NCBI RefSeq assembly: GCF_016403105.1
Contig: NZ_CP046155.1
Location: 124,001-188,000 of the forward strand
Source: Leptolyngbya sp. BL0902
Lineage (GTDB): Bacteria; Cyanobacteriota; Cyanobacteriia; Phormidesmidales; Phormidesmidaceae
Reading direction: 5' to 3'
Length of the DNA: 64,000 bases
Shown: positions 1 to 64,000 of the stretch, one piece after another
Numbering within the stretch: position 1 is the first letter of the stretch
Layout of the letters: each line of letters starts with the position of its first letter
Program-made: the position numbers and the translations under genes
The notes under the pieces: generated by a model
Databases searched by the model: none
The model's input: only the letters and a program-made list of their open reading frames with translations
Told to the model about the DNA's origin: nothing

Positions 1-162
1 AACCACCGGGCCTCTGGGGGTGACGAACTGGTGCAGCTTCAGACTCCGGTGGATATGAGCCTAGAGCGGGCGCTAGAATACATCGGCCCCGATGAGCTGG
101 TGGAAATCACCCCTGAGTCCATTCGTCTGCGGAAACTGTCGAAGAAGCTGGTGAAGCGTTAA
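1..162 (+). CDS. typA: TypA/BipA ribosome-associated GTPase, C-terminal end (partial)
   Basis: The reading frame is open from base 1 to the TAA at 160-162 and gives the last 53 residues of a protein cut by the window edge. The tail contains [20 protein letters not shown] followed by SIRLRK. This matches the conserved C-terminal end of the translational GTPase TypA (BipA), which binds ribosomes during stress and at low temperature. The GTPase, EF-G-like and most of the C-terminal domains lie outside the window. The lysine/arginine-rich terminus is usual for the family. A small hairpin follows the stop codon. Confidence 0.85.
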
Positions 163-168
163 GGAAAG

Positions 169-191
169 GCGGTTCCTGTTCCTAGAACCGC
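169..191 (+). terminator. Short hairpin after typA
   Basis: GCGGTTC at 169-175 pairs with GAACCGC at 185-191 across a 9-base loop, seven bases after the typA stop. There is no clear T-run, so it is either a weak terminator or an mRNA 3' end structure. The rest of 192-405 contains nothing I recognise. Confidence 0.35.
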
Positions 192-405
192 TCTCCCAAC
201 AGCCCTGACCCTGACTCCAGCCTGACCGGGATGCTGCGGCTCCCGCACCTAGGCTGATCCAGGGTTGGGGCTGTTTCTGCATGGGTGGCCCGTGCGACTA
301 GCCGCCCCCCGTTCCGCCACGACTCGTCACACCCAGGATTCCCAATAGCGCCTGAGGCAGAGCCCGCCCCTGCCCTGGCGAGTCTTCGCTTACTTCCCCA
401 GGGGA

Positions 406-2667
406 TCAAACCTGCTCTAGCAAGGTCTCCTCGTTATCCGTTGACGAGGCCGCATCCAACAGCGTCAGCAAGGGGCCAACCTGTTCCTGACCGCTGACCG
501 CCAGATCGCTGTGACACAGGAAAACACGCTCGGTTGCACGACCCAGTAGATCGTGGAGGGTGCGCTCTAGACGAGCTTGGTGCAGGGCTTCGAGGTCGTC
601 GCTGCGCCAGGGTCGTCCGGCGTAGGAGGACAGAAAAATCGGAAAGCCAAACAGACTATCGGCGGACAGCCAGCGGGGGGAGCCCACATCCAGCCAAAAG
701 TGCCAGCGGTGGCGCATCCGTTGTAGGCGGTATTGGAACACGGTGGCGAGGACGACCCCCTGCTGAGCCGGGTCGAGGGGCTGGGCTGGATAGGGGTTGG
801 CGGCGACGGTGCCTTGACGCAGCAGGGTGATAAACCGTTCTGTGGCGCTGGTTTCAGGGATTAGGGCAGCGGCAGGATCGGGTAGCAGGGACGAAGACAA
901 TCCCGCGTGAAACCCATCGCCGCCGGGGGCTAGATTGAGCCTGTCTACCCGTCTGGAGAACTGGCCACGGGGGGATGAGGGCTGGCGCTGGCGTAGCTGT
1001 TCGTCCACCGTCCAGTATTGCTGGGCCGTTTCCACCAGTTCCCGTAGGGCGGTGAGCTGATCGGATGGGAGGTGATGGCCTCCGCCATAGAAGGTTTGAA
1101 TGGCCCGATCTAAAAAGCCCACCACGCCAGGGATAAACCGCTGCTGGCGCTGTTCCTGCTGCTGGGCAATCCACTGGCGCAGGTGGTTGTAGCACTGGGT
1201 GGCCCTATAACCAAGGCGATACCAACGCTCGAAGCGCTCCACGGGCAGCAGTTGGGGGCGATCTAGCTGGGGCGCAAAGCAATGATCCACGAGCAGTTCT
1301 GCCCGCACCGGATCAATCTGCACCGTATCAAACCAGGGAGCCACATCGGGGGGCTGGGGACGTTGGCTCAGTACCACCAGCATTTCCGCCACCGAGTCGG
1401 CATCGGCTAGGTGGCCCAGGTTGGGATAGACAAAGGTGATCAGCGTGAGTAAAGCCCGCACTAGGGGGGAGTGGATGAGGGGGCGCTGATCATTAAGGGA
1501 AGCGGCGGGAATGCCGTGGCTAAGCAGAATTTCCGCTAGGGTATAGCGGGCAATGGCGTCTAGCCCCGGCCCCAGGATGGCAATTTCTCCAGGCGTGACC
1601 TGCTTTGCAGCGACGGCTTGGGCAATCACCTCCCCCACCTGCCGCAACAGCGCCCCCCGCGAGACCGTTTGCAGGCTGTGAAAGGGCTCTAGGGGAGTGG
1701 GCATAGCTAGGGGATCGGCGACCCAATCCACCATGAGATCGGCCCAGGGGTTAGCTAGGTTGCCCAAGGGCGCAGGCAAGGTTTCTACCACAGCACAAGA
1801 TTCCCGCAATCCTTCCAGGCGGTCTGGGTCAGCTCGTACCCCCAGGCGCACCTTACCCTGGGGGTTCCAGGTTAGGGCTACGGGGCGGTGGTGGGCCATG
1901 AAAATCCGCAGCCATTCGGCAGTCACGGCGGGATATTCGTCTAGATCATCCACCCAAACGCCCCCATAGCGGGCGAGCAGCTTCTCTTGGTAGAGGGGAT
2001 GGGGCAGCAGGTAGCGCCAGTAGAGTTCTGTCATCACCCCGTAGGTGAGCAGGCTGTGGTTAAGGCACCAATCCCGCCACGCCATGAGGGCTTCTCCCAT
2101 GGTTCGCCATACGGCCTCTGGGGCAAATCCAGCGGGTATTCCTTCCGGCAGCAGGGTTGGCAGGTCTTCCACTGGGATAGTAGCCGCCGCCGCCATGTTG
2201 AAGAAGTCTAGGGCACGGCTCACGGTTTGGGAGACTGACCACCCCTCCACAGCCATCGACCCATCCCGCAGTTGTGCTTGCCAAAAACGGGTGGCAAATT
2301 CCTCCTCATTTTCGGGCCGAAGCTGTAGCGGAAACTGCGGCATCGGCCCCAGGTGCGGCACCAGCAGCGGCCAAAACAGCGTTACCTCGTCTTGGATGAA
2401 GCCGCTGGGGGTGGTGGTGTCAACTGGAATCTGGCCCTGGATGCGGCTGGCCAGGTAGTCGGCCAAGCTCAGCCGATTGTCGCCAATGGCAGCAAAGACT
2501 AGGACTGTTTGCCCTGGTGTGAGGGGGGAGGGCTGATCGGGATTAGCCCATTCCAAAAGCTGATCCACCAGCCAAGCGGTTTTGCCGCTGCCCGTTGGCC
2601 CCTCACACCAGCGCGGCCACCCTGCTGGGGAATGGGAAGCATGGGGTTGGGTTGAGGAGGCGATCAT
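406..2667 (-). CDS. AddB/UvrD-like ATPase (recombination-type protein)
   Basis: This 753-residue protein has a Walker A motif, GPTGSGKT, near its N-terminus and a Walker B-like stretch, GVWVDDLDEYP, about 230 residues later. A second half resembles the C-terminal RecA-like fold of superfamily 1 helicases, with EIAILGPGLDAIARYTLAEI followed by SLNDQRPLIHSPLVRALLTL. The overall plan resembles AddB/RecB-related proteins that cyanobacterial genomes often label recombinase. I see no complete SF1 motif set and no obvious PD-(D/E)XK nuclease, so helicase activity is not assured. The ATG at 2667 is preferred over an in-frame TTG at 2685. Another UvrD-like helicase lies at 19332-21695. DNA repair or recombination is an inference. 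Confidence 0.6.
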   Translation of the reverse strand: MIASSTQPHASHSPAGWPRWCEGPTGSGKTAWLVDQLLEWANPDQPSPLTPGQTVLVFAAIGDNRLSLADYLASRIQGQIPVDTTTPSGFIQDEVTLFWPLLVPHLGPMPQFPLQLRPENEEEFATRFWQAQLRDGSMAVEGWSVSQTVSRALDFFNMAAAATIPVEDLPTLLPEGIPAGFAPEAVWRTMGEALMAWRDWCLNHSLLTYGVMTELYWRYLLPHPLYQEKLLARYGGVWVDDLDEYPAVTAEWLRIFMAHHRPVALTWNPQGKVRLGVRADPDRLEGLRESCAVVETLPAPLGNLANPWADLMVDWVADPLAMPTPLEPFHSLQTVSRGALLRQVGEVIAQAVAAKQVTPGEIAILGPGLDAIARYTLAEILLSHGIPAASLNDQRPLIHSPLVRALLTLITFVYPNLGHLADADSVAEMLVVLSQRPQPPDVAPWFDTVQIDPVRAELLVDHCFAPQLDRPQLLPVERFERWYRLGYRATQCYNHLRQWIAQQQEQRQQRFIPGVVGFLDRAIQTFYGGGHHLPSDQLTALRELVETAQQYWTVDEQLRQRQPSSPRGQFSRRVDRLNLAPGGDGFHAGLSSSLLPDPAAALIPETSATERFITLLRQGTVAANPYPAQPLDPAQQGVVLATVFQYRLQRMRHRWHFWLDVGSPRWLSADSLFGFPIFLSSYAGRPWRSDDLEALHQARLERTLHDLLGRATERVFLCHSDLAVSGQEQVGPLLTLLDAASSTDNEETLLEQV

Positions 2668-2713
2668 GGCCACACCGCAGGACAAGGCTATAGCCCAACA
2701 TACCCCATTACAA

Positions 2714-2744
2714 AGCAGGGCAATCCCGTCGAGATTGCCCTGCT
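2714..2744 (-). terminator. Hairpin terminator after psb34
   Basis: An 11-bp perfect inverted repeat has AGCAGGGCAAT at 2714-2724 and its complement at 2734-2744. On the minus strand it follows the psb34 stop by 63 bases, and the descending arm is followed by TTTGTAAT. It could end the psb34 transcript before the next leftward gene. Confidence 0.5.
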
Positions 2745-2807
2745 GGTGGCCTTGAAGCAGCCTGAATTAACGTCGTCTTGCAGCCTAAGGCTCAAGCAAG
2801 GGGGAAA

Positions 2808-2978
2808 CTAGGAAACGGAAATTGCGACCACAAACAGGCCCACCACTAGCGCCGCCGCCAGACCACCCATGATGATGTAGTTACGCTTTTGGTTGGCCGT
2901 GGGCGGCTCCGCTTCGTACATCTTGGGTTCGTTGGCAAAGTTATTCAGGCGTCCGCCTTCTTCAGTGGTGTAGGGCAT
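2808..2978 (-). CDS. psb34: Psb34, photosystem II assembly small membrane protein
   Basis: This 56-residue protein begins MPYTTEEGGRLNNFANEP, continues with YEAEPPTANQKRNYI, and ends in one hydrophobic segment of about 18 residues. That layout, a soluble N-terminal arm plus a single transmembrane helix, is the hallmark of the Ssl1498 family, now called Psb34. Psb34 binds the CP47 side of photosystem II assembly intermediates and is related in sequence to high-light-inducible proteins. The ATG at 2978 has an AGGA-type ribosome site a few bases upstream. The gene lies downstream of the HAD phosphatase on the same strand, 100 bases away, and is followed by a hairpin. Confidence 0.88.
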   Translation of the reverse strand: MPYTTEEGGRLNNFANEPKMYEAEPPTANQKRNYIIMGGLAAALVVGLFVVAISVS

Positions 2979-3078
2979 GGTTAAGCATCCTTCCTAAAAC
3001 TTCACCTAGCTTAGCAAAGGTTGGTCGAGATCGCCCTGGGGGGATCCACCCTTGTCAAATAGGGTTTGATGTTGATGA

Positions 3079-3912
3079 CTACAGCAAAAACTGCTCAATA
3101 GCCACCGCCACGCCCTCTTCCTCCACGCCAGGAGCCACCCAGTCTGCCGCCTGCTGCACAGGGAGAGGGGCATCTCCCATGGCCACCCCCACCCCGGCAT
3201 AGCGCAGCATTTCCAGATCGTTGAAGTTGTCGCCCACGGTCATTACCTGTTCGGGCTTGAGGTCGAGCAGGTCTTCGGCCACAAAGCGCACGGCTTCCCC
3301 CTTGTTGGCGAGGGGATGGGTGGCCTCCACAAAGTAATCCACCGAGCGGGTGAGGTAGAGATCGGCGCTGGGATAGCGCTGCTCTAGATCCGCCAAAATC
3401 TGACCAATCAACGACGTGTTGCCGCTGAGGGCCAGGAGCTTAGTGGTTTCGAGGTGAGTCTGGTGATGCATCAGTGTGGTTAAATCCCCAACGGCTAACG
3501 GCTCAACGCCCGACCGTTCGGCATAGGCTTTGGTGTCATCAATGATGGCCCGCACGTGCAGTTGGTCGTCGATATAGAGATGAATGGACAACTCCTGCTG
3601 GGTCTCCAGGGGGGCGAGGTAGGCCAGCAAATCGAGGGCCAGGGCACGGGGTAGGGGAGCATGGCGGTGCAGGGTGTCGGTGCGCGGACATTTGATCAAG
3701 GCTCCCTGATAGGCCATCAGTGGCAGGGTAGACCCGACGGCCTGGTGAAACCGCAGGGCCGCCTGATACATCCGCCCGGTGGCAATGGCCACAGCAATGC
3801 CCCGCCGCTGGGCTTCGCCAATGGCCGCCAACACCCGAGGCGAAATGTCGTTAGATTCCCCCGCTAGGGTGCCGTCAATGTCTAGTACCAGCAGCCGAAT
3901 ATCTTGGGCCAT
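3079..3912 (-). CDS. HAD-superfamily phosphatase, Cof type
   Basis: This 277-residue protein has HAD motif I as VLDIDGTL (nucleophile Asp11, acid/base Asp13). It also has a cap region between motifs, a motif III lysine in LANKGEAVRF, and motif IV as TVGDNFNDLEML. This is the Cof/type IIB plan, which typically dephosphorylates small sugar phosphates or cofactors such as flavin or pyridoxal phosphates. The substrate cannot be read from the sequence. The open frame extends 33 codons upstream, but the ATG at 3912 places motif I at the usual distance from the N-terminus. It is soluble, with no signal peptide, and lies between the fructosamine-kinase-like gene and psb34 on the same strand. Confidence 0.82.
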   Translation of the reverse strand: MAQDIRLLVLDIDGTLAGESNDISPRVLAAIGEAQRRGIAVAIATGRMYQAALRFHQAVGSTLPLMAYQGALIKCPRTDTLHRHAPLPRALALDLLAYLAPLETQQELSIHLYIDDQLHVRAIIDDTKAYAERSGVEPLAVGDLTTLMHHQTHLETTKLLALSGNTSLIGQILADLEQRYPSADLYLTRSVDYFVEATHPLANKGEAVRFVAEDLLDLKPEQVMTVGDNFNDLEMLRYAGVGVAMGDAPLPVQQAADWVAPGVEEEGVAVAIEQFLL

Positions 3913-4123
3913 CGTTCCTCTCCCTGCGCCAACGCTACGATAGAGCCTATTATCCCTGGCTTCCGGAGCGTGTGAAGCCTGGAGGGCCTCCGTCCGTCGG
4001 GCAATCACCAAAGATCAGCCCATCGCCCAGTTTCCTCAGTCCTCAGATGCATCCTTGGCGTTGGGGAAGATCGACCTAAAAGACCGTTACCACCTTTGTC
4101 CTTAGCCCCTTGTTGCATCGATT

Positions 4124-4987
4124 TCAGCGCAGCAGTTGGTCAATCATGCGGTTGGCCTGGGCTTCGTAGCCGCCGCCAAACAAATTGAAGTGGTTGAGGA
4201 TGTGGTAGAGGTTGTACAAGGTTTTGCGCTGGGCATAGCCGCCATCCAGGGGGTAGGCCGCTTGGTAGCCCTCATAGAAAGCATTGGGAAAACGGCCAAA
4301 CAGTTCGGTCATAGCCAAATCGACTTCGCGATCCCCGTAGTAGGTGGCCGGATCGAGGATGACCGGATCACCCTCTGCCGTCACCGCCGCATTGCCCGAC
4401 CACAAATCGCCATGCACCAGGGCCGGACTGGGCTGATGGCCCGACAGCAACTCAGGTAGCGCAGCGATCAAGTCCTGCTGCTGAGGAAACCGTCCACCCC
4501 GCCGCCGAGCTAGGCGAAACTGGTACTCCAGCCGATGTTCGCGATAGAAAGCGAGCCAGCTTGTCGTCCAGGCATTGACCTGGGGCGTGGCTCCGATGGT
4601 GTTGTTCTGGTGCCAGCCAAACCCACGAGCACTGGTCACTCGGTGCATAGCCGCCAGATGTTCTCCCATGCGCCGCCAGGAACGTTCGCCAGAATGACCC
4701 AAATCCAGCCATTCCAGCACCAAGTAGGCCGAGGATTCAGCCGTACCCCAGCAGATGGGCCGAGGGACACGTATGGTCTGGCTGTCGTACATGTCCTTCA
4801 GGCCCAGGGCCTCCGCTTCAAACATGGCGACTTGGGTGGCGCTATTCAGCTTGAGGAAAAACCGCTGGCGACCATCGGTGATTTGATACGCCTGGTTAAT
4901 ACAGCCTCCGCCCACGGATCGACGGTCGGCCAGGGTGAAGGAGGTTCCCGTTTGAGCGCTGATGTGCTGGGCAATGGCAGTCCACAT
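4124..4987 (-). CDS. Fructosamine-3-kinase family protein
   Basis: This 287-residue protein has the aminoglycoside phosphotransferase-like kinase fold. Its features are a glycine turn SVGGGCINQAY at 24-34, the ATP-contacting Lys46 in FFLKLN, the catalytic loop HGDLWSGN at 192-199, and the metal-binding DPATYYGDREVDLAM starting at 212. These are diagnostic of the fructosamine kinase family, which phosphorylates ketoamine adducts of sugars on proteins so that they decompose (deglycation). In bacteria some members act on ribulosamines or free adducts, so the substrate is inferred. The length is typical. The ATG at 4987 was chosen because the domain begins directly after it, although the frame stays open to 5083. 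Confidence 0.85.
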   Translation of the reverse strand: MWTAIAQHISAQTGTSFTLADRRSVGGGCINQAYQITDGRQRFFLKLNSATQVAMFEAEALGLKDMYDSQTIRVPRPICWGTAESSAYLVLEWLDLGHSGERSWRRMGEHLAAMHRVTSARGFGWHQNNTIGATPQVNAWTTSWLAFYREHRLEYQFRLARRRGGRFPQQQDLIAALPELLSGHQPSPALVHGDLWSGNAAVTAEGDPVILDPATYYGDREVDLAMTELFGRFPNAFYEGYQAAYPLDGGYAQRKTLYNLYHILNHFNLFGGGYEAQANRMIDQLLR

Positions 4988-5434
4988 GGTTGATCGTCCA
5001 TCCAAGTTGCAAAGTTTGGTTAGGCCAGATGCCAACGCCAAGCCCAGACTACATGAAATTCGCCGCCAGAAAACCCCAGCCATGCCACAGGGATTGCTGG
5101 GGCTTTTCCGGAAAACTACGGTTCTTCATCAAAATTTTGTAAAGTTTATGTATACATGATTTTATCGTGAAGTTCACTGACATCCTCCGAAATACTAGGA
5201 ACTCAAGCTGAGCAGGGCGTCTATGGGTAGTTATGCCGTCATGCATTCGGCCAATTTTTGGAAAAATCAGCCGTTAAAAGACGATTTTAGGAACGTTTTA
5301 CGTTTTCCAGCGTCCTGGCTTAGTTAACCTGCGATTAGAGAGCAGTCAGGATTCCGTACTATCCGTAGAATGACGGAACTCTGTCCTGAAAGGCGGGTCT
5401 AGGGGTGAAAATCTGTCGTTTAGGGTTTTCACGC
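4988..5434. promoter_or_regulatory. Divergent intergenic region with two hairpins
   Basis: This 447-bp stretch separates the leftward kinase gene from the rightward secreted-protein cluster and is AT-richer than its neighbours. At 5071-5107, CCCCAGC and GCTGGGG form a stem flanked by AAAA and TTTT, a bidirectional terminator-like shape. It would lie in the 5' leader of the kinase mRNA and could act as an attenuator. At 5346-5389, TCAGGATTCCGT pairs with ACGGAA and TCCTGA around a five-base bulge, 46 bases before the first secreted-protein start. No protein-coding signal was found. Confidence 0.45.
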
Positions 5435-5899
5435 ATGAAGCCAATCCAACATGTGATGACTGGATTAGGTGCCGCTGCTCTGAGTATGGTGATGGCTCCC
5501 GCCTTCGCCAACACGGCTGTGGAGCAAGTGGGCACCCAATCTGCCACCATCAACGGAGACAATAACCAGGTTATTCAAACGATTAATCAGGTCAATGTGA
5601 ACCATCCTGGGCTAGGGCAAGGGCTGACCAATAATGCCCGACGAGTTTCAACCTCGACGAGCACCTCTGCCACTGTTCAAGATACATTTCAAGGCGCAAC
5701 CATTAACGGTTCTGGCAACGTGGTTTACCAAGAATCTACCCAGATTAATCAAGAACTGCGTAATCCACAGCGCCCTGCCCAGGCTCGTCCTGATCGAGGT
5801 AACTCTGATGATGATCGGGGTCGCGGGCGCGGCAATAGTCAAAACCAAGGCGGCAACAATCAAAATCAAGGTCGCCGCAATTCTGGAAGCAACAAGTAG
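5435..5899 (+). CDS. Secreted curlin-like repeat protein A
   Basis: This 154-residue protein has a clear signal peptide (hydrophobic core at residues 8-22, AFA cleavage site near 25). It carries two 20-residue blocks, at 35-54 and 86-105, with the pattern Q-x-A-T-I-N-G-x-x-N-x-V-x-Q-x3-Q-[IV]-N. The spacing of Gly, Asn, Val/Ala and Gln resembles curlin repeats of the amyloid subunits CsgA and CsgB, but there are only two repeats and the phasing differs. The C-terminal 45 residues are disordered, Arg/Gly/Asn/Gln-rich and basic. The ATG at 5435 was preferred to 5405 because it places the signal peptide first. The repeats occur in the same register in the next gene. Function unknown; a surface or matrix protein is an inference. 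Confidence 0.75.
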   Translation: MKPIQHVMTGLGAAALSMVMAPAFANTAVEQVGTQSATINGDNNQVIQTINQVNVNHPGLGQGLTNNARRVSTSTSTSATVQDTFQGATINGSGNVVYQESTQINQELRNPQRPAQARPDRGNSDDDRGRGRGNSQNQGGNNQNQGRRNSGSNK

Positions 5900-5964
5900 A
5901 AGCTGGCTTTTTGTCACTTCTCAACTGGATAGTGGTGTTATCCCTTATCCATCTAAACCTAGGC

Positions 5965-6007
5965 AACGGCCATCATTCCATGGAAAGATTTATCCATGAT
6001 GGCTGTT
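5965..6007 (+). terminator. Hairpin downstream of secreted protein A
   Basis: GCCATCAT and ATGATGGC form the outer stem, and CATGGA with TCCATG offers an alternative inner stem. It starts 66 bases after the stop codon and is followed by AAAA rather than T, so it may be an mRNA 3' structure. The rest of 5900-6341 is AT-rich non-coding DNA with no gene I can support; it probably holds the promoter of the next gene. Confidence 0.4.
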
Positions 6008-6341
6008 AAAACCAGAGGTTTAGGGCTCACTAAGAGCAACAAATAGGAAGTTAACGACCCACAAACTTTCCTCCAAAAAAGATGGATTGACCTCAAAAAA
6101 CCTGGAACTTTTCAGTTTTTTAATCCGTCTAAAGATATGAACAAGAGAAAACCAATATCACTGAAAAAGAAGCCAAAAACACCTTGAATTTTGCGATTCA
6201 GTTGTTGATGGTCATGACAATTCTTGCTTCTGATATCTGTGGTCATTGGGATGGGTGTCTGTGGCCTTTCAGAACCATTTTTTGCTCTTGTTCAGGTTTT
6301 CATGATTTCTCATTTCCGTAAACTTTGTTGAGGATTTTCCC

Positions 6342-6710
6342 ATGTTGAAGAACGTATCTATTTTGGGTCTTCTGAGTGCTGCAACCCTGGGTGTGGTGGC
6401 CCTTCCCGCCAGCGCCGATACGGCGGTAATTCAGCAGGGCACCCAAGATGTTTTCATTCAAGGCGATGACAACTCGGCGGTGCAACGCTCTCAGCAAATT
6501 AACCGGATTGAAGTGAACCGTGAACGGTCTAGCCGGGGAGCTGGGAACACTGGCATTGTGCAGGATATCTATCAAGGCGGCACCATTGTGGGTGATGACA
6601 ATGAGGCCTACCAAGAAAGCAACCAAATTAATGTGATCCAAGATCGCAGCCGTCCCAGCCAGAGCCAAGGCCGGGGCCGCAGCGGTCGGGTTGAGGTACG
6701 TCAGCGCTAA
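6342..6710 (+). CDS. Secreted curlin-like repeat protein B
   Basis: This 122-residue protein is a paralogue of the gene at 5435. A signal peptide ends near PASA-D at residue 25. Two repeats follow: QDVFIQGDDNSAVQRSQQIN at 35-54 and QGGTIVGDDNEAYQESNQIN at 78-97. The first repeat sits at exactly the same residue numbers as in protein A. The tail is again short, disordered and Arg/Gln/Ser-rich. There is no cysteine and no membrane anchor. The repeat pattern G-D-x-N-x-[AV]-x-Q-x3-Q recalls curlin motifs, so stacking beta-strands are plausible but unproven. The genes are 442 bp apart, so they are probably transcribed separately. Confidence 0.75.
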   Translation: MLKNVSILGLLSAATLGVVALPASADTAVIQQGTQDVFIQGDDNSAVQRSQQINRIEVNRERSSRGAGNTGIVQDIYQGGTIVGDDNEAYQESNQINVIQDRSRPSQSQGRGRSGRVEVRQR

Positions 6711-6718
6711 TTTCCGGC

Positions 6719-6803
6719 CAGACGATCACAGCCAGCGCAGACCAGGAATCTTCACCACCGTCAGGCAGGATGCTTCCTCAAGGCGCTAGGGTGTGATCGT
6801 CTG
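6719..6803. repeat. Perfect 12-bp inverted repeat enclosing an 85-base structure
   Basis: CAGACGATCACA at 6719-6730 is the exact reverse complement of 6792-6803. Further complementary segments lie inside: AGCGC at 6734-6738 with GCGCT at 6784-6788, and AGGAA with TTCCT nearer the loop. The whole can fold into one long interrupted hairpin that begins eight bases after the stop of secreted protein B. No T-run follows. It may be a long 3' end structure, a small RNA or a miniature palindromic element. Confidence 0.6.
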
Positions 6804-6875
6804 ATTGATGGCCTTGCCCTGTGGGGTGGGGCCAGATCCATCACTCAGCCCCACCCTTGGGGCGAAGGAGAACCA

Positions 6876-7217
6876 ATGATAACGGTATGTATGAAAGCCG
6901 CGATGGTAACGGTACTGCTTCTGGGGGCAACGGCTCCGGCAGCCTTGGCTAATGGCATTTCTATCCAGACGGATCGGGTTCAGGTGCGGGTGAATGACAA
7001 CGGCGGGGTGCAGATCCGTACCTCGGCGAGTCCTCCGGTTATCTTTAATGCCGATGCTGATCTGCCCGCTGTGCGATCCAATCTACCCGCCTCCCAGTCT
7101 TCGGGGGTGCGGTGTGCTGTGCGGTCGCAGAGCAGCCATAGCCAAGTCCAGAGCGTCACGCCTTCAGGCGACCGCATTTATACCGAAAACTACAGCACCA
7201 TTCGGGTGTGCCAGTAG
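6876..7217 (+). CDS. Small secreted protein with two cysteines
   Basis: This 113-residue protein is preceded by a good ribosome site, AAGGAG at 6865-6870, five bases before the ATG. A signal peptide (core AAMVTVLLLGATAPAALA) ends near residue 25. The mature part starts with beta-prone SIQTDRVQVRVNDNGGVQIR and ends with a two-cysteine segment (GVRCAVRS ... STIRVCQ) that could form a disulfide. I do not recognise a family. It is the third of four consecutive secreted-protein genes on the plus strand, and only 23 bases separate its stop from the next start, so those two are probably cotranscribed. Confidence 0.65.
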   Translation: MITVCMKAAMVTVLLLGATAPAALANGISIQTDRVQVRVNDNGGVQIRTSASPPVIFNADADLPAVRSNLPASQSSGVRCAVRSQSSHSQVQSVTPSGDRIYTENYSTIRVCQ

Positions 7218-7240
7218 TGTCTCTTACTTGCCATAGCGCC

Positions 7241-7624
7241 ATGAATAAACCTCAGGTTATGTTGGGGGGTCTGCTGTCCTTGGGGGCCTCTCTGGTTTTC
7301 GTTCCATCGGCTTCAGCCCAGTGCGTGGTGGCCGATGTCTCTATCCAAGCGGCGATCCATGGTGGCCCGCCCGCCGAACAGGTGAATGACGTGGTGATTG
7401 ATACGCCCGATCAGTGCCGAGGCAACACAAGCGTTAGCACCAGCCGCCAAATCCAGGTGGGAGGTACGGGCGAGGTGCGCCAAGTGCGCCAAAGCCGTCA
7501 CCAAATTCGCAATGGCTCTGCCGAGTCTAACCGTCCGGCAGGCCCTGCGGTGGTTGTCCCTGTGGGAGTACAGGTGGATGTTCACAACGCCGCCGATACT
7601 CTGCGTACCCGTTCGCAGCCCTAG
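7241..7624 (+). CDS. Small secreted protein, fourth of the cluster
   Basis: This 127-residue protein starts MNKPQVMLGGLLSLGASLVF and has a signal peptide ending at ASA-Q. The mature N-terminus carries two cysteines (QCVVADVS and TPDQCRGN). It is followed by a Gln/Arg/Ser-rich region with alternating beta-type residues (STSRQIQVGGTGEVRQVRQS) reminiscent of the two curlin-like neighbours but without their repeat. The ATG at 7241 is preferred to the overlapping GTG at 7208 because the signal peptide then starts at residue 1. The family is not recognised. A shared envelope role with the three upstream genes is inferred from position and export signals. Confidence 0.6.
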   Translation: MNKPQVMLGGLLSLGASLVFVPSASAQCVVADVSIQAAIHGGPPAEQVNDVVIDTPDQCRGNTSVSTSRQIQVGGTGEVRQVRQSRHQIRNGSAESNRPAGPAVVVPVGVQVDVHNAADTLRTRSQP

Positions 7625-7639
7625 CGGATAGCGTCCAAG

Positions 7640-7660
7640 TCCCCCTTTTTGTGAGGGGGA
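7640..7660. repeat. TCCCCC/GGGGGA palindrome
   Basis: TCCCCC and GGGGGA flank TTTTTGTGA shortly after the stop at 7624. This shape is a common dispersed palindrome in cyanobacteria and could also stop transcription before the LRR-kinase gene. Confidence 0.45.
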
Positions 7661-7730
7661 TACAGGATTGCCAGCGAATCTGGCCAAGGGATGGCACACT
7701 GGGCACAGTTCTTCCCAGTTTCCTGCATTT

Positions 7731-9086
7731 ATGCACAGCCTCGAACAACTGCGCCAGGGCCAACTAGCGGGTCTCCAACGCCTCAATCTCTCCGCCCAAC
7801 TCACCACCTTTCCGGCGGAAATCTTTGATTTGGCCGACTCCCTAGAGGTGCTTGATCTATCGCGAAACCAGCTCAGCACCCTGCCGGAGGATCTGCCCCG
7901 GCTGCATCGGCTGAAGGTGATTTTTCTCAGCAACAATCAGTTTGAAACCTGGCCAGAGGTGTTGGCCCACTGCCCCCATCTGAGGATGATTGGGCTCAAG
8001 TCGAATCGCCTCACCCATCTGCCAGAGCAAGCCTTGCCGCCCCAAACCCGCTGGCTGATCCTGACCGATAACCAGCTCGAAACCCTGCCCGCCGCCATCG
8101 GCACGCTGCCACATCTCCAAAAGCTGATGCTGGCCGGAAACCGCCTCACCACCCTGCCCCCAGAACTGGCCCACTGCCGCAACCTAGAGCTGATTCGCCT
8201 TGCGGCTAACCAACTGACGGAGTTGCCCCCCTGGTTGTTGACGCTGCCCCGACTGTCTTGGCTAGCCTATGCGGGTAATCCCTTCTGTGCCCACTGGTCT
8301 GCCTCCGTGGCCGATAGCCTGCCCATCGCCAACTGGGCCGATCTGGTCAAGGGCGAGGTGCTGGGGCAAGGGGCGTCAGGGGTGATCACCAAGGGACGCT
8401 GGAAAACCGATCCTGGCGATCAGGAGGTCGCCATCAAGTTCTTCAAAGGAGACATCACGAGCGACGGCTACCCTGCCGATGAAATCCGAGCTTGCCTTGC
8501 AGCAGGCACCCACGACCACCTGATCAGCCCCATCGGCCAAGTGGCCCACCATCCCAAGGGGCAGCAAGGGCTGGTATTTCCGCTGATTCCCGCCAGCTAT
8601 CGGGTGTTGGGTGGCCCGCCCAGCCTAGAGAGCTGCACCCGCGACACCTATCCCCCCGACCGCACCTTTTCGTTAGCGGTGGCCCTCCGCATCGCCCACA
8701 GCCTTGCTGCCGCTGCCCACCATCTCCACCAGCGCGGCCTGCTCCACGGCGATCTGTACCCCCACAACACCCTCTACAACGACGACGGCATGGCCAAACT
8801 GGGCGACTTTGGGGCCGCGTCCTTTTACCCTGTGGATGATGTCGCCCTAGGGCAAGCCCTCGAACGTCTGGAAGTTCGCGCCTTTGGATGTGTGCTAGAA
8901 GACCTGCTGGATCGATGCCCCATCGCTGAGGATGACTCAGCGGCCTCAGCTACCTACACCGCCCTGCGTCAGCTTCAGCACCACTGCCAAGGGTCTGACC
9001 AGCGGCCTCGTTTCAGCGAGATTCTAGACCGCTTGGCCACCCATCTCGCCGAAACAGCGCCCACCCAGCCGCCTGCCTCGCCCTAG
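7731..9086 (+). CDS. Leucine-rich-repeat protein kinase fusion
   Basis: This 451-residue cytosolic protein has about eight leucine-rich repeats at roughly 10-200 (for example LEVLDLSRNQLSTLP and LQKLMLAGNRLTTLP). A protein-kinase domain follows at about 210-440. Kinase signatures are GQGASG (glycine loop), VAIKFF (ATP lysine near 234), HGDLYPHNTLYN (catalytic loop, Gly replacing the Arg of HRD) and DFGAA (metal-binding Asp near 359). The residues needed for catalysis are present. The activation segment is short and the usual APE motif is not evident, so activity should not be assumed. The LRR part probably binds a protein partner. The ATG at 7731 starts just before the first repeat. It converges with and overlaps the Tic20-like gene by four bases. 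Confidence 0.85.
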   Translation: MHSLEQLRQGQLAGLQRLNLSAQLTTFPAEIFDLADSLEVLDLSRNQLSTLPEDLPRLHRLKVIFLSNNQFETWPEVLAHCPHLRMIGLKSNRLTHLPEQALPPQTRWLILTDNQLETLPAAIGTLPHLQKLMLAGNRLTTLPPELAHCRNLELIRLAANQLTELPPWLLTLPRLSWLAYAGNPFCAHWSASVADSLPIANWADLVKGEVLGQGASGVITKGRWKTDPGDQEVAIKFFKGDITSDGYPADEIRACLAAGTHDHLISPIGQVAHHPKGQQGLVFPLIPASYRVLGGPPSLESCTRDTYPPDRTFSLAVALRIAHSLAAAAHHLHQRGLLHGDLYPHNTLYNDDGMAKLGDFGAASFYPVDDVALGQALERLEVRAFGCVLEDLLDRCPIAEDDSAASATYTALRQLQHHCQGSDQRPRFSEILDRLATHLAETAPTQPPASP

Positions 9087-9574
9087 CGCACCTGCATGTG
9101 GACGGCTTCGGAAATGGTGGGAATTTCGGCATATTCTCCCCGAAAGGTTTGGATGAGGGAATAGCCTACCGAAGCCAACATCCCCAGGAACAGGACGCTG
9201 GCAAAGGTTTGCACGAGCAGTCCACCGCTTCCCAACACGGGCTGCAACAGTTGCAGAATGAGGCCACCCACCGCCAGCATAAAACTCAGCAGAATGGCCT
9301 GCATGGTGTTAAAGCGGATGAAGCGGCTGATGTTTTCGTTGCGAACCACCAGCAAAATAAGCGCAAAGAAGACGATTAGCCCAAAGAAAGGAATGGATTG
9401 CTGGAGCCCCATGTAGGCGTTTAACAGTGGGGCAATGGGCAGCAGCAGCACCTGAATGGCGGGCACTTCCTGCATCACAAATACCCCGTAGGGCAACCCA
9501 GCCGTAATCGCCAGGATGTAGGGTAGGGCAGCAAACACTCGGTCGAGAATAGTGGGGGAACTGTTCCAGTTCAT
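9083..9574 (-). CDS. Tic20-family membrane protein
   Basis: This 163-residue protein has four predicted transmembrane helices and the family signature region RVFAALPYILAITAGLPYG near the N-terminus, followed by SIPFFGLIVFFAL and RFNTMQAILL. It matches the cyanobacterial Tic20/Ycf60-like family, homologous to the chloroplast inner-envelope import component; the role in cyanobacteria is not settled. The ATG at 9574 gives the standard length. A 9-bp tandem repeat lies in the upstream region. The stop overlaps that of the convergent kinase gene. Confidence 0.82.
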   Translation of the reverse strand: MNWNSSPTILDRVFAALPYILAITAGLPYGVFVMQEVPAIQVLLLPIAPLLNAYMGLQQSIPFFGLIVFFALILLVVRNENISRFIRFNTMQAILLSFMLAVGGLILQLLQPVLGSGGLLVQTFASVLFLGMLASVGYSLIQTFRGEYAEIPTISEAVHMQVR

Positions 9575-9632
9575 GGGGCTTTTCTCCGCTTTAGGGCAGC
9601 AGGGTATAGCTTTACCATACCGCAAAGTTTTA

Positions 9633-9659
9633 GGCTGTTCGGGCTGTTCGGGCTGTTCG
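9633..9659. repeat. Three tandem copies of a 9-bp unit
   Basis: GGCTGTTCG occurs three times without interruption, between the DUF3531 stop and the Tic20 start, where the Tic20 promoter or leader should be. A perfect short tandem array like this is prone to copy-number change. Confidence 0.8.
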
Positions 9660-9673
9660 GGCAGGTGCAGCGA

Positions 9674-10129
9674 CTAATCGTCTTCGGCATCCACAAATTC
9701 TGGGCGGCGGTTGCGCGGAATTGGCCAATCGGGGTTTTCGCCACCAATGTAGCAAGATTCGATCACCACATACTCGCGGCTAAACTGCTCTAGGGCGTTG
9801 ATCAACACATCTAGGGCCAGGGCGTCGCTGGTGCCGAGGTCAAACCAGCACCGCGCCCACACGCCCTGATACTCCACTTCGCCCATGTTGTGCATCACCG
9901 ACAGCAGGCTGTTATCCAGTTGGCTTTCGTCGTAGGGCATATAGCTGATATCTAGCCCAGTGTCTTGCACCTGAAGGTTTTCGGCATTGAAGCCGCCCAG
10001 CTTGCCCAGGAAAAACCAGGAGGAAAACACCTCGTCAATATACTGCTGCTCTAGACTAGAGGGCACGGTCTCGAACCGCAGCCAGATCCAGACGTTAAAG
10101 AAATCACACTCGCGGAATTCAACTCGCAT
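9674..10129 (-). CDS. DUF3531 family protein
   Basis: This 151-residue acidic soluble protein starts MRVEFRECDFFNVWIWL and contains SSWFFLGKLGGFNAENLQVQ and VWARCWFDLGTSDALALDVL. These are the conserved blocks of DUF3531, a family of cyanobacteria and plastids without an assigned function. The ATG at 10129 fits the usual start of the family; the frame is open further upstream. It is probably in one transcript with the Tic20-like gene 99 bases downstream. Confidence 0.8.
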   Translation of the reverse strand: MRVEFRECDFFNVWIWLRFETVPSSLEQQYIDEVFSSWFFLGKLGGFNAENLQVQDTGLDISYMPYDESQLDNSLLSVMHNMGEVEYQGVWARCWFDLGTSDALALDVLINALEQFSREYVVIESCYIGGENPDWPIPRNRRPEFVDAEDD

Positions 10130-10454
10130 TGCTATGGGGGGCCTGCACAGAGCTAGGATAGGACAGTTCATTCTGACACACCGCCTCCGCCAAACCGACA
10201 GCGCCCCAGTTCCGATTTGGCTCAAATCTGGCAGAATATCCACAGAACCAAGCCTAAACTTGAAGCTTCGGTCAAGACATTGCGGCTCCGTCTAGGGTCG
10301 TTTCCCAAAGTCGGTATGCTCTAGCCACCCCCTTGCCGAAAACGGTGGGACAGTCGCCCTTGGCTGGGGTCTGTGTGCTTAGGGATCTGTCTTGTTCGCA
10401 GCATCCCAGATACGTATCTGCTCTAATGGGCTCTATTACGAGACTTAAACTTCT
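10130..10454. other. Divergent intergenic region, no gene seen
   Basis: This 325-bp region separates a leftward DUF3531 gene from a rightward glycosyltransferase gene. It should contain both promoters. I find no convincing promoter hexamer pair, RNA structure or short coding frame. Confidence 0.5.
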
Positions 10455-11696
10455 ATGAAAATCACAATCATCGCCATGGAAATTCCCTTTCCTCCCATCC
10501 ATGGCGGCAGGGTAGACATCTGGAGACGAGTGGTAGCGTTAAGCGATCTAGGGGCCGAAGTACAGCTCGTATGTTGGTGTCCCGAACCACCTTCTGATCA
10601 GGATTTATTGGTCATTAAAAGCCATGTGAAACAGTTCTTTCCCATCACGTACAAACGGGGTCTAAGAAGCAAGATCAAGCGAACTATCAATCTCCTAAAG
10701 TATCCCCTTCAAGTGACCTCTCGGTTATTAAATAGCCAAGAATGGGACGATCTGCTTCAACAAACAAGGGGATTTTCTCCCGATGTGATCATGGCCGATC
10801 ACATTCATAGCGGCTTTCTGGCAGAGCAGATGAGCGATACCTTAGCGGTTCCCTTTGTGGTGCGCTCCCACGATATTGAGCATTTGCACTACGGCTATTG
10901 GCTTAAGGCTGCTAAGGGCATAAATAAACTCAAGCTTCAGCTCGCAATACTGCATTTGAAAGACTATGAATGGCAACTCCTCTCTAAGTGTGCAGCCTTT
11001 TATGATATTTCCGTAGATGACCTCAAGTTTTGGCAAGAGCAAGGCTTTCAAAATGGTCGCTTTCTCGCACCTATCGCCGATATCACAGCCTCTAGCAAAA
11101 CCGATGAGTCCATTAATGAACCTCCCGCACCAGAACAGGATGTCGTGTTCCTAGGCAACCTACGCACCGAAAATAATGTGGCTGGAGTCCTTTGGTTTTT
11201 GCAGTCGGTTTTGCCCCAGCTCAGACAGCAGCGCCCTGATATTAGTGTGTTGATTTCAGGCTCTAATCCTGTACCCAGTGTGGTAGAAGCTTGCGAAGCT
11301 GCTCAGGTGAGTTTGCTGCCCAATCCCCCTTCCGCCAGCCGAATTTATCGTTCTGGCAAGGTATTAATTAACCCCATTTCTACCGGAAGTGGCACCAGCA
11401 TCAAATCGGTAGATATGTTGTGCTTTGGTAAGCCCATTGTCACCCTAGAGAAGGGGCTCTTTGGCTTGCCCCAAGACGCTAGGAAATACTTCAAAGTGGC
11501 GACGGATGCCGACTCCTTCTGCCAGCTTATTCTGGAAGGACTGGAAGCAGGCGGAACGAGCGCTGAAGTGCAAGCCGAAATTGATTCCTACTTCGGCTAT
11601 CCTGTGATTCAAGCGTTTCTAGACGATCTAGATAGCCTTGTTCGCGCCCAAGCCCAAGTTCAAGCCCAACCCCCAGCCACCCTAGCCCCGCGCTAG
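10455..11696 (+). CDS. Family 4-like glycosyltransferase (GT-B fold)
   Basis: This 413-residue protein has an N-terminal Rossmann-like start, KITIIAMEIPFPPIHGGR, whose Gly-Gly turn is typical of GT4 acceptor domains, and RSHDIEHLHYGYW in the middle. The C-terminal donor-binding half has VVFLGNLRTENN and GSGTSIKSVDML, and KPIVTLEKGLFGL follows. It probably transfers a nucleotide-activated sugar to a polysaccharide or lipid at the inner membrane surface; donor and acceptor are unknown. The last 20 residues are an Ala/Gln/Pro-rich extension. The coding sequence is visibly AT-richer than its neighbours, and no other polysaccharide gene adjoins it, which hints at acquisition by transfer. Confidence 0.8.
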   Translation: MKITIIAMEIPFPPIHGGRVDIWRRVVALSDLGAEVQLVCWCPEPPSDQDLLVIKSHVKQFFPITYKRGLRSKIKRTINLLKYPLQVTSRLLNSQEWDDLLQQTRGFSPDVIMADHIHSGFLAEQMSDTLAVPFVVRSHDIEHLHYGYWLKAAKGINKLKLQLAILHLKDYEWQLLSKCAAFYDISVDDLKFWQEQGFQNGRFLAPIADITASSKTDESINEPPAPEQDVVFLGNLRTENNVAGVLWFLQSVLPQLRQQRPDISVLISGSNPVPSVVEACEAAQVSLLPNPPSASRIYRSGKVLINPISTGSGTSIKSVDMLCFGKPIVTLEKGLFGLPQDARKYFKVATDADSFCQLILEGLEAGGTSAEVQAEIDSYFGYPVIQAFLDDLDSLVRAQAQVQAQPPATLAPR

Positions 11697-11721
11697 ATCA
11701 GAACGCTGGAGTGTACCGCCC

Positions 11722-12378
11722 TCAGGCTAAGGCTTCCGTTAGCCAGCGGATGAGGGCGGTGTCGTCCTCGGTTTGGGAACGGCTGAGGGCGGCTTCCACC
11801 AGATCTAACCGGAGACCGGGCAACACAGCGGACACCTGGATTTGGCGACTGCCGCCCTCGGCCACGGCAAAGGCGATCACCTGCTGTTCTGCTACATTCA
11901 CCACCCAATACTCGCCAACTCCCAGCCGTTCATAGAGCAAGCGTTTGGCCCCTAGGTCGTCCTTGAAGGAACTCCCGCCAATTTCAATGGCCAGGGTGGG
12001 TGGGCCAAAAACATTGACATCAATGGGGGCATTATCCTGGGGCGGCAACCGAAAATTGGGGCCAATGTAGAAGGCCGCGTCGGGCTGACAGCCTCGCTCT
12101 CCAGTCTTGTAAAAGCTGCCGTTAATGAATTTGGCCATCCGCAGCCCGTGCCGCATAGCAAACAGGCTGACAACATCCATGACCACTGAATTCTGCCGTG
12201 CATGTCCACCGCCTAGGGGAGCCATTTCAAGCCTCATGTAGTTGTTGTCAAAATAGCCCTGGCCCTCGTTGTAGGGAGGTGTTTCTAGGGCGGCTAGGAA
12301 GTCTGCCCAGGTGGCTTTCACCCAGGTGTCGGTGGGCGGGGCGGTCGCTTGGGGTGCGGTGGACGTGGAAGGTGCCAT
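11722..12378 (-). CDS. Uma2-family (DUF820) putative nuclease
   Basis: This 218-residue protein has the Uma2 features: an N-terminal DFLAALETPPYNEGQGYF segment, a central QPDAAFYIG in which the Asp is the presumed metal ligand, and PPTLAIEIGGSS containing the Glu of a PD-(D/E)XK-like core. The family is hugely expanded in cyanobacteria. It is annotated as restriction-endonuclease-like, but biochemical activity is mostly untested. A second member lies at 33253-33909. The gene converges on the glycosyltransferase, with 25 bases between stops. Confidence 0.82.
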   Translation of the reverse strand: MAPSTSTAPQATAPPTDTWVKATWADFLAALETPPYNEGQGYFDNNYMRLEMAPLGGGHARQNSVVMDVVSLFAMRHGLRMAKFINGSFYKTGERGCQPDAAFYIGPNFRLPPQDNAPIDVNVFGPPTLAIEIGGSSFKDDLGAKRLLYERLGVGEYWVVNVAEQQVIAFAVAEGGSRQIQVSAVLPGLRLDLVEAALSRSQTEDDTALIRWLTEALA

Positions 12379-12557
12379 AGGGAAAAGTGCCCTTGAGGGT
12401 GAGAGAGGCAGAACAGGGGCCGTTAGGAGGGAGAAGAGACGAGGATGATGCCGCTTTTGTCCGGCTCCTCAAGCTCTTTGGGCCTCCTTAGGTGCCTATA
12501 ATGGGGGTTTGTGGATTCTGATATTCTACCCATCCTGCCCCTTAAGCACTGCCAACC

Positions 12558-14114
12558 ATGTCCTCCGACGCGACCCGTTCTGGCCAAAGCGCCTCCAGCC
12601 TCGAAGAAATCCGTGCCGCCCGTCTGCAAAAGGTGGAAGACCTGAAGCAGGTGGGTCAAAATCCCTTTGCCTACCGTTGGGATGTCACCCATCAGACGGC
12701 TCAACTCCAGGAAAAGTATGCTGATTTGGCCGCTGGGGAAGAGGTGGCAGACACCGTATCCATTGCCGGACGGATTTTGGCGCGGCGGGTGTTTGGCAAG
12801 TTGGCCTTCTTTGGTGTGCAAGACGAATCGGGCACCATCCAGCTTTATCTGGAAAAAGCCACCATCCAGGAGCAGATGGGAGCCGAGGACGAAAAAGCCT
12901 TCGACCACCTGAAACAGCTCACCGATGTGGGCGACATCATCGGCGTCACGGGCACCATTAAGCGCACCGATAAAGGCGAGCTTTCCATCAAAGTGCAGCG
13001 CTACGCCATGCTGACCAAGGCGCTGCTGCCCCTGCCGGATAAGTGGCACGGGTTAACCGACGTGGCCAAACGCTATCGCCAGCGCTACGTGGATTTGATC
13101 GTGAACCCCACCGTGCGCGATACCTTCCGCAAGCGAGCGCTGATTACCACCGGGATTCGCCGCTATTTAGAAGATCGAGGATTTTTGGAAATTGAAACCC
13201 CGGTGCTGCAAAGCGAGGCGGGCGGGGCGGAGGCGCGGCCCTTCATCACCTACCACAACACCCTGGAGATGGAGCTGTACCTGCGGATTGCCACGGAACT
13301 GCACCTGAAACGGCTGGTGGTGGGCGGCTTTGAGAAGGTGTTTGAAATTGGCCGCATCTTCCGCAACGAGGGCGTTTCCACCCGCCACAACCCCGAATTT
13401 ACCAGCGTCGAGTTCTACCAAGCCTACGCCGACTACCACGACTTTATGGATCTCACCGAAGACCTAGTCGCCACTTTGGCTAAGGACATCCTCGGCACCA
13501 CGCAGATCACCTACCAGGGCGTAGACATTGACCTCACCCCGCCCTGGAAGCGGATTTCCATGCATGATCTGGTGCAAGAACACACGGGGCTGGATTTCCA
13601 TGATTTCACAACCTTGGAGGAAGCCAAGGCGGCGGTGAAACCCCTCAACCTGCACGGGGTCGAGGATTGCGACTCCATCGGCAAGCTGCTGAACGAGGTG
13701 TTTGAGCAGAAAATCGAAGAAACCCTGATTCAGCCGACGTTTTTGATCGATCATCCCGTCGAAATTTCCCCCCTCTCCAAGCCCCACCGCAGCAAACCAG
13801 GTGTGGTGGAACGCTTCGAGCTATTTGTGGCCGGACGGGAAACCGCCAACGGCTTCTCGGAGTTGACCGACCCCATCGACCAGCGCCACCGCTTTGAGCT
13901 GCAAGCCGCCCGCAAAGCCGCCGGGGATGTAGAGGCCACCGGGGTGGATGAAGACTTCCTCACCGCCCTAGAACACGGGATGCCCCCCACCTGCGGCGAA
14001 GGCATCGGCATCGACCGTCTGGTAATGCTGCTCACCGATAGCGCCAGCATCCGCGATGTGATTGCCTTCCCGCTACTGAAACCAGAAAAGGAGGAAGATC
14101 GCGGGGAAGCATAA
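12558..14114 (+). CDS. lysS: Lysyl-tRNA synthetase, class II
   Basis: This 518-residue enzyme charges tRNA-Lys with lysine. An N-terminal OB-fold anticodon-binding domain ([20 protein letters not shown] at about 68) precedes the class II catalytic domain. Motif 2 is [16 protein letters not shown], and motif 3, [12 protein letters not shown], is near the C-terminus. The length is normal, and the membrane-anchoring tail (CAAD domain) found in some cyanobacterial synthetases is absent; the protein ends in a short acidic tail. The gene stands alone and its start is supported by the family N-terminal length. Confidence 0.96.
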
Positions 14115-14131
14115 CGCGGTACAGGGTAGAT

Positions 14132-14205
14132 GTAGGGTGGGTGCAGGGTAATCGCGGCGACTCTACCTCCCCCTGGGCAGGCTGAACGCGGCCTAGGCAC
14201 CCTAC
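14132..14205. repeat. GTAGGGTG...CACCCTAC palindromic element
   Basis: GTAGGGTG at 14132-14139 and its complement at 14198-14205 bound a GC-rich 74-base segment between lysS and the acetyltransferase gene. The arm sequence recurs at 18872-18900, 32701-32729 and 48840-48866, marking a dispersed repeat family. Confidence 0.6.
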
Positions 14206-14241
14206 GCCGCCGTAGTGGTCACTGCTTCTAGGAGTATCGTT

Positions 14242-14829
14242 ATGGGTCAGCGATCCGCCACCGTCGCCACCACCGTCACGACTTGGTACTTTGAAATGCT
14301 GAGCCCGGAGGCTCTCCGGCCTAAGCGTTTTGATCCCTATGATTTGTCTATTCAGCGGATGGAGGTGCCTTGCCCGGAGTTTGGGCGGTTTCTCTATACT
14401 GCTGTGGGTGGGCCGTGGTACTGGTGTGATCGGCTGTCCTGGAGTTACGCCGACTGGCAGCGCCATTTGGAACGGCCAGAGGTGGAAATCTGGACAGCCT
14501 GGAGCGAGGGCACCCCAGCGGGCTATGTGGAACTGGAAGATCAGGCTCAGGGCAATGTTGAAATTGCCTACTTTGGCCTGTTGCCACAATTCATTGGCCA
14601 GGGGCTAGGCGGCTATTTGTTGACGGTGGGGGTGAGGGAAGCGTGGGGTATGGGCGCAACGCAGCGGGTGTGGGTGCATACCTGTAGTTTGGATGGCCCT
14701 GCGGCCTACCGCAACTACGAAGCCCGTGGGTTTGACCTCTACCGCACCGAAACCACCCTTAAGCTTCTGCCGCCTCTGCCGCCCGGCCCCTGGCCCCACA
14801 GTGGTGCTCCAGTGCCAGCAAAGGCTTAG
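14242..14829 (+). CDS. GNAT-family N-acetyltransferase
   Basis: This 195-residue protein has the acetyl-CoA pyrophosphate-binding loop IGQGLGGYLL preceded by VEIAYFGLLPQF (beta 4). The typical later motif LDGPAAYRNYEARGF follows, in which Tyr and Asn contact the substrate or CoA. It transfers an acetyl group from acetyl-CoA to an amine; the substrate is unknown. An AGGAG ribosome site at 14230 supports the ATG at 14242 over an upstream alternative at 14215. The C-terminus is Pro-rich. Confidence 0.83.
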   Translation: MGQRSATVATTVTTWYFEMLSPEALRPKRFDPYDLSIQRMEVPCPEFGRFLYTAVGGPWYWCDRLSWSYADWQRHLERPEVEIWTAWSEGTPAGYVELEDQAQGNVEIAYFGLLPQFIGQGLGGYLLTVGVREAWGMGATQRVWVHTCSLDGPAAYRNYEARGFDLYRTETTLKLLPPLPPGPWPHSGAPVPAKA

Positions 14830-14867
14830 CCTAAACAGGTGCAACTAGGCTGCTGACTCCAGGAAAA

Positions 14868-17486
14868 TTATGCCCTGGGAATAAGCAGCAGTCCCTCACC
14901 GTCCTTGATCTCAAACCGCTGGAGGGAATCGGGGGCTAAGCCGGGAGTCGATAGGGCCACCTGCCACTCATTGAGGTCGAGCTGGAGCCAGTCGCCCAGG
15001 GTGACGGTGACGGGGTCGCCGCCCATGTGGGTGATCAGCACGACCTCCTGGGGAGCGACCTGACTATTGACCTGATCACGGCTCTGACCATGCGCCGGAA
15101 TGGCCGTGTGCGTGTCACCGTCTTCTGTGGGCTGGGTGCGATGGCCGTAAAACAGGGTGTGGGTGGGTTCGCTGATGCGGTTGAAGCGGTCGCTGCCGCT
15201 GAGGTTGTGGCGCAACCAAGGGCGGGCTTGCCTAAACTGACGCAGGGCCAAGGAAAAGGCCGCATGGTTTGAATCAACCCGGTCGGCGGAATGCGTCACG
15301 TTGCAACTGTCGTGGCCATCCTCCATAAAGGCCATGGCAAATTGTTTGAGACGGGGTACATCGAGGTTGGCTAGAAAATCTGGTAATTCCGGCTGATTGA
15401 TGTTTTTCAGGGCAGGAATAGCGCAGGCTTTACCTTCAGCTTCCTGACCTAAACAACCTTGGCACAGTTGGGCCACAGCCTCTAGGTCATAGTCGGTTTC
15501 TACCATAGCAATTTGTAGTGCCTTGGCGAAGGATCTTAGGGTTGTGAGGTTGTCGAACCCTAGGGCTTTGAGCTGTGGAAATGTATCGGGCTGATCGTAA
15601 AAGTTGGGCTCAATTTCCCAGTCTAAAAATCCCACTTCTTCGGCTGCCACCTTAACGCCGTAGCGGTCGTCGGTGTTGCGGAAAAAGCCCCAGGGTGTTT
15701 CCAAGCAGGCGTTGAGAAAATCCATCGGCAGGCCAGGGCTGAAGCCATAGACCCACAGCAAGGTAGCCGGATTGTTGTAGGCTCGATTCAGGGCATTAGG
15801 CAGGGTGTCACCGAGGTTCCAGTTAATATCGGCGTTGGGATCAATTTGGTTGCCGCGCCGCACGGTGTCGTGGTTGCCGCAGCCCGTAATCCAGTGGTCG
15901 CCCTGGGTAATGACTTCGCAGACACGCCGCCATTTGTAATCCCAAAAACCCTTTAGGGTGGGGGTATTGTGGGCAAAAATTAGCGGCCCCCACTGGAAAG
16001 AACCCGGCTTGGCCTCCATTAGTTCGCGGTAGGTAGATTTTTCCTCCCAGCCCTCCTCTGGCCAGGGCCGACCGTCCTCAAAAATAGTGAACATCAGCCG
16101 CTGGTAGCCTTCAATCTCCTGCACCACATCGCTCATGGCGATGAGGTACATATCGTCGTGCTCCACCCGTCCGCTGAGGGGATTGAAAAAGCGAAAATCT
16201 TGCCCCCCATCGACGCGAATACCGTCTACCCCGGTGTTAATTTTGCGCCGCTGCATTTCTAGCAAAATAGCCCGCACCTGGGGCAGTTGATGGTTCAAGT
16301 CTTGGCCGTACATATTTGGCCCTTTGAAAAACTGCTGGGGCAAGAGTTCCAAAGCTTGGTTGTCGGCGTGGCCATAGACCAAATCGTAAATGACCTGAAT
16401 TGGCCCCTGGGAAAAGTTGTGCAGAGTGGCGATTAAATCCACCATTTCATCGGGGCGCAAACTGCCCAATACAGCGGGATTAGTGGCGGCAGACCCCAAA
16501 ATCGGCACATCGTAGCCCCAATTTTGGGTATTGGGCTGGCGCAGGGTAACGGTGAGGGTGATGGGTTCAGCATTTTCGGTAGCGTCTTCCGACGGGGCAT
16601 CTTCGGCATAGCCCAAGCCCACCACGGCAAAAAATTCGTGGTCGAGGTTGGTGTCCTCCCGCCGATATTCAATGGTCGGTTCCACGGGCAGCAACTGCAC
16701 CGCCTCGTAGCCCACGTAGGCCATTTCCGCCGGGGTGAGGGCTTCCCCCGCCGCCAGTTTGTCGGACAGGGTGCGGTAAATGCGGGTCAAGCCTTCCACA
16801 GAACCCTCTGGGCTGGCGGTTTTAACATGGATTTGCAGAATGTTGGTGGGGGGCGGCAGGCGGGGAATAGCCTCCTCCTCTGCATCCGATGATTGGAGGC
16901 TCGTTTGCTGAAGGTAGGCCAAATCGGCCCGTTCCCGCTGGATCCGATCCATGTCGTAGAGCTCTGCTGGGGCAAACACACCGTAGGGCAAGGAATAGGC
17001 CAGGGGGTCGCGAATGGGATGCTCTCGCCCTTCGGGATCCACGTAGCGCAGCCAGTAGAAGCATCCAGCCTGGTCACGGGTGCCCGGTGTCAGCCCCGCC
17101 ACCACGGCCCACACGTATTCTCCCTGCTGCATCACCGGGAGGCGTTCGCGCCGAAAGTCTACCGTTTGTTGATCGGCGCGGAAATCAATCGGCTGGAGCG
17201 GGGTCAGGATTTCTAATTCCAACGTGCGCTCGGATTGGATGACCTCAGCGGCCAGTTCCGGTGTCCAAAAGCCAAATTCCGTCAGCCCATCGGCCCGGTA
17301 GTGCGCCCCCAGTCGGCGGGCATAGGCTTGGCCCTGGTGAAAAATGGTGTCTTCGCTCTCCGCCACCGCATCGGCCCATTCCATTAGTTTTTGGGTTTCC
17401 GTCAGTTCGAGGTACACCCCCTGACCGTCGGTTGTCCACTGGGGTACGGGCAAACCGAGGGTAGGCGCAACAGGATTAGGATTCAC
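14868..17486 (-). CDS. gghA: GH13-like glucosylglycerol hydrolase (GghA-like)
   Basis: This large protein (872 residues from the GTG at 17486; an in-frame TTG at 17537 would add 17) has a retaining alpha-amylase-type barrel. GVDGIRVDGGQDFRFF fits the region of the catalytic nucleophile Asp, FTIFEDGRPWPEEGW the acid Glu region, and GCGNHDTVRRG the second Asp-containing HD motif. A long N-terminal domain and the phrase RDPLAYSLPYGVFAPAELYD fit the cyanobacterial family of Slr1670, shown in Synechocystis to hydrolyse the osmolyte glucosylglycerol. The name rests on remembered family features and could be another GH13 activity. The enzyme would act in the cytosol during down-shock. No glucosylglycerol synthesis gene is in the window. 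Confidence 0.65.
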   Translation of the reverse strand: MNPNPVAPTLGLPVPQWTTDGQGVYLELTETQKLMEWADAVAESEDTIFHQGQAYARRLGAHYRADGLTEFGFWTPELAAEVIQSERTLELEILTPLQPIDFRADQQTVDFRRERLPVMQQGEYVWAVVAGLTPGTRDQAGCFYWLRYVDPEGREHPIRDPLAYSLPYGVFAPAELYDMDRIQRERADLAYLQQTSLQSSDAEEEAIPRLPPPTNILQIHVKTASPEGSVEGLTRIYRTLSDKLAAGEALTPAEMAYVGYEAVQLLPVEPTIEYRREDTNLDHEFFAVVGLGYAEDAPSEDATENAEPITLTVTLRQPNTQNWGYDVPILGSAATNPAVLGSLRPDEMVDLIATLHNFSQGPIQVIYDLVYGHADNQALELLPQQFFKGPNMYGQDLNHQLPQVRAILLEMQRRKINTGVDGIRVDGGQDFRFFNPLSGRVEHDDMYLIAMSDVVQEIEGYQRLMFTIFEDGRPWPEEGWEEKSTYRELMEAKPGSFQWGPLIFAHNTPTLKGFWDYKWRRVCEVITQGDHWITGCGNHDTVRRGNQIDPNADINWNLGDTLPNALNRAYNNPATLLWVYGFSPGLPMDFLNACLETPWGFFRNTDDRYGVKVAAEEVGFLDWEIEPNFYDQPDTFPQLKALGFDNLTTLRSFAKALQIAMVETDYDLEAVAQLCQGCLGQEAEGKACAIPALKNINQPELPDFLANLDVPRLKQFAMAFMEDGHDSCNVTHSADRVDSNHAAFSLALRQFRQARPWLRHNLSGSDRFNRISEPTHTLFYGHRTQPTEDGDTHTAIPAHGQSRDQVNSQVAPQEVVLITHMGGDPVTVTLGDWLQLDLNEWQVALSTPGLAPDSLQRFEIKDGEGLLLIPRA

Positions 17487-17656
17487 GGCGGACTCGATAA
17501 CGATGACAACAAGGGCGATGACAAACCGTGGCAGCAACCGCCAGGAGGTCTTCCATCACCGCCTAGTCTAACCAGCCCCAATAGCCAAAGACCTTGTCCC
17601 CCAAGGATTTATGCCCTGGGATAGAGATGCCCTCGCCCGTTGGGTAGACCCATGCC

Positions 17657-18757
17657 CTACCCCTGGGCGTGGGAACTGAGGCTACAGGCCAACCCCATCA
17701 CATCGTGGAGCAGGTCTTGGTGCATCAGGGCGCGGTCTACGCGGGATTGGATTTGATCCGCCGAGAGAGGGTCGCCGTTGGCATAGACATCGAGCCAAGC
17801 CTGGGCGAGGGCATCGGCATCGTTGGGCCAGCGGTGGGCGGGGTCGGTGGGAGGCTGTTGGAGGTTGAGATCGACGCCGGGTAGGGCCAAATCGGCCATC
17901 AGTTGGCTCACCTTGGGGTCGTAGCTGAGGGCAAAGCACCGACAGCCTTCCGCCGCCGCCATAATCAGCGCATGGAGCCGCATCCCAATCACCATCTCGA
18001 CGCCGCGAAACAGCCCCTTGAGTTGGTGGGGGTCGGTGAGGGTATAAACCTGGCTTGGCCCCGGTAGGCGTGGCTGGATGTATTCGGCAATGGCCAAGTC
18101 TTTGACGGGCTGGAAGGGTACCAGCAATAGGGAAGTTTGCGTTTGGGTCTGAAATGCCGCTAGGGCCTGGGTGATTTGATCCAGGCGGCTTTCCGTTAGC
18201 CAAGCATGGGGCCGCAGGGCCACGGCCACCCGTGGGGCGTGGGTCTCCCATAGCCCTGCCACCGGGGAAGATTCCAGCGCCCACACCGGGTCGGGGGCTT
18301 GCATTCCCGGCACCTGCCAGCGGGCCAGCCACGCCATGGAACCGTTATCCCGCACGCTGACGGCCTCGCAGCGCCGCAGCACATAGCCCCCCAACCCTCG
18401 GCTGAGGGGATGCTGAAGCGGGCCGATGCCCTGGCCCCAGGCAATGGTTTTGAGCCCTAGCCACTGGGCCAAGGCCATCAGCCCCGTGTAGTAGATGGGG
18501 TTTTGCAGGCTGGTGGCGTCTTGCAACAAGCTGCCGCCGCCCCAAATGAAAAAGTCTGACCGCCGCAGGGCCTTAATCACCGCCCCCAACTGCTTGCGCG
18601 GCACAGCCTCTACCCCATAGCGAGCCGCCGTTTCCGCCGGATTGCCCGATAGCACCACGGGCTCGATCTGGGAGGGCAACATTTGCAGCAGCGTCGCCAA
18701 CAGCGCCTCATCGCCGCCGTTGCCCATGCCGTAATAGCCACACAAAACCGCTCGCAT
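17657..18757 (-). CDS. csaB: CsaB polysaccharide pyruvyl transferase
   Basis: This 366-residue protein starts MRAVLCGYYGMGNGGDEALL and has FIWGGGSLLQDATSLQNPIY and VIGMRLHALIMAAAEGC, the defining blocks of CsaB. CsaB adds a pyruvyl ketal from phosphoenolpyruvate to a cell-wall-linked polysaccharide, creating the ligand for SLH domains. The SLH-bearing proteins at 21884 and 43020 make this link functionally sensible here. It is soluble or peripheral, with no signal peptide. The ATG start is unambiguous from the first motif. Confidence 0.9.
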   Translation of the reverse strand: MRAVLCGYYGMGNGGDEALLATLLQMLPSQIEPVVLSGNPAETAARYGVEAVPRKQLGAVIKALRRSDFFIWGGGSLLQDATSLQNPIYYTGLMALAQWLGLKTIAWGQGIGPLQHPLSRGLGGYVLRRCEAVSVRDNGSMAWLARWQVPGMQAPDPVWALESSPVAGLWETHAPRVAVALRPHAWLTESRLDQITQALAAFQTQTQTSLLLVPFQPVKDLAIAEYIQPRLPGPSQVYTLTDPHQLKGLFRGVEMVIGMRLHALIMAAAEGCRCFALSYDPKVSQLMADLALPGVDLNLQQPPTDPAHRWPNDADALAQAWLDVYANGDPLSADQIQSRVDRALMHQDLLHDVMGLACSLSSHAQG

Positions 18758-18871
18758 GTTGACCTCTGGGGCAGTCCAACCGTTCCCGAAAGAACGTCCT
18801 CAGGATCATACGATCCTACGCGCCCCTTGGCGGCAGGGCGTGGGTGTATGGCTTTGGGAATATGGGGCTTT

Positions 18872-18900
18872 GGTGCATTGCTTCGCGGATGCACCCTACA
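18872..18900. repeat. Dispersed palindrome GGTGCAT...ATGCACCCTACA
   Basis: GGTGCAT at 18872-18878 and ATGCACC at 18889-18895 flank a TTCG-containing loop, followed by CTACA. It lies between divergent csaB and the ycf49-like gene. A near-identical copy is at 32701-32729. Confidence 0.7.
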
Positions 18901-18929
18901 ATTGACGCTGTTGTGTTGTGGATGGCTCC

Positions 18930-19247
18930 ATGAACGCCCTGTCTCTGCCCACTTGGATGATTCACATTTCCAGCGTGTTGGAATGGATGGCGGCGATGTG
19001 GTTCATTTGGCAGTTCGCGACGGTGACGCAGCGGCCCGTGTGGCGGTGGCTGGCGATTGGGATGTTTCCGGCCCTGGTGAGTGCGATGGCGGCCTGTACC
19101 TGGCACTTTTTTGATAACGATCCCGGCTTTGCGTGGCTCGTGACCCTGCAAGCGGCGATGACCGTGGTGGGCAATGTCACCCTCTGCCTCGCGGCCTGGT
19201 GGATTTGGCGGCAGTCTCGCACCGCTGCGCCCGATGCCTCGGAATAG
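18930..19247 (+). CDS. DUF2499 (Ycf49-like) membrane protein
   Basis: This 105-residue integral membrane protein has about three hydrophobic helices. It shows the conserved ALSLPTWMIHISSVLEWMAA and AACTWHFFDNDP followed by LVTLQAAMTVVGNVTLCLAA. These are the family blocks of DUF2499, encoded as ycf49 in some algal plastids. Its function is unknown; restriction to cyanobacteria and plastids suggests a photosynthetic membrane role. The ATG at 18930 is preferred to the upstream GTG at 18918. Confidence 0.85.
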   Translation: MNALSLPTWMIHISSVLEWMAAMWFIWQFATVTQRPVWRWLAIGMFPALVSAMAACTWHFFDNDPGFAWLVTLQAAMTVVGNVTLCLAAWWIWRQSRTAAPDASE

Positions 19248-19331
19248 GGACGCTTCGGGGAATCGTCTACCGTTGCGGGGGTGCCAACGTTCCCCCCAAA
19301 GTCATGACTTCGGGGTTTCCGAGTTCCACCA

Positions 19332-21695
19332 TTACGAGTCATGGGCACTGAGTAGCTGACTCGTCAGCCATTGTTGGAGCGGAGGCACCACGGGGCAGGG
19401 GCGGGCGGGTTGTAGGTTGTCGGGTTTACTCCAGGTGAAGGGGGCTTGCTGGGCGGCGGAGAGCCACAGCAGGCGTTTGGCGCGGGTCATGGCGACGTAG
19501 AGCAGGCGGTATTCTTCGGCGGTTTTGAGGGCTTTGGCCTGTTCCCAGGCGGTGAGGGTGTCGGGGATGGGGGCGTTGGCGTTTGGAACCTGATCGACGT
19601 GGGATTGGTGGGCGTGGGCGCGGATTTGGGCGCGGGCGACTTCAGACAGGGAAAAATCGCCGAGGAACTTGGTTTGGGGCGGCACCCACAGTTCTCCGGG
19701 GATGGTTTTCTCATGCAGAAAAGGCAGAAACACCACGTCCCAATCTAGCCCCTTGGCCTTGTGCATGGTGATGATGGTGATCTGGCCAGGGCGGGTGTAG
19801 ATCGAGTCGGTGTCCTCGGTTTCCACCGCTGTGAAGCGTTCGGAGCCGACGATCTCTTGCAGCACTTCGATGGCGGCGGTGAGGGTGTTGTTTTGGCGAA
19901 TTTGCTGACTGACACGGGCGGCGAGTTTGTCGGCGGTGGCCAATTCGCTTTGGTTGTAGCCCAGGGTGAGCCCCAAAAAGGGAAACAGGCTGTAGGGCGA
20001 CAGTTCCAACCGGGCGCGGAGAAGCCCAGTACAGTAGCGGCGGGCGATGCGGGCGGCGTCGGTGTTGGGGGGCGCATCCAGGGGGCCGGGGTAGAGGAAC
20101 TGTTCCGGCGTTTGGGCCAGTAGGTTGAGATCTTGGGTGGGCACCCGCTGGCGATCCACCAGCACCCGCAGGGCTTCTTTGAGGGCATCGGGGGAATGGG
20201 GCCGATCAATAAACCGCATCAGGGCCAGCATGTCCTCCGGCACCTGGGTTTGCCGATCCTGGTCGCCCACGTCGTAAATGGGCAGGCCCAGGGCGGCCAA
20301 ATCTACCCCCACATCCTCCGCATCCCGCAGCCGTTGGGCGATGTACTGCCCCTGGCGTCCCTCCCGCACCAAAATGGCAAAGCTGAGGTCAGGATTTTCG
20401 ACAAACGCCGCCTGCACCCGCTGGGCAACCAGCCGCACGGAATCCTGAATGGTCGGCGGAGTGTGCACTTCTAGGCCGATGCCAATGGGATCTGGGTTGG
20501 CGTTGGGCTGGGGGTCATCCAGGGGCACGGGGTGAATGGCCTGATTCCGAAAGGGCACAATGTCGCCGACCACCTGGGTACGGTTAGCCCAGTTCAGCAA
20601 ACGGTTGGCGGCGTCCATAATGATGGCGGTGCTGCGTCCGGCCTGATCCATGGTGACGAGGCGATCCTGGCGGCGGCAGGTTTCGCAAAACTGGTTAAAG
20701 AAAACGGGGTCGGCGGGGGTGAAGGTGGAGTTAATCGCCTGGTTGGGGTCGCCCACGCGCACGAGGTTGGGTTCCGCAGTGGGATCGTCGGGATGCCCCG
20801 CCAGCAGGGTCAGCAGCCGCGTTTGCAGGGGCGAAGAATCTTGGGCCTCATCCTCAAATACCGCAAACACGCGAGACTGCCAAAAGCGCAGGGTGGCTGG
20901 GTCGGACAAGGTACGCAGGGCGGCGAGGATCATGTCGTCATAGTCGATGAAGCTGCGCTCCTGCATCAGGGCTTGGTAGCGCCCATAGAGTCCGGCGGCG
21001 ATGGCGAGGATGTCGTAATCCACCTGGCCCTCGGCATAGCGATGGTCGAGGGATTGGGCCAACGCCATGACCTGATCGGGCAGCAGGCCGGAACTCTTGG
21101 CTTCGCGAATCACCGTATCCGCCAAGCTGGGCAGCACCTCCGTCCGCAAAACGGACTGCCGCCGCAGAAGCTCGGTTTCCTCCCCGTCCACCTGCGCCCC
21201 CTCCAGCAGCCGTTGGTACAGGGCCGGATTCGCCCCAATCCACTGCTCCACGGCATTGCGAATCAGCCGATTATTTTGGGCCGGAGACACCAAAGTCAAG
21301 CTATCTAAACTGAGGTTCGACAACTCTGGGTTGCGGGTGGCAATGGTGAGGGCCAGCCCGTGCAGGGTAGACACCGTAAAGCTGGTCTGGGGCAGCTTCA
21401 GCCGCTTCAAATGGCCGCGCACCTTGGCCTTGAGGTTCGCCGCTGCGGAACGGGTGAACGTTACCAACACCAACTGACGGTTCAAGTGGAGCTGATGCCG
21501 CGCAATGGTCAAGGCCGCCGCCGCCGCCATCCCCGTGGATTTACCGGAACCGGGCACTGCCGACACCGCCAAACGGCCTCCGGCCCAATCCGCCAATTCC
21601 CGCTGCCCCTGGCGCAGGGTGGCGTAGATGTCCTGGAGGATCGCCTCGCGGTCGGGGGCGTTGGGCCGAGGCTCCATCGGTACCTGCGTCGTCAT
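19332..21695 (-). CDS. UvrD/PcrA-like superfamily 1 DNA helicase
   Basis: This 787-residue protein has recognisable SF1 motifs: Q-motif region before motif I VPGSGKST (47-54); motif Ia VTFTRSAAANLKAKV; motif II AVFEDEAQDSS; motif V ITIITMHKAKGLDWDVVF; and motif VI YRLLYVAMTRAKRLLW. It therefore should be a 3'-5' DNA translocase in repair or recombination. There is no C-terminal nuclease domain, so it is not RecB or AddA. The N-terminal 40 residues are an extension relative to UvrD. The start at 21695 (ATG) leaves the Pro-rich leader; the frame continues to 21740. It could cooperate with the AddB-like ATPase at 406-2667, but that is conjecture. Confidence 0.88.
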   Translation of the reverse strand: MTTQVPMEPRPNAPDREAILQDIYATLRQGQRELADWAGGRLAVSAVPGSGKSTGMAAAAALTIARHQLHLNRQLVLVTFTRSAAANLKAKVRGHLKRLKLPQTSFTVSTLHGLALTIATRNPELSNLSLDSLTLVSPAQNNRLIRNAVEQWIGANPALYQRLLEGAQVDGEETELLRRQSVLRTEVLPSLADTVIREAKSSGLLPDQVMALAQSLDHRYAEGQVDYDILAIAAGLYGRYQALMQERSFIDYDDMILAALRTLSDPATLRFWQSRVFAVFEDEAQDSSPLQTRLLTLLAGHPDDPTAEPNLVRVGDPNQAINSTFTPADPVFFNQFCETCRRQDRLVTMDQAGRSTAIIMDAANRLLNWANRTQVVGDIVPFRNQAIHPVPLDDPQPNANPDPIGIGLEVHTPPTIQDSVRLVAQRVQAAFVENPDLSFAILVREGRQGQYIAQRLRDAEDVGVDLAALGLPIYDVGDQDRQTQVPEDMLALMRFIDRPHSPDALKEALRVLVDRQRVPTQDLNLLAQTPEQFLYPGPLDAPPNTDAARIARRYCTGLLRARLELSPYSLFPFLGLTLGYNQSELATADKLAARVSQQIRQNNTLTAAIEVLQEIVGSERFTAVETEDTDSIYTRPGQITIITMHKAKGLDWDVVFLPFLHEKTIPGELWVPPQTKFLGDFSLSEVARAQIRAHAHQSHVDQVPNANAPIPDTLTAWEQAKALKTAEEYRLLYVAMTRAKRLLWLSAAQQAPFTWSKPDNLQPARPCPVVPPLQQWLTSQLLSAHDS

Positions 21696-21883
21696 CGGCT
21701 TAGCCCTCGTCGTTAAGCGTCCTTGGCACCATGGGCGCAATCATCGACGCAATTCTCGGCGCAATCCCCGCCCCCAGACGGTTCACAACCGCGTTCTGAC
21801 CTTAAGATGAGTGGCGAGTCTGAATGGCTAGATCATAGCGGCATTTGACATCGCGGTTTTGGCGTTGCCGGGGGATTACGGTC

Positions 21884-24055
21884 ATGGTGCAAACAACGGT
21901 AAAGACCCTAGAAGTGAATCCCCAGACAGGCATTGATCAGCCTTCTGGGCGACCCCACTTGCCCTACAAAACCCTGACGGCGGCGCTGGTGGCGGCCCAG
22001 GGCAATGCGGTGATCCGGCTGGCTCCGGGCACCTACAGCACCGAATCAGGGGAGCGTTTCCCGCTGCCGATTGGCGACCGAGTGGTGGTGATGGGCCAGG
22101 AAACCACCCAGGGCGACGGCATTGTGATTGCCGGGGGCGGTGCCGTCCCCGGAGATGGAACGATTTCAGCGGCGCTGGTGGTGGAGGATCAGGCCCAGGT
22201 GCGTGGGGTGACGATTCAAAATCCCCAGGGGGTGGGGGTGTTGGTGCGAAGCGGTGTGCCCTTGGTGCGGGCCTGTCGGCTGAGCCAGTGTGGCCAGGCC
22301 GGGGTGCAGGTGATGGGCATGGCCAGTCCGCTGATTTTGCAGGTGCGCGGCGACCAGATCGCCGGAGTGGGGTTGAGGTGGATGGAGCAGGCCAAGGGAG
22401 AAATCCGCGACTGCATTCTGCAACACTGCAATGTGGGCATTCATATTCTGGGAGCTGCTGCGCCCCTGCTGACCGATAACCAATGTGCCAACAACCAGAC
22501 GGGGATGCGGATAGCGGGCATTGCCAGCCCGGTGTTGCGTCGAAATCGCCTGGTGCAAAACCAGTGGTGGGGGCTGTTGGTGCAAGAACGGAGTCGTCCC
22601 GACCTGGGTTTGCCCGCCGATGCCGGAGACAACATCCTGCGCTACAACCGCCAGGGCGATCTGCGGAATGACACCTCCCAACCTTTCATGGCTGTGGGAA
22701 ATGACCTGGTGCCCCAAGCCCTAGCAGGCCCCATCAGCCTAGCCCCTAGCCAGATGCCCGACGCCACCGCCGTCCCGCCCATGCTGTTAGATCAAGCGGA
22801 AACGGATCCCCTGGGGCCTACCCTATCTATCCCTGAGCCCCCTGCGCCGCCTCCGGTGGTCAGTCGGTTTGTGGATCTTCAGGGCCACTGGGCCGCCGCT
22901 TACATTGAAGCCCTGGCCGACCGCAACCTGGCCAAGGGCTTTGCCGATGGCACCTATCGCCCCAATGACATCATCACCCGCGCCCAGTTTGCCGCCCTAG
23001 TGGCTAGCTGCTACAGCACCCGGCCCCTCGTTCGCAGCGCCGTTTCGTTTACCGATGTGCCCAGCGGGTTTTGGGCCTACCGCGCCATTGACATTGCCCA
23101 ACGCCAGGGTTTTGTGACGGGCTTCCCCGACGGTACCTATCGCCCTGGCCAGCCGATGACCCGCGTGCAGGCCATGGTGGCGGTGGCCAACGGGTTGGGC
23201 CTGCCCGAAGCCCCGGCCAGCACCCTAGGCCGCTACGCCGACCGTGCCCAAATTCCCAGCTATGCCATGACGCCCCTCAGCGCCGCCACCCAGGCTGGAC
23301 TGATTCTCAACTACCCCGCCGCCGACCACCTGCGCCCCCAGGAACCCATGACCCGCGCCGAAGTTTCGGTGCTGATCTACCAAGGCTTGGTGGCCCTAGG
23401 GCAAGCCCCCCGCCTCACCGGGGCCGACCCTGTGCCCTCCACCGAGGAGACCATGGTGCAGGGAGCTTTCGCCGACATCCAGGGCCACTGGGCGCAGGAC
23501 TTCATCCAGGGCTTGCTGAATCTCGATCTGGTGCGGGGCCAAAGCGATGGTCAGTTTTACCCCGACCAGGCCATGACCCGCGCCCAGTTTGCCGCCCTGG
23601 TCTCTGCCGCGTTTCAGCCTGCCCCCCGCCTCACGGCCCCGCCCTTTGTCGATGTCCCCGCCGACCACTGGGCCGCCAGCGCCATTCAAACCGCCTGCCG
23701 GGGGGGCTTTTTGGCGGGCTTCCCCGACGGCACCTTTGCCCCCAACCACGCCGTGCTCCGTCTTCAGGTTTGGCTGGCCCTGGTCAACGGCCTCGCCCTG
23801 CTCGAACAGCACCCCGTCAAACTCTATGCCCTCAATCGCTACCAGGATCGAGACCTGATTCCGGGCTACGCCCTCGAAGCCGTCGCCATCGCCACCCAAC
23901 TGGGCCTCGTGGTCAATCGGCCCGACCTCGCCCAACTGAACCCCCACCGCGCCGCCACCCGCGCCGACATCGCCGCCGCCGTTTACCAAACCCTGGCCTA
24001 TCAGCGCCGCCTTCCCCCGCTCACCAACCCCTACATGGTGCGGATGGATACCTAG
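21884..24055 (+). CDS. DUF1565 beta-helix protein with six SLH repeats
   Basis: This 723-residue protein begins with a DUF1565/right-handed parallel beta-helix part (about 5-290), with repeated turns such as GVLVRSGVPLVRACRLSQCG and GIHILGAAAPLLTDNQCANN. A Pro-rich hinge follows near 300-325. Six S-layer-homology repeats then start near 329, 386, 450, 528, 587 and 652. They fall into two similar triplets, with FVDLQGHWA and FADIQGHWA opening each. SLH triplets bind pyruvylated wall polysaccharide, matching csaB upstream. No signal peptide is visible at either candidate start (21845 or 21884), so export is unexplained. The frame ends cleanly at TAG. Confidence 0.85.
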   Translation: MVQTTVKTLEVNPQTGIDQPSGRPHLPYKTLTAALVAAQGNAVIRLAPGTYSTESGERFPLPIGDRVVVMGQETTQGDGIVIAGGGAVPGDGTISAALVVEDQAQVRGVTIQNPQGVGVLVRSGVPLVRACRLSQCGQAGVQVMGMASPLILQVRGDQIAGVGLRWMEQAKGEIRDCILQHCNVGIHILGAAAPLLTDNQCANNQTGMRIAGIASPVLRRNRLVQNQWWGLLVQERSRPDLGLPADAGDNILRYNRQGDLRNDTSQPFMAVGNDLVPQALAGPISLAPSQMPDATAVPPMLLDQAETDPLGPTLSIPEPPAPPPVVSRFVDLQGHWAAAYIEALADRNLAKGFADGTYRPNDIITRAQFAALVASCYSTRPLVRSAVSFTDVPSGFWAYRAIDIAQRQGFVTGFPDGTYRPGQPMTRVQAMVAVANGLGLPEAPASTLGRYADRAQIPSYAMTPLSAATQAGLILNYPAADHLRPQEPMTRAEVSVLIYQGLVALGQAPRLTGADPVPSTEETMVQGAFADIQGHWAQDFIQGLLNLDLVRGQSDGQFYPDQAMTRAQFAALVSAAFQPAPRLTAPPFVDVPADHWAASAIQTACRGGFLAGFPDGTFAPNHAVLRLQVWLALVNGLALLEQHPVKLYALNRYQDRDLIPGYALEAVAIATQLGLVVNRPDLAQLNPHRAATRADIAAAVYQTLAYQRRLPPLTNPYMVRMDT

Positions 24056-24198
24056 CCTTAAATAACGCGATTTTTCCCTCAAAATGAACGATAACAGTCC
24101 ATTACCTCAGTTTTTTGGGCCTGGACAATGGGCTTCTCAGCAACCTGCTTGATATTGCTGTCCCAGAAAAGCCATGCTAGGATAAGCAACAATTTTAA

Positions 24199-24327
24199 TG
24201 GCTCAATCTAGCCCATGGGCTAGAGCGGAGGAACCACTCCTTGGGGCGAATCTTAGGGCAAGTCCATTTGCCAGAGAAGGGGATCTCTCACCCCTAGCCC
24301 GTCAGCTAACTCCGTCGGCCCTGAGGG
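24199..24327 (+). promoter_or_regulatory. Cyclic di-AMP riboswitch (ydaO-yuaA type)
   Basis: The leader contains the highly conserved blocks of the ydaO class in order: AGAGCGGAGGAACCA (24222-24236), TTGGGGCGAATC (24241-24252), AGGGCAAG then a variable hairpin GAGAAGGGGATCTCTC, and AGCCCGTCAGCTAACTCCG (24297-24315). The family binds c-di-AMP and usually switches expression of ion and osmolyte transport genes off when c-di-AMP is high. A TTTTTT tract at 24342-24347 may belong to a termination platform, though I could not define its stem. The transporter start codon is 116 bases beyond the aptamer. Confidence 0.9.
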
Positions 24328-24442
24328 AACATTCTGGAAGCTTTTTTATACGCTATCCGTAGTTCTCTGTCTGTGATGATCCCCTGAGATCTTGCATCTC
24401 TCAGAGGATACCTTTGACGACCCTCACACCAGGAGACAATCG

Positions 24443-25777
24443 ATGGAAACCTTGTCTGGAGTCACCGCTTCGGTGATTTTCTTTGGCGTGCTCGCACTGA
24501 TTGCCACAGAGCGAATGCATCTCACCATTGCAGCCTTTTTAGGAGCAATGCTGTTGGTTTTTCTTCATGTTCTCACCCTAGATGAAGCGATTCACTACAT
24601 TAGCCGCAGCTATGCCACCCTGGCGCTATTTTTTGGGGTGATGGTGATGGTACGCGCCTTTGAACCCACCAAAATCTTTGACTATCTAGCCACTCAAATT
24701 GTGGTTATTTCTAAGGGAGAAGGCAAGCGGTTACTGTTAGGAATTGTGGCTATTACGGCTCCCATTTGTGCGGTTTTGCCCAACGCTACTACCGTGATGC
24801 TATTGGCCCCACTGCTGCCTACCATAGCCCAGGAAATCAACGTCAATGTGGTGCCGTTATTAATTCTCATGGTGTTTGTGGCCAACAGTGCCGGGTTGAT
24901 GACCCTCGTAGGCGATCCAGCCACCTTTATTGTGGGCGATGCCATTAACATGAGCTTTGCCGACTATTTGATGAAGCTGGGCGTAGCCGGGGTGATTGCT
25001 GTCGGTGTAATCGTTGCGCTGCTGCCCATCCTGTTTGCGGATATTTGGCACAAGCGCCTAGACAACCTCAGCCAACTGCCTCACCCCGTGGTGAATCACC
25101 CCCGGATGTTAGCCCTAGGAAGCCTGATTGTGGCTCTGGTGCTGGTCATGTTCGTGATTGGTGATCAGTTGCCTGTGCCGATTTCACCCCCTGCCATTGC
25201 CCTACTGGGAGCGGCGTTATGCCTGCTGCTCACCCACCACAGCGGCATTGATACGGTGCAAAACATTCTGCGCGACATCGACTGGAGCACCCTCGTCTTC
25301 TTTATGAGTGTGTTTGTGTTGATTGGGGGTCTTCAGGAGACCGGAATGATCAGCGCCGCCTCCGGGCTCCTGAGTTTTGTGATTGGCAAAAACATTGCCC
25401 TCGGTTCTTTGGTGCTGTTGTTTGTCACCGGGATTCTCTCCAGCCTAATTCCCAACATTCCCCTAGTGGTGGCCATGGTGCCCCTGCTGAAGGAATACCT
25501 CGTGACCGTAAACCTCGCGGGATCAGACCTTCTCGCGACGGATTTTGCGGGTCAGGTGCCCCCAGAAATTTTGCCGCTGTTTGTGGCGATGATGTTTGGG
25601 GCTACCCTCGGCGGCAATGGCACCCTAGTGGGCGCATCCTCCAACATTGTGGCTGCTGGCATTGCCGAGCAGCATGGCAAAACCATTACCTTCCACGGCT
25701 TTTTACGCTACGGTCTACCCGTCATGGCGGCCCAGTTGGTGGTGATGAGCCTCTTTGTCACCGTCCGATTTCTATGA
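24443..25777 (+). CDS. NhaD/ArsB-like ion transporter (SLC13-type permease)
   Basis: This 444-residue membrane protein has about eleven hydrophobic segments arranged as two inverted halves. Each half carries the ion-transporter-superfamily hairpin signature: LPNATTVMLLAPLLPTIAQE with GLMTLVGDPATFIVGD in the first, and IPNIPLVVAMVPLL with GATLGGNGTLVGASSNIVAA in the second. These fit the ArsB/NhaD group, which exchanges sodium for protons or exports anions; the transported ion cannot be decided. An AGGAG site at 24431 supports the ATG at 24443. Placement behind a c-di-AMP riboswitch argues for monovalent cation or osmotic homeostasis. It is inner-membrane located. Confidence 0.88.
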   Translation: METLSGVTASVIFFGVLALIATERMHLTIAAFLGAMLLVFLHVLTLDEAIHYISRSYATLALFFGVMVMVRAFEPTKIFDYLATQIVVISKGEGKRLLLGIVAITAPICAVLPNATTVMLLAPLLPTIAQEINVNVVPLLILMVFVANSAGLMTLVGDPATFIVGDAINMSFADYLMKLGVAGVIAVGVIVALLPILFADIWHKRLDNLSQLPHPVVNHPRMLALGSLIVALVLVMFVIGDQLPVPISPPAIALLGAALCLLLTHHSGIDTVQNILRDIDWSTLVFFMSVFVLIGGLQETGMISAASGLLSFVIGKNIALGSLVLLFVTGILSSLIPNIPLVVAMVPLLKEYLVTVNLAGSDLLATDFAGQVPPEILPLFVAMMFGATLGGNGTLVGASSNIVAAGIAEQHGKTITFHGFLRYGLPVMAAQLVVMSLFVTVRFL

Positions 25778-25800
25778 TGGAGGGGTAAGGCAGAGGATAC

Positions 25801-25878
25801 GGTGCCCAGGGGGACATCCCAGGGGTACATCCCAGGGGTAAACAGCAGGGACAAACACCGGGGATAAACCTCAGGGAC
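25801..25878. repeat. Six degenerate 13-bp tandem units
   Basis: Units of 13 bp follow without gaps. The second and third are identical (ACATCCCAGGGGT at 25814 and 25827). They are followed by AAACAGCAGGGAC, AAACACCGGGGAT and AAACCTCAGGGAC. A diverged unit at 25801 precedes them. The array fills most of the space between the ion transporter and the ArsA gene. Confidence 0.8.
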
Positions 25879-25961
25879 AAAATTAAGTTTCTTGCTGGGT
25901 CTCTCCGCCCCTGTAGGACTGGGGCATTCTGGAGATAGCCCTTTGTAACAGACCAGCGGCG

Positions 25962-27839
25962 ATGCTTTTATCTACCTCCCATCGGTTATTTATGGTCAGC
26001 GGCAAGGGGGGTGTGGGTAAAACCACCCTCTCCTGCGGTTTGGCGCGGCAGATGGGGCAGCAACGCCCCCAGGAGGCCATTTTGCTGCTGTCCACCGACC
26101 CGGCTCACTCCCTGGGAGACGTGTTGCAGGTGCCCGTAGACAACACCCCCACCGCCCTCGCTGATGTGCCCAACGTGCGAGTGCGGGCGCTGGATGCAGA
26201 ATTGTTGCTCTCGGAGTTTCGGGCACAGTACGGCGGCATTTTAGAGCTGCTGGTGGAGCGGGGCAGCTTTGTGGCCGGAGAAGACCTCGGCCCCTTTTGG
26301 GAAATGGGCTGGCCCGGACTGGATGAGCTGATGGCGCTGCTGGAGATTCAGCGAATTTTACGCGACCACGAGGCCGACCGGGTGGTGGTAGACATGGCTC
26401 CCAGCGGCCACACCCTCACCCTCTTTGCCCTGATGGACTTTTTGGATACGCTGCTGGCGTCCCTGGATCAATTCCAGGAAAAGCATCGCTACCTGACCCA
26501 AACCCTCTCCGGCCAATACCAGCCCGACGAGGCCGACGGCTTCATTGAGGACATGCGCCAAGACCTGAAGGCGGGCCGGGAACTGCTTCAAGATCCCGAA
26601 CGCACCGCCTGCTGGGTGGTGGGCATTCCTGAACCGATGAGCTTTCTGGAAAGCCAGCGGTTTATCGAATCCCTAGGGCAGTTACAGATTCCCCTCGGTG
26701 GGCTAGCCATCAATCGGGTCATCCTCCAGAATGGCCAAGTCAACCCAGTACAGGCTCAGGTGTTGGATCAGTTTCGGCCCTTGGCGGCGGGGCATCCGGT
26801 GCTGTGGGTGCCGCTGCAAACAGGGGAACCCGTAGGCGGCACGGCCCTAGATGCAATTTTTGCCCATATCAGCGCCATCGACACCCTGCCCACAACCGCC
26901 CAGGCTAGCGGCGGCGTTCCTTGGCCATCCCCTATCCCCCCCAGTTTTGAAGACTTTTTGGCGGCGGGGCGACGGCTAATTGTCGTCGGCGGCAAGGGCG
27001 GCGTTGGCAAAACCACCGTGGCAGCGGCCATCGGCTGGGCCATGGCAGAGCGCCATCCCGAACACCACCTTCGCCTTATTTCCATCGACCCGGCCCACTC
27101 CCTCGGTGATGCCTTTGGCCAACCCCTCGGCCACGACCCCACCGCTCTGGCCCCCAACCTAGAAGGCCAGGAGGTCAGCGCTGCCGTGATGCTGGATCAG
27201 TTCCGGGAAGACTACCTGTGGGAACTGGCAGACATCCTCGGCGGCGACGACAGCAATATGGCCGGAATGCAGCTCGTCTATGGCCCAGAGGCTTGGCGGC
27301 AAATTGTTTCCCAGGCGCTCCCCGGCATTGACGAAATGCTGTCGCTGATTACGGTGATGGATTTGCTAGAACGCAACGAACAGCAGTTGATTGTGCTCGA
27401 TACCGCTCCCACCGGGCACCTGCTGCGCTTTTTAGAAATGCCCACCGCCATGGGCGACTGGCTAGGCTGGATCTTCAAGCTGTGGATTAAATACAAAGAC
27501 GTGGTGGGCCGTGTGGAATTTATGGGCCGTCTGCGGACCCTGCGCCAGCGGGTGGTGGCCGCCCAAGCCAAGCTGAAAGACCCCATCCACACCGAATTTA
27601 TCGGCGTTGTGCAAAACCAGTCCGCTATCCTCGCCGAAGCCCAGCGCCTGAACCAAACCCTAATCGAAAAAGGGATTGCCCAGCGCTACATTGTCCACAA
27701 TCGCTACGAAAACGGCCAAGACCTCCCGGCCCATAGCTTTCCCCAACAAACCATCGTGCGTTTGCCCGCCCTGCCGCCGTTGAATCGCCCCTTCGAGCAA
27801 GTCAAAGCCGCCGCCCACCTCCTCCTACCAGAGGTCTAG
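25962..27839 (+). CDS. Two-domain ArsA/Get3-family ATPase
   Basis: This 625-residue protein contains two copies of the ArsA ATPase fold. Each has a deviant Walker A, GKGGVGKTT (first near residue 15, second near 344), followed by STDPAHSLGD or SIDPAHSLGD (switch I region) and a later VVDMAPSGHTL or VLDTAPTGHLL (switch II). A short linker with TTAQASGG separates the halves. The fused architecture resembles ArsA of arsenite pumps. However, there is no arsB, arsD or arsR nearby and no ArsA-type metal-binding Cys cluster, so cargo handling like Get3 or an unknown role is equally possible. The cyanobacterial members are generally single or double copies without arsenic context. Soluble. Confidence 0.85.
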   Translation: MLLSTSHRLFMVSGKGGVGKTTLSCGLARQMGQQRPQEAILLLSTDPAHSLGDVLQVPVDNTPTALADVPNVRVRALDAELLLSEFRAQYGGILELLVERGSFVAGEDLGPFWEMGWPGLDELMALLEIQRILRDHEADRVVVDMAPSGHTLTLFALMDFLDTLLASLDQFQEKHRYLTQTLSGQYQPDEADGFIEDMRQDLKAGRELLQDPERTACWVVGIPEPMSFLESQRFIESLGQLQIPLGGLAINRVILQNGQVNPVQAQVLDQFRPLAAGHPVLWVPLQTGEPVGGTALDAIFAHISAIDTLPTTAQASGGVPWPSPIPPSFEDFLAAGRRLIVVGGKGGVGKTTVAAAIGWAMAERHPEHHLRLISIDPAHSLGDAFGQPLGHDPTALAPNLEGQEVSAAVMLDQFREDYLWELADILGGDDSNMAGMQLVYGPEAWRQIVSQALPGIDEMLSLITVMDLLERNEQQLIVLDTAPTGHLLRFLEMPTAMGDWLGWIFKLWIKYKDVVGRVEFMGRLRTLRQRVVAAQAKLKDPIHTEFIGVVQNQSAILAEAQRLNQTLIEKGIAQRYIVHNRYENGQDLPAHSFPQQTIVRLPALPPLNRPFEQVKAAAHLLLPEV

Positions 27840-27922
27840 CGAGTTTGCCCACAGCAGTCAGAGTGGGAGTCCACCCACGGGGATTCCCCTGCCTTGAGGC
27901 CAGGGCGGGTGCCAAGGCATCC

Positions 27923-28618
27923 CTATCGACTGCCACGGCCAGGATTGCCGCTGGGGCCACGGCCAGGATTACCGTTGGGGCCACGGCCAGGATGGGCCGA
28001 ACGCAGTGCCCCTTGCAACGCCTCTTCGCTCACGCCGAGTTGGGCAGCGGCAGCAGCAAGATCAGGGCGATTGGGAACCCCCATAATCTGCCGGAACTCG
28101 GCTTCGCTCACGCCATACTGTTGGGCTAGGGCAGTGAAGTCTGGGGGGCCACCATGGGGGCCTTGGCCCTGGCGTGCTTGGCGGTGGGCCTGCATCTGGT
28201 TACGAAGGGAGGTGCGTAGCTCGTCTTCGGTGGTGCCCAGTTGGGTGGCGGCGGTGGCGAGGTCGGGGCGCTGGGGGCGTTCAGCCATCCCTAACGCCGA
28301 GCGGAGGGCCTCCTCACTCACCCCTAGCTGGGCAGCGGCATTAGTCACGGCAGCACCCTGTCTCCCGCGACCTTGGCAATGGCTCTGGCCCTGGCCGCGA
28401 CCTTGGCCGCGACCCTGGTTTTGAGCCTGACCTTGCCTTTGGCTCAGCAGACCATCATTAGGACGAACATCCGTGGATTGGCTAGCCATGCTAGTAGCGG
28501 GTTGGCTCGCAGCGGCAGGGGCCGATCTAGCCTGAAGGGTGCCCAAGGTGGCCAGACCTACCAAGCTTACAGAGCCTAACCCAAAGGAGATCTTCAAGAA
28601 ACTATGGCGTAGGGACAT
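27923..28618 (-). CDS. Secreted protein with four helical LGVSEEAL repeats
   Basis: This 231-residue protein has a signal peptide (core SFGLGSVSLVGLATLG), then a disordered Gln/Gly/Arg-rich stretch at 58-88 with GQ and GR dipeptide repeats. Four short helix-turn-helix units follow, at about 93-110, 119-138, 161-180 and 186-207. Each is built on A-A-x-Q-L/Y-G-[VT]-[ST]-E-x-x-[LF]. The end is a Gly/Pro/Arg/Asn repeat. No family assignment is certain; similar unit repeats occur in exported bacterial proteins of unknown role. The ATG at 28618 starts the signal peptide; the open frame reaches 28714. It is transcribed opposite to and convergent with the ArsA gene. Confidence 0.7.
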   Translation of the reverse strand: MSLRHSFLKISFGLGSVSLVGLATLGTLQARSAPAAASQPATSMASQSTDVRPNDGLLSQRQGQAQNQGRGQGRGQGQSHCQGRGRQGAAVTNAAAQLGVSEEALRSALGMAERPQRPDLATAATQLGTTEDELRTSLRNQMQAHRQARQGQGPHGGPPDFTALAQQYGVSEAEFRQIMGVPNRPDLAAAAAQLGVSEEALQGALRSAHPGRGPNGNPGRGPSGNPGRGSR

Positions 28619-28709
28619 AGGAATAATTTTCAACCTCGCATAGGAAGGAATTGACACCAGGTGACGGAGTCCGGTTGGGGCGTTGAGGGCAGACCCATCC
28701 TCTGGATGT

Positions 28710-28741
28710 AGCATAGATCAGTATTTAACTAGGTCTATGCT
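28710..28741. promoter_or_regulatory. 8-bp inverted repeat upstream of the secreted repeat protein
   Basis: AGCATAGA at 28710-28717 and its complement TCTATGCT at 28734-28741 are separated by 16 AT-rich bases, about 92 bases before the leftward start codon. This size and spacing suit a dimeric regulator site or an mRNA leader hairpin. No regulator is identified. Confidence 0.4.
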
Positions 28742-28956
28742 TTCTATTAAGTCAGAACGATATGACAAAATTGTGACAAAACGATAGCAACGTTGTCTCA
28801 CCCAGATCAAGACCCCTCGGACCAATGCTTCACCCTTCGACGCTTCTGGGTTTGCTGGAAGAAGTGACGCGCCGTTGCCAGCCGGGGGCATGATTGGGGA
28901 AACAACGCTGACAGAGATAGTTCTGACGGAGAAACGTCTGGCCGAAAATCTGTTTA

Positions 28957-29025
28957 AAACAAAAGAGATGCCGACGACTGGCCGTGTTTCGTCTCGGCAT
29001 CTCCTCTGGTTCGCTCCTCACACGC
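28957..29025 (-). ncRNA. Predicted ~70-nt small RNA with intrinsic terminator
   Basis: The minus strand shows a near-consensus promoter (29031-29059) followed by a short non-coding segment and then a strong terminator. The terminator arms are GAGATGCCGA (complement of 28994-29003) and TCGGCATCTC (complement of 28965-28974), followed by TTTTGTTTT. The predicted transcript begins near 29025 and contains GUGUGAGGAGC, the complement of the CUCCUCACAC motif of cyanobacterial Yfr1. The loop carries GAAACA. It lies alone between two leftward genes and has no ribosome site or coding frame. The region 28619-28956 otherwise holds nothing recognised beyond the inverted repeat at 28710. The terminator could also serve the gene ending at 29182. 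Confidence 0.5.
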
Positions 29026-29030
29026 TAATC

Positions 29031-29059
29031 ATTATAGTTAACCTTTGGGGGGATGTCAT
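29031..29059 (-). promoter_or_regulatory. Near-consensus sigma-70 promoter for the small RNA
   Basis: On the minus strand ATGACA (29054-29059) is separated by exactly 17 bases from TATAAT (29031-29036). That is five of six matches at -35 and six of six at -10, and it is the best promoter I found in the window. It fires toward the terminator at 28957-29003. Confidence 0.6.
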
Positions 29060-29181
29060 CCCTAGTAAAGCCATTTTTAACCAGAATTTCTTATGGCCTT
29101 AGACCAAATTATGAGCCTGAGTTAATGAGTCTGAGCCCATCAGTCCTAAGGCCTATCCTGAGGCCCATCGGGCGGACGATG

Positions 29182-30213
29182 CTATAGACGGGTCGGGGCT
29201 GGAGCCTGGAGCCAGCCCTGGAGCAGGTGGGCCAATCCGTGGGCCACCCCTTGCAGCACCATGGCTGTCGCCGAATCCCGGCATGAGACCTCTGGATCTC
29301 GCCACCAGCGATCCACCGCCACGCAGAGCCGATACCCCTTGGCAAAGCCCTGGCTGATGGGTGGGGGCGAAGGGGGGAAAGCCGCCGGGAAGGGGGCAGA
29401 GGTTTCAGAATTTTGCGCTTCATTCCCGATGGCTAAATCATCCACCAGGGCGATTAACTCTCGCACAACCTGTTGCCCTACGGGAGTGCGGATAAGCGCC
29501 GTCCACCCGTTGCGCTCTAGCCCATGCGCCCCATCGGCATCGGTAGCCTGGAACGATGGGAGGCTGGCGGTTGTACGCTGGGCCAACTGGTGGCAGCGCA
29601 TGTGGGTATATTGCAGCAGCGCCAGGGGCGAAAGGTGCAGCGCTTCGGCTAGGGGGGCTTGCTTGTGGGGGAAGGGCACTGTCACCGCCATGACCGGATC
29701 GGGCGGGGGCGGGCAGGTGTGGGCAAAGACCCAGAGCCATGTACCTAGGGCCGTGGCGGTGGGGCGCAGCAGCAGTTGCCCCTGGGCTAGGGTATGGGCG
29801 GTGGTATGAGCGCTGAGATAGGCTCCTAGTCCTGATCGGGTCGATGAAAAGGGCTGATCCGCACCGGATCCATCCGAAACGAAGTTCCCTAGGCGCAGAA
29901 CCTCGTCAGGGCTGGGGAGATCATTCCATTGGGATGCCAGATCAAGACTGAGGTCAGAACTGAGGTCAGATCGGCTGGGTTGCGCGACAGCCGGATTCGT
30001 CAGGCGACCGGGAGAGTAGAGGTAGGCGATATCTGAGGGATCGCGGCTGAGGCGCAGGGCAATGATCGGCGCATCTTCTGGGGATGGCGTCGTTCTTCGG
30101 TCTTGTGCTCGGATGGCCACCATCCTCGCCAAGGCTGGGGTGAACAGTCCTCGCAGGGATAGATCGGCTGGAAGGCCGGAGGAAACTGGGGTTAGCGGCG
30201 AATTAGAAGCCAA
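29182..30213 (-). CDS. Stand-alone ArgS-like DALR-domain protein
   Basis: This 343-residue protein has a C-terminal half that resembles the anticodon-binding DALR domain of arginyl-tRNA synthetase. Its features are SPLALLQYTHMRCHQLAQ (compare the QYAHAR motif of ArgS), FAKGYRLCVAVDRWW, and a final helix LQGVAHGLAHLLQGW leading to a terminal P-T-R-L. The Rossmann catalytic core with HIGH and KMSKS motifs is absent, so it cannot charge tRNA. The N-terminal half is low-complexity Ser/Leu/Asp-rich. The likely start is a TTG at 30213 that overlaps the GerMN stop by 11 bases (translational coupling); an internal ATG is at 30123. Function unknown. Confidence 0.6.
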   Translation of the reverse strand: MASNSPLTPVSSGLPADLSLRGLFTPALARMVAIRAQDRRTTPSPEDAPIIALRLSRDPSDIAYLYSPGRLTNPAVAQPSRSDLSSDLSLDLASQWNDLPSPDEVLRLGNFVSDGSGADQPFSSTRSGLGAYLSAHTTAHTLAQGQLLLRPTATALGTWLWVFAHTCPPPPDPVMAVTVPFPHKQAPLAEALHLSPLALLQYTHMRCHQLAQRTTASLPSFQATDADGAHGLERNGWTALIRTPVGQQVVRELIALVDDLAIGNEAQNSETSAPFPAAFPPSPPPISQGFAKGYRLCVAVDRWWRDPEVSCRDSATAMVLQGVAHGLAHLLQGWLQAPAPTRL

Positions 30214-30895
30214 AGCCTTGGTTGAAGTCGTCGCGGGTCATGGGTTGGCTGACCTCCAAACCTTCGCCCCCCAGCAGGGTGAGGGCGTCCCCTTCCACCG
30301 AAATCCACACCGGAGCAGCGGGGTCAAAGGCGGTGGCGGTGTAGATCACCTGGCCCAGGCGTCCGGTCATGGAGGCGCTGCCGCCGCCACTGGTGAAGGC
30401 CGAGGAGAGATCGACATGGATGCCGTCGGCTTCAACGGTGGCTTCCAGCAGTTGGGTTTGGTCGGGGATGGTGGTAAAGGCGTCTGGGCTAGCGTTGCTG
30501 GATTGAGCCAGCAGGGTGTCAAAGGCCGCTTTCACCTGGGCATCGGGGGAGGCATCCCCGGCCACGGTGATGGTTTCGGGCACCAGTTGCAGCCGCCCAT
30601 CTTGATCCTTCAGCCAGAAAATTTGCCCGGTTTTCTCGGCAGCGGGGGCCGGGTTCACGGGATCCTGTTGCGCCACCTCTGGGGGAGCAGCCTCGATGGG
30701 GGCGGTTTGGGGCGGTGCCGCTTGATCGGGCTGACTAGGGGGAACCTCCAGAGACGGAAACTCGGCCACGGGGGGCACGGGGTTGAGGGTACGCCAGGTA
30801 AACCAGGCCACCGATCCCCCAGAGGCCAACATCAAGGTGGCCAGACCCGCCGCCAGCCCGAGGGGAATTTGACGCAGCTTATCTTTATAGTCCAT
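30203..30895 (-). CDS. GerMN-domain exported protein
   Basis: This 230-residue protein has an N-terminal hydrophobic anchor (LGLAAGLATLMLASGGSVAW), a Pro/Ala-rich periplasmic linker, and a C-terminal GerMN (sporulation/spore germination) domain. The domain is seen in IFWLKDQDGRLQLVPETI, then a helix VKAAFDTLLAQSS, and a strand pair VEADGIHVDLSSAFTSGGGS, the typical core of the fold. In non-sporulating bacteria such proteins sit in the envelope with unknown function, possibly binding peptidoglycan. The ATG at 30895 opens the anchor. It is the first gene of a coupled pair with the DALR protein. Confidence 0.83.
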   Translation of the reverse strand: MDYKDKLRQIPLGLAAGLATLMLASGGSVAWFTWRTLNPVPPVAEFPSLEVPPSQPDQAAPPQTAPIEAAPPEVAQQDPVNPAPAAEKTGQIFWLKDQDGRLQLVPETITVAGDASPDAQVKAAFDTLLAQSSNASPDAFTTIPDQTQLLEATVEADGIHVDLSSAFTSGGGSASMTGRLGQVIYTATAFDPAAPVWISVEGDALTLLGGEGLEVSQPMTRDDFNQGFGF

Positions 30896-31001
30896 GGGGG
30901 GCCTCCCAAACGAGATCACACTGTCAGGCTAGATCACTTTTATCGAAATGATGCCGCCAATAGGACAGCTTAGAGAGCTGGCTGAACCTGTCCTTGGCGC
31001 G

Positions 31002-31823
31002 TCATGGCGGGGGTGGGGGGATGGAGCCTTGCAAAAAGGGAGAGTTGGGCTCTAGGCGGGCAAAGATAGCGATATCCAGCTCGTTCTCGCGAACCGTGAG
31101 GGCCAACACCCGCGTGGTGAGGCCGAAGGCTTCGAGCCGCCGCAGGGAAAATTCTTGGCTGGCTCCCTCCGCCAAGCTCACCACCAACTCTGAGGGAAAT
31201 TCGGCCCCCTCAACTTCCAGGCGCGGCTGTACCAGTTGCAGCCGATGGCCATTCACCACCCTCACCCCCGTTTCTAGGACGATGGGAATGGTATCGGCTA
31301 AGACTCGATCTTCGAGGTCAACCACCAGCCGAAAGCGGTCGCCATCGAGAAATTCTAGGGTGGGGTTGGCGAGGCCGTAGCGACGCTGCACTCGCTCGGT
31401 AGCCCCTGGTAGGTTGAACTGAAGCGTATCCAGCCAGGTCTGCACCTGGGGCGAGGCCAGAAAGGTGTTGATGTCGTCCGCCTGAAGCCTCAGACGCAAC
31501 CCTGCCTGAGCCGGAGCATTGAGCTTGAGCTGCCCCCGTTGCAGCATCCCCAGATCCACCGCCACCGGGTCGGTTTCGAGGTCAATGGCGGCAATGCGGA
31601 GGTCGGGCAACTGGCGGGGATAGACCCCGCGTGCGGCCACCCTCGCCTGATCAATGCGCCCGTTGATAATTTGGTAGTTGGGCACATTGTCAATGCGTAC
31701 CACGAGGGCATCCGCCGCCACCACCTGCTGCCGTAGAGAACTGGCGGCCACGCTATCCAGCACCACCCCCGCCGGAGCCACCAAGCCCATTAGAGCACTC
31801 ACGAAAATGGCCACAATATCCAT
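31002..31823 (-). CDS. DUF2993 exported protein
   Basis: This 273-residue protein has an N-terminal hydrophobic segment (MDIVAIFVSALMGLVAPAGVV). A DUF2993 domain follows, with alternating beta strands such as RVAARGVYPRQLPDLRIAAI, LETDPVAVDLGMLQRGQLKL and ALTVRENELDIAIFA. The family is common in cyanobacteria and actinobacteria. It has an elongated beta-rich, LEA/TULIP-like shape thought to bind lipids at the envelope, but there is no proven role. It precedes the GerMN gene by about 106 bases on the same strand, so the three may form one unit. The C-terminus ends in a run of five prolines. Confidence 0.8.
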   Translation of the reverse strand: MDIVAIFVSALMGLVAPAGVVLDSVAASSLRQQVVAADALVVRIDNVPNYQIINGRIDQARVAARGVYPRQLPDLRIAAIDLETDPVAVDLGMLQRGQLKLNAPAQAGLRLRLQADDINTFLASPQVQTWLDTLQFNLPGATERVQRRYGLANPTLEFLDGDRFRLVVDLEDRVLADTIPIVLETGVRVVNGHRLQLVQPRLEVEGAEFPSELVVSLAEGASQEFSLRRLEAFGLTTRVLALTVRENELDIAIFARLEPNSPFLQGSIPPPPP

Positions 31824-32044
31824 GGACGGTCTCCCTCACCTCACCCAGGTCCCAGTAGACCTAGGCTTCAAGGCCCAGGTGTCCTTAGCTTACCAAAGCC
31901 GCTGGCTAGACCGCACAGTCTGGAACCCCTGAGCCACCTTGGCTACCCCCTAGAAAGCCTGGGTAAGGGGATGGGTTAGCATGACAAAGGGCCACCTATG
32001 GCTATGTTGTGACCCTAAAATCGTTATTTCTTTCCCTTGGATCT

Positions 32045-32485
32045 ATGTTGACCTCCTCCGAAGCGGCATCCCTGGCCAATCAGTACGGCGATTTGGCCAT
32101 TGCCCAAACCCGCGAAGCTCCGCTGGAAAAGTGGCCCAGCCCCAGCCAAAACCGCTACACCATCCACCTAGAGCACCCCGAATTTACCGCCCTCTGCCCC
32201 CGATCCGGCTACCCCGACTTTGGCACCATTGTGGTGGACTATTGCCCCAGCGAATGGGTGGTGGAACTCAAGGCATTCAAGCTGTTTATCAACGCCTTCC
32301 GCAACGAACGTATCAGCCACGAGGCCGTCACCAATGCCATCCTAGATCGCCTCTGGGAGGAACTGGCTCCCCAGGGCATCCGCGTCATTGGCGACTTCAC
32401 CCGTCGGGGCGGCGTCAAAACCGTAATCACCGTCAAAAAAGGTGACGTTAGCGATTTCGACGCCTATCAGCCCAATCCGCTCTAG
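32045..32485 (+). CDS. queF: NADPH-dependent 7-cyano-7-deazaguanine reductase, QueF type I
   Basis: This 146-residue enzyme reduces preQ0 to preQ1 in queuosine synthesis. The catalytic cysteine is Cys51 in ALCPRSGYPDFG, with Asp58 nearby as proton donor. The substrate-holding VVELKAFKLF and SHEAVTN (His92-Glu93) follow, and FTRRGGVKTVIT is the conserved C-terminal block. The short single-domain length is that of the type I family, which works as a homodecamer. The ATG at 32045 is preferred; a GTG at 32009 is in frame. I found no preQ1 riboswitch in the 221-base upstream gap, and no other queuosine gene is near. Confidence 0.95.
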   Translation: MLTSSEAASLANQYGDLAIAQTREAPLEKWPSPSQNRYTIHLEHPEFTALCPRSGYPDFGTIVVDYCPSEWVVELKAFKLFINAFRNERISHEAVTNAILDRLWEELAPQGIRVIGDFTRRGGVKTVITVKKGDVSDFDAYQPNPL

Positions 32486-32610
32486 GGTGTGTCATCCCCA
32501 ATCCGAATCAAAGACCCCTGATTTCCCAACGGTCAGAACGTAGGGGGCATAGCGCCAGGGGCGCGGCCAGCCTACGCGGCTAAAAATCGACTCCGTTGCG
32601 TCTTAACCAT

Positions 32611-32729
32611 TGGGATAAGCCGCAATGCACCACCAAAGAATCGGGTGTTACCAAGTAGGATATGGCATCATCCATGCATCATAACCCTGTCTATGGATGT
32701 GGTGCATGGCTTCGCGCATGGCACCCTAC
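32611..32729. repeat. Composite dispersed repeat (two elements)
   Basis: The segment 32611-32668 shares about 55 bases with 48891-48948, including GCCGCAATGCACC, a GTTA-CCAAGTAGG core, and TGGCAT. Immediately beyond, 32701-32729 repeats the GGTGCAT-TTCG-GCACC palindrome seen at 18872-18900. It fills most of the 249-bp gap between queF and the convergent nitrate-reductase-associated gene. Confidence 0.75.
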
Positions 32730-32733
32730 GGGG

Positions 32734-33204
32734 CTACTCGTCTGAGCTGCCACAGAGGCCAAATTCTTGCAGGGCGGGCAGAAAGTTGTGGTTTTCGTGG
32801 CTGGGGCGGCTGAGTTTGATCAGGGCAAACCGTTGCAGCGGCGTGAGGGCTTGCCACTGGTCTGCGGTGAGGGGAGAGCCCAGTTCCTCGGCCCGCTGCT
32901 GCACCGCTGGGGGGATCTCGTCGGTCTGCGCCCAAGGGGGCTGGGAATCCACGGCCAAGGTTTTGACCGGGCCGCTCTGGTGCTGATCGATCAGCCCTGC
33001 AAGATAATCTCGATAGGTGGCGACGGTGGCTGCATTATCGCAGGGAAGGGCCATGAGTTGCTGCCGTTCGGCCCGGTCAAGCTGATTCCACTGGGCCAGG
33101 GAGAGCTTGATGCCACAGGTGTCTAGCTTCAGCCGCACCCCCATCGGTACGCAGTGGAGGGTATCGGCAAAGTCTTGCTCAAACTGAAAGAGGGAGTCGG
33201 CCAT
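32734..33204 (-). CDS. Nitrate reductase associated protein family
   Basis: This 156-residue soluble protein matches the small family annotated as nitrate-reductase-associated (Nitr_red_assoc). The signature is FEQDFADTLHCVPMGVRLKLDTCGIKL, seen as blocks ADTLHCVPMGVRLKLDTCG and LAQWNQLDRAERQQLMALPC. The name comes from its position beside narB in some cyanobacteria; its biochemical role is unproven and neither narB nor nrtABCD is in this window. Two conserved cysteines in the N-terminal third may bind a metal or be redox-active. A second DQWQALTPLQRFALIKLSR segment repeats the theme of the first half. Confidence 0.85.
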   Translation of the reverse strand: MADSLFQFEQDFADTLHCVPMGVRLKLDTCGIKLSLAQWNQLDRAERQQLMALPCDNAATVATYRDYLAGLIDQHQSGPVKTLAVDSQPPWAQTDEIPPAVQQRAEELGSPLTADQWQALTPLQRFALIKLSRPSHENHNFLPALQEFGLCGSSDE

Positions 33205-33252
33205 GGTCGCCCGTGGTTGCGGATTGTCCCATACTATATCGAGCGCACCGTC

Positions 33253-33909
33253 CTAAAGCTGGCTGGGGTCAATGCCCATTTCCCGCAGCTTGGCAAAGGC
33301 GCGATCTCGCTCCTGTTGCAGTTGATCCCGTTCTCCCATCACCTCCTCCGGGTCTTGGAAACGTTCCCCGTCGGGGTAGAACACCTCCAGTCCGGTATCG
33401 AACAACTCAAACCGAAGGCCCAGCAGTGGCGACACCCAGGGAGTATTCATAGCTGTCACGGGGGTGAAGTCTTGGTCGGCCCTGGGGCGAACCAACCCCC
33501 AAAGGTCGAAGGAGTCGGGGTCGTAGAAATACATTTCTAAAACGCCGTACTGCCCATAAAAGGCTTGTTTATGGAGCATTTCGCGGGCGCTGTTGCTGGG
33601 GGAGAGAATCTCAAACACCACCTGGGGCGCGATGTTGTCCTCCTCCCATTGCTTGTAGCTGCCGCGTTCGCCAGCGGGCCGACCCAGCACCACCATGGCA
33701 TCGGGAGCCTGGGCTGGAGCAGGCGGTGTCTCTACCGGGACGGGATACCACAGCAAATCCCCGGCTACAAGGGCAGTTTGATCCTTCAACAATCGCCGCA
33801 AATTGCTGACTAAGCGGACAATCCAGCGATATTGCAGGGTATTCTCGGCCATCGGTTTACCGTCGGAGTCAGGGTAGAGCACCTGGGACAGGCTGGGACT
33901 TTGCACCAT
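33253..33909 (-). CDS. Uma2-family (DUF820) putative nuclease, second copy
   Basis: This 218-residue protein has the Uma2 signatures APDAMVVLGRPAGERGSYKQW (Asp) and PQVVFEILSPSN (Glu), then YGQYGVLEMYFYDPDSFDLW. A C-terminal coiled segment GERDQLQQERDRAFAKLREM is typical of one cyanobacterial subgroup. It is only distantly similar to the copy at 11722-12378. Nuclease activity is inferred from fold only. It is 48 bases upstream of the nitrate-reductase-associated gene on the same strand. Confidence 0.85.
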   Translation of the reverse strand: MVQSPSLSQVLYPDSDGKPMAENTLQYRWIVRLVSNLRRLLKDQTALVAGDLLWYPVPVETPPAPAQAPDAMVVLGRPAGERGSYKQWEEDNIAPQVVFEILSPSNSAREMLHKQAFYGQYGVLEMYFYDPDSFDLWGLVRPRADQDFTPVTAMNTPWVSPLLGLRFELFDTGLEVFYPDGERFQDPEEVMGERDQLQQERDRAFAKLREMGIDPSQL

Positions 33910-34280
33910 CGACCAATTCCTCCCAATTTCTTAGCGCGGGGGCGGATCAGACCCTTCCTGGAGTCTGCACGTCTATTGTAGACGGAGACTTTGCTGCAAA
34001 CAAGCGTACTATAAATTCACGGATCGTCAGCGTTCTGTTGAGCCTTGGGCGCGATGGAGCGTCATCGGGAGGCGGCTATCACGGGCGGCTATCGCAGGTA
34101 ACGCCGATGTAACGGAGTGTGAACATTAAGCTGCATGAACGACTGGGCCAGAATTGGCTAGGCCATGACCGAATGTGTTACCAGTAGGGATACTGGCGGA
34201 ATGCCTGTGCTGCTTGGCTGAAGCACTTTTCGGCCAATTGTTAAAACGTGAATTTAAACCGCTTTAAACCCTTTGAGTTC
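33910..34280. promoter_or_regulatory. Divergent region upstream of menF
   Basis: This 371-bp divergent region contains a TATAAA box at 34010-34015 (only a weak -35 is present), a small palindrome GTCTATTGTAGAC at 33971-33983, and the direct repeat GGCGGCTATC at 34071-34080 and 34084-34093. Regulation is not otherwise readable. Confidence 0.35.
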
Positions 34281-35720
34281 ATGCCAGTTGCTTCTTACTG
34301 CTTGCCTAGCCGCCAGGATCTCCAAGCCGTCCAGCCCTTTATTAACGAATGTTTAGCGCGGGTGGCCCAAGGACAGGGGCCGCAGGTGGCCAGCCTCAGC
34401 TTTGCCATCCCCGCCCTCGACCCGCTGTTGGCCTTGGCTCCGTTGGCCCATCGCCAGGGCTATCACCTGTATCTAGAGCATCCTGCCGCACAGGAGGCGG
34501 TGGTGGCCTTTGGCAGTGCGGTGGCGGGCCAGTTTGCCGGACGGGATCGCTTTGCCGCCACCCAGCGGTTCATCGAAACCTGGCAGCAAAACCTCCAGTG
34601 CTACCAAGATCCCGCCCTAGACGGGATGGCCCTGGTGCCTCGGTTTTTCTGCAACTTTAGCTTTTTCTCCCAGCCGCCCCAGGGCCAGCTCGATTTTCCG
34701 GCGGCGATGGTGGTGCTACCCCAGTGGCAGGTGGTGCGCCGGGGCGGTCTCTATGGGCTGACGGTGAACCTGGTGCTGACCGCCGAAACTACCCTGGCCA
34801 GTGTCCTTAAAACCCTAGAAGAACGTCTCGATACCGTCCAAGCCCTGCCCCACAGCTACCCCAACCCCCACGCCTCTCCCCGGTTCCTGGGCCTGGGAGA
34901 GCTGACCACCTGGCCCGATGCCCAGGCCAGCCACCATTTTCAGGATTCTGTGGCCCAAGCCCTGCGCCATCTGGATCGCCAGGTGCAAAAAATTGTCCTG
35001 GCCCACGCCTTCGATATGGTGCGCGAGACGCCCTTTCAGGTGTTGCCCTCCCTGGCCAAACTGCGCCAGCGCTACCCCGACTGCTATACCTTCGCCGTGG
35101 GCAATGGGCGCGGGACGACCTTCATGGGGGCCAGCCCGGAACGGTTGCTGAGCATCACCCAGGGCCAGTTGCTCACCGATGCCCTGGCCGGGTCTGCCCC
35201 CCGTGGTCGCCATGCCCAGGAGGATCGCCACCTGGCTCTCCAACTGTTGCACAGCCCCAAGGAGCAGGGCGAACACCAGCTTGTGGTCAAGTTTCTACAT
35301 CAGCAGTTGCGCGGTCTTGGTCTGCGGCCCCAATCCCCCAGCCGCCCCACGCTATTGAAGTTGTCGAACATTCAGCACCTCCATACCCCCATCCAGGCGC
35401 GGGTTTCCAGCCAAATTCACCCCCTGCATTTGGTGGAAGCCCTGCACCCCACCCCCGCCGTGGCCGGAGTGCCCACCGCCGCCGCCTGCGACCACATCCA
35501 CCGCTACGAACGGTTTGACCGAGGGCTCTATGCCGCGCCCCTGGGCTGGGTGGGGGCCAATGGCGACAGCGAGTTTATCGTCGGCATTCGCTCGGCCCTA
35601 ATTAACGGCAACTGGGCCAGACTGTACGCCGGGGCTGGTATTGTGGCAGGATCTGACCCGGCGCGGGAATGGGCGGAAATCACCCTCAAATCCCGTGCCC
35701 TGGGCGAATCCCTGGTGTAG
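34281..35720 (+). CDS. menF: Isochorismate synthase
   Basis: This 479-residue enzyme converts chorismate to isochorismate, the first step of phylloquinone (vitamin K1) synthesis for photosystem I. The C-terminal chorismate-binding fold is seen in KIVLAHAFDMV, FMGASPERLLSI, EQGEHQLVVKFL and VAGVPTAAACDHIH. The last two contain active-site Glu and backbone contacts, with YAGAGIVAGSDPAREWAE at the Mg-binding end. Isochorismate rather than anthranilate chemistry is inferred from the partner menD 12 bases downstream and the absence of a glutamine amidotransferase gene. The ATG at 34281 is preferred; an in-frame GTG lies at 34248. Confidence 0.93.
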   Translation: MPVASYCLPSRQDLQAVQPFINECLARVAQGQGPQVASLSFAIPALDPLLALAPLAHRQGYHLYLEHPAAQEAVVAFGSAVAGQFAGRDRFAATQRFIETWQQNLQCYQDPALDGMALVPRFFCNFSFFSQPPQGQLDFPAAMVVLPQWQVVRRGGLYGLTVNLVLTAETTLASVLKTLEERLDTVQALPHSYPNPHASPRFLGLGELTTWPDAQASHHFQDSVAQALRHLDRQVQKIVLAHAFDMVRETPFQVLPSLAKLRQRYPDCYTFAVGNGRGTTFMGASPERLLSITQGQLLTDALAGSAPRGRHAQEDRHLALQLLHSPKEQGEHQLVVKFLHQQLRGLGLRPQSPSRPTLLKLSNIQHLHTPIQARVSSQIHPLHLVEALHPTPAVAGVPTAAACDHIHRYERFDRGLYAAPLGWVGANGDSEFIVGIRSALINGNWARLYAGAGIVAGSDPAREWAEITLKSRALGESLV

Positions 35721-35732
35721 TGCGCGGCCTCC

Positions 35733-37697
35733 ATGACCTTTGATTTTCGCAATACCAATACCCTCTGGGCCTCGGTGCTGGCGGGCACCCTGGCGCGGTT
35801 GGGCCTGACCACGGCGGTGATCTCCCCCGGCTCCCGCTCCACGCCGCTCACCGTCGCCTTGGCCCAGGAGTCCAGCATCGAGGCGATTCCCGTCCTGGAT
35901 GAACGTTCCGCCGCCTTCTTGGCCCTCGGCATTGCCAAACGCACCGGAACCCCCGTCGCCCTGGTCTGCACCTCTGGCACCGCTGGGGCCAACTACTACC
36001 CGGCCCTAATCGAAGCTAGGGAAAGCCAGGTGCCGCTGCTGGTGTTCACCGCCGACCGCCCCCCCGAACTGCGAGACTGCGCCTCTGGCCAAACCATCGA
36101 CCAACAAAAGCTGTTTGGCGATTTCCCCAACGCCTACACCGAACTGGCCATCCCCGCCGCCGATCTCACCCTCCTACGCTACCTCCGCCAAACCCTGATG
36201 CAAGCGTGGCGACAAGCCCTCCATCCCGCCCCCGGCCCCGTTCACCTGAATTGTCCCTTTCGAGATCCCCTCGCGCCGATCAGCGATGGCTCCACCGATC
36301 ATCTGCGGGAGGTTTTGAATGAGGGCTTTTGGATGGGGTTAGGGTCTAGTGGACTGGATGGCCCTCACCCCCTCAGTCCCCCTCTCCCACGGGGAGAGGG
36401 GGAGGCTGGAACGGGAGAGTTCTCACCTACAGGTGAGCCTCCTGCGACGGACTCTACCTCCCCTCTCCCTATGGGAGAGGGGCCGGGGGTGAGGGCCAAC
36501 CCTTGGCCACCCAGCATTTCCATCACCGCCAGTATCAATGCCGATCTCCTGTCAACGTGGCGCAATAGCGACCGTGGCCTCATCATCGCTGGCCCATCGC
36601 AACCTGTGGATGGGGAAACCTATTGTGAATCCGTGGCGGCGATTGCCCAACACCTAGGATGGCCTGTGTTGGCAGAAACCCTTTCCCCCCTGCGCCATGC
36701 GGCCAAACAAAATCCTTACCTAGTGACCACCTACGACGCCATTTTGCGCCAGGAAACTTGGGCGGCAGATCTGCGGCCTAGCCAGGTGATTCAGCTTGGC
36801 CCGTTGCCCACCAGTAAGGTGCTGCGTCAGTGGTTAGAGCATCATAACCCTCGCCGTTGGGTGATTGACCCAGCCCACCGCAACCTCGACCCCTTGCATG
36901 GGGCCACCACTCACCTGCCTCTGACTGTGGTGGATTTGGCGGCGAATTTAGCGGTAAATTTGGCAGGAAATGTATCGGAAAAATTGGCGGAACATGGGGC
37001 GAATGTTGACCCCGTCTCCAATACGCCCAGCCCTAATGCAGACTATGGGGATCTATGGCTGTCCCTAGAGCGCAAGGTGCGGCAACATTTGGATCAGTCC
37101 CTCGCGGCGATGCCGGACTTGTTTGAAGGCAAAGTCCCTTGGCTGATGGGCCAGCACCTTCCCAGGGGAACGGCGGTGGTGATCGCCAACAGTATGCCGA
37201 TCCGCGATGCCGAATGGTTTTGGCCCCCCAACCAGCGCCACCTGCGGATCTTCTGCAACCGAGGAGCCAACGGCATTGACGGCACCCTCTCCACCGCCCT
37301 GGGGATTGCCCATCGCGGTGTGCCCACGGTTCTGCTGACGGGAGATTTAGCCCTGCTCCACGACACCAACGGTTGGCTGAATCTCCCTCGTCTGCAAGGG
37401 CATTTAACCGTAATTCTCATCAACAACCAGGGCGGCGGCATTTTTGAAATGCTGCCCATTTCCCAATGCGAGCCCCCCTTTGAGGACTTTTTTGCCACCC
37501 CCCAAACCGTAAACTGGAACCACCTCTGCGCCGCCTATGGGGTCAACTATGAAGCCATCAAAACCTGGAGCCAACTGCAATCCCGTCTTCAATTTTTGCC
37601 CAGCCATGGGGTGCGCGTGCTAGAGGTACGTTGCAACCGCAAACAATCGACCCAACTTCGCCAATCTTTGTTTCATCGAGAAATAAATCTAACTTGA
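35733..37697 (+). CDS. menD: MenD (SEPHCHC synthase) with in-frame repeat insertion
   Basis: This 654-residue thiamine-diphosphate enzyme joins isochorismate with 2-oxoglutarate in the second step of phylloquinone synthesis. The N-terminal pyrimidine-binding domain contains VISPGSRSTPLTVALAQE and TSGTAGANYYPALIEA. The C-terminal pyrophosphate domain has TGDLALLHDTNGWL near residue 535 and NNQGGGIFEML. Most homologues are about 70 residues shorter. Here residues 210-255 are encoded by a 138-bp palindromic repeat inserted in frame, and a second low-complexity stretch lies near 405-435. The insert falls in a linker between the first and central domains, so catalysis may be unaffected. It is coupled to menF with a 12-base gap. 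Confidence 0.95.
   Translation: MTFDFRNTNTLWASVLAGTLARLGLTTAVISPGSRSTPLTVALAQESSIEAIPVLDERSAAFLALGIAKRTGTPVALVCTSGTAGANYYPALIEARESQVPLLVFTADRPPELRDCASGQTIDQQKLFGDFPNAYTELAIPAADLTLLRYLRQTLMQAWRQALHPAPGPVHLNCPFRDPLAPISDGSTDHLREVLNEGFWMGLGSSGLDGPHPLSPPLPRGEGEAGTGEFSPTGEPPATDSTSPLPMGEGPGVRANPWPPSISITASINADLLSTWRNSDRGLIIAGPSQPVDGETYCESVAAIAQHLGWPVLAETLSPLRHAAKQNPYLVTTYDAILRQETWAADLRPSQVIQLGPLPTSKVLRQWLEHHNPRRWVIDPAHRNLDPLHGATTHLPLTVVDLAANLAVNLAGNVSEKLAEHGANVDPVSNTPSPNADYGDLWLSLERKVRQHLDQSLAAMPDLFEGKVPWLMGQHLPRGTAVVIANSMPIRDAEWFWPPNQRHLRIFCNRGANGIDGTLSTALGIAHRGVPTVLLTGDLALLHDTNGWLNLPRLQGHLTVILINNQGGGIFEMLPISQCEPPFEDFFATPQTVNWNHLCAAYGVNYEAIKTWSQLQSRLQFLPSHGVRVLEVRCNRKQSTQLRQSLFHREINLT
36360..36497 (+). 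repeat. 138-bp palindromic repeat inside menD
   Basis: The element is bounded by a perfect 13-bp inverted repeat, GGCCCTCACCCCC at 36360-36372 and GGGGGTGAGGGCC at 36485-36497. Inside are two further hairpins of the CCCTCTCCC-x-GGGAGAGGG kind. Its length is exactly 46 codons and every codon is open, giving a Pro/Gly/Glu-rich peptide. Related pieces lie at 39485-39570 and 56160-56210. Confidence 0.85.
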
Positions 37698-37803
37698 CGC
37701 TCTGAGGCAGCTAGCTTCTCCCATGGCAGGAGAACATTCCAGGGTAAATGGATTATCTTCGCGTGGTCAGGCATAGGCTGATAAAGCTTTCTACTGCACA
37801 GCC

Positions 37804-37850
37804 GTCTTGGTTCAAAGTAGAAAGCATCTCTCCTATCTATGAACCAAGAC
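37804..37850. terminator. Inverted repeat between convergent menD and the secreted gene
   Basis: GTCTTGGTTCA at 37804-37814 and TGAACCAAGAC at 37840-37850 form an 11-bp perfect stem with a 25-base loop, between two genes whose 3' ends face each other. No T-run is present, so it may be a shared transcript end structure. Confidence 0.45.
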
Positions 37851-37864
37851 AGCCAAAATTCACA

Positions 37865-38473
37865 CTAGTCTTTGGTCTCGGAGGCAGCTTCCATCTTGGT
37901 GGAGATTTTTTCCTTAATTTCTTCCAGACTGGGCATAAATTCCTTTTTCTTTTCTAGGCCCAGCTTGATTTTCTCGCCAATTTCTTCTGCCGTAGGAGCC
38001 ATCTCTGACCCAGGGGCATCAGGGGCAAACTTTTCCTTGGCCTTCATCCCAGCTTCAATTTTCTCCACAATTTCATCGGGAGTGGGCATGAAGAGTTCTT
38101 TTTTCTTCATGAAAACTTCTTTCTTTTGTTCTGGTGTGAGGGCCGCGAATAGTTCCTGAGTGGGTACTGCTTTCATGGTTGCCGACAGCTCAGACTTTTG
38201 TTCCTTGGTCAGAGCCATGGATTTAAAGGCTTTACGCAGGCTGTAGCCGTCCTCAATAGCCTGTTCAAACTTTGCCCGTTGATCAGGGAAGAGTACTGCC
38301 TCAATCTTAGGCACATATTCTGACTCTAACTGCTCCATGAGTTCCTGCTGATCGGTAGTTAGATCGAGTCCTTGTAGCCAGGGAAGCCCCATTGTTTTGG
38401 CCTGAACTGGTTGGCCAGCGACCACCATAGTCAAGAGGGCTGAAATCAAAACCGCTAGTAATGTCCGCAACAT
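37865..38473 (-). CDS. Exported LTxxQ-type (Spy/CpxP-like) helical protein
   Basis: This 202-residue protein has a signal peptide (LRTLLAVLISALLTMVVAGQ, cleavage after VQA). A Lys/Glu-rich all-helical mature part follows. It has motifs of the LTxxQ type: DLTTDQQELMEQL, MALTKEQKSELS and AALTPEQKKEVF, each preceding an amphipathic helix. Three similar helices EEIxEKIxxGMxxK follow. The pattern recalls periplasmic Spy/CpxP chaperone-like proteins but is longer. Low cysteine content and high charge suggest an extended helical structure. Base use is AT-richer than its surroundings. A family name is tentative; the role may be in periplasmic protein folding or metal binding. Confidence 0.65.
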   Translation of the reverse strand: MLRTLLAVLISALLTMVVAGQPVQAKTMGLPWLQGLDLTTDQQELMEQLESEYVPKIEAVLFPDQRAKFEQAIEDGYSLRKAFKSMALTKEQKSELSATMKAVPTQELFAALTPEQKKEVFMKKKELFMPTPDEIVEKIEAGMKAKEKFAPDAPGSEMAPTAEEIGEKIKLGLEKKKEFMPSLEEIKEKISTKMEAASETKD

Positions 38474-38519
38474 ATCGACTTTTCTCCATCTCAAAAATAC
38501 TGCTTTACACGTTGAGAGG

Positions 38520-39320
38520 TCAGCCCTCTGAAGTGTCTTCCTTGGGCACCCTAGCATGTTCAGCAAAGGCAACCACTGCCATAAAGGATATAACAATTGT
38601 AGGTAAAACCAAGCTCCACCAGGTTTCCGAAATTAAAACGAAATATGTAGCAGCCAGTCCCCCCAGAGCAAAGCCAATCATGATTGGGACAATTCGCCCC
38701 ATGCGTTCCATAGCTTCCTCGGCGGCTTGAGCAGCTTTTTTATCATCTTTGGAAGCCATTTTAGAAAGAGCGATTTGCACTAAATCAATCGTCAGCTGGG
38801 TTGTATTTCCAGTCATTACCGTGGTAGGAATATAGCTTTTGAAAACTCCCTTTGCTTCTTTCATTAGGGCATTTTGAATGGCCATAGCGACCACTCCAGC
38901 CATGCCAATAGGTAAGATGTATTCTTCTTGAACATTGAAAATCAGGTAGGGTGACAGCGTTACCCCTACCCATAGGAAAATGATGAGTGCAAGGGCCTCA
39001 GCCGTGAGCAGAATTGCGAAGACAGGCCACTTTTTATGGCGGGCATAACGAGCCAGTAGAGAGGTAGCCGCCACCGCAATCATAAAGACGGGGAACATGA
39101 GCAAATGGGTGATGGTAGACTCCTCATCAGCTTGGACGAATTCATAGCCTGCAAGGGCAATGTTGCCTGTGACATGGGCCGTAAAGATGCCAAATAAAAT
39201 GATGAAGGCTGACGTATCGACAAATCCAGCCACCCAGCTCAGCATGAAGCCCGCAGGGCCATCGCTAAGAAGATATTGACCGAAGTGAAAATCCGACTTT
39301 GGGGGAGAGGTAGCAACCAT
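38520..39320 (-). CDS. DUF1275 (YoaK-like) membrane protein
   Basis: This 266-residue membrane protein has six predicted helices and the family blocks MLSWVAGFVDTSAFIILFG, FTAHVTGNIAL, MAIQNALM and TVMTGNTTQLTIDL. DUF1275 proteins are predicted transporters of unknown substrate. A cytoplasmic charged loop near SKMASKDDKKAAQAAEEA separates the last helices. The gene is 46 bases upstream of the LTxxQ protein and on the same strand, so they are probably cotranscribed. The frame opens further upstream to 39359, but the ATG at 39320 suits family length. Confidence 0.85.
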   Translation of the reverse strand: MVATSPPKSDFHFGQYLLSDGPAGFMLSWVAGFVDTSAFIILFGIFTAHVTGNIALAGYEFVQADEESTITHLLMFPVFMIAVAATSLLARYARHKKWPVFAILLTAEALALIIFLWVGVTLSPYLIFNVQEEYILPIGMAGVVAMAIQNALMKEAKGVFKSYIPTTVMTGNTTQLTIDLVQIALSKMASKDDKKAAQAAEEAMERMGRIVPIMIGFALGGLAATYFVLISETWWSLVLPTIVISFMAVVAFAEHARVPKEDTSEG

Positions 39321-39725
39321 AGCTTTGACGTAGAACGAAGGCGAAATCGGGCAGAGCAAAAGGAGTTAGGAATCTTGAGAATCCCCCCTGTCTTGATAGA
39401 TATTGTTCTTGGATATAGGGTTGTTAGATATCAAGATTCACTAGCCTCGGTAAATCACAAATGTGCTCTTTTGCCACAATCCAGCCCCTAACCTAACTCT
39501 CTTTCCCCCAGGGAGAGGGCCTTTAAAGACCATTTCCGGCTCTCCTCTCCTCGTGGGAGCGTTGGGGGTGTAGCTTGCTTCCCGTGGGTGGACGGCGGGG
39601 GCTTTGCAATCTACTGAGCCTGGCTGGGGGGATACCATAATCATCCGAGGTCGCCTAGGACAACGTGGTAGCGCAGATGACGAATGGCGTTGAAATGCTG
39701 ACCCTATGGGCTGACCTCCTATGGA
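39321..39725. other. Intergenic region with palindromic repeat remnants
   Basis: This 405-bp gap has a run of CCCTAACC-type and CTCTCC/GGGAGAGGG segments at about 39485-39570, which resemble the repeat in menD, arranged as facing hairpin arms. The remainder shows no coding or structural signal. Confidence 0.5.
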
Positions 39726-40649
39726 TTACTCGTATTTGTTGACTTTGGGTGAAACTACCTTAACGAGTTGATAGAACTGGTTATCTTGTTCGATCTGGGT
39801 GCTAGCAGTTGTTGTAGGGCCAACATCCCCAAGGCTAGCGCCATCGGGTGGAATAGGGGCTGGTTCGGGGCTGATCTGGAGGCCCTGGGATGCAGGCCAA
39901 TCGCCGCCGATTGGGGCCGACCCAGGTGTGGGGAGAGCCATGGAGATCGCTGGAATTTGGCTGACATCTCCAAACTCCTCTGCGTAGCCCCAGTTGGCGA
40001 ACAAAACAAGGCAGGGCACTTCAAGCCCCTGGAACACCAAAGCGCTCCGGGGAGCTGGGTAGCGGTTGGGCAGGGTGGCAAGGGTGTCTTGGGCTAGGGT
40101 GGCCAGGAGCGGCTGTTGGTCGGTGCTGCTGGCATCAACGTGGATGAGCTGCACCAGGGCATTTTCCCCCAGGATGATTGGCCTCAGGCTGGGGGGAGCC
40201 AGGGTTTGGCCCAGGGCTAATGTTGCCGTGAACAAGGGATCGGGGGGGTCTAGTAGACTGGCTCCACCTCCTGGCCGTTCCTTGACAAATTTTTCGTAGT
40301 ACTTGGTATAGTCCTCGGCCTCGGCAGCCACTAGGGAAGCTTGAAAAGCCTCGTAGCTGGCCATATCTTGCCACAGCGTGAGAGTAGCCATGCGAGTGCC
40401 GTTGGTGCTTTGGAACAACGCGAACCGCTCAAATCCGGCGACAGGTTTGTAGAAAGCACGGCTGGTTTTGAGGAGCGCTTTGGCCGTGTCGGCCTGGTTG
40501 TCGGGGGTCGTTTCGTAAATCGACAGTACTGCCGATAGGGCCGGATCCTCAAACCGCAGTGAGGGCGATACTTTATCTGCCCAACTGGGTGAGCCCCACC
40601 CCACCAAGATCGTCACGGCAAGCAGTAAACCAAATACCAGGCGAACCAT
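39726..40649 (-). CDS. Exported protein with ABM-like domain
   Basis: This 307-residue protein has a signal peptide (VRLVFGLLLAVTILVGWGSP, cleavage near SWA-D). Its first mature half looks like a dimeric alpha-beta barrel of the antibiotic-biosynthesis-monooxygenase (ABM) type. The evidence is RFALFQSTNGTRMATLTLWQ and SYEAFQASLVAAEAEDYTKYYEKF, a Trp-x-x-x-x-Tyr pattern typical of that fold. A second half repeats the strand pattern weakly (ALVQLIHVDASS), then a Pro-rich disordered tail follows. ABM proteins are usually cytosolic enzymes, so an exported one is unusual. An earlier ATG at 40694 is possible but lengthens the n-region. Enzymatic activity is not claimed. Confidence 0.55.
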   Translation of the reverse strand: MVRLVFGLLLAVTILVGWGSPSWADKVSPSLRFEDPALSAVLSIYETTPDNQADTAKALLKTSRAFYKPVAGFERFALFQSTNGTRMATLTLWQDMASYEAFQASLVAAEAEDYTKYYEKFVKERPGGGASLLDPPDPLFTATLALGQTLAPPSLRPIILGENALVQLIHVDASSTDQQPLLATLAQDTLATLPNRYPAPRSALVFQGLEVPCLVLFANWGYAEEFGDVSQIPAISMALPTPGSAPIGGDWPASQGLQISPEPAPIPPDGASLGDVGPTTTASTQIEQDNQFYQLVKVVSPKVNKYE

Positions 40650-41096
40650 GGGGCGAACACCAAAACGACAAGAGGACGCAGGAAAGTCGCTCATCCTCAG
40701 CCCTCTCTCCCCAGGAAAAACGCCCTGGGCCAACGCTTTTCAAGCCAATAGTCCCTGGACAGCCTGGGGCGATGGCCGACCTGGACTCGGACTAGCGCTT
40801 GGCTCACTATCCTAAACCCCAGGGATAGAAGACATTTGTTCATTTCTATACCGTTTCTGGATACATCATCTTGGAAAGCCAAGCTTGAGAGGCCTCTGGG
40901 GGAATACCGCCGTGCTTGTACTGGCAGCTACAGAACCGAGAAGAAGATGGAGCTATAAGCTTGTATACAGTACACCAAGTTGGGCGCTGGACGTGAAGGT
41001 TGGTGTATTTCTCCAGTTAGAGCCTACGGGGGAGGCCATAAATCTCTTCCCTAGGGTAGGTGCATAGGGCAAAAAACTTTTCTGAAAGGAGGAGAA
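40650..41096 (+). promoter_or_regulatory. Long leader upstream of the NCS2 permease
   Basis: This 447-bp gap is followed directly by a short coding frame. TACACCAA at 40971-40978 and TTGGTGTA at 41000-41007 are perfect inverted arms. A second stem pairs AATGGAGC (41095-41102) with GCTCCATT at about 41132-41140. The second stem would hide the ATG of the short frame. No known purine or other riboswitch motif was recognised. Confidence 0.4.
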
Positions 41097-41195
41097 ATGG
41101 AGCAATTTTGTATTGCTCAGCACAAAAAAAAGCTGGCTCCATTGTCATTCTTTTGGCAATTTATCAGCCAAAGGTTTTCCCACAGTTCTCAGTAA
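41097..41195 (+). CDS. Possible 32-residue leader peptide
   Basis: A short frame of 32 codons has an unusually strong ribosome site (AAAGGAGGAG, six bases before the ATG). It ends 33 bases before the permease start. The peptide has a basic run KKK and an aromatic core LSFFWQFIS. It overlaps two RNA stems, one of which would include its own start codon. It may be a leader peptide that sets permease translation, or a spurious frame. There are no homologues known to me. Confidence 0.28.
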   Translation: MEQFCIAQHKKKLAPLSFFWQFISQRFSHSSQ

Positions 41196-41228
41196 GTACC
41201 TTTAACAAGCATCCATGCGAGGGGATAC

Positions 41229-42752
41229 ATGACACAGGCAGATTATGAGGGTTCTGTTGCCGCAGAACCAGGTGATGACGTTGTTGAGTACAACACAGGT
41301 ATTCTGTATGGCCTGATGGACAAGCCACCCGTTGGGGAAGCGGCCTTTGTTGCCATGCAGCACGTTTTGGCCTCCTTTGTGGGCATCATTACACCACCGC
41401 TGCTGATTTGTTCAGCCCTCGGTGTTGATTCAGTCAATACCAGTTTCGTGATCAGCATGTCGCTGTTTGCCAGTGGTCTCTGCACCTTCATTCAGTGCAA
41501 GCGGATTGGCCCCGTGGGCTCTGGTTTGTTGAGTTTGCAGGGTACTAGCTTTGCTTTTTTGGGGCCGATTATTGGCATCGGTACCGCCGCCGTCAACGGC
41601 GGTGCTACCCCAGAACAGGCTCTAGCGCTGATCTTTGGGGTTTGCTTTTTCGGCTCGTCAGTGGAAATCATCCTCAGCCGTTTCCTGCATCTCGCGCAGG
41701 AAATCATCACGCCGCTGGTGGCCGGAACAGTGGTGATGATCATCGGCCTCAGCCTGATTAAAACCGGGATTTTTAGCCTTGCTGGGGGCGCAGGAGCCAA
41801 GCGGGTGAGCGCCATTTTTGCCCAGGAGGGCAATGTCGGCTTGAGCGAGGTCACGGTGGATGGTGTCTTGTTTAAGGCTAGTAATGCCTTTGGCAGTACC
41901 CAAAATCTGGCCCTAGGTTTTTTGGTGTTGGCCATCGTTACCGCCCTCACCCTCTCCAGTAATCGGATTCTGCGGATGGGAGCCATTGCCATCGGCCTGA
42001 TCGTTGGATACGTCATCGCCTTTTTCCTGGGCCTGGTCAACTTCAGCAACCTCAGCCAGTTGCCCCTATTTCGGGTTCCCATTCCGTTGCGGTTTGGCTT
42101 TGATTTCAACTTCGCAGCCTTTGCCCCGTTCATTATCCTTTACCTGATTACCGCCGTAGAAACCATCGGTGACTTAACCGCCACCTCCGCTGTGTCTGGG
42201 GAGCCTGTGAAAGGCCCGGTCTACTTTCGGCGCATTAAGGGCGGGGTGCTAGGGGATGGGGTGAATTCTGCCCTAGCCGCTCTGCTGAACACCTTCCCCA
42301 ACACCACCTTCAGCCAAAACAACGGTGTCATTCAAATGACTGGGGTCGCCAGCCGCTACGTGGGTTTCTTCGTTGCTGGGATCTTCGCCATTCTCGGCCT
42401 AGTTCCCATTGTGGGCGGTGTCTTCCAGGCTATTCCCCAGCCTGTTCTGGGCGGGGCTACGCTGATCATGTTTGGCTCCATTGCTGTGGCAGGGCTAAAC
42501 ATTGTGGCCTCCACCGGGTTAGATCGCCGATCCATTATTCTGGTGGCCATTTCCTTGGCTCTTGGTCTAGGGGTGGTCTATCACCCCGAAATTTTTGACG
42601 GCAAACCCGCCCTCATCCGGAATGTTTTCTCGTCTGGGATTTCCACCGGAGGGCTAGCCGCCATTGTGCTGAATATTATTCTGCCCGGTCGGCCCAAGGT
42701 GCCTTCCTACCGCGAGGCCATCGCAGAGACAGAGGCTGAGGGTCAAGTTTAG
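41229..42752 (+). CDS. NCS2-family xanthine/uracil permease
   Basis: This 507-residue inner-membrane protein has about fourteen helices. The NCS2 (UraA/XanQ type) signature motifs are present: LLSLQGTSFAFLGPIIGIGT in helix 3, ITAVETIGDLTATS containing the substrate-binding Glu, and LNTFPNTTFSQNNGVIQMTG in helix 10. The asparagine-rich SQNNG motif is characteristic of the xanthine/uric-acid branch, which co-transports purine with protons or sodium. Substrate choice between xanthine, urate and uracil is inferred, not shown. The ATG at 41229 follows a long structured leader and a short upstream frame. Confidence 0.9.
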   Translation: MTQADYEGSVAAEPGDDVVEYNTGILYGLMDKPPVGEAAFVAMQHVLASFVGIITPPLLICSALGVDSVNTSFVISMSLFASGLCTFIQCKRIGPVGSGLLSLQGTSFAFLGPIIGIGTAAVNGGATPEQALALIFGVCFFGSSVEIILSRFLHLAQEIITPLVAGTVVMIIGLSLIKTGIFSLAGGAGAKRVSAIFAQEGNVGLSEVTVDGVLFKASNAFGSTQNLALGFLVLAIVTALTLSSNRILRMGAIAIGLIVGYVIAFFLGLVNFSNLSQLPLFRVPIPLRFGFDFNFAAFAPFIILYLITAVETIGDLTATSAVSGEPVKGPVYFRRIKGGVLGDGVNSALAALLNTFPNTTFSQNNGVIQMTGVASRYVGFFVAGIFAILGLVPIVGGVFQAIPQPVLGGATLIMFGSIAVAGLNIVASTGLDRRSIILVAISLALGLGVVYHPEIFDGKPALIRNVFSSGISTGGLAAIVLNIILPGRPKVPSYREAIAETEAEGQV

Positions 42753-43019
42753 GTTCTTTAAAGGCTTGAAATTCAGGGGTTTTGGAGAGAGTTGAGTCTG
42801 GGCCTGTCGGCCTATCTACGCCTAAAACGCCTGATTTCTTGTTTGTTTGGCGCAGTCCATCGGTTTTTAGTAGGCAGCCTGGTGTTCTCGGTCAGCCTTG
42901 ATTGGGAGCTAGGAGACATCTAGCCGCCACATAAGACGAGGTCATCGCCAGCAATAGGCAAGCGTTGAGTGCGCTTTGCCTTTCATAGGGATAACCATCT
43001 ATTGGTGTGAGGAGTCACG

Positions 43020-44990
43020 ATGTTGAACGTCAAAACCTTGAGTTTTTCCGCCCGCTGGCTGGCTTGGGCTAGCCGTCAGTCTAGCTGGCTGACCACAGCC
43101 CTTCTGGTGACAGCGGCTTTGCCCGTTGCCGCAGCGGAGGGTTGGGTCGAGGCCGCCCCCCCGCTGCCCCTGGCCCTGGCGAGCGAAGTCACCAGGGGAG
43201 AGGAATTGGTGGAGCCCGGTCTTCAAGCTGAGGCCGCTACCGCAGTGGTGAGGGAAACCCCGCTGCTGGCGGAGGCGGGCGGTGTTTCCGCTGAGGTGGC
43301 TCAAGATCCTACCGCCTTAGACGCAGCCGCGATGCCGATGTTCCTGGTCACGGATCTGGAAACGGCCCTCGGCACCGATGGTCGGGTGGATGCTAGGGCC
43401 GCAGATTTGGCCCAGGGTATCCGGGTGACAGACTTTTCGGATGTTGCCCCCAGCGATTGGGCCTTCCAAGCCCTGAGCAACCTGGTAGATAACTACGGCT
43501 GTCTCGTGGGCTACCCAGACCGCACCTTCCAAGGACAGCGCAGCCTCACCCGCTTCGAGTTTGCGGCGGGGCTCAATGCCTGTTTAGACGTCATTGTAGG
43601 CACCCTAGGCAGCGTCTCCGATGACGACTTGGTGGCCATTCGCCGCTTGCAGGAGGAATTTGCCGCCGAAATGACTACCCTGCGTAGCCGGGTAGATACC
43701 CTAGAAGCCGAAACGGCCACCCTTCGCGCCCAACAGTTTTCTACCCAAACCAAACTGCGGGGATCGGCCTTTATGAACGCTGGGGTCGGGTTCTCCAGCG
43801 GCAACATTTTGGCCGAGCGCAACAGTACAGCGACGTTCCCCGGCAGCGTGCAATTTGTCCCCCCGCGCCGGGTGGGCGGCGTGCCGGATGTGGTCACGGT
43901 GACTGATGATGCCCAAATCACCACGGGCGCACTGACCTGGATCAACATGGATACCTCCTTCACCGGGTCAGATCGGCTGAAGCTTCAGTTGGCGGCGGGG
44001 GCAGGAACAGCCCCAGGCAACTTCTACGGCTCGGCGGGCCTGTTCAATACCTTTGGTACACCGTTCACCTTTCAGTTCCCATCCGCTAACTTTGACGTAG
44101 TTGTCCGAGAACTGAGCTATATGTTTCCGGTGGGCGATAGTCTCACCCTAGAGGTAGGCCCCCGGATTAACTGGTACAGCTACTTCGACAACAACCGCTA
44201 TACCTTCTTCCTCACCGGGGCCAATAGCTTTAACTCTAGCGGCGGCACCCAGGTCAACACCATTGACCGGGGGGCTGGGGCTATTGCGGTGTGGGATGTG
44301 GCCGACTGGCTGGATGTGCGCGTGGGCTATTTGGCGGAAAGCAACGAATTTTTGCCCGGTCTACGGCCTGCGGGTGATCCCTCCGTGGGCCTGTTTGGCG
44401 GCACCAGTACCCTGACGGGGCAGATCGGCCTGCGGCCCTTGAACAACCTCAACCTGCGGTTCTTGTACACCCGATCCAACCTCATGCCCAACGGCCTGGG
44501 CCAAATTGGCGGCACCGCTGGCGAACCCATCTACGGCTTTGCCGATGACGGTGCCGGAGGGCGGCTCACCAATGCTCCCGCCGACACCTTCCTAGTCAAC
44601 TTTGACTGGACACCGCTGCAATGGCTGGGCCTCTTTGGTCGCTACAGCTACGGTAGCGTTGCGCTCACCAGTGAAGCTACCGGGACTCGCATTGGCGATG
44701 TCAACGGCCAGTCCTTCCAGCTTGGGGTAGCCTTCCCCGACCTCTTCAAGCAGGGAGCGTTGGGAACGGTCTCCTACCTGATTCCCTACGATGTGACGGG
44801 AGGCCGAGAGTTCTTGGTCTCCGGTGGCGGCAATGGCGGCACCCAGCAGGAGGTGGAGGTCTCCTACCGCTACCCAATCAACCGCAACCTGGCCGTCATG
44901 CCCTCCTTCTATTGGATCATGAACGCCAACAACTTCAGCACCAACCCCGACATTTTCCTGTTTAACCTCCAAGGCCAAATCTCCTTCTAG
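43020..44990 (+). CDS. SLH-domain iron-uptake porin (OprB-like)
   Basis: This 656-residue outer-membrane protein has an N-terminal signal region (LTTALLVTAALPVAAAEG). An SLH repeat follows at about 135-190 (VTDFSDVAPSDWAFQALSNL and GYPDRTFQGQRSLTRFEFAA). A coiled coil lies at about 205-250 (RRLQEEFAAEMTTLRSR). An OprB-type beta barrel of about 400 residues ends in LQGQISF, with the terminal phenylalanine needed for barrel insertion. The SLH repeat ties it to pyruvylated peptidoglycan polysaccharide. Members in cyanobacteria (SomA/Slr1841-like) pass small solutes, and some mediate iron uptake. A hairpin at 42956-42981 lies upstream and an intrinsic terminator follows. Confidence 0.93.
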   Translation: MLNVKTLSFSARWLAWASRQSSWLTTALLVTAALPVAAAEGWVEAAPPLPLALASEVTRGEELVEPGLQAEAATAVVRETPLLAEAGGVSAEVAQDPTALDAAAMPMFLVTDLETALGTDGRVDARAADLAQGIRVTDFSDVAPSDWAFQALSNLVDNYGCLVGYPDRTFQGQRSLTRFEFAAGLNACLDVIVGTLGSVSDDDLVAIRRLQEEFAAEMTTLRSRVDTLEAETATLRAQQFSTQTKLRGSAFMNAGVGFSSGNILAERNSTATFPGSVQFVPPRRVGGVPDVVTVTDDAQITTGALTWINMDTSFTGSDRLKLQLAAGAGTAPGNFYGSAGLFNTFGTPFTFQFPSANFDVVVRELSYMFPVGDSLTLEVGPRINWYSYFDNNRYTFFLTGANSFNSSGGTQVNTIDRGAGAIAVWDVADWLDVRVGYLAESNEFLPGLRPAGDPSVGLFGGTSTLTGQIGLRPLNNLNLRFLYTRSNLMPNGLGQIGGTAGEPIYGFADDGAGGRLTNAPADTFLVNFDWTPLQWLGLFGRYSYGSVALTSEATGTRIGDVNGQSFQLGVAFPDLFKQGALGTVSYLIPYDVTGGREFLVSGGGNGGTQQEVEVSYRYPINRNLAVMPSFYWIMNANNFSTNPDIFLFNLQGQISF

Positions 44991-45031
44991 GAGTTCCTGG
45001 CCGAGTTCTCTATCGTTGCTGAGTCTCCCGT

Positions 45032-45061
45032 GGCTACCTGCTGAAACAGGTAGCCTTTTTT
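45032..45061 (+). terminator. Intrinsic terminator after the porin gene
   Basis: GGCTACCTG (45032-45040) and CAGGTAGCC form a nine-bp perfect stem with a short loop, CTGAAA-type, followed by TTTTTT. It starts 42 bases after the porin stop. Confidence 0.95.
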
Positions 45062-45151
45062 ATAGTGTTTTCACCCTTGGGGGCAGGGAGTGGCCCAAGG
45101 CGTTGGCTACGGCTGATCCATAGCGTTCAGTTCACCGTCTTCGACCAAGCC

Positions 45152-46663
45152 TCAGCGGATGTCGTAGCCAAACAGATTGGGGTCAACATCGCCCAAGTTG
45201 AGATCCCCTAACCCATATTCAGCCCAGCGGCGATCCACCAGGGCAGCGGTGTCGGGGTCGGGGACGAGTTCTTCGCTCCAGGGGCGGTCGGTTTCGGGGT
45301 AGACCTTGGTGGTGGCGTCGATGCCCATGCGGCTCCCCAAACCGGGCCGTTCCGTGGCAAAGTCCAGCTTGTCGAAGGGGTTGTTGGGCAAAATGAACAC
45401 ATCCCGCACCGGGTCTACCTTGGAGGTGACGGCCCACATCACCTGGCGCGGATCGCGAATGTTGATGGATTCATCCACCACAATCACAAACTTGGTGTAG
45501 TTGAACTGGGGCAGGGCCGACCAAAAGGCCAACGCAGCCCGTTTCGCCTGTCCGGGGTAGGTTTTCTCGATGGAAAGGACGGCGGCTTTGTAGCTCAGCC
45601 CTTCCATGGGCAAGAAGAAGTCCTTAATTTCTGGGACTTGCTGGCGCAGGATGGGGGTGTAGATGCGGTTGAGGGCGATGGCCATCATGGCATCTTCCTT
45701 GGGGGGCCGACCGCTGAAGGTGGTCATATAAATCGGATTTTTGCGGTGGGTAACGCAGTGGAAGCGCAGCAGCGGGGCCGCTTCATTGACGCCGCCGTAG
45801 TAGCCGATGTGGTCGCCAGCGGGGCCATCCACCGCCGTTTCCCCAGGGGTGATGGTGCCTTCCAGCACGATTTCCGAGTCAGCGGGGACTTCTAAATCCA
45901 CGGTTTTGCATTTGGCTAGGTGGACGCCTTTTCCAGCGTAGAGTCCGGCAAACAGCCACTCCGACAGGTCAATGGGTAGGGGAGTTGCCGCCGCGAGAAT
46001 CACCAACGGATCGACCCCGATGGCGATGGCCACCTCTAGCTTTTTGCCCATTTCCGCCGCCTTCCGCAGGTGCCGACTACAGCCCCGCACCGACAGCCAC
46101 TGCACCGTCATGGTGTTTTTCGATTGCAGTTGCAGGCGATACACCCCCACGTTGGGAATGCCGCTTTCCGGGTCTTTGGTGATCATCAGGCCCAGGGTCA
46201 GCACCTTGCCCGCATCGCCGGGGTAGACGTGCAGCATCGGAATTTGGGTCAGATCCACCGCCTCATCCTTCAGCACCACCTGATGGCAGGGGGGCAGCAA
46301 ATCCCGCATGGGCTTGGCCTTCACCACATCAAACAGCGCCTTGCCCATTTCCACCGCCTGGGAGAGTTTCTTGGGCGGGCGGGGCTGATACAGCAGGGCC
46401 AGCTTGTCCCCCAGCGCTTCCAGTTCTTGGGGATGATCCATATTCATGGCCCAGCACACCCGCTCCACGGTGCCCATGACGTTGATGGCCAGGGGCATCG
46501 AGGCTCCCTTCACGTTCTCAAACAGCAGGGCAGGCCCGCCGCCCAACAGCAGCCGATTGGCAATTTCTGACACCTCCAGGTACGAATCCACCGGGGTCGT
46601 GATGCGTCGCAACTGCCCCCGATCTTCTAGTAGGGTTAAAAACTGCCGCAGGTCTCTAGCCAT
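45152..46663 (-). CDS. ubiD: UbiD-family decarboxylase
   Basis: This 503-residue enzyme matches the prenylated-flavin-dependent UbiD family. It has ARDLRQFLTLLEDRGQLRRI at the start, PNVGVYRLQLQSKNTMTVQW in the Mn/K-binding region, VDGPAGDHIGYYGG with the conserved E-x-P-relevant region nearby, and a C-terminal EKTYPGQAKRAALAFWSALP. In cyanobacteria a UbiD homologue decarboxylates 4-hydroxybenzoate-derived prenylated precursors for plastoquinone; the exact substrate is inferred. The UbiX partner that makes the cofactor is not in the window. The ATG at 46663 gives normal length and excludes ten non-conserved upstream codons. Confidence 0.9.
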   Translation of the reverse strand: MARDLRQFLTLLEDRGQLRRITTPVDSYLEVSEIANRLLLGGGPALLFENVKGASMPLAINVMGTVERVCWAMNMDHPQELEALGDKLALLYQPRPPKKLSQAVEMGKALFDVVKAKPMRDLLPPCHQVVLKDEAVDLTQIPMLHVYPGDAGKVLTLGLMITKDPESGIPNVGVYRLQLQSKNTMTVQWLSVRGCSRHLRKAAEMGKKLEVAIAIGVDPLVILAAATPLPIDLSEWLFAGLYAGKGVHLAKCKTVDLEVPADSEIVLEGTITPGETAVDGPAGDHIGYYGGVNEAAPLLRFHCVTHRKNPIYMTTFSGRPPKEDAMMAIALNRIYTPILRQQVPEIKDFFLPMEGLSYKAAVLSIEKTYPGQAKRAALAFWSALPQFNYTKFVIVVDESINIRDPRQVMWAVTSKVDPVRDVFILPNNPFDKLDFATERPGLGSRMGIDATTKVYPETDRPWSEELVPDPDTAALVDRRWAEYGLGDLNLGDVDPNLFGYDIR

Positions 46664-46801
46664 TGTGAACAAGTGTAAAGAGCTGTGTTCCATTATGGCG
46701 GACAGGGTGGGCCAACGGCCATGCCCCCGCTATGTATGCTGCATCACGGGCCTAGAAGCAGCCCAGGTGATACAACTGAAGCAGCCTGTCCAGAGTGTCC
46801 C

Positions 46802-47518
46802 ATGTCGCGCCTGTTTCTTCGATTTACTGTGATCGCCGTCCTGCTAGCCCCCCTGACCGCCTGCGGCAACCGCCTAAATGTGGCCCAGATTGAAGCTGAC
46901 ATCCAGGCCGATATCGAACGTCAAGGCCGCCGTTTGGCCCTGCGGGAGGTGCGCTGTCCTAGGGATGTCCGGCGGCAGGCCGGAGCTTTTTTTCGCTGCG
47001 TGGGGGAGCTAGACCCAGAGGGCACCTTTACCATCAACGTCACCCAGCAGGATGATCGGGGCGGCGTAGCGTGGGATGTGCCCAATTCCAAGGTGATTCT
47101 CAACCTGGTCAAGGTGGAGGAAGGGATCCAACGGGGACTTTCTCAGGCGCTCGGGCAGCAAGCCCCTGTGGACTGTGGCGAGGCCATGTATCGGGCCAAC
47201 CAACCGGGGGATCGGTTTGAGTGTCGCGTGGTGGGTGGCCTCACCGATGGGGCTGATACGATCCAAACAGTGCTGGTCAGGATTAATGCGGCAGGCAATC
47301 TAGACTGGCAAGAGCAGCGAGGGGGGCACTCGACTACGGTGGCCAATCCAGCCCCGACGGCCAATCCAGCCACGGCAATGACTACCCCAAACGCAGCTAC
47401 TCCCGCTGCCCCCGCCAGCGCCTCGGCCCCGTCGCCCCCCGTCGCCCCCGCCGTATCCACCACTGGCCCCACCGGACGCCCCATCAATCGCCCCTACATT
47501 CGAGGCGACAACGATTAG
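46802..47518 (+). CDS. DUF4333-type lipoprotein
   Basis: This 238-residue lipoprotein has a type II signal with lipobox L-T-A-C (VIAVLLAPLTAC). Two similar domains follow. The first is about VAQIEADIQADIERQGRRLA through VSQ, with paired cysteines CPRDVRRQAGAFFRC; the second has CGEAMYRANQPGDRFEC. These cysteine pairs match the disulfide-linked DUF4333 fold of actinobacterial and cyanobacterial lipoproteins. A long Pro/Ala/Thr-rich C-terminal tail follows, rich in repeated A-N-P and A-T-P steps. It lies 152 bases upstream of exbB on the same strand. Envelope location is inferred; a partner role for ExbBD is only suggested by position. Confidence 0.75.
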   Translation: MSRLFLRFTVIAVLLAPLTACGNRLNVAQIEADIQADIERQGRRLALREVRCPRDVRRQAGAFFRCVGELDPEGTFTINVTQQDDRGGVAWDVPNSKVILNLVKVEEGIQRGLSQALGQQAPVDCGEAMYRANQPGDRFECRVVGGLTDGADTIQTVLVRINAAGNLDWQEQRGGHSTTVANPAPTANPATAMTTPNAATPAAPASASAPSPPVAPAVSTTGPTGRPINRPYIRGDND

Positions 47519-47670
47519 GTTGATGCCGCCACCCTGGATGGGTTAATCCCTTGTTAAGGCTCCTATGGCCCTGCCTTAACGTCTCTGTCTCCAGCATCCG
47601 ATAGGCTAGATGAGGGTTAATCCGTCTTTCATGCTGTGTTCTTCCTTGGGAAAATCCCGCCCTGAACCCT

Positions 47671-48360
47671 ATGACAACCGTTCTTGATTTCTTGGCCAAA
47701 GGTGGCCCCGTGATGGTGCCGATTGTGGGGTGCTCTGTGCTCACCATCGCTACCGCCCTAGAGCGCACCCTGTTTTGGATGCGGCTCCTGAAGCGCGAAG
47801 ATCAAGTGGTTCATGCCGTGCTGGATGCCGCCCGCCGCGATCTCAGCGAAGCCGCTGCCCTCGCGGCCCAAGCCCAGGACTTGCCCATCGGACGGTTTTT
47901 GTTGGCCCCCCTGCGGCTGAATCGGCCCTCCCCAGAAACCTTTCGGCTGGCCATGGAAACGGCAGGAGACCGGGAGTTTGTCCACATGCGAAAGGGCGAC
48001 AAACTGCTGGAAACCGTGGTGGCCGTTGCGCCTTTGCTGGGGCTACTGGGCACCGTCACCGGGTTGATTGCCACCTTCGGCAACCTCACCATTGGCGGCG
48101 GTGGCTCCGGCGAACAGGCCACAGCGGCGGCAGCGGGGATTGGGGAAGCCCTGATTACCACAGCGGCGGGCATGGTGGTGGCCATCCTGGCGCTACTGGT
48201 ATTTCGGGTGATGGTGACGCTACAGTCTCAGCAAATCGACTACTTCTCAGACGCCGGAAACGAGCTAGAACTGATCTATCGGCAATACTGGCACGAGCCC
48301 GCCCAACTCCCGGTCGAGGCCCAGGGCGACCGATTGCCCACCCCAGACCGCCTGCGATAG
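47671..48360 (+). CDS. exbB: ExbB/TolQ/MotA-type proton channel
   Basis: This 229-residue protein has three transmembrane helices: one near 12-34 (GGPVMVPIVGCSVLTIATAL) and two C-terminal helices containing VVAVAPLLGLLGTVTGLIATF and ALITTAAGMVVAILALLVFRV. The LLGLLGTVTG and AAGMVVA blocks are the ExbB/TolQ signature. Together with ExbD it forms the proton-driven motor that energises outer-membrane transport. The ExbD gene begins 11 bases after its stop. A TonB protein and a TonB-dependent receptor are not in the window. Confidence 0.92.
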   Translation: MTTVLDFLAKGGPVMVPIVGCSVLTIATALERTLFWMRLLKREDQVVHAVLDAARRDLSEAAALAAQAQDLPIGRFLLAPLRLNRPSPETFRLAMETAGDREFVHMRKGDKLLETVVAVAPLLGLLGTVTGLIATFGNLTIGGGGSGEQATAAAAGIGEALITTAAGMVVAILALLVFRVMVTLQSQQIDYFSDAGNELELIYRQYWHEPAQLPVEAQGDRLPTPDRLR

Positions 48361-48371
48361 GGCCATTTCCC

Positions 48372-48788
48372 ATGCGCTTCAAGACTCAATCCAGTCCGCC
48401 CCCGCCCCAGGTAGACCTCATCCCCATGCTGACGGTGATGATGGGGGTGTTGGCCTTTTTTGTGGTAGTCACCACCACCCTCAGCCAGGAAACCTTGGTA
48501 GACATCCAGCTCCCCGCCGAAGACCAAGCCGACGCCGACGTTCCCTTCCCCGCCGACCCCTTCATTGTGGAACTGGTGGGGGAAAACGAGGTATTGCTCA
48601 ACGGCCAGCCCACGGATCTTGATACCCTGGCCACGCAGATGGAAGCCTACCTCAGCCGCAACCCCAACGACACGGTTTTTCTGTTGCCCCACCAAGACTT
48701 GCCCTACGAACAGGTGATGCAATTCCTCGGCGATATGCGGCGCATCGGTGGCAACCGCGTTTCCCTCGCCATCGAAGCCCAGCCCTAG
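48372..48788 (+). CDS. exbD: ExbD/TolR-type proton-channel subunit
   Basis: This 138-residue protein has a single N-terminal helix, VDLIPMLTVMMGVLAFFVVV, with the essential Asp (D14) that carries protons. It then has a periplasmic domain with RNPNDTVFLLPHQDLPYEQV and GDMRRIGGNRVSLAIEA, matching ExbD/TolR. Its frame is open through much of exbB, but only the ATG at 48372 gives the proper length. The 11-base gap shows that the pair is cotranscribed. Confidence 0.9.
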   Translation: MRFKTQSSPPPPQVDLIPMLTVMMGVLAFFVVVTTTLSQETLVDIQLPAEDQADADVPFPADPFIVELVGENEVLLNGQPTDLDTLATQMEAYLSRNPNDTVFLLPHQDLPYEQVMQFLGDMRRIGGNRVSLAIEAQP

Positions 48789-48839
48789 CAGGTCGAATAC
48801 AACACCCGACCTTGATAGCCCCAATTCCCTAAGGATTGG

Positions 48840-48950
48840 CCTGTAGGGTGCATTCGCGGCAATCCTCCTGCCAAGAGCCACCCTGGTCGCTGGGATTCGC
48901 CGCAATGCACCGCAGGAAAATCAGAGTTAGCCAAGTAGGCTGTGGCATGA
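48840..48950. repeat. Dispersed repeat with large inverted arms
   Basis: CCTGTAGGGTGCATTCGC begins the left arm (48840-48865) and its near-complement GCCGCAATGCACCGCAGG ends the right arm (48892-48916), with a 26-base spacer. The right flank, with GTTAGCCAAGTAGGCT and TGGCAT, repeats at 32611-32668. It fills the gap after exbD. Confidence 0.8.
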
Positions 48951-48986
48951 GACCGGAATGAAGCGAGGGCAAAGTCTGGGGTGAGG

Positions 48987-49640
48987 CTAATACGCCGACC
49001 GCAGATCGCCCCGTTCGTTGCGAGCCCGTTCCTTGGCCTTGGCGGCGCTTTTCTTCAGGGCTTCGAGGCGCTTGATGTAGCGATCCCGCTGGCGCTTTTT
49101 GGGGGTTTGCTCGATCAAGGTTTTGAGGGCGCTGCCTAGGCTCTTGTAGGCATTGGGCAGGGTGTAGCCAAAACGGGTGGCGATGGCGATGGCCCGCTCA
49201 TCGGCGTCGATGCTTTCTTGTAGGGTCTTTTGGTTGTTGTTACGCTTATACAGCCGCCAGCCCGAAAAGCCGCACAGCCCCAGGGCCAACATCAGCAGCA
49301 GGCCGTCCTGCACCCACAGTTCGCCCACGGCTCCGCCCAAACCAATGGCCAGCGCCGCCATTTCCCAACCATCGCGGGGAATAGTGTCGTTTTGGATGCG
49401 GCCCACCTCGTGCCAGAACATCAGGTTGCGCTGGTCGAGGGCCAGTTGTTCCCACTTGACGAGGTCGATCTGGATTTCAACCTGATCCTTGCCCAGTTCT
49501 TCGCAGGTAATTAGCGGCGGACTGACATCAATGGCCGATTCCACCGTCACCCAGCTTTGCAACTCGGGGGGCAGCAGGCTTCGTAACCGACGCAGCTCGC
49601 CCATATCAGCACGGGCCGTGGAAGTGGCGTAGGAGGTCAT
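48987..49640 (-). CDS. DUF3318 membrane protein
   Basis: This 217-residue protein has an N-terminal cytosolic half with MGELRRLRSLLPPELQSWV and ALDQRNLMFWHEVGRIQNDT, two adjacent hydrophobic segments (MAALAIGLGGAVGELWVQDG and LLLMLALGLCGFSGW), and a C-terminal coiled tail (DRYIKRLEALKKSAAKAKER). This is the DUF3318 layout, found in cyanobacteria and without a known role. The HEVGR motif resembles the catalytic helix of metalloproteases, but no other metal-binding residues are evident. The ATG at 49640 was chosen over an upstream alternative at 49664. Confidence 0.8.
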   Translation of the reverse strand: MTSYATSTARADMGELRRLRSLLPPELQSWVTVESAIDVSPPLITCEELGKDQVEIQIDLVKWEQLALDQRNLMFWHEVGRIQNDTIPRDGWEMAALAIGLGGAVGELWVQDGLLLMLALGLCGFSGWRLYKRNNNQKTLQESIDADERAIAIATRFGYTLPNAYKSLGSALKTLIEQTPKKRQRDRYIKRLEALKKSAAKAKERARNERGDLRSAY

Positions 49641-50044
49641 GGAGGTCAGAGAGGGGTAAAACAACCAAGGAAACGGGCCGCAGGCTCTGAGGGAGAGCCC
49701 TGTTCTTTCATCCTAAACGCCGCCTCTAGGATTTGGCTGACGCATTAACCGTAATGTCAACCGAACCAAAGCGGAATGGATACTCCTATAAATCCTACCT
49801 CATGCCCTTTTCGTCAAGGGGCTGCTGAGCATTTCTACCCGGTTTTGTAGATTTTGAGGAACCGAAGATGCTTGGATGCCATCGCCCCACGCCCTGTTTT
49901 CCAGGCTGTATGATGTTGCATCCCGTCGCTGCAAATCTGAGGATTCCGAATTTCGCGGTTTTGAATGGCAAGGTTCCCAACCGGATGGCGACAAGCCCCA
50001 TAAACAACAAACGCTAGTTCTTCAGCGCCTCACCCCCGACCGTT
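49641..50044. other. Intergenic region, nothing recognised
   Basis: This 404-bp region lies upstream of the leftward DUF3318 gene and downstream of the leftward threonine aldolase gene. Short open frames exist on both strands, but none has a ribosome site, conserved pattern or export signal that I can support. No hairpin terminator is apparent. Confidence 0.5.
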
Positions 50045-51100
50045 TTACCCCTGGCAAAGGGCGCGAATCGCGGCCACCAACTTTTCCACCTGCTCCGGCT
50101 GAATCCAATAGTGGGTGACGGCGCGGAGGGTGTGATGGTCGTAGCCGCCTATGTGAAGGCCGTAGTCTTGCTTCAGGCGATTCACCAGGTCGGTCGGAGA
50201 GAGGGGCAGATCGTCCGCCAGGGCGAAAAAGACCATGTTGGTTTCCACCTGGGCAGGGTTGATCAGGATGCCGGGGATGGTTGCCAGCCCTTGGGCCAAC
50301 TGTTGAGCCTTGTCGTGGTCGTCTTGGAGACGTTGGCTCATGGTTTTGAGGGCAATCAGGCCAGCAGCGGCGAGCACCCCAGCCTGTCGCAGGCCGCCGC
50401 CGAGTAATTTTCGATTACGTCGGGCGGTTTTGATGAAGTCTTGGCTACCCACCAGCACCGAGCCCACGGGCGCACACAGCCCCTTGCTCAAGCAAATGCT
50501 GACGGAATCGACCCATTGTGTGATGGCGGTGGGGTCACATTTCAGGGCCGTTGCGGCGTTGAAGAGGCGGGCACCGTCCAGGTGAACCCTCAGATTGTGG
50601 GATTGGGCAATGGCATGAACGGCCTCAAAATACTCGGCTTCAATCGCCGCCCCATGGTTGCCGCCGGAGCTATTTTCCAGCAGAATCAATCGGCTGGTGG
50701 GCAGGTGAGGGTCGTCCTCCCGAATCGCCGCCCGGATTTGGTCTAGATCCATCCGTCCCCGGCTATCGGTGGGCAACGGGCGCGGGGTGATGCCGCCCAA
50801 AACGGCTATGCCTCCGGCTTCCCAGCAATAGGTATGGGCGTCTTCTCCCATGATGGCCTCATCGCCCCGTTGGGCATGGCTGAGGGCGGCGATCAAATTG
50901 CCCTGGGTGCCGCTGGTCACAAACAGTCCCGCCTCTTTGCCCAGCATTGCCGCTGCTAAAGCTTCCAGGGCCGAGATCGTGGGGTCTTCGCCATAGACAT
51001 CGTCCCCCACCTCAGCCGCCGCCATGGCCGCCCGCATCTCGTCGGTGGGCCAGGTCACGGTATCAGAACGGAAATCTACGGAGGGAGAAATAGCAGCCAT
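50045..51100 (-). CDS. ltaE: Low-specificity L-threonine aldolase
   Basis: This 351-residue pyridoxal-phosphate enzyme splits L-threonine or L-allo-threonine to glycine and acetaldehyde. Fold-type I features include FRSDTVTWPT at the N-terminus, VTSGTQGNLIAAL, HLDGARLFNAA (Asp175 contacts the cofactor nitrogen), and SICLSKGLCAPVGS with the Schiff-base Lys206. The length is typical for the homotetrameric family. It may also act on beta-hydroxy-amino acids. It is monocistronic, and its ATG at 51100 is well supported by the first motif. Confidence 0.93.
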   Translation of the reverse strand: MAAISPSVDFRSDTVTWPTDEMRAAMAAAEVGDDVYGEDPTISALEALAAAMLGKEAGLFVTSGTQGNLIAALSHAQRGDEAIMGEDAHTYCWEAGGIAVLGGITPRPLPTDSRGRMDLDQIRAAIREDDPHLPTSRLILLENSSGGNHGAAIEAEYFEAVHAIAQSHNLRVHLDGARLFNAATALKCDPTAITQWVDSVSICLSKGLCAPVGSVLVGSQDFIKTARRNRKLLGGGLRQAGVLAAAGLIALKTMSQRLQDDHDKAQQLAQGLATIPGILINPAQVETNMVFFALADDLPLSPTDLVNRLKQDYGLHIGGYDHHTLRAVTHYWIQPEQVEKLVAAIRALCQG

Positions 51101-51269
51101 GGCACAAAAACGGTTTTGGCCGCAGCATACTCTGATCCTTCTAGGAGAGGCAAGGTGGAATCGTGCCGTTATGCGCCTGTACGGGGTCTAGAGTTTGTTA
51201 GGATCCTGACGGATTACGGGGTTTTGACCCGGTGTTTTCCATTGTTTTAGCAAACTGGAGAAAAGCCCT

Positions 51270-51845
51270 ATGTTTATCAACTACATCACCCTGATGCTCA
51301 TCAATATGGTGGCAGGGCTGGTGCTGCTGGCAGATTTTGTCTATCGCGGCCTCGATGGGGCCAATATGAAGCGCTGGATTCCCGGTTTTGGCCTAGTGGG
51401 GGGCATTGCCCTCGCTACGGGGCTGCACATGATGTGGACATGGCCTGTTCCCGGCAGTTTCAACGTTTCCTTTGGCGAAACCACCGTGCTGTTTGGCGGG
51501 CTTTTCCTAATGGCCGCCATCGCCCTGGCCCAAGGCTGGGATCTATTCACCCTGACGGTCTACGCCTTTTTTGCTGGGTTAACCGCCATTTTGGTAGGGG
51601 CGCGTATCATCGACCTCGAACAAACCCGACGCCCCCTCGTTGCCGGACTGGGGTTCATCCTCACGGGCTTGGGGGGTGTTTTGTCAGCGCCCACGCTGGT
51701 CTATTTGCGCGACAACAAAACCTGGCGCACTGCCGGAGCCGCTGTATTGCTGCTGGCGGCGCTGATTTGGGCCTTTATTGGCTACCTCGCCTACTGGGGC
51801 CACCTGGAGTCCTTCAGCCAGTGGCAGCCCCCCGTCATGCGCTAG
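51270..51845 (+). CDS. DUF981 membrane protein
   Basis: This 191-residue protein has six predicted helices. It begins MFINYITLMLINMVAGLVLL and has HMMWTWPVPGSFNVSFGET and YAFFAGLTAILVGARIIDL, blocks of the DUF981 family of bacterial inner-membrane proteins with no assigned function. The ATG is preceded by TGGAGAAAAG. It lies opposite the cupredoxin gene, with a convergent repeat-filled gap between them. Confidence 0.82.
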   Translation: MFINYITLMLINMVAGLVLLADFVYRGLDGANMKRWIPGFGLVGGIALATGLHMMWTWPVPGSFNVSFGETTVLFGGLFLMAAIALAQGWDLFTLTVYAFFAGLTAILVGARIIDLEQTRRPLVAGLGFILTGLGGVLSAPTLVYLRDNKTWRTAGAAVLLLAALIWAFIGYLAYWGHLESFSQWQPPVMR

Positions 51846-51868
51846 GCGACTTCCGTAGAAAATAACCT

Positions 51869-52034
51869 CAAAAACCCGGTTTCTAAGTTGTCCTAATCAC
51901 GATAGGCCACCTTAATCACGAGACCGGGTTTCTGTACCCAAACTGGGATTCTATAAACTTTGAAAAACCCGGTTTTTGAGCTGTCTTAATCATTAATGAT
52001 CTCAGATCGCGTTGTCAGAGAAACCGGGTTTTTG
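51869..52034. repeat. Paired AAACCCGGTTT palindromic repeats
   Basis: Four copies of an AAACCCGGTTT or AAACCGGGTTT core occur, at 51872-51884, 51920-51934, 51963-51977 and 52018-52034. They form two tandem units, each with facing arms and a shared TTAATCA inside. They fill the gap between two convergent genes and could form bidirectional terminators. Confidence 0.8.
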
Positions 52035-52046
52035 TCTCAAAGTAAA

Positions 52047-52529
52047 CTATTCCACAATGAACCGACCGGCCATGCCCTCGGCTCGGTGATTGCCAACGCT
52101 GCAATAGTAGTCAAATTCTCCGGCTTGATCGGCTACGAATTCGACAGTGCTGCAATCTCCTCCAGCGGAGATCACCTCGGTGGCGGCATCAAATTCATCC
52201 ACTACCCAGTCGTGGGTGCCTCCGGTGACGCAGAGGGTCAATGCCACCGTATCCCCCTGCTGCACAACGATATCGGGGTTGCTGTCGCCCGCGCCATCCA
52301 GGAAAAATGCGCGACCTTCCGCCGTCATAGCTATGGCAACGACCGCTTCGTCGTCTACCGCTGATTCGCTCTCGGTAGCGGGTTCAGCGGCGGTGGTTTC
52401 TTCCGCCGGAGGGGCAGCTACATCGCTATTCTGAGGGGAACACGCCGCCGTGAAGAACAACATCGCCCCTAGGGAAACCGTTGCCAAGGTGCGGAGTTGC
52501 GTGGATCGTTGAATGAAATGGCTAACCAT
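52047..52529 (-). CDS. Cupredoxin-domain lipoprotein
   Basis: This 160-residue lipoprotein has a lipobox A-A-C (LGAMLFFTAACS) and an acidic Glu/Ala/Thr-rich linker. A plastocyanin-like beta-sandwich follows. Type 1 copper ligands are likely His in GGTHDWVVDEF, Cys and His in DYYCSVGNHRAEGMAG, and Met in the same loop, matching the Cys-x4-His-x4-Met order. It would sit at the outer face of the membrane and could carry electrons or copper; its partner is unknown. An alternative ATG at 52547 adds six residues. The DUF981 gene converges on it. Confidence 0.85.
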   Translation of the reverse strand: MVSHFIQRSTQLRTLATVSLGAMLFFTAACSPQNSDVAAPPAEETTAAEPATESESAVDDEAVVAIAMTAEGRAFFLDGAGDSNPDIVVQQGDTVALTLCVTGGTHDWVVDEFDAATEVISAGGDCSTVEFVADQAGEFDYYCSVGNHRAEGMAGRFIVE

Positions 52530-52664
52530 AATGTCCGTACGTAACATCTGTGAAGAATTGTAAATCAATTCACAAATTGTCGCCGGGGGCACCTCATTGA
52601 CATCCGCAAAGCCCGTTGAAGCAGGCCCAACGCCCCCGGTTCTCAAGATGTTCGCCGAGGTTGC

Positions 52665-53369
52665 CTAGGCGCTGGCCTTCACGGCTTCCAGCATTCGGGA
52701 AAAGTAGAACTGGGTTTTGGTCATGGCGCGGCGCTCAATTTTCCAGCCGCTGGATTCTAGAATGGCGACGATATCGGCCTCGCGATGTAGATAGGCGCGG
52801 GTGGTTTTGCTGGGGCCGGGGAAAAATTCGCCGATTTTCTTCAACAGGGTATAGCAAGGCGTTTTGGGCGCAAAGCTGAGGATCAGGCGCGATTCGGCCA
52901 GGGAACTGAGGTGCTTGATCATGCCTTCCACCTGTTCTTTGGGGTAGTGGATCAGCACATCCAGGCAAATCACCGTATGGTAGCTACCCGATAGCTCTTC
53001 TAGGTCCTTCACCTCAAAGGTGGGCACATTTTCGCCATTGAGGGCTTCTTCGGCTCGTTTCTGGGCTTCTTCTACCATTTTGGCCGAAATATCGCTGGAA
53101 TAGACCTTCGCACCCTCCTGAGCTAGGGGAATGGAGAGACTGCCCACACCACACCCCGCATCGCAGCAGGTGATGTCCTTGAGATTGTCGTCGGCCTTCA
53201 GCCAGTCCAGCAGGGTATCAACGGTTTTTTGGTGGCCTTTGCGAATGTCGAGCTGCACTTTGTTGACTTCGCCATCGCCGTAGATGCGCCGCCAGCGGTC
53301 GAAGCCCGTGGCGTTGAAATAGTCGCGGACTACGGTTTTATCGTCGGTTTTGTCGTTGGTCAGCGTCAT
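52665..53369 (-). CDS. chlM: Mg-protoporphyrin IX methyltransferase
   Basis: This 234-residue chlorophyll-biosynthesis enzyme methylates the propionate of Mg-protoporphyrin IX using S-adenosylmethionine. The SAM-binding motif DAGCGVGSL is at 70-78, preceded by YFNATGFDRWRRIYGDG and DIRKGHQKTVDTLLDW, which are signatures of BchM/ChlM. VICLDVLIHYP and LILSFAPKTPCYTLLKKIGE complete the family pattern. It is soluble or peripheral at the thylakoid. It is divergent to purE with 241 bases between them. Confidence 0.95.
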   Translation of the reverse strand: MTLTNDKTDDKTVVRDYFNATGFDRWRRIYGDGEVNKVQLDIRKGHQKTVDTLLDWLKADDNLKDITCCDAGCGVGSLSIPLAQEGAKVYSSDISAKMVEEAQKRAEEALNGENVPTFEVKDLEELSGSYHTVICLDVLIHYPKEQVEGMIKHLSSLAESRLILSFAPKTPCYTLLKKIGEFFPGPSKTTRAYLHREADIVAILESSGWKIERRAMTKTQFYFSRMLEAVKASA

Positions 53370-53491
53370 GGCGGCAGGGGTAGGGCGGTTGATAACTTCT
53401 GTAAAATCTTATGACGTTTTGCTACTGGCTTCCACCCTCGACATGATTTGAAACCTTTGAAAGACAAGTCCTGAATAGCGGGAGGAGGGAA

Positions 53492-53510
53492 GGGCGAGGT
53501 TCCCTCGCCC
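53492..53510. repeat. GGGCGAGG/CCTCGCCC palindrome
   Basis: GGGCGAGG and CCTCGCCC are adjacent, with a three-base loop. It stands in the divergent gap between chlM and purE, and is a common dispersed palindrome type in cyanobacterial genomes. Confidence 0.6.
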
Positions 53511-53610
53511 CGACGGGATGGCCCACCCGGGACGGTAGGGGCAAGGTCGCTTTACCCAATACCTTGTTTAACGCCTTGCACACTGTGTACATATTTAAGG
53601 AGATCATCAA

Positions 53611-54144
53611 ATGACAACAGCGACGACAGCGCCGGAAATTGGCATCATCATGGGCAGCGATTCGGATTTGCCCACGATGCAGGCGGCAGTAGAGGTGTGC
53701 GAAGCCTTTGGGGTGGCCTACGAGGTGGCGATTGTGTCGGCCCACCGCACCCCAGAGCGCATGGTGCAATACGCCCAAACGGCCCGCAACCGGGGGCTAA
53801 AGGTGATTATTGCCGGAGCTGGAGGAGCCGCCCATCTACCAGGGATGGTGGCGGCCCTCACGCCCTTGCCCGTGGTGGGGGTGCCCGTGGTGAGCCGCAC
53901 CATGCAGGGGCTAGATTCGCTCTACAGCATTGTGCAAATGCCGGGGGGGATTCCGGTGGCGACGGTGGCCATTGGCAATGCTAAAAATGCGGGGCTGTTG
54001 GCGGTGCAAATTTTGGCCTGTGACCGCCCTGCCTTGCTGGATCAAGTGGCGGAATATCGCCGCACGTTAGAGGCCGAGGTCTTGGCCAAGCAAGCCCACC
54101 TAGACCGTCTTGGCAGCCAAGCCTACCTTCAGACCATGGCCTAG
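53611..54144 (+). CDS. purE: N5-carboxyaminoimidazole ribonucleotide mutase
   Basis: This 177-residue class I PurE rearranges N5-CAIR to CAIR in purine biosynthesis. The motifs are [24 protein letters not shown] with the catalytic His, [14 protein letters not shown] and [17 protein letters not shown]. It normally assembles as an octamer. The AAGGAG ribosome site is eight bases before the ATG. Its partner PurK is not in the window. Confidence 0.96.
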
Positions 54145-54257
54145 GAAAAGGGTCGTAGAAGCCTTCCGCAGGAATTCGCCTTAATTCCCTGCAATTTCGA
54201 TGTTAGGCCAATTCTCAGGGCAATAACCTCAGGCTTTCGCGTTTTTTAGGGCGTTGT

Positions 54258-54271
54258 GTATTTCCTGATAC
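54258..54271 (+). promoter_or_regulatory. NtcA binding site upstream of amt
   Basis: GTATTTCCTGATAC is a perfect GTA-N8-TAC site for the global nitrogen regulator NtcA. It lies about 310 bases before the amt start, so a promoter with a long leader is implied. A CTGTAA...TTACAG inverted repeat (54309-54333) follows. The remaining 54145-54580 contains no gene I can support. Confidence 0.75.
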
Positions 54272-54580
54272 AGATTGACGGCCTCAGAATTGATGGAATC
54301 ATGTTGTTCTGTAAAGCTTCGGTAACGTTACAGCGATGCAGGCCAGCCCCCTCTGGTGGTGCTGTGTTGTCCGGGTTGCTGGGCATGGGCTTCCCAGGAT
54401 TAGCTCAGGCTAACCAAAGGGATTGTCCGGGTTGCGTCACGTTTGGCCTACGGGCTGACAAAACCATAGAGGGTTAGCGCCTTGATTGAGGTCTGCTCCG
54501 CCGCTGTCTGGCTATGGCTAGATTGTCTGGCAGACTGGCCGTGTCTACTGTCTGATTGTGTTGAAGGAACGTCTGTCAAG

Positions 54581-56086
54581 ATGTCTAATTTTGCGTTGAA
54601 AAATCGTTCTAAGTCCCGGAGACGGTCAAAGCCGTCCTTCTGGACTGCCAGTGTGCCGCCCTTTGACCAAGCGGCAAAGCGGATCTTTGGTCGGGTTGGA
54701 AGCTGGGCTGGGTTGGCCTGCATTCCCCTGGCTATCGGGATTGTCGTCACCTGGAGCATGGCTGCCCACGCCCAGGATGAACTGACGGCGGCGGATGTGC
54801 AAACCGTCCTCGACAACATCTGGGTGCTGATTGCGGCCTTCCTCGTGATTTTTATGAACGCGGGTTTCGCCATGGTGGAGACCGGGTTCTGTCGGCAGAA
54901 GAACGCCGTGAACATTCTCACCAAGAACCTGCTGGTGTTTGCCCTGGCAACCCTTTCTTTCTGGTTCATCGGCTTTTCGCTGATGTTTGGCGGACTCGCC
55001 GGTAACGGCTGGATTGGCTGGGGTGGCATCTTCCTGGGTGGCCCCGCCGAAAACTACGGCCTAGAAACGGGAACAGGTCTCACTAAAGACACCTTCTTCC
55101 TGTTCCAAGCCGCCTTTGCGGGTACCGCCGCCACTATCGTGTCCGGTGCCGTGGCAGAACGGGTGAAGTTCCTCGACTTTGTGATCTTCAGCGTGCTGCT
55201 GACCGCCATTGCCTACCCCATCACGGGCCACTGGCTCTGGGGTGGTGGCTGGCTGGCCGAAATTGGATTCCACGACTTTGCTGGTTCTACCATTGTCCAC
55301 TCCGTCGGTGGTTGGGCTGCGCTCATGGGTGCTGCCCTGCTTGGCCCCCGCATGGGCAAGTACACCTCCGAAGGTCAGGTGAGCGCTCTTCCTGGCCACA
55401 ACCTCAGCATTGCAACTCTGGGCTGTTTGATTCTGTGGCTGGGCTGGTTCGGCTTCAACCCCGGTTCCCAACTGGCGGCTGACCTGGCGGTGCCCTACAT
55501 TGCTGTGACCACCAACATTGCGGCGGCAGCGGGTGGTATGGCTGCTACCCTAACCTCCTGGACGCTGAGCGGCAAGCCCGACCTGTCCATGAGCATCAAC
55601 GGCATTCTGGCTGGCCTGGTAGGTGTTACCGCTGGCTGCTACGTGGTGGGCTACGCCGGGGCCTTCTGGATCGGCTTGGTTGCGGGCGTCATTGTGGTGT
55701 TCTCCGTCGGCTTCTTCGACAGCATCAAAATTGATGACCCCGTGGGTGCCACCTCCGTTCACTTGGTCTGCGGCATCTGGGGCACCTTGGCGGTGGGTCT
55801 GTTTGCCAACGGCAACAACTTCACCCAAGCTGGTGCTGAAGATGCCATCGTCGGCCTGTTCTACGGCGGCGGTGTGGGCCAACTGGGGGCACAAATCTTA
55901 GGTGTGCTGTCCATTGGTCTGTTCACCGTAGTGGCTACCACCATCTTCTGGATGGTGCTGAAGAACACCCTGGGCATCCGCGTCTCCCCCGAAGAGGAGA
56001 TGAAGGGCCTGGATATTGGCGAACACGGCATGGAAGCCTACAGCGGTTTCCTGAAGGACACCACCGACATGACCGGGGTAATGTAG
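54581..56086 (+). CDS. amt: Ammonium transporter (Amt family)
   Basis: This 501-residue protein has an N-terminal signal-like segment ending near AHA-Q at residue 64, then eleven Amt helices. The signature [18 protein letters not shown] is in the first mature helix. The twin pore histidines are inferred in [10 protein letters not shown] and [10 protein letters not shown], and [11 protein letters not shown] and [15 protein letters not shown] are other conserved parts. It conducts ammonium as a trimer in the inner membrane. The preceding NtcA box predicts induction under nitrogen shortage. No glnK/glnB gene is adjacent. The start at 54581 follows AAGGAAC; an in-frame start upstream at 54482 is less likely. 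Confidence 0.93.
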
Positions 56087-56119
56087 GCTCTGGGTTGCAA
56101 TAACCTAGCAATACATCCT

Positions 56120-56156
56120 AGGAGGGGTTAGCGACGGCTGGCCCCTCCTGTTTTTT
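56120..56156 (+). terminator. Intrinsic terminator after amt
   Basis: AGGAGGGG (56120-56127) and CCCCTCCT (56142-56149) form a perfect eight-bp stem followed by G-TTTTTT. It starts 33 bases after the amt stop. Confidence 0.95.
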
Positions 56157-56220
56157 CTAGATGCCCTCTTCTACGGGGAGAGGGGCTGGGGGGAGGGGAG
56201 AGCTTCACCCAAAAGGATGG

Positions 56221-56670
56221 CTACAGCGATGCTATGGCCTGGTCGATAAACCGCTGCCAGCACTCATTAGGTTGCCAAATGCTCAACAAATCCTGCTGGG
56301 CGGCGGCAGGGTCAAGCCCCAATTTCAGCACCCGATAAAGATAGACAAACACCGAAACCCTCATATTGAGGGCGCAGTGAACCAAGATTTTGCGTCCCTG
56401 GTAGGTATCCATCGCCGCAAAAAACTGATCTAGATCCGTCAGCGTTGGGTTTTCCCACACCACGGGAATTGCCACATAGGCCATGCCCAGACCTGCCACG
56501 GCGGCCTGTTCATCGGGCAACGCATGGTCAGAGGTCGGCAGAGCCAGGTTTATGACGACCTCATAGCCCGCCTGGGCGAGGGCGACAAACTCTGCTTCAG
56601 TGGGCTGTCCGGCGGTGGCGAGGGTGTCTGAAATCGGCAAAAACTGGCGCATCATGGTGAGGGTCGTCAT
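56221..56670 (-). CDS. Protein tyrosine phosphatase-like protein with shortened active-site loop
   Basis: This 149-residue protein has the dual-specificity phosphatase outline: ATAGQPTEAEFVALAQAGYE, VVINLALPTSD and ILVHCALNMRVSVFVYLYR. The canonical active site is HC-x5-R-S, but here only four residues separate Cys from Arg (C-A-L-N-M-R) and Val precedes the Ser. Related cyanobacterial proteins that I recall share an HCxxN-R form. It may be catalytically unusual or a pseudo-enzyme. The ATG at 56670 is chosen from three nearby starts. It is divergent to the hydrolase gene with 75 bases between. Confidence 0.65.
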   Translation of the reverse strand: MTTLTMMRQFLPISDTLATAGQPTEAEFVALAQAGYEVVINLALPTSDHALPDEQAAVAGLGMAYVAIPVVWENPTLTDLDQFFAAMDTYQGRKILVHCALNMRVSVFVYLYRVLKLGLDPAAAQQDLLSIWQPNECWQRFIDQAIASL

Positions 56671-56745
56671 AATCGGGGCAAGGCCGGGCGGCGAGTCAGC
56701 AAAATCTCGGATAGGATACGGTGGGCGCTGTTTGAGGAATCCGCG

Positions 56746-57681
56746 ATGTCGCCAGATTATCTTCTTTTTGCCCAACATGGCTGGGCCGACAATAACCAAC
56801 ACATGGTCGCCCTAGCGCAGCAGTTAGCTACCGATGCTACCCGCATCATTGCCCCTAGTCTCAACTATGCGATGACCTGGCTGCGGATGGCTCCGTTGGT
56901 GGAAGAGGTGGAGCAGATCGCCACAAAGGCAGTGGAGACTTACCCCGACGCGCCCCTGCGCATCGTTGGCCATTCCATGGGCGGGCTGATTTGGCTGGAG
57001 GTGCTCACTCGCCATCCCGACTGGTGGCCGAAGGTGGAGTTCCTGGTATTGGTGGCCTCTCCGGTGGGCGGGGCCGACTTGGGCCGGATTATTGACCCCC
57101 TCCAGGTGGGGGTGGGCATTGCCGCTGACCTGGGCCAAGACCGACGGGCCATGGCCAGCGCCATCGCTGAACGGGTCAATACCTTGGTGATTGCAGGCAA
57201 CCTAGACGGCGGCAGCGACGGCACCATTACCCTAGAAAGCGCCAAAGTTCCCCACGCCCAGTTTGTAGATATGGAAGGGCTGAGCCATGCCACCATGCGC
57301 GACCACCCCTGGGTAATAGAAACTATTCGACAATTCTGGCAAGGCAAAAGCTTTAGCGAACCCCTCACCCAGCACCCAGTCATTGAACAACTGCGGGCCA
57401 TCCCCGGCATGACCGACGCTCACCTGCGCGACCTGCCCCAATCAGAACCGTTTTTGACCCTAGAAGATGACTCGGTCATTCGCGTCTGGCGGCATCCCCT
57501 CGGCATCGATCATGTGTTTGTGACCACCTCCAGTGGAGCCTGTCTTTACGCGGGCTACGTCGGCTGGCTGCATCGCACCGAACTATGGCACACCCTCACC
57601 CACCTGAAGGAGACTGTGGCCCATCCCCAGACATCTGATGGCCAAGAGATAGATGCCCCATGCGGCCTAGATGGATCCTAG
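56746..57681 (+). CDS. Alpha/beta hydrolase
   Basis: This 311-residue protein has an esterase/lipase fold: YLLFAQHGWADNN (oxyanion region), the nucleophile elbow GHSMGGLIW, the Asp region TLVIAGNLDGGSDG, and the catalytic His in GLSHATMRDHPWV. The C-terminal third has an additional small domain with IRVWRHPLGIDHVFVTTSSG, absent from minimal hydrolases. There is no signal peptide, so it is cytosolic. The substrate is unknown. Confidence 0.82.
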   Translation: MSPDYLLFAQHGWADNNQHMVALAQQLATDATRIIAPSLNYAMTWLRMAPLVEEVEQIATKAVETYPDAPLRIVGHSMGGLIWLEVLTRHPDWWPKVEFLVLVASPVGGADLGRIIDPLQVGVGIAADLGQDRRAMASAIAERVNTLVIAGNLDGGSDGTITLESAKVPHAQFVDMEGLSHATMRDHPWVIETIRQFWQGKSFSEPLTQHPVIEQLRAIPGMTDAHLRDLPQSEPFLTLEDDSVIRVWRHPLGIDHVFVTTSSGACLYAGYVGWLHRTELWHTLTHLKETVAHPQTSDGQEIDAPCGLDGS

Positions 57682-57953
57682 GGCCAAAAGCCAAGCTTAT
57701 AGATGGGTTCAGATAATGTAGACCGATGGACTGGGGCAAAGGATGGCCACAACCGCAACGCCCAGAATAAACTGAAAGATATGGTTAAACACAGAAGCAT
57801 AGACTTCTATCTTCTGTGGCACCTTGGGTCTCCTGGCTAGAGATACCCTCAAGTCACAGGTGAAGGGTTAACAGGTGTTTTCGTGATGGGCAGGCTTTGG
57901 CGTGCCGCCGCTACACGCAACGGATCAGCACGGATCAACATTGGGCAAACACC

Positions 57954-58202
57954 ATGAACAAGTTTAATGCGACACAATTACGCACCCGATTGGACAACAC
58001 CCAGGAAGGCTGGATCGTTCAGGTCTATGGCGGTGATCGCCGCCTGCTCTGGGTGCTTGAGCCCTCCCACGCCTGGACATTTTTCTGGGGGGTGGGGGTT
58101 GGCCTATTGCTAGCGGTGGGGTGGTTTAATCTGGCGCGTCACAGCCCACCCAGCCCCCAGGCTTCACCGACGTCGATTCCCGCCGAAATGTGGGTTGACT
58201 AA
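57954..58202 (+). CDS. Small single-pass membrane protein, unknown
   Basis: This 82-residue protein starts MNKFNATQLRTRLDNTQEGW, has a beta-type segment WIVQVYGGDRRLLWVLEPSH, one transmembrane helix (TFFWGVGVGLLLAVGWFNLA), and a short Pro/Ser tail. No family was recognised. The ATG at 57954 lies in an open frame that extends upstream to 57897. It sits alone between the hydrolase gene and the long sbtA leader. Confidence 0.5.
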   Translation: MNKFNATQLRTRLDNTQEGWIVQVYGGDRRLLWVLEPSHAWTFFWGVGVGLLLAVGWFNLARHSPPSPQASPTSIPAEMWVD

Positions 58203-58797
58203 GGACAGGTTAGCTCGAAGTGAGTTGACGGGCCGAGGCCCATCTCCCATTCCGCATCAACACTCGTGGTCAGGTTGCCCGCTCTCGTTGGGGGCAGCAT
58301 GGCCTCCCTGAACGCCTAGCTCCAGTCTTGCTAAACCGAGCTGGATCACCCCACTTCAGCCCGGTTGGCCCATGGCACTATACATGGCGCACACACCATA
58401 CATTGAGGAATCTCTGTGCAAACGATTCACATTAACCTTGCCTATAGTGAATTGCGGAGCTGAAAAGAAAAACTTATCAAATGGATTTGACATTGCGTTG
58501 CAACTTCATTGCAGAGGGCGTCAAAAATCCATCTGTCTCAGGATAGACTTAGGCTCATAGAGATTCAAGGCTTAATAGGCTTGAATCTATGGAAGGTGAG
58601 GTAGGCCAGCGGTCGCCTTCCAGCCCTATTCAGAGATCGGCCATCTCTGATCAGCCTGTCGGCAGGCTCCTTGTTAACACCTGTGCTGTGGGGGTGAAGC
58701 GCTACACCCCCGCATTCTTCAATCCTTTTACCGAATTCTCAAACGCCCACTCATCACAATTACCACTCCTCGACAGGGGAGGTGGAAGGAGGTTTTC
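58203..58797 (+). promoter_or_regulatory. Long sbtA upstream region with two hairpins
   Basis: This 595-bp region without a credible gene contains AGATTCAAG at 58561-58569 paired with CTTGAATCT at 58580-58588 (9-bp perfect arms). At about 58688-58711, GGGGGTG and ACACCCCC flank GAAGCGCT. Inorganic-carbon genes in cyanobacteria are controlled by CcmR (NdhR) and CmpR, but I cannot identify their sites here. The short open frame at 58372-58560 has no ribosome site and is not supported. Confidence 0.45.
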
Positions 58798-59964
58798 GTG
58801 GATTTCATACTCGATTTTTTGGCCCGGTTTGGTTCACAGTTGCAGTCCCCCACCCTGGGGTTTTTGATTGGCGGCGTCATCATTGCTGCCCTCGGTAGCG
58901 AACTGGCAATTCCCGACGCCATCTATAAGTTCATCGTGTTCATGCTGCTGATCAAGGTCGGCCTGACCGGGGGTATGGCCGTTCGCGAGGCCAACCTGGC
59001 AGAAATGCTGCTCCCTGCCGTGTTTGCGGTCGTGACCGGGATTGTGATCGTGTTGATCGGTCGCTATACCTTCGCCAAGCTGCCCGGTATCCGCGTTGTA
59101 GATGCCCTAGCAACGGCAGGATTATTCGGTGCCGTTAGTGGTTCGACCATGGTGGCGGGCATCACCATGTTGGAGGGCCAAGGCATGGCCTTCGAGGCTT
59201 GGGCCAGTGCCCTCTATCCCTTTATGGATATCTCAGCGCTGGTGATGGCGATTGTGATGGCCAGCCTCTACAGCAGCAAACAGAAGCGTGAGAAGTATCT
59301 CAAAAATGAGAAGTTCCTCAGTCAGGAGTATGGGGATAGACAGCCCGTTGCCGTCGGTGGCTATGCCGATGAGGTGGGCGGGGGCTCCTCCGGCTATGCT
59401 GGCGAATCGGGCGGTTCTGGCGGTAGCTATGCCAGTGCATCGGACGGTTCTGCCAGCGGCAAAGTTCGGGTTTGGCCCATCGTCAAAGAAAGCCTCCAGG
59501 GATCGGCCCTTTCGGCTCTGCTACTGGGGATGGCCCTCGGTATTCTCACCCGGCCCGAAAGCGTCTACGAAAGCTTTTACGATCCCCTCTTCCGGGGGCT
59601 GCTGTCTATCCTGATGCTGATTATGGGGATGGAAGCCTGGGCAAGACTGAACGAGCTCCGCAAGGTAGCCCAGTGGTACGCCCTCTACGCCTTTGTGGCT
59701 CCCTTTGTGCACGGGTTTATCGCCTTTGGGTTGGGGATGATTGCCCACTACGTTACAGGCTTCAGTCCGGGCGGTGTGGCGCTTATGGCCGTCATTGCCG
59801 CCTCCAGCTCCGATATCTCGGGGCCTCCCACCCTGCGAGCGGGCATTCCCTCGGCTAACCCCTCCGCCTACATTGGGGCCTCCACCGCCATCGGTACTCC
59901 GGTTGCCATTGCCCTTTGCATCCCGTTCTTTGTGGGTCTGGCCCAGGCGCTGATGGGGAGCTAA
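58798..59964 (+). CDS. sbtA: Sodium-dependent bicarbonate transporter SbtA
   Basis: This 388-residue inner-membrane transporter imports bicarbonate with sodium for the CO2-concentrating mechanism. Two five-helix repeats are present: the first begins MDFILDFLARFGSQLQSP with SGSTMVAGITMLEG, the second includes ASSSDISGPPTLRAGIP. The start codon is GTG, supported by an AAGGAGG site at 58786-58792, five bases upstream. A central cytosolic loop at about 187-222 is strongly Gly/Ser-rich, with several GGS and SGGY repeats. The partner sbtB follows 113 bases later. It is regulated by SbtB binding and probably by carbon limitation. Confidence 0.95.
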   Translation: MDFILDFLARFGSQLQSPTLGFLIGGVIIAALGSELAIPDAIYKFIVFMLLIKVGLTGGMAVREANLAEMLLPAVFAVVTGIVIVLIGRYTFAKLPGIRVVDALATAGLFGAVSGSTMVAGITMLEGQGMAFEAWASALYPFMDISALVMAIVMASLYSSKQKREKYLKNEKFLSQEYGDRQPVAVGGYADEVGGGSSGYAGESGGSGGSYASASDGSASGKVRVWPIVKESLQGSALSALLLGMALGILTRPESVYESFYDPLFRGLLSILMLIMGMEAWARLNELRKVAQWYALYAFVAPFVHGFIAFGLGMIAHYVTGFSPGGVALMAVIAASSSDISGPPTLRAGIPSANPSAYIGASTAIGTPVAIALCIPFFVGLAQALMGS

Positions 59965-60044
59965 GCCGAAAAAACTCTGGGTCAGCCCATACCCCACGGG
60001 GATGGCCCAGGAATGCAATACCCTAATGACTCAAGACCCAGTAA

Positions 60045-60410
<366 letters not shown>

Positions 60411-60538
60411 GGGTAGCCACGGAAGCCAGCCATGACGGATCTGACGGTCAGGGCATGGTGCCCTTGGCCTTCTCAGTACCAGACTCAAGCGTTAGTCTGA
60501 AACGCTAGACTCAGCGTCCTTCCCACACAATCCCATCG

Positions 60539-60570
60539 CAGCCGAGGGCTTATGCCTTCGGCTGTTTTTT
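60539..60570 (+). terminator. Intrinsic terminator after sbtB
   Basis: CAGCCGAGGGC (60539-60549) pairs with GCCTTCGGCTG (60554-60564), with one mismatch, followed by TTTTTT. It begins 128 bases after the sbtB stop. The remainder of 60411-60814 contains a direct repeat AGACTCA around a small hairpin near 60481-60513 and nothing else recognised. Confidence 0.9.
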
Positions 60571-60814
60571 GGGGTGGGCCTCCCCAGAAAGTTAGATAAG
60601 CAGCCTTGCAGGCCATGGCTTTAGGTTATAAACGTTAGTGTCTTAGGGTTTTCCCCCTAACTATTGCTGCTTTAATGGTGTAGCAACGCCATACACCCGG
60701 TTTCTCGTTCTAAGGTTGAAGGGCAGGCGAATGGCGAATATCCCTATTTCATCCAACCCCAATCCTCACCGTGGGAAGCACGGTTAGTGATACCTCCGCG
60801 CACCTCCACAGACT

Positions 60815-61210
60815 ATGGCGTTATCCCAGCCGACCCTTACCCCACCGCCTCGCATTCTCGTGATTGAGGATGACTATGCTAACCGATTGCTCTTTTCTGA
60901 CTATTTGACCTATGCGGGGTTTGTGGTGCTTGCCCTAGCCGATGGCACCGAGCTTGGCCCCACCCTCCACGCCTTTCAGCCCGATCTGCTAGTGTTAGAC
61001 CTGGGCCTGCCAGACCCCGACGGTTACTGCATTCTAGAGCAACTGCAAACCCCTGGGGGCGGGCCACAGCTTCCGGTGGTGGTGGTATCGGGCTATGCCT
61101 TTGTGGATCATCAAGAACGCGCCTTGGCCCTCGGTGTCCATCAGTATTTGATCAAACCCGTGCGGATGAAACATCTTGTCCAAGCAATCCAGTCGGCGTT
61201 GGTTCGCTGA
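60815..61210 (+). CDS. Single-domain response regulator
   Basis: This 131-residue receiver-only protein has the acidic pair Asp19-Asp20 (VIEDDYANR), phosphoacceptor Asp62 (LLVLDLGLPDPDGY), Ser92 (VVVVSGY) and Lys114 (YLIKPVRM). The catalytic set is complete, so it can be phosphorylated. It lacks an output domain and must signal by protein contact. No histidine kinase is nearby. Confidence 0.9.
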   Translation: MALSQPTLTPPPRILVIEDDYANRLLFSDYLTYAGFVVLALADGTELGPTLHAFQPDLLVLDLGLPDPDGYCILEQLQTPGGGPQLPVVVVSGYAFVDHQERALALGVHQYLIKPVRMKHLVQAIQSALVR

Positions 61211-61257
61211 GGGCGGCTAGAGGGCAATGCTCCCGCTAGGGCCATGGAAACCCTGGC

Positions 61258-61455
61258 CTAGGACGGTGGATTGGGCTGGGAGGATCGTTGGGCTAGCAGA
61301 AATTGTTCGACCTCGCGGCTAAGGCGCTGCACCGATTCACCGATTTCTACCATGGAGGCTTCTAGCTGAGAGGAGGTGGCCATGGCCGATTGCAGACGGG
61401 TCAAAATGTCGCGTACCTGTTCTTGATAGCGGGCTTCAAATTCGGCTGGAGTCAT
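61258..61455 (-). CDS. Small coiled-coil protein, unknown
   Basis: This 65-residue protein begins MTPAEFEARYQEQVRDILTR and continues with heptad-like hydrophobic positions (LEASMVEIGESVQRLSREVE). It predicts one long amphipathic helix with no membrane segment or export signal. The family is not recognised. It converges with the response regulator gene and could encode a small structural protein. The start at 61455 is favoured over 61491. Confidence 0.5.
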   Translation of the reverse strand: MTPAEFEARYQEQVRDILTRLQSAMATSSQLEASMVEIGESVQRLSREVEQFLLAQRSSQPNPPS

Positions 61456-61634
61456 GGCAATAGGGGGGTGATACAAGTGACGATAACGCAATTCAGGGTA
61501 ATGCTCTATACACGCCTACCTAGATATATTCCAGATCAAAGTCCGTTGCTGTTCCCACCGCCTTGCAGCCTTTCGTCCGATGGGTGAGGGCGCTATCCTA
61601 AAGCAAGACCGTTTTGCACCAGGATGGCCCCGCT

Positions 61635-63647
61635 GTGACCGCTGCGGTACCCGCGACAACCTTTATCAACGATCCCGACCGTTTAGAGACCCGCCTCAAA
61701 GAGATCCCCAAGGAGCCGGGGGTCTACTTCATGAAGGATAGCCGCGACCAGATTTTGTACATCGGCAAATCCAAATGTTTGCGGAACCGGGTGCGGTCGT
61801 ATTTTCGCGACATCTATGGCCATGCCCCCCGCATTACCACCATGGTGATGCAGGTGGTAGATATCGAAATCATCGTCACCGATACGGAATCTGAGGCGCT
61901 GGCCCTAGAGGCGAACCTGATTAAGCATCACCAGCCCCACTTCAATGTGCTGCTGAAGGACGACAAAAAGTATCCCTACCTCTGCGTCACCTGGTCGGAG
62001 GAGTATCCCCGCATTTTCATCACCCGCAAGCGCTTGAGGCACAGCAAAGATCGGTATTACGGCCCCTATGTGGATGTGGGCCTGCTCCGCAGCACCCTGA
62101 GCCTGGTGAAGCGGATTTTCCCGTTGCGCCAGCGGCCCCAGCCCGTCCACAAAAATCGCCCCTGCCTGAACTACGACATTGGCCGCTGCCCTGGGGTGTG
62201 CCAACGGCTGATTTCCCCGGAGGAGTACCGCAAAACCCTGCAACGGGTGGTGATGGTGTTTCAGGGGCGCACCACGGAACTGGTGGATATTTTGACCGGG
62301 CACATGGAAAAAGCCGCCGAGGACTTGAAGTTTGAGCAGGCCGCCCACCTGCGGGATCAGATTCGTGGGTTAGAACGGCTCTGCGCCGACCAAAAGGTGG
62401 CTCTACCGGACGACACCGTTTCGCGGGATGCCATTGCCCTGGCGGCGGACGACAAACACGCCTGCGTACAAATCTTCCAGGTGCGGGCGGGGCGCTTAGT
62501 GGGGCGGCTGGGCTTTGTGGCCGATGCCGAGGCGGGTGATCCCGGCACGATTTTGCAGCGGGTACTGGAAAACCACTATCAAACGGTGGATCCGGTGGAA
62601 ATTCCCTCGGTGATTTTGGCCCAGCACGCCCTACCCGAAGCGGAAATTTTGGCGGACTACCTCACCCAGCGGCGGGGGCGCAAAGTCTCCATCGAAGTGC
62701 CCCAGCGCCAGGTGAAGGCCGACCTGATCGACATGGTGGAGCGCAACGCCCAGTACGAACTGGCCCGCACCCAGGCCGTGGCCGACCGCACCTTGCAATC
62801 CCTGCAAGATCTCGCCGTTGCCCTCGACCTGCCCGACCTGCCCAAACGCATCGAAGGCTACGACATTTCCCACATCCAGGGTTCCGATGCCGTCGCGTCC
62901 CAAGTCGTATTTGTAGACGGACTACCCGCCAAGCAGCACTACCGCCACTACAAAATCAAAAACCCCGACGTGCGCCCCGGCCACTCCGACGACTTTGCCA
63001 GCATGGCCGAGGTGATCCGCCGCCGATTCCGTCGCTATGCCGCCGATCCCAACCTGCCCCGCATCGGCAATCCCGACTGGCCGGACTTGGTGATGATTGA
63101 CGGGGGCAAGGGCCAACTTTCTGCGGTGGTGGACGTTCTCAAAGACCTCAACCTGCTGCAAGACCTCAACGTGGTCAGCCTCGCCAAAAAGCGGGAGGAG
63201 ATTTTCTTACCCGGAGAATCCCAGCCCCTCACCACTGAGGCCGACCAACCGGGCGTCCAGCTTTTGCGCCGCCTGCGGGACGAAGCCCACCGCTTTGCTA
63301 TCAGCTTCCATCGCCAAAAACGCACGGAACGCATGCGCCGCTCCCGCCTGTCGGATATCCCTGGCCTGGGCCACCATCGCCAAAAGGAACTCCTCGCCGC
63401 CTTTCGCTCCATCGACTACATCCGAGAAGCCAGCCCCGAACAGTTGGCCACCGTCCCCGGCATTGGCCCCCAACTGGCCCAAACGATCTACACCTACTTC
63501 CATCCCCAGAGCGATCTCACCGGGGCCACGGACGATATCCCCCAAACACCCCTCACCAGGATTGACGAAGCCACCCCTGGGCCAGAGACACCGGGGGCCT
63601 TGCAGCTCACCCCAGGCCACAACGGCGACAGTGACCCACACCCATAA
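61635..63647 (+). CDS. uvrC: UvrC, excinuclease ABC subunit C
   Basis: This 670-residue nucleotide-excision-repair nuclease has an N-terminal GIY-YIG domain ([20 protein letters not shown]), a UVR interaction segment near [18 protein letters not shown], a central RNase H-like nuclease ([20 protein letters not shown]), and tandem helix-hairpin-helix motifs at the end ([31 protein letters not shown]). It incises both sides of a DNA lesion. Start choice is between the GTG at 61635 (AGGA nearby) and a TTG at 61614; no ATG is available. The C-terminal 40 residues are a Pro/Thr-rich extension. Confidence 0.95.
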
Positions 63648-63851
63648 CGGCCCCAACCCGCCCGCCCGACAAGCACAGATGATTGATACGATAAGCAAAT
63701 CCTGTCGCTGGGGTGCCCTGCAATATGGGATAACAGTAGGGATGCCCGTCCGTCGATCCTCCTATCCGTAGGGTTATGAGTGGAAGTCAACGGGACAGGG
63801 CCAAGCGCCTTGGGCAAGGCATCACGTTATTGGGGACACAAGGAAAAACCA

Positions 63852-64000
63852 ATGGAAAAGCTGCTGCGGGGTTTGCGGGAGTTTCAGGAGCACTACATTC
63901 CTAGCCACCAAGAGCTGATGCAGGAATTGGCCAAGGGGCAGCATCCTAGGGTTCTCTTTATCGGCTGTTCCGATTCGCGGGTGGATCCCACCATCATCAC
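63852..64000 (+). CDS. Beta-type carbonic anhydrase, N-terminal part (partial)
   Basis: The first 49 codons run off the window. The peptide starts MEKLLRGLREFQEHYIPSHQ and reaches FIGCSDSRVDP, with the first zinc-binding Cys39 and the Asp41-Arg43 dyad of beta-carbonic anhydrase. It interconverts CO2 and bicarbonate. Carboxysomal or cytosolic location cannot be decided from this part. It lies 3.4 kb from sbtAB; direct co-regulation is not shown. Confidence 0.9.
   Translation, partial: MEKLLRGLREFQEHYIPSHQELMQELAKGQHPRVLFIGCSDSRVDPTII

Follow-up and report, generated by a model that had tools for sequence, protein, structure and literature searches.

Curli, the HET-s prion domain and the EbfG proteins are the described systems with which the locus studied here is best compared. 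Curlin subunits carry 4 to 62 repeats of 23 ± 5 residues, and their centrosymmetric class has a mirror-symmetric core (PMC10192328). Tandem copies are reported for csgA/B in a survey of curli that names Proteobacteria, Bacteroidetes, one Firmicutes and one Thermodesulfobacteria strain (PMC3521004). HET-s and the related HRAM motifs have two pseudo-repeats, a Gly-rich loop and opposite charges at equivalent positions, and a test for this charge complementarity has been published (PMC4518210). In Synechococcus elongatus, a four-gene operon encodes the small secreted proteins EbfG1-4. Amyloid is formed by EbfG1-3, for which a contribution to the biofilm matrix is assumed, and the secretion of EbfG proteins involves a double-glycine motif and a C39 peptidase transporter (PMC9981879).

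The stretch of DNA analysed here (64,000 nucleotides, hereafter the window) is part of the 4.71 Mb genome of Leptolyngbya sp. BL0902. A preliminary description had reported two adjacent genes for signal-peptide proteins with a pair of 20-residue repeats each, the first at residues 35-54 in both. We found both open reading frames (genes A and B) and both first repeats at these places, with leaders that are Sec-type as judged by eye (Table 1). The two genes are indeed adjacent, but the description had missed two further exported members of the same cassette, C and D. All four lie on one strand in the order A-B-C-D, and elsewhere a gene E often comes fifth. An Rfam scan of 4800-7900 gave no match above gathering scores, and a promoter/terminator scan of 5050-7800 yielded fewer sites than in shuffles. 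Directly downstream of D (7668-9086, + strand) lies a gene whose 472-aa product combines leucine-rich repeats with a protein kinase domain; relatives of this protein were found in none of the 18 related loci searched.

Table 1. Features of the cassette, in positions of the window
Feature	Position	Strand	Description
Gene A	5435-5899	+	154 aa from ATG at 5435; exported, two repeats; open reading frame, relatives in tandem with B, repeat matches in own genome
Gene A signal peptide	about 5435-5509	+	Sec-type by eye, cleavage after AFA
Gene A repeat 1	5516-5599	+	28 residues; 28-mer profile E 6.9e-7
Gene A repeat 2	5669-5752	+	28 residues; 28-mer profile E 7.3e-9
Gene A tail	5753-5896	+	Low-complexity, R/G/N/Q-rich; Asp-run tails in several relatives
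Gene B	6342-6710	+	122 aa; exported, two repeats; open reading frame, match in 18 of 57 genomes, own included
Gene B signal peptide	about 6342-6416	+	Sec-type by eye, cleavage after ASA
Gene B repeat 1	6423-6506	+	28 residues; 28-mer profile E 4.5e-7
Gene B repeat 2	6552-6635	+	28 residues; 28-mer profile E 3.7e-9
Gene C	6876-7217	+	Small exported protein, Sec-type leader by eye, two conserved Cys; alternative ATG at 6891
Gene D	7250-7624	+	Exported, Sec-type leader by eye, two Cys; best-conserved cassette member

Genes A and B share a gapless 28-residue unit, xxxQxxxQxxxxxGxxNxxxQxxxQxxx, present twice in each protein and built on the core pattern Q-x3-Q-x5-G-x2-N-x3-Q-x3-Q. The 20-residue repeats reported earlier exist, but the conserved unit is longer, with an extra Q four residues upstream. 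In the pattern first given for it, the spacing Q-x4-G needs correction to Q-x5-G, and the D placed after the G is present in three of the four repeats, repeat 2 of A having GSGN. Across 53 repeats from many cassettes, Q4, G14, N17, Q21 and Q25 were invariant and Q8 nearly so, an invariance that is partly built in because the motif search that picked the rows required most of those letters. These 53 were the motif hits, out of 61, that entered our 28-mer profile; a minus-strand false hit in locus L123 and seven near-duplicates (one with an unknown residue) were dropped. Conservation in homologues, the lack of which would have refuted the preliminary description by its own account, was found in two alignments. 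With 27 sequences (2 from the window and 25 relatives), A3, Q6, G16, N19, Q23, Q27, Q49, G59, N62, Q66, Q70 and N72 were invariant; in a wider set of 39 sequences this held for G16, Q23, Q27 and Q66, while Q6, Q10, N19, Q49, Q53, G59, N62 and Q70 were kept in at least 90%.

Comparison of the profiles of repeat 1 and repeat 2 gave an E value of 1.9e-12. Searched against the whole own genome, the 28-mer profile, whose seeds include the four A/B repeats of the window, matched those four repeats at E 3.7e-9 to 6.9e-7, and no other match went below E 1.7. A related repeat profile, run with composition correction, matched none of 2183 reversed and none of 2183 shuffled decoy ORFs. The conserved twofold repeat of A and B is real and exceeds chance. 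Glutamine peaks at positions -10, -6, +7 and +11 relative to the G of the turn, in 82, 79, 80 and 89 of 116 G-x-x-N sites (38 Nodosilinea-type proteins) and in 35, 40, 40 and 41 of 62 sites (28 distant proteins), all in proteins that had been chosen with a repeat profile. At +9, the curlin position, Q occupied 3 of the 116 Nodosilinea-type sites and 4 of the 62 distant ones. The letters also pair in mirror fashion about each turn (mature B numbering: 6+27 = 10+23 = 14+19 = 33; 49+70 = 53+66 = 57+62 = 119). Such pairing is as expected for two facing strands of an arch, which A and B may contain; the symmetry alone does not decide between arch and hairpin, because a hairpin gives identical sums.

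Like CsgA and CsgB, A and B are small exported repeat proteins, often in several copies, and in some cassette genomes the small repeat protein likewise stands in tandem. The earlier label "curlin-like" is apt for the turn, G-x2-N followed by x-[AV], and for the mirror-symmetric placement of core residues, but not for the glutamines, which sit at G-10/-6/+7/+11 and not at curlin positions, nor for the curlin family signature. Curlin_rpt (PF07012) matched neither A nor B at E 1, nothing in the own genome, none of ten proteins of related loci at E 1, and none of 35 D-carrying genomes at E 0.1. The set of 35 does not include G349 (weak D match with a stop), and the E. coli control of that search was positive. 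The curlin consensus Q-x-G-x2-N-x-A-x3-Q occurred in no protein of the three sets that we scanned; the minimal motif Q-x-G-x2-N occurred in 0 of 38 Nodosilinea-type proteins, 5 of 28 distant proteins (strict) and 12 of 54 (lenient). Neither CsgG (PF03783) nor CsgF was found in the own genome at E 1, which confirms that no csgG lies nearby and extends the absence to the whole genome. CsgG was detected in 6 of the 35 D-carrying genomes, always on another contig or more than 200 kb from D, and not found in the other 29.

Curli membership of A and B was rejected on four grounds: no Curlin_rpt match, another Q register, two 28-residue repeats with linkers as opposed to the longer curlin arrays, and no CsgG or CsgF in the own genome. 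A related possibility is that A and B are true, highly divergent homologues of CsgA/CsgB that have lost the Curlin_rpt signature, in line with the common G-x2-N-x-[AV] turn, a core with the mirror symmetry of centrosymmetric curlins (PMC10192328) and the minimal motif in some distant relatives. We consider it very improbable, given that the signature is missing from all 35 D-carrying genomes, the full consensus from every protein set, the minimal motif from the Nodosilinea-type proteins, and CsgG from the vicinity of every cassette. CsgC and CsgH, small non-fibre proteins encoded with the curli subunits, resemble C, D and E by analogy only, and C, D and E differ in matching no Pfam or NCBIfam family over the cut-off.

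We then considered how widely the cassette is distributed. B matched in 18 of the 57 genomes chosen as relatives (own included) and in 14 of 26 genomes of the own genus; the other 12, some of them incomplete, gave no match. Of 386 genomes drawn from the whole phylum, 21 carry D, and they belong to eight cyanobacterial families. The named relatives of D include Nodosilinea and Leptolyngbya strains, and Nodosilinea nodulosa PCC 7104 has the cassette. In the same 386 genomes (apparently one common draw), A/B profiles matched in 10. The 28-mer profile matched in 17 of the 386 at E 0.01, and 16 of these also carry D, an agreement that is partly circular because 13 of those 16 genomes gave rows to the repeat profile; the one without D (G128) has a weak partial match. 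A six-frame 28-mer scan of all 386 genomes listed nothing strong in a genome without D.

Gene order was examined in 45 loci, three of them from one genome (G154) and two (L089 and L130) probably from one; left out of this set were L048, L105-L118, L120, L121 and L123, mostly duplicates (not L107, L111 and L117). D was present in 44 loci, the exception being L047, where the contig ends soon after A. Within 4.5 kb of D on the same strand we found a repeat gene in 39 of the 44, C in 36 and E in 28, counts that lean upwards because the profiles include sequences from loci that were then counted. All 17 Nodosilinea-type loci showed the order repeat gene, repeat gene, C, D on one strand, followed in 14 by E. 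A strict repeat gene stood beside D in seven of the eight families; two f32 loci (L094, L095) gave lenient hits only. In 20 distant loci, with composition correction on, strict repeat hits fell within 3.5 kb of D in 12 with no decoy scoring (16 hits among 438 near ORFs vs. 0 among 362 far ORFs), and the 28-mer profile placed repeats beside D in 15. With the correction off all 20 loci scored, which is only a lead because under that setting the related repeat profile picks up decoys as well, 11 of the 2183 reversed and 1 of the 2183 shuffled ones. We regard the exported repeat cassette A-E as real, conserved among cyanobacteria and, it appears, without a name so far.

Contig C376 of genome G016 carries two inverted cassette copies with identical A and B (L038, L048) near both ends of its 28.5 kb, either an inverted duplication or an assembly artefact. 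Tandem arrays of small repeat genes lie upstream of C and D in L103 (5632-7323), L099 (6224-7429) and L098 (8360-10815); the copies are near-identical in L103 and L099, and the L098 array was recognised partly by lenient scoring. A Crp-family regulator gene, possibly a regulator of the cassette, is found upstream of it in Nostoc spongiaeforme (L125:5949-6539), with relatives within the cassette regions of L085, L124 and L126.

Gene C is proposed as an assembly partner, and D, which has the conserved C-terminal motif GPTVxVPVxVQVDVYNPA, as an assembly or nucleation partner. D was also considered as a third repeat protein on account of two Q-flanked turns seen by eye, but profile comparison (repeat 1 and repeat 2, each against the second D turn, d2) gave no match, and the repeat profile does not match D either. 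E does not adjoin D in the window; a 39%-identical E lies elsewhere in the own genome among unrelated genes (L129:7579-8103; contig C1, about 3029579-3030103), between a ribosomal-protein region and a pdxJ-like gene as judged by eye. A further gene, F, occurs in seven loci (L086, L087, L092, L097, L101, L102 and L127). Its products have an N-terminal stretch like one repeat in several members (4 of 7 by lenient scoring), a conserved NTENDFG...FQPGRT region and a probable coiled coil; a search of the own genome for F, run without a positive control, gave no match.

Relatives with more repeats were also found. Two large proteins encoded within cassettes, L099 9010-10116 and L130 1660-2736, have four repeats, spaced apart. 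Plasmid pP880101 of Rippkaea orientalis PCC 8801 encodes C, D and E together with a 358-aa four-repeat protein, all annotated as hypothetical. If contig 1 of G191 is pP880101, as we take it to be because the repeat coordinates are identical, three tandem copies of the two-repeat protein lie near the other end of this circular record. Sorting to the cell surface is the generally assumed fate of PEP-CTERM proteins. The 368-aa four-repeat protein of L099 matches PEP-CTERM at E 0.0037, below the Pfam cut-off, and the Rippkaea relative gives no PEP-CTERM match; by eye, the C-terminus of each of the two shows a VPEPS motif and then a hydrophobic stretch.

The tails beyond the repeats vary. They had been described as basic, which is true of A and B in the window, but 9 of the 59 tails counted in relatives contain runs of at least five Asp, and tail charge differs from one relative to the next. 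The A of the window is absent from this count because the last A motif match falls within its tail. The Asp runs, and equally the basic tails in the window, would suit a mineral- or ion-binding surface layer in which the repeats serve as a scaffold and the Asp- or Arg/Gly-rich tails take up calcium, carbonate or polysaccharide; such binding is compatible with a beta-arch material, as its function. With no such Asp run in 50 of the 59 tails and no constant charge among them, we hold this to be improbable.

To assess stacking, we paired the charges that repeats 1 and 2 carry at equivalent positions, expected to be complementary on the outward side if the repeats lie in register, and compared them with those of shuffled partners. 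The 47 distinct two-repeat pairs reduced to 29 non-redundant proteins at 80% identity, which held 17 opposite-charge pairs where shuffled partners averaged 8.5 (P 0.0002); like-charge pairs were nearly as many, 15 against 18.9. Stricter identity cuts left 13 opposite pairs in 17 proteins (P 0.0014) and 10 in 13 (P 0.0024), and opposite minus like was a weaker statistic (P 0.001, 0.012 and 0.009); all of these P values are optimistic because the sequences are related and the counts small. Shifting the register by 1 to 5 gave at most 5 opposite-charge pairs each. In the 17-protein list, the opposite pairs stood at positions 5, 7, 9, 22 and 26, which are outside in the model, with one at 16, in the turn. 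The linker between the repeats is 10-23 residues long with 16% Gly (47 distinct pairs). These statistics support the view that the two repeats of a subunit may stack in register. Taken together, the mirror-symmetric glutamines and the excess of opposite charges in register suggest a pair of beta-arch rungs lying one on the other, in the manner of HET-s or curlin, and a surface material that assembles by self-stacking.

Structure prediction for mature B (AlphaFold2, 39 sequences) gave four long strands at 2-15, 20-35, 45-58 and 63-78 with low confidence (mean pLDDT 60.3, pTM 0.29), well below the pLDDT of 83 ± 9 reported for CsgA models (PMC10192328). The model of D reached pLDDT 53.9 and pTM 0.27. 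Foldseek searches of the PDB with the B and D models returned no significant match (HET-s was listed for both, with E values of 3.4 (B) and 8.9 (D) that are not evidence), and VIA-align of B with 8 chains gave no Z of 2 or more. A poor model with no significant structural match, and only two repeats in a small protein, would also fit soluble, non-polymerising beta-proteins of the periplasm or outer surface, for example ligand-binding or envelope proteins, in which the repeats close into a small fold and C, D and E belong with A and B to an envelope complex; beta-solenoid domains do occur in non-polymerising proteins (PMC10192328). We think this rather unlikely, as the polar ladder, the in-register charge complementarity, the tandem copies, the low-complexity tails and the four-repeat relatives fit stacking better.

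In design, A and B recall the HET-s motifs in their two pseudo-repeats, Gly-rich loop and opposite charges at equivalent positions; they differ in being exported and bacterial, whereas the HET-s domain is the tail of a fungal HeLo protein. A and B had no Pfam match at E 1, and their profile had no PDB sequence match at E 10. Likeness of design and family membership are separate matters, because A and B resemble both curlin (turn, symmetric core) and HET-s (two repeats, Gly-rich linker) yet belong to neither on the tests made. The earlier remark that two repeats would be very short for a fibre subunit is not valid as a general rule: two repeats make up the prion domain of HET-s (PMC4518210). 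With EbfG the cassette shares four genes for small secreted cyanobacterial proteins. By description, the two would differ in their export: the leaders of A-D are Sec-type by eye, as opposed to the double-glycine motif and C39 peptidase transporter of EbfG. The leader of D does contain GG inside its hydrophobic stretch, as seen by eye.

The suggestion of an undescribed exported family has held up, with no Pfam or NCBIfam family matched over the cut-off by any of A-E or by the F proteins. A phage origin was considered: A had no match in phage records and A-D had none in PHROGs, both at E 0.01. We found no published account of the A-E cassette among open-licence PMC papers. The further suggestion that the family is amyloid-like or part of a matrix is favoured, as far as sequence can tell, by the in-register charge complementarity and the four-repeat relatives with a PEP-CTERM-like end.

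Our main reading, to which we give even odds (a probability of roughly 0.5), is that A and B serve as the subunits of a beta-arch material that stacks on itself outside the cytoplasm, probably at the cell surface, and is functional-amyloid-like, with C, D and E as partners. Each 28-residue repeat would form a strand, a G-x-x-N turn and a second strand, with an inward, mirror-symmetric ladder in which, by mature B numbering, Q6 faces Q27, Q10 faces Q23 and I14 faces N19. Within a subunit, the two repeats would be parallel, in-register rungs joined by the linker, and subunits would stack on one another. Fibre formation, an amyloid nature, a surface location and passage of the outer membrane are inferred parts of this reading. 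C and D, with E where present, would be exported partners, most likely chaperones, nucleators or co-subunits, and in some species the four-repeat relative with its PEP-CTERM-like end may anchor the material to the cell. No outer-membrane export gene linked to the cassette was identified. More tentatively, and as less likely than not, we propose an unnamed cyanobacterial surface-fibre system whose two-rung, mirror-symmetric glutamine-ladder beta-arch subunits have a design between curlin and HET-s and whose CsgG-free assembly is helped by C, D and E; in some species a four-repeat PEP-CTERM protein anchored at the surface would nucleate the fibres.

The protein part of cyanobacterial mat and biofilm matrices is poorly known. 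The A-D cassette, conserved in filamentous and unicellular cyanobacteria, is a second candidate system beside EbfG of Synechococcus elongatus, the cyanobacterial matrix amyloid available for comparison (PMC9981879). If fibres are made, the cassette would reveal how small a number of repeats is enough for a bacterial surface amyloid, and that the curli pore is not needed to make such fibres.
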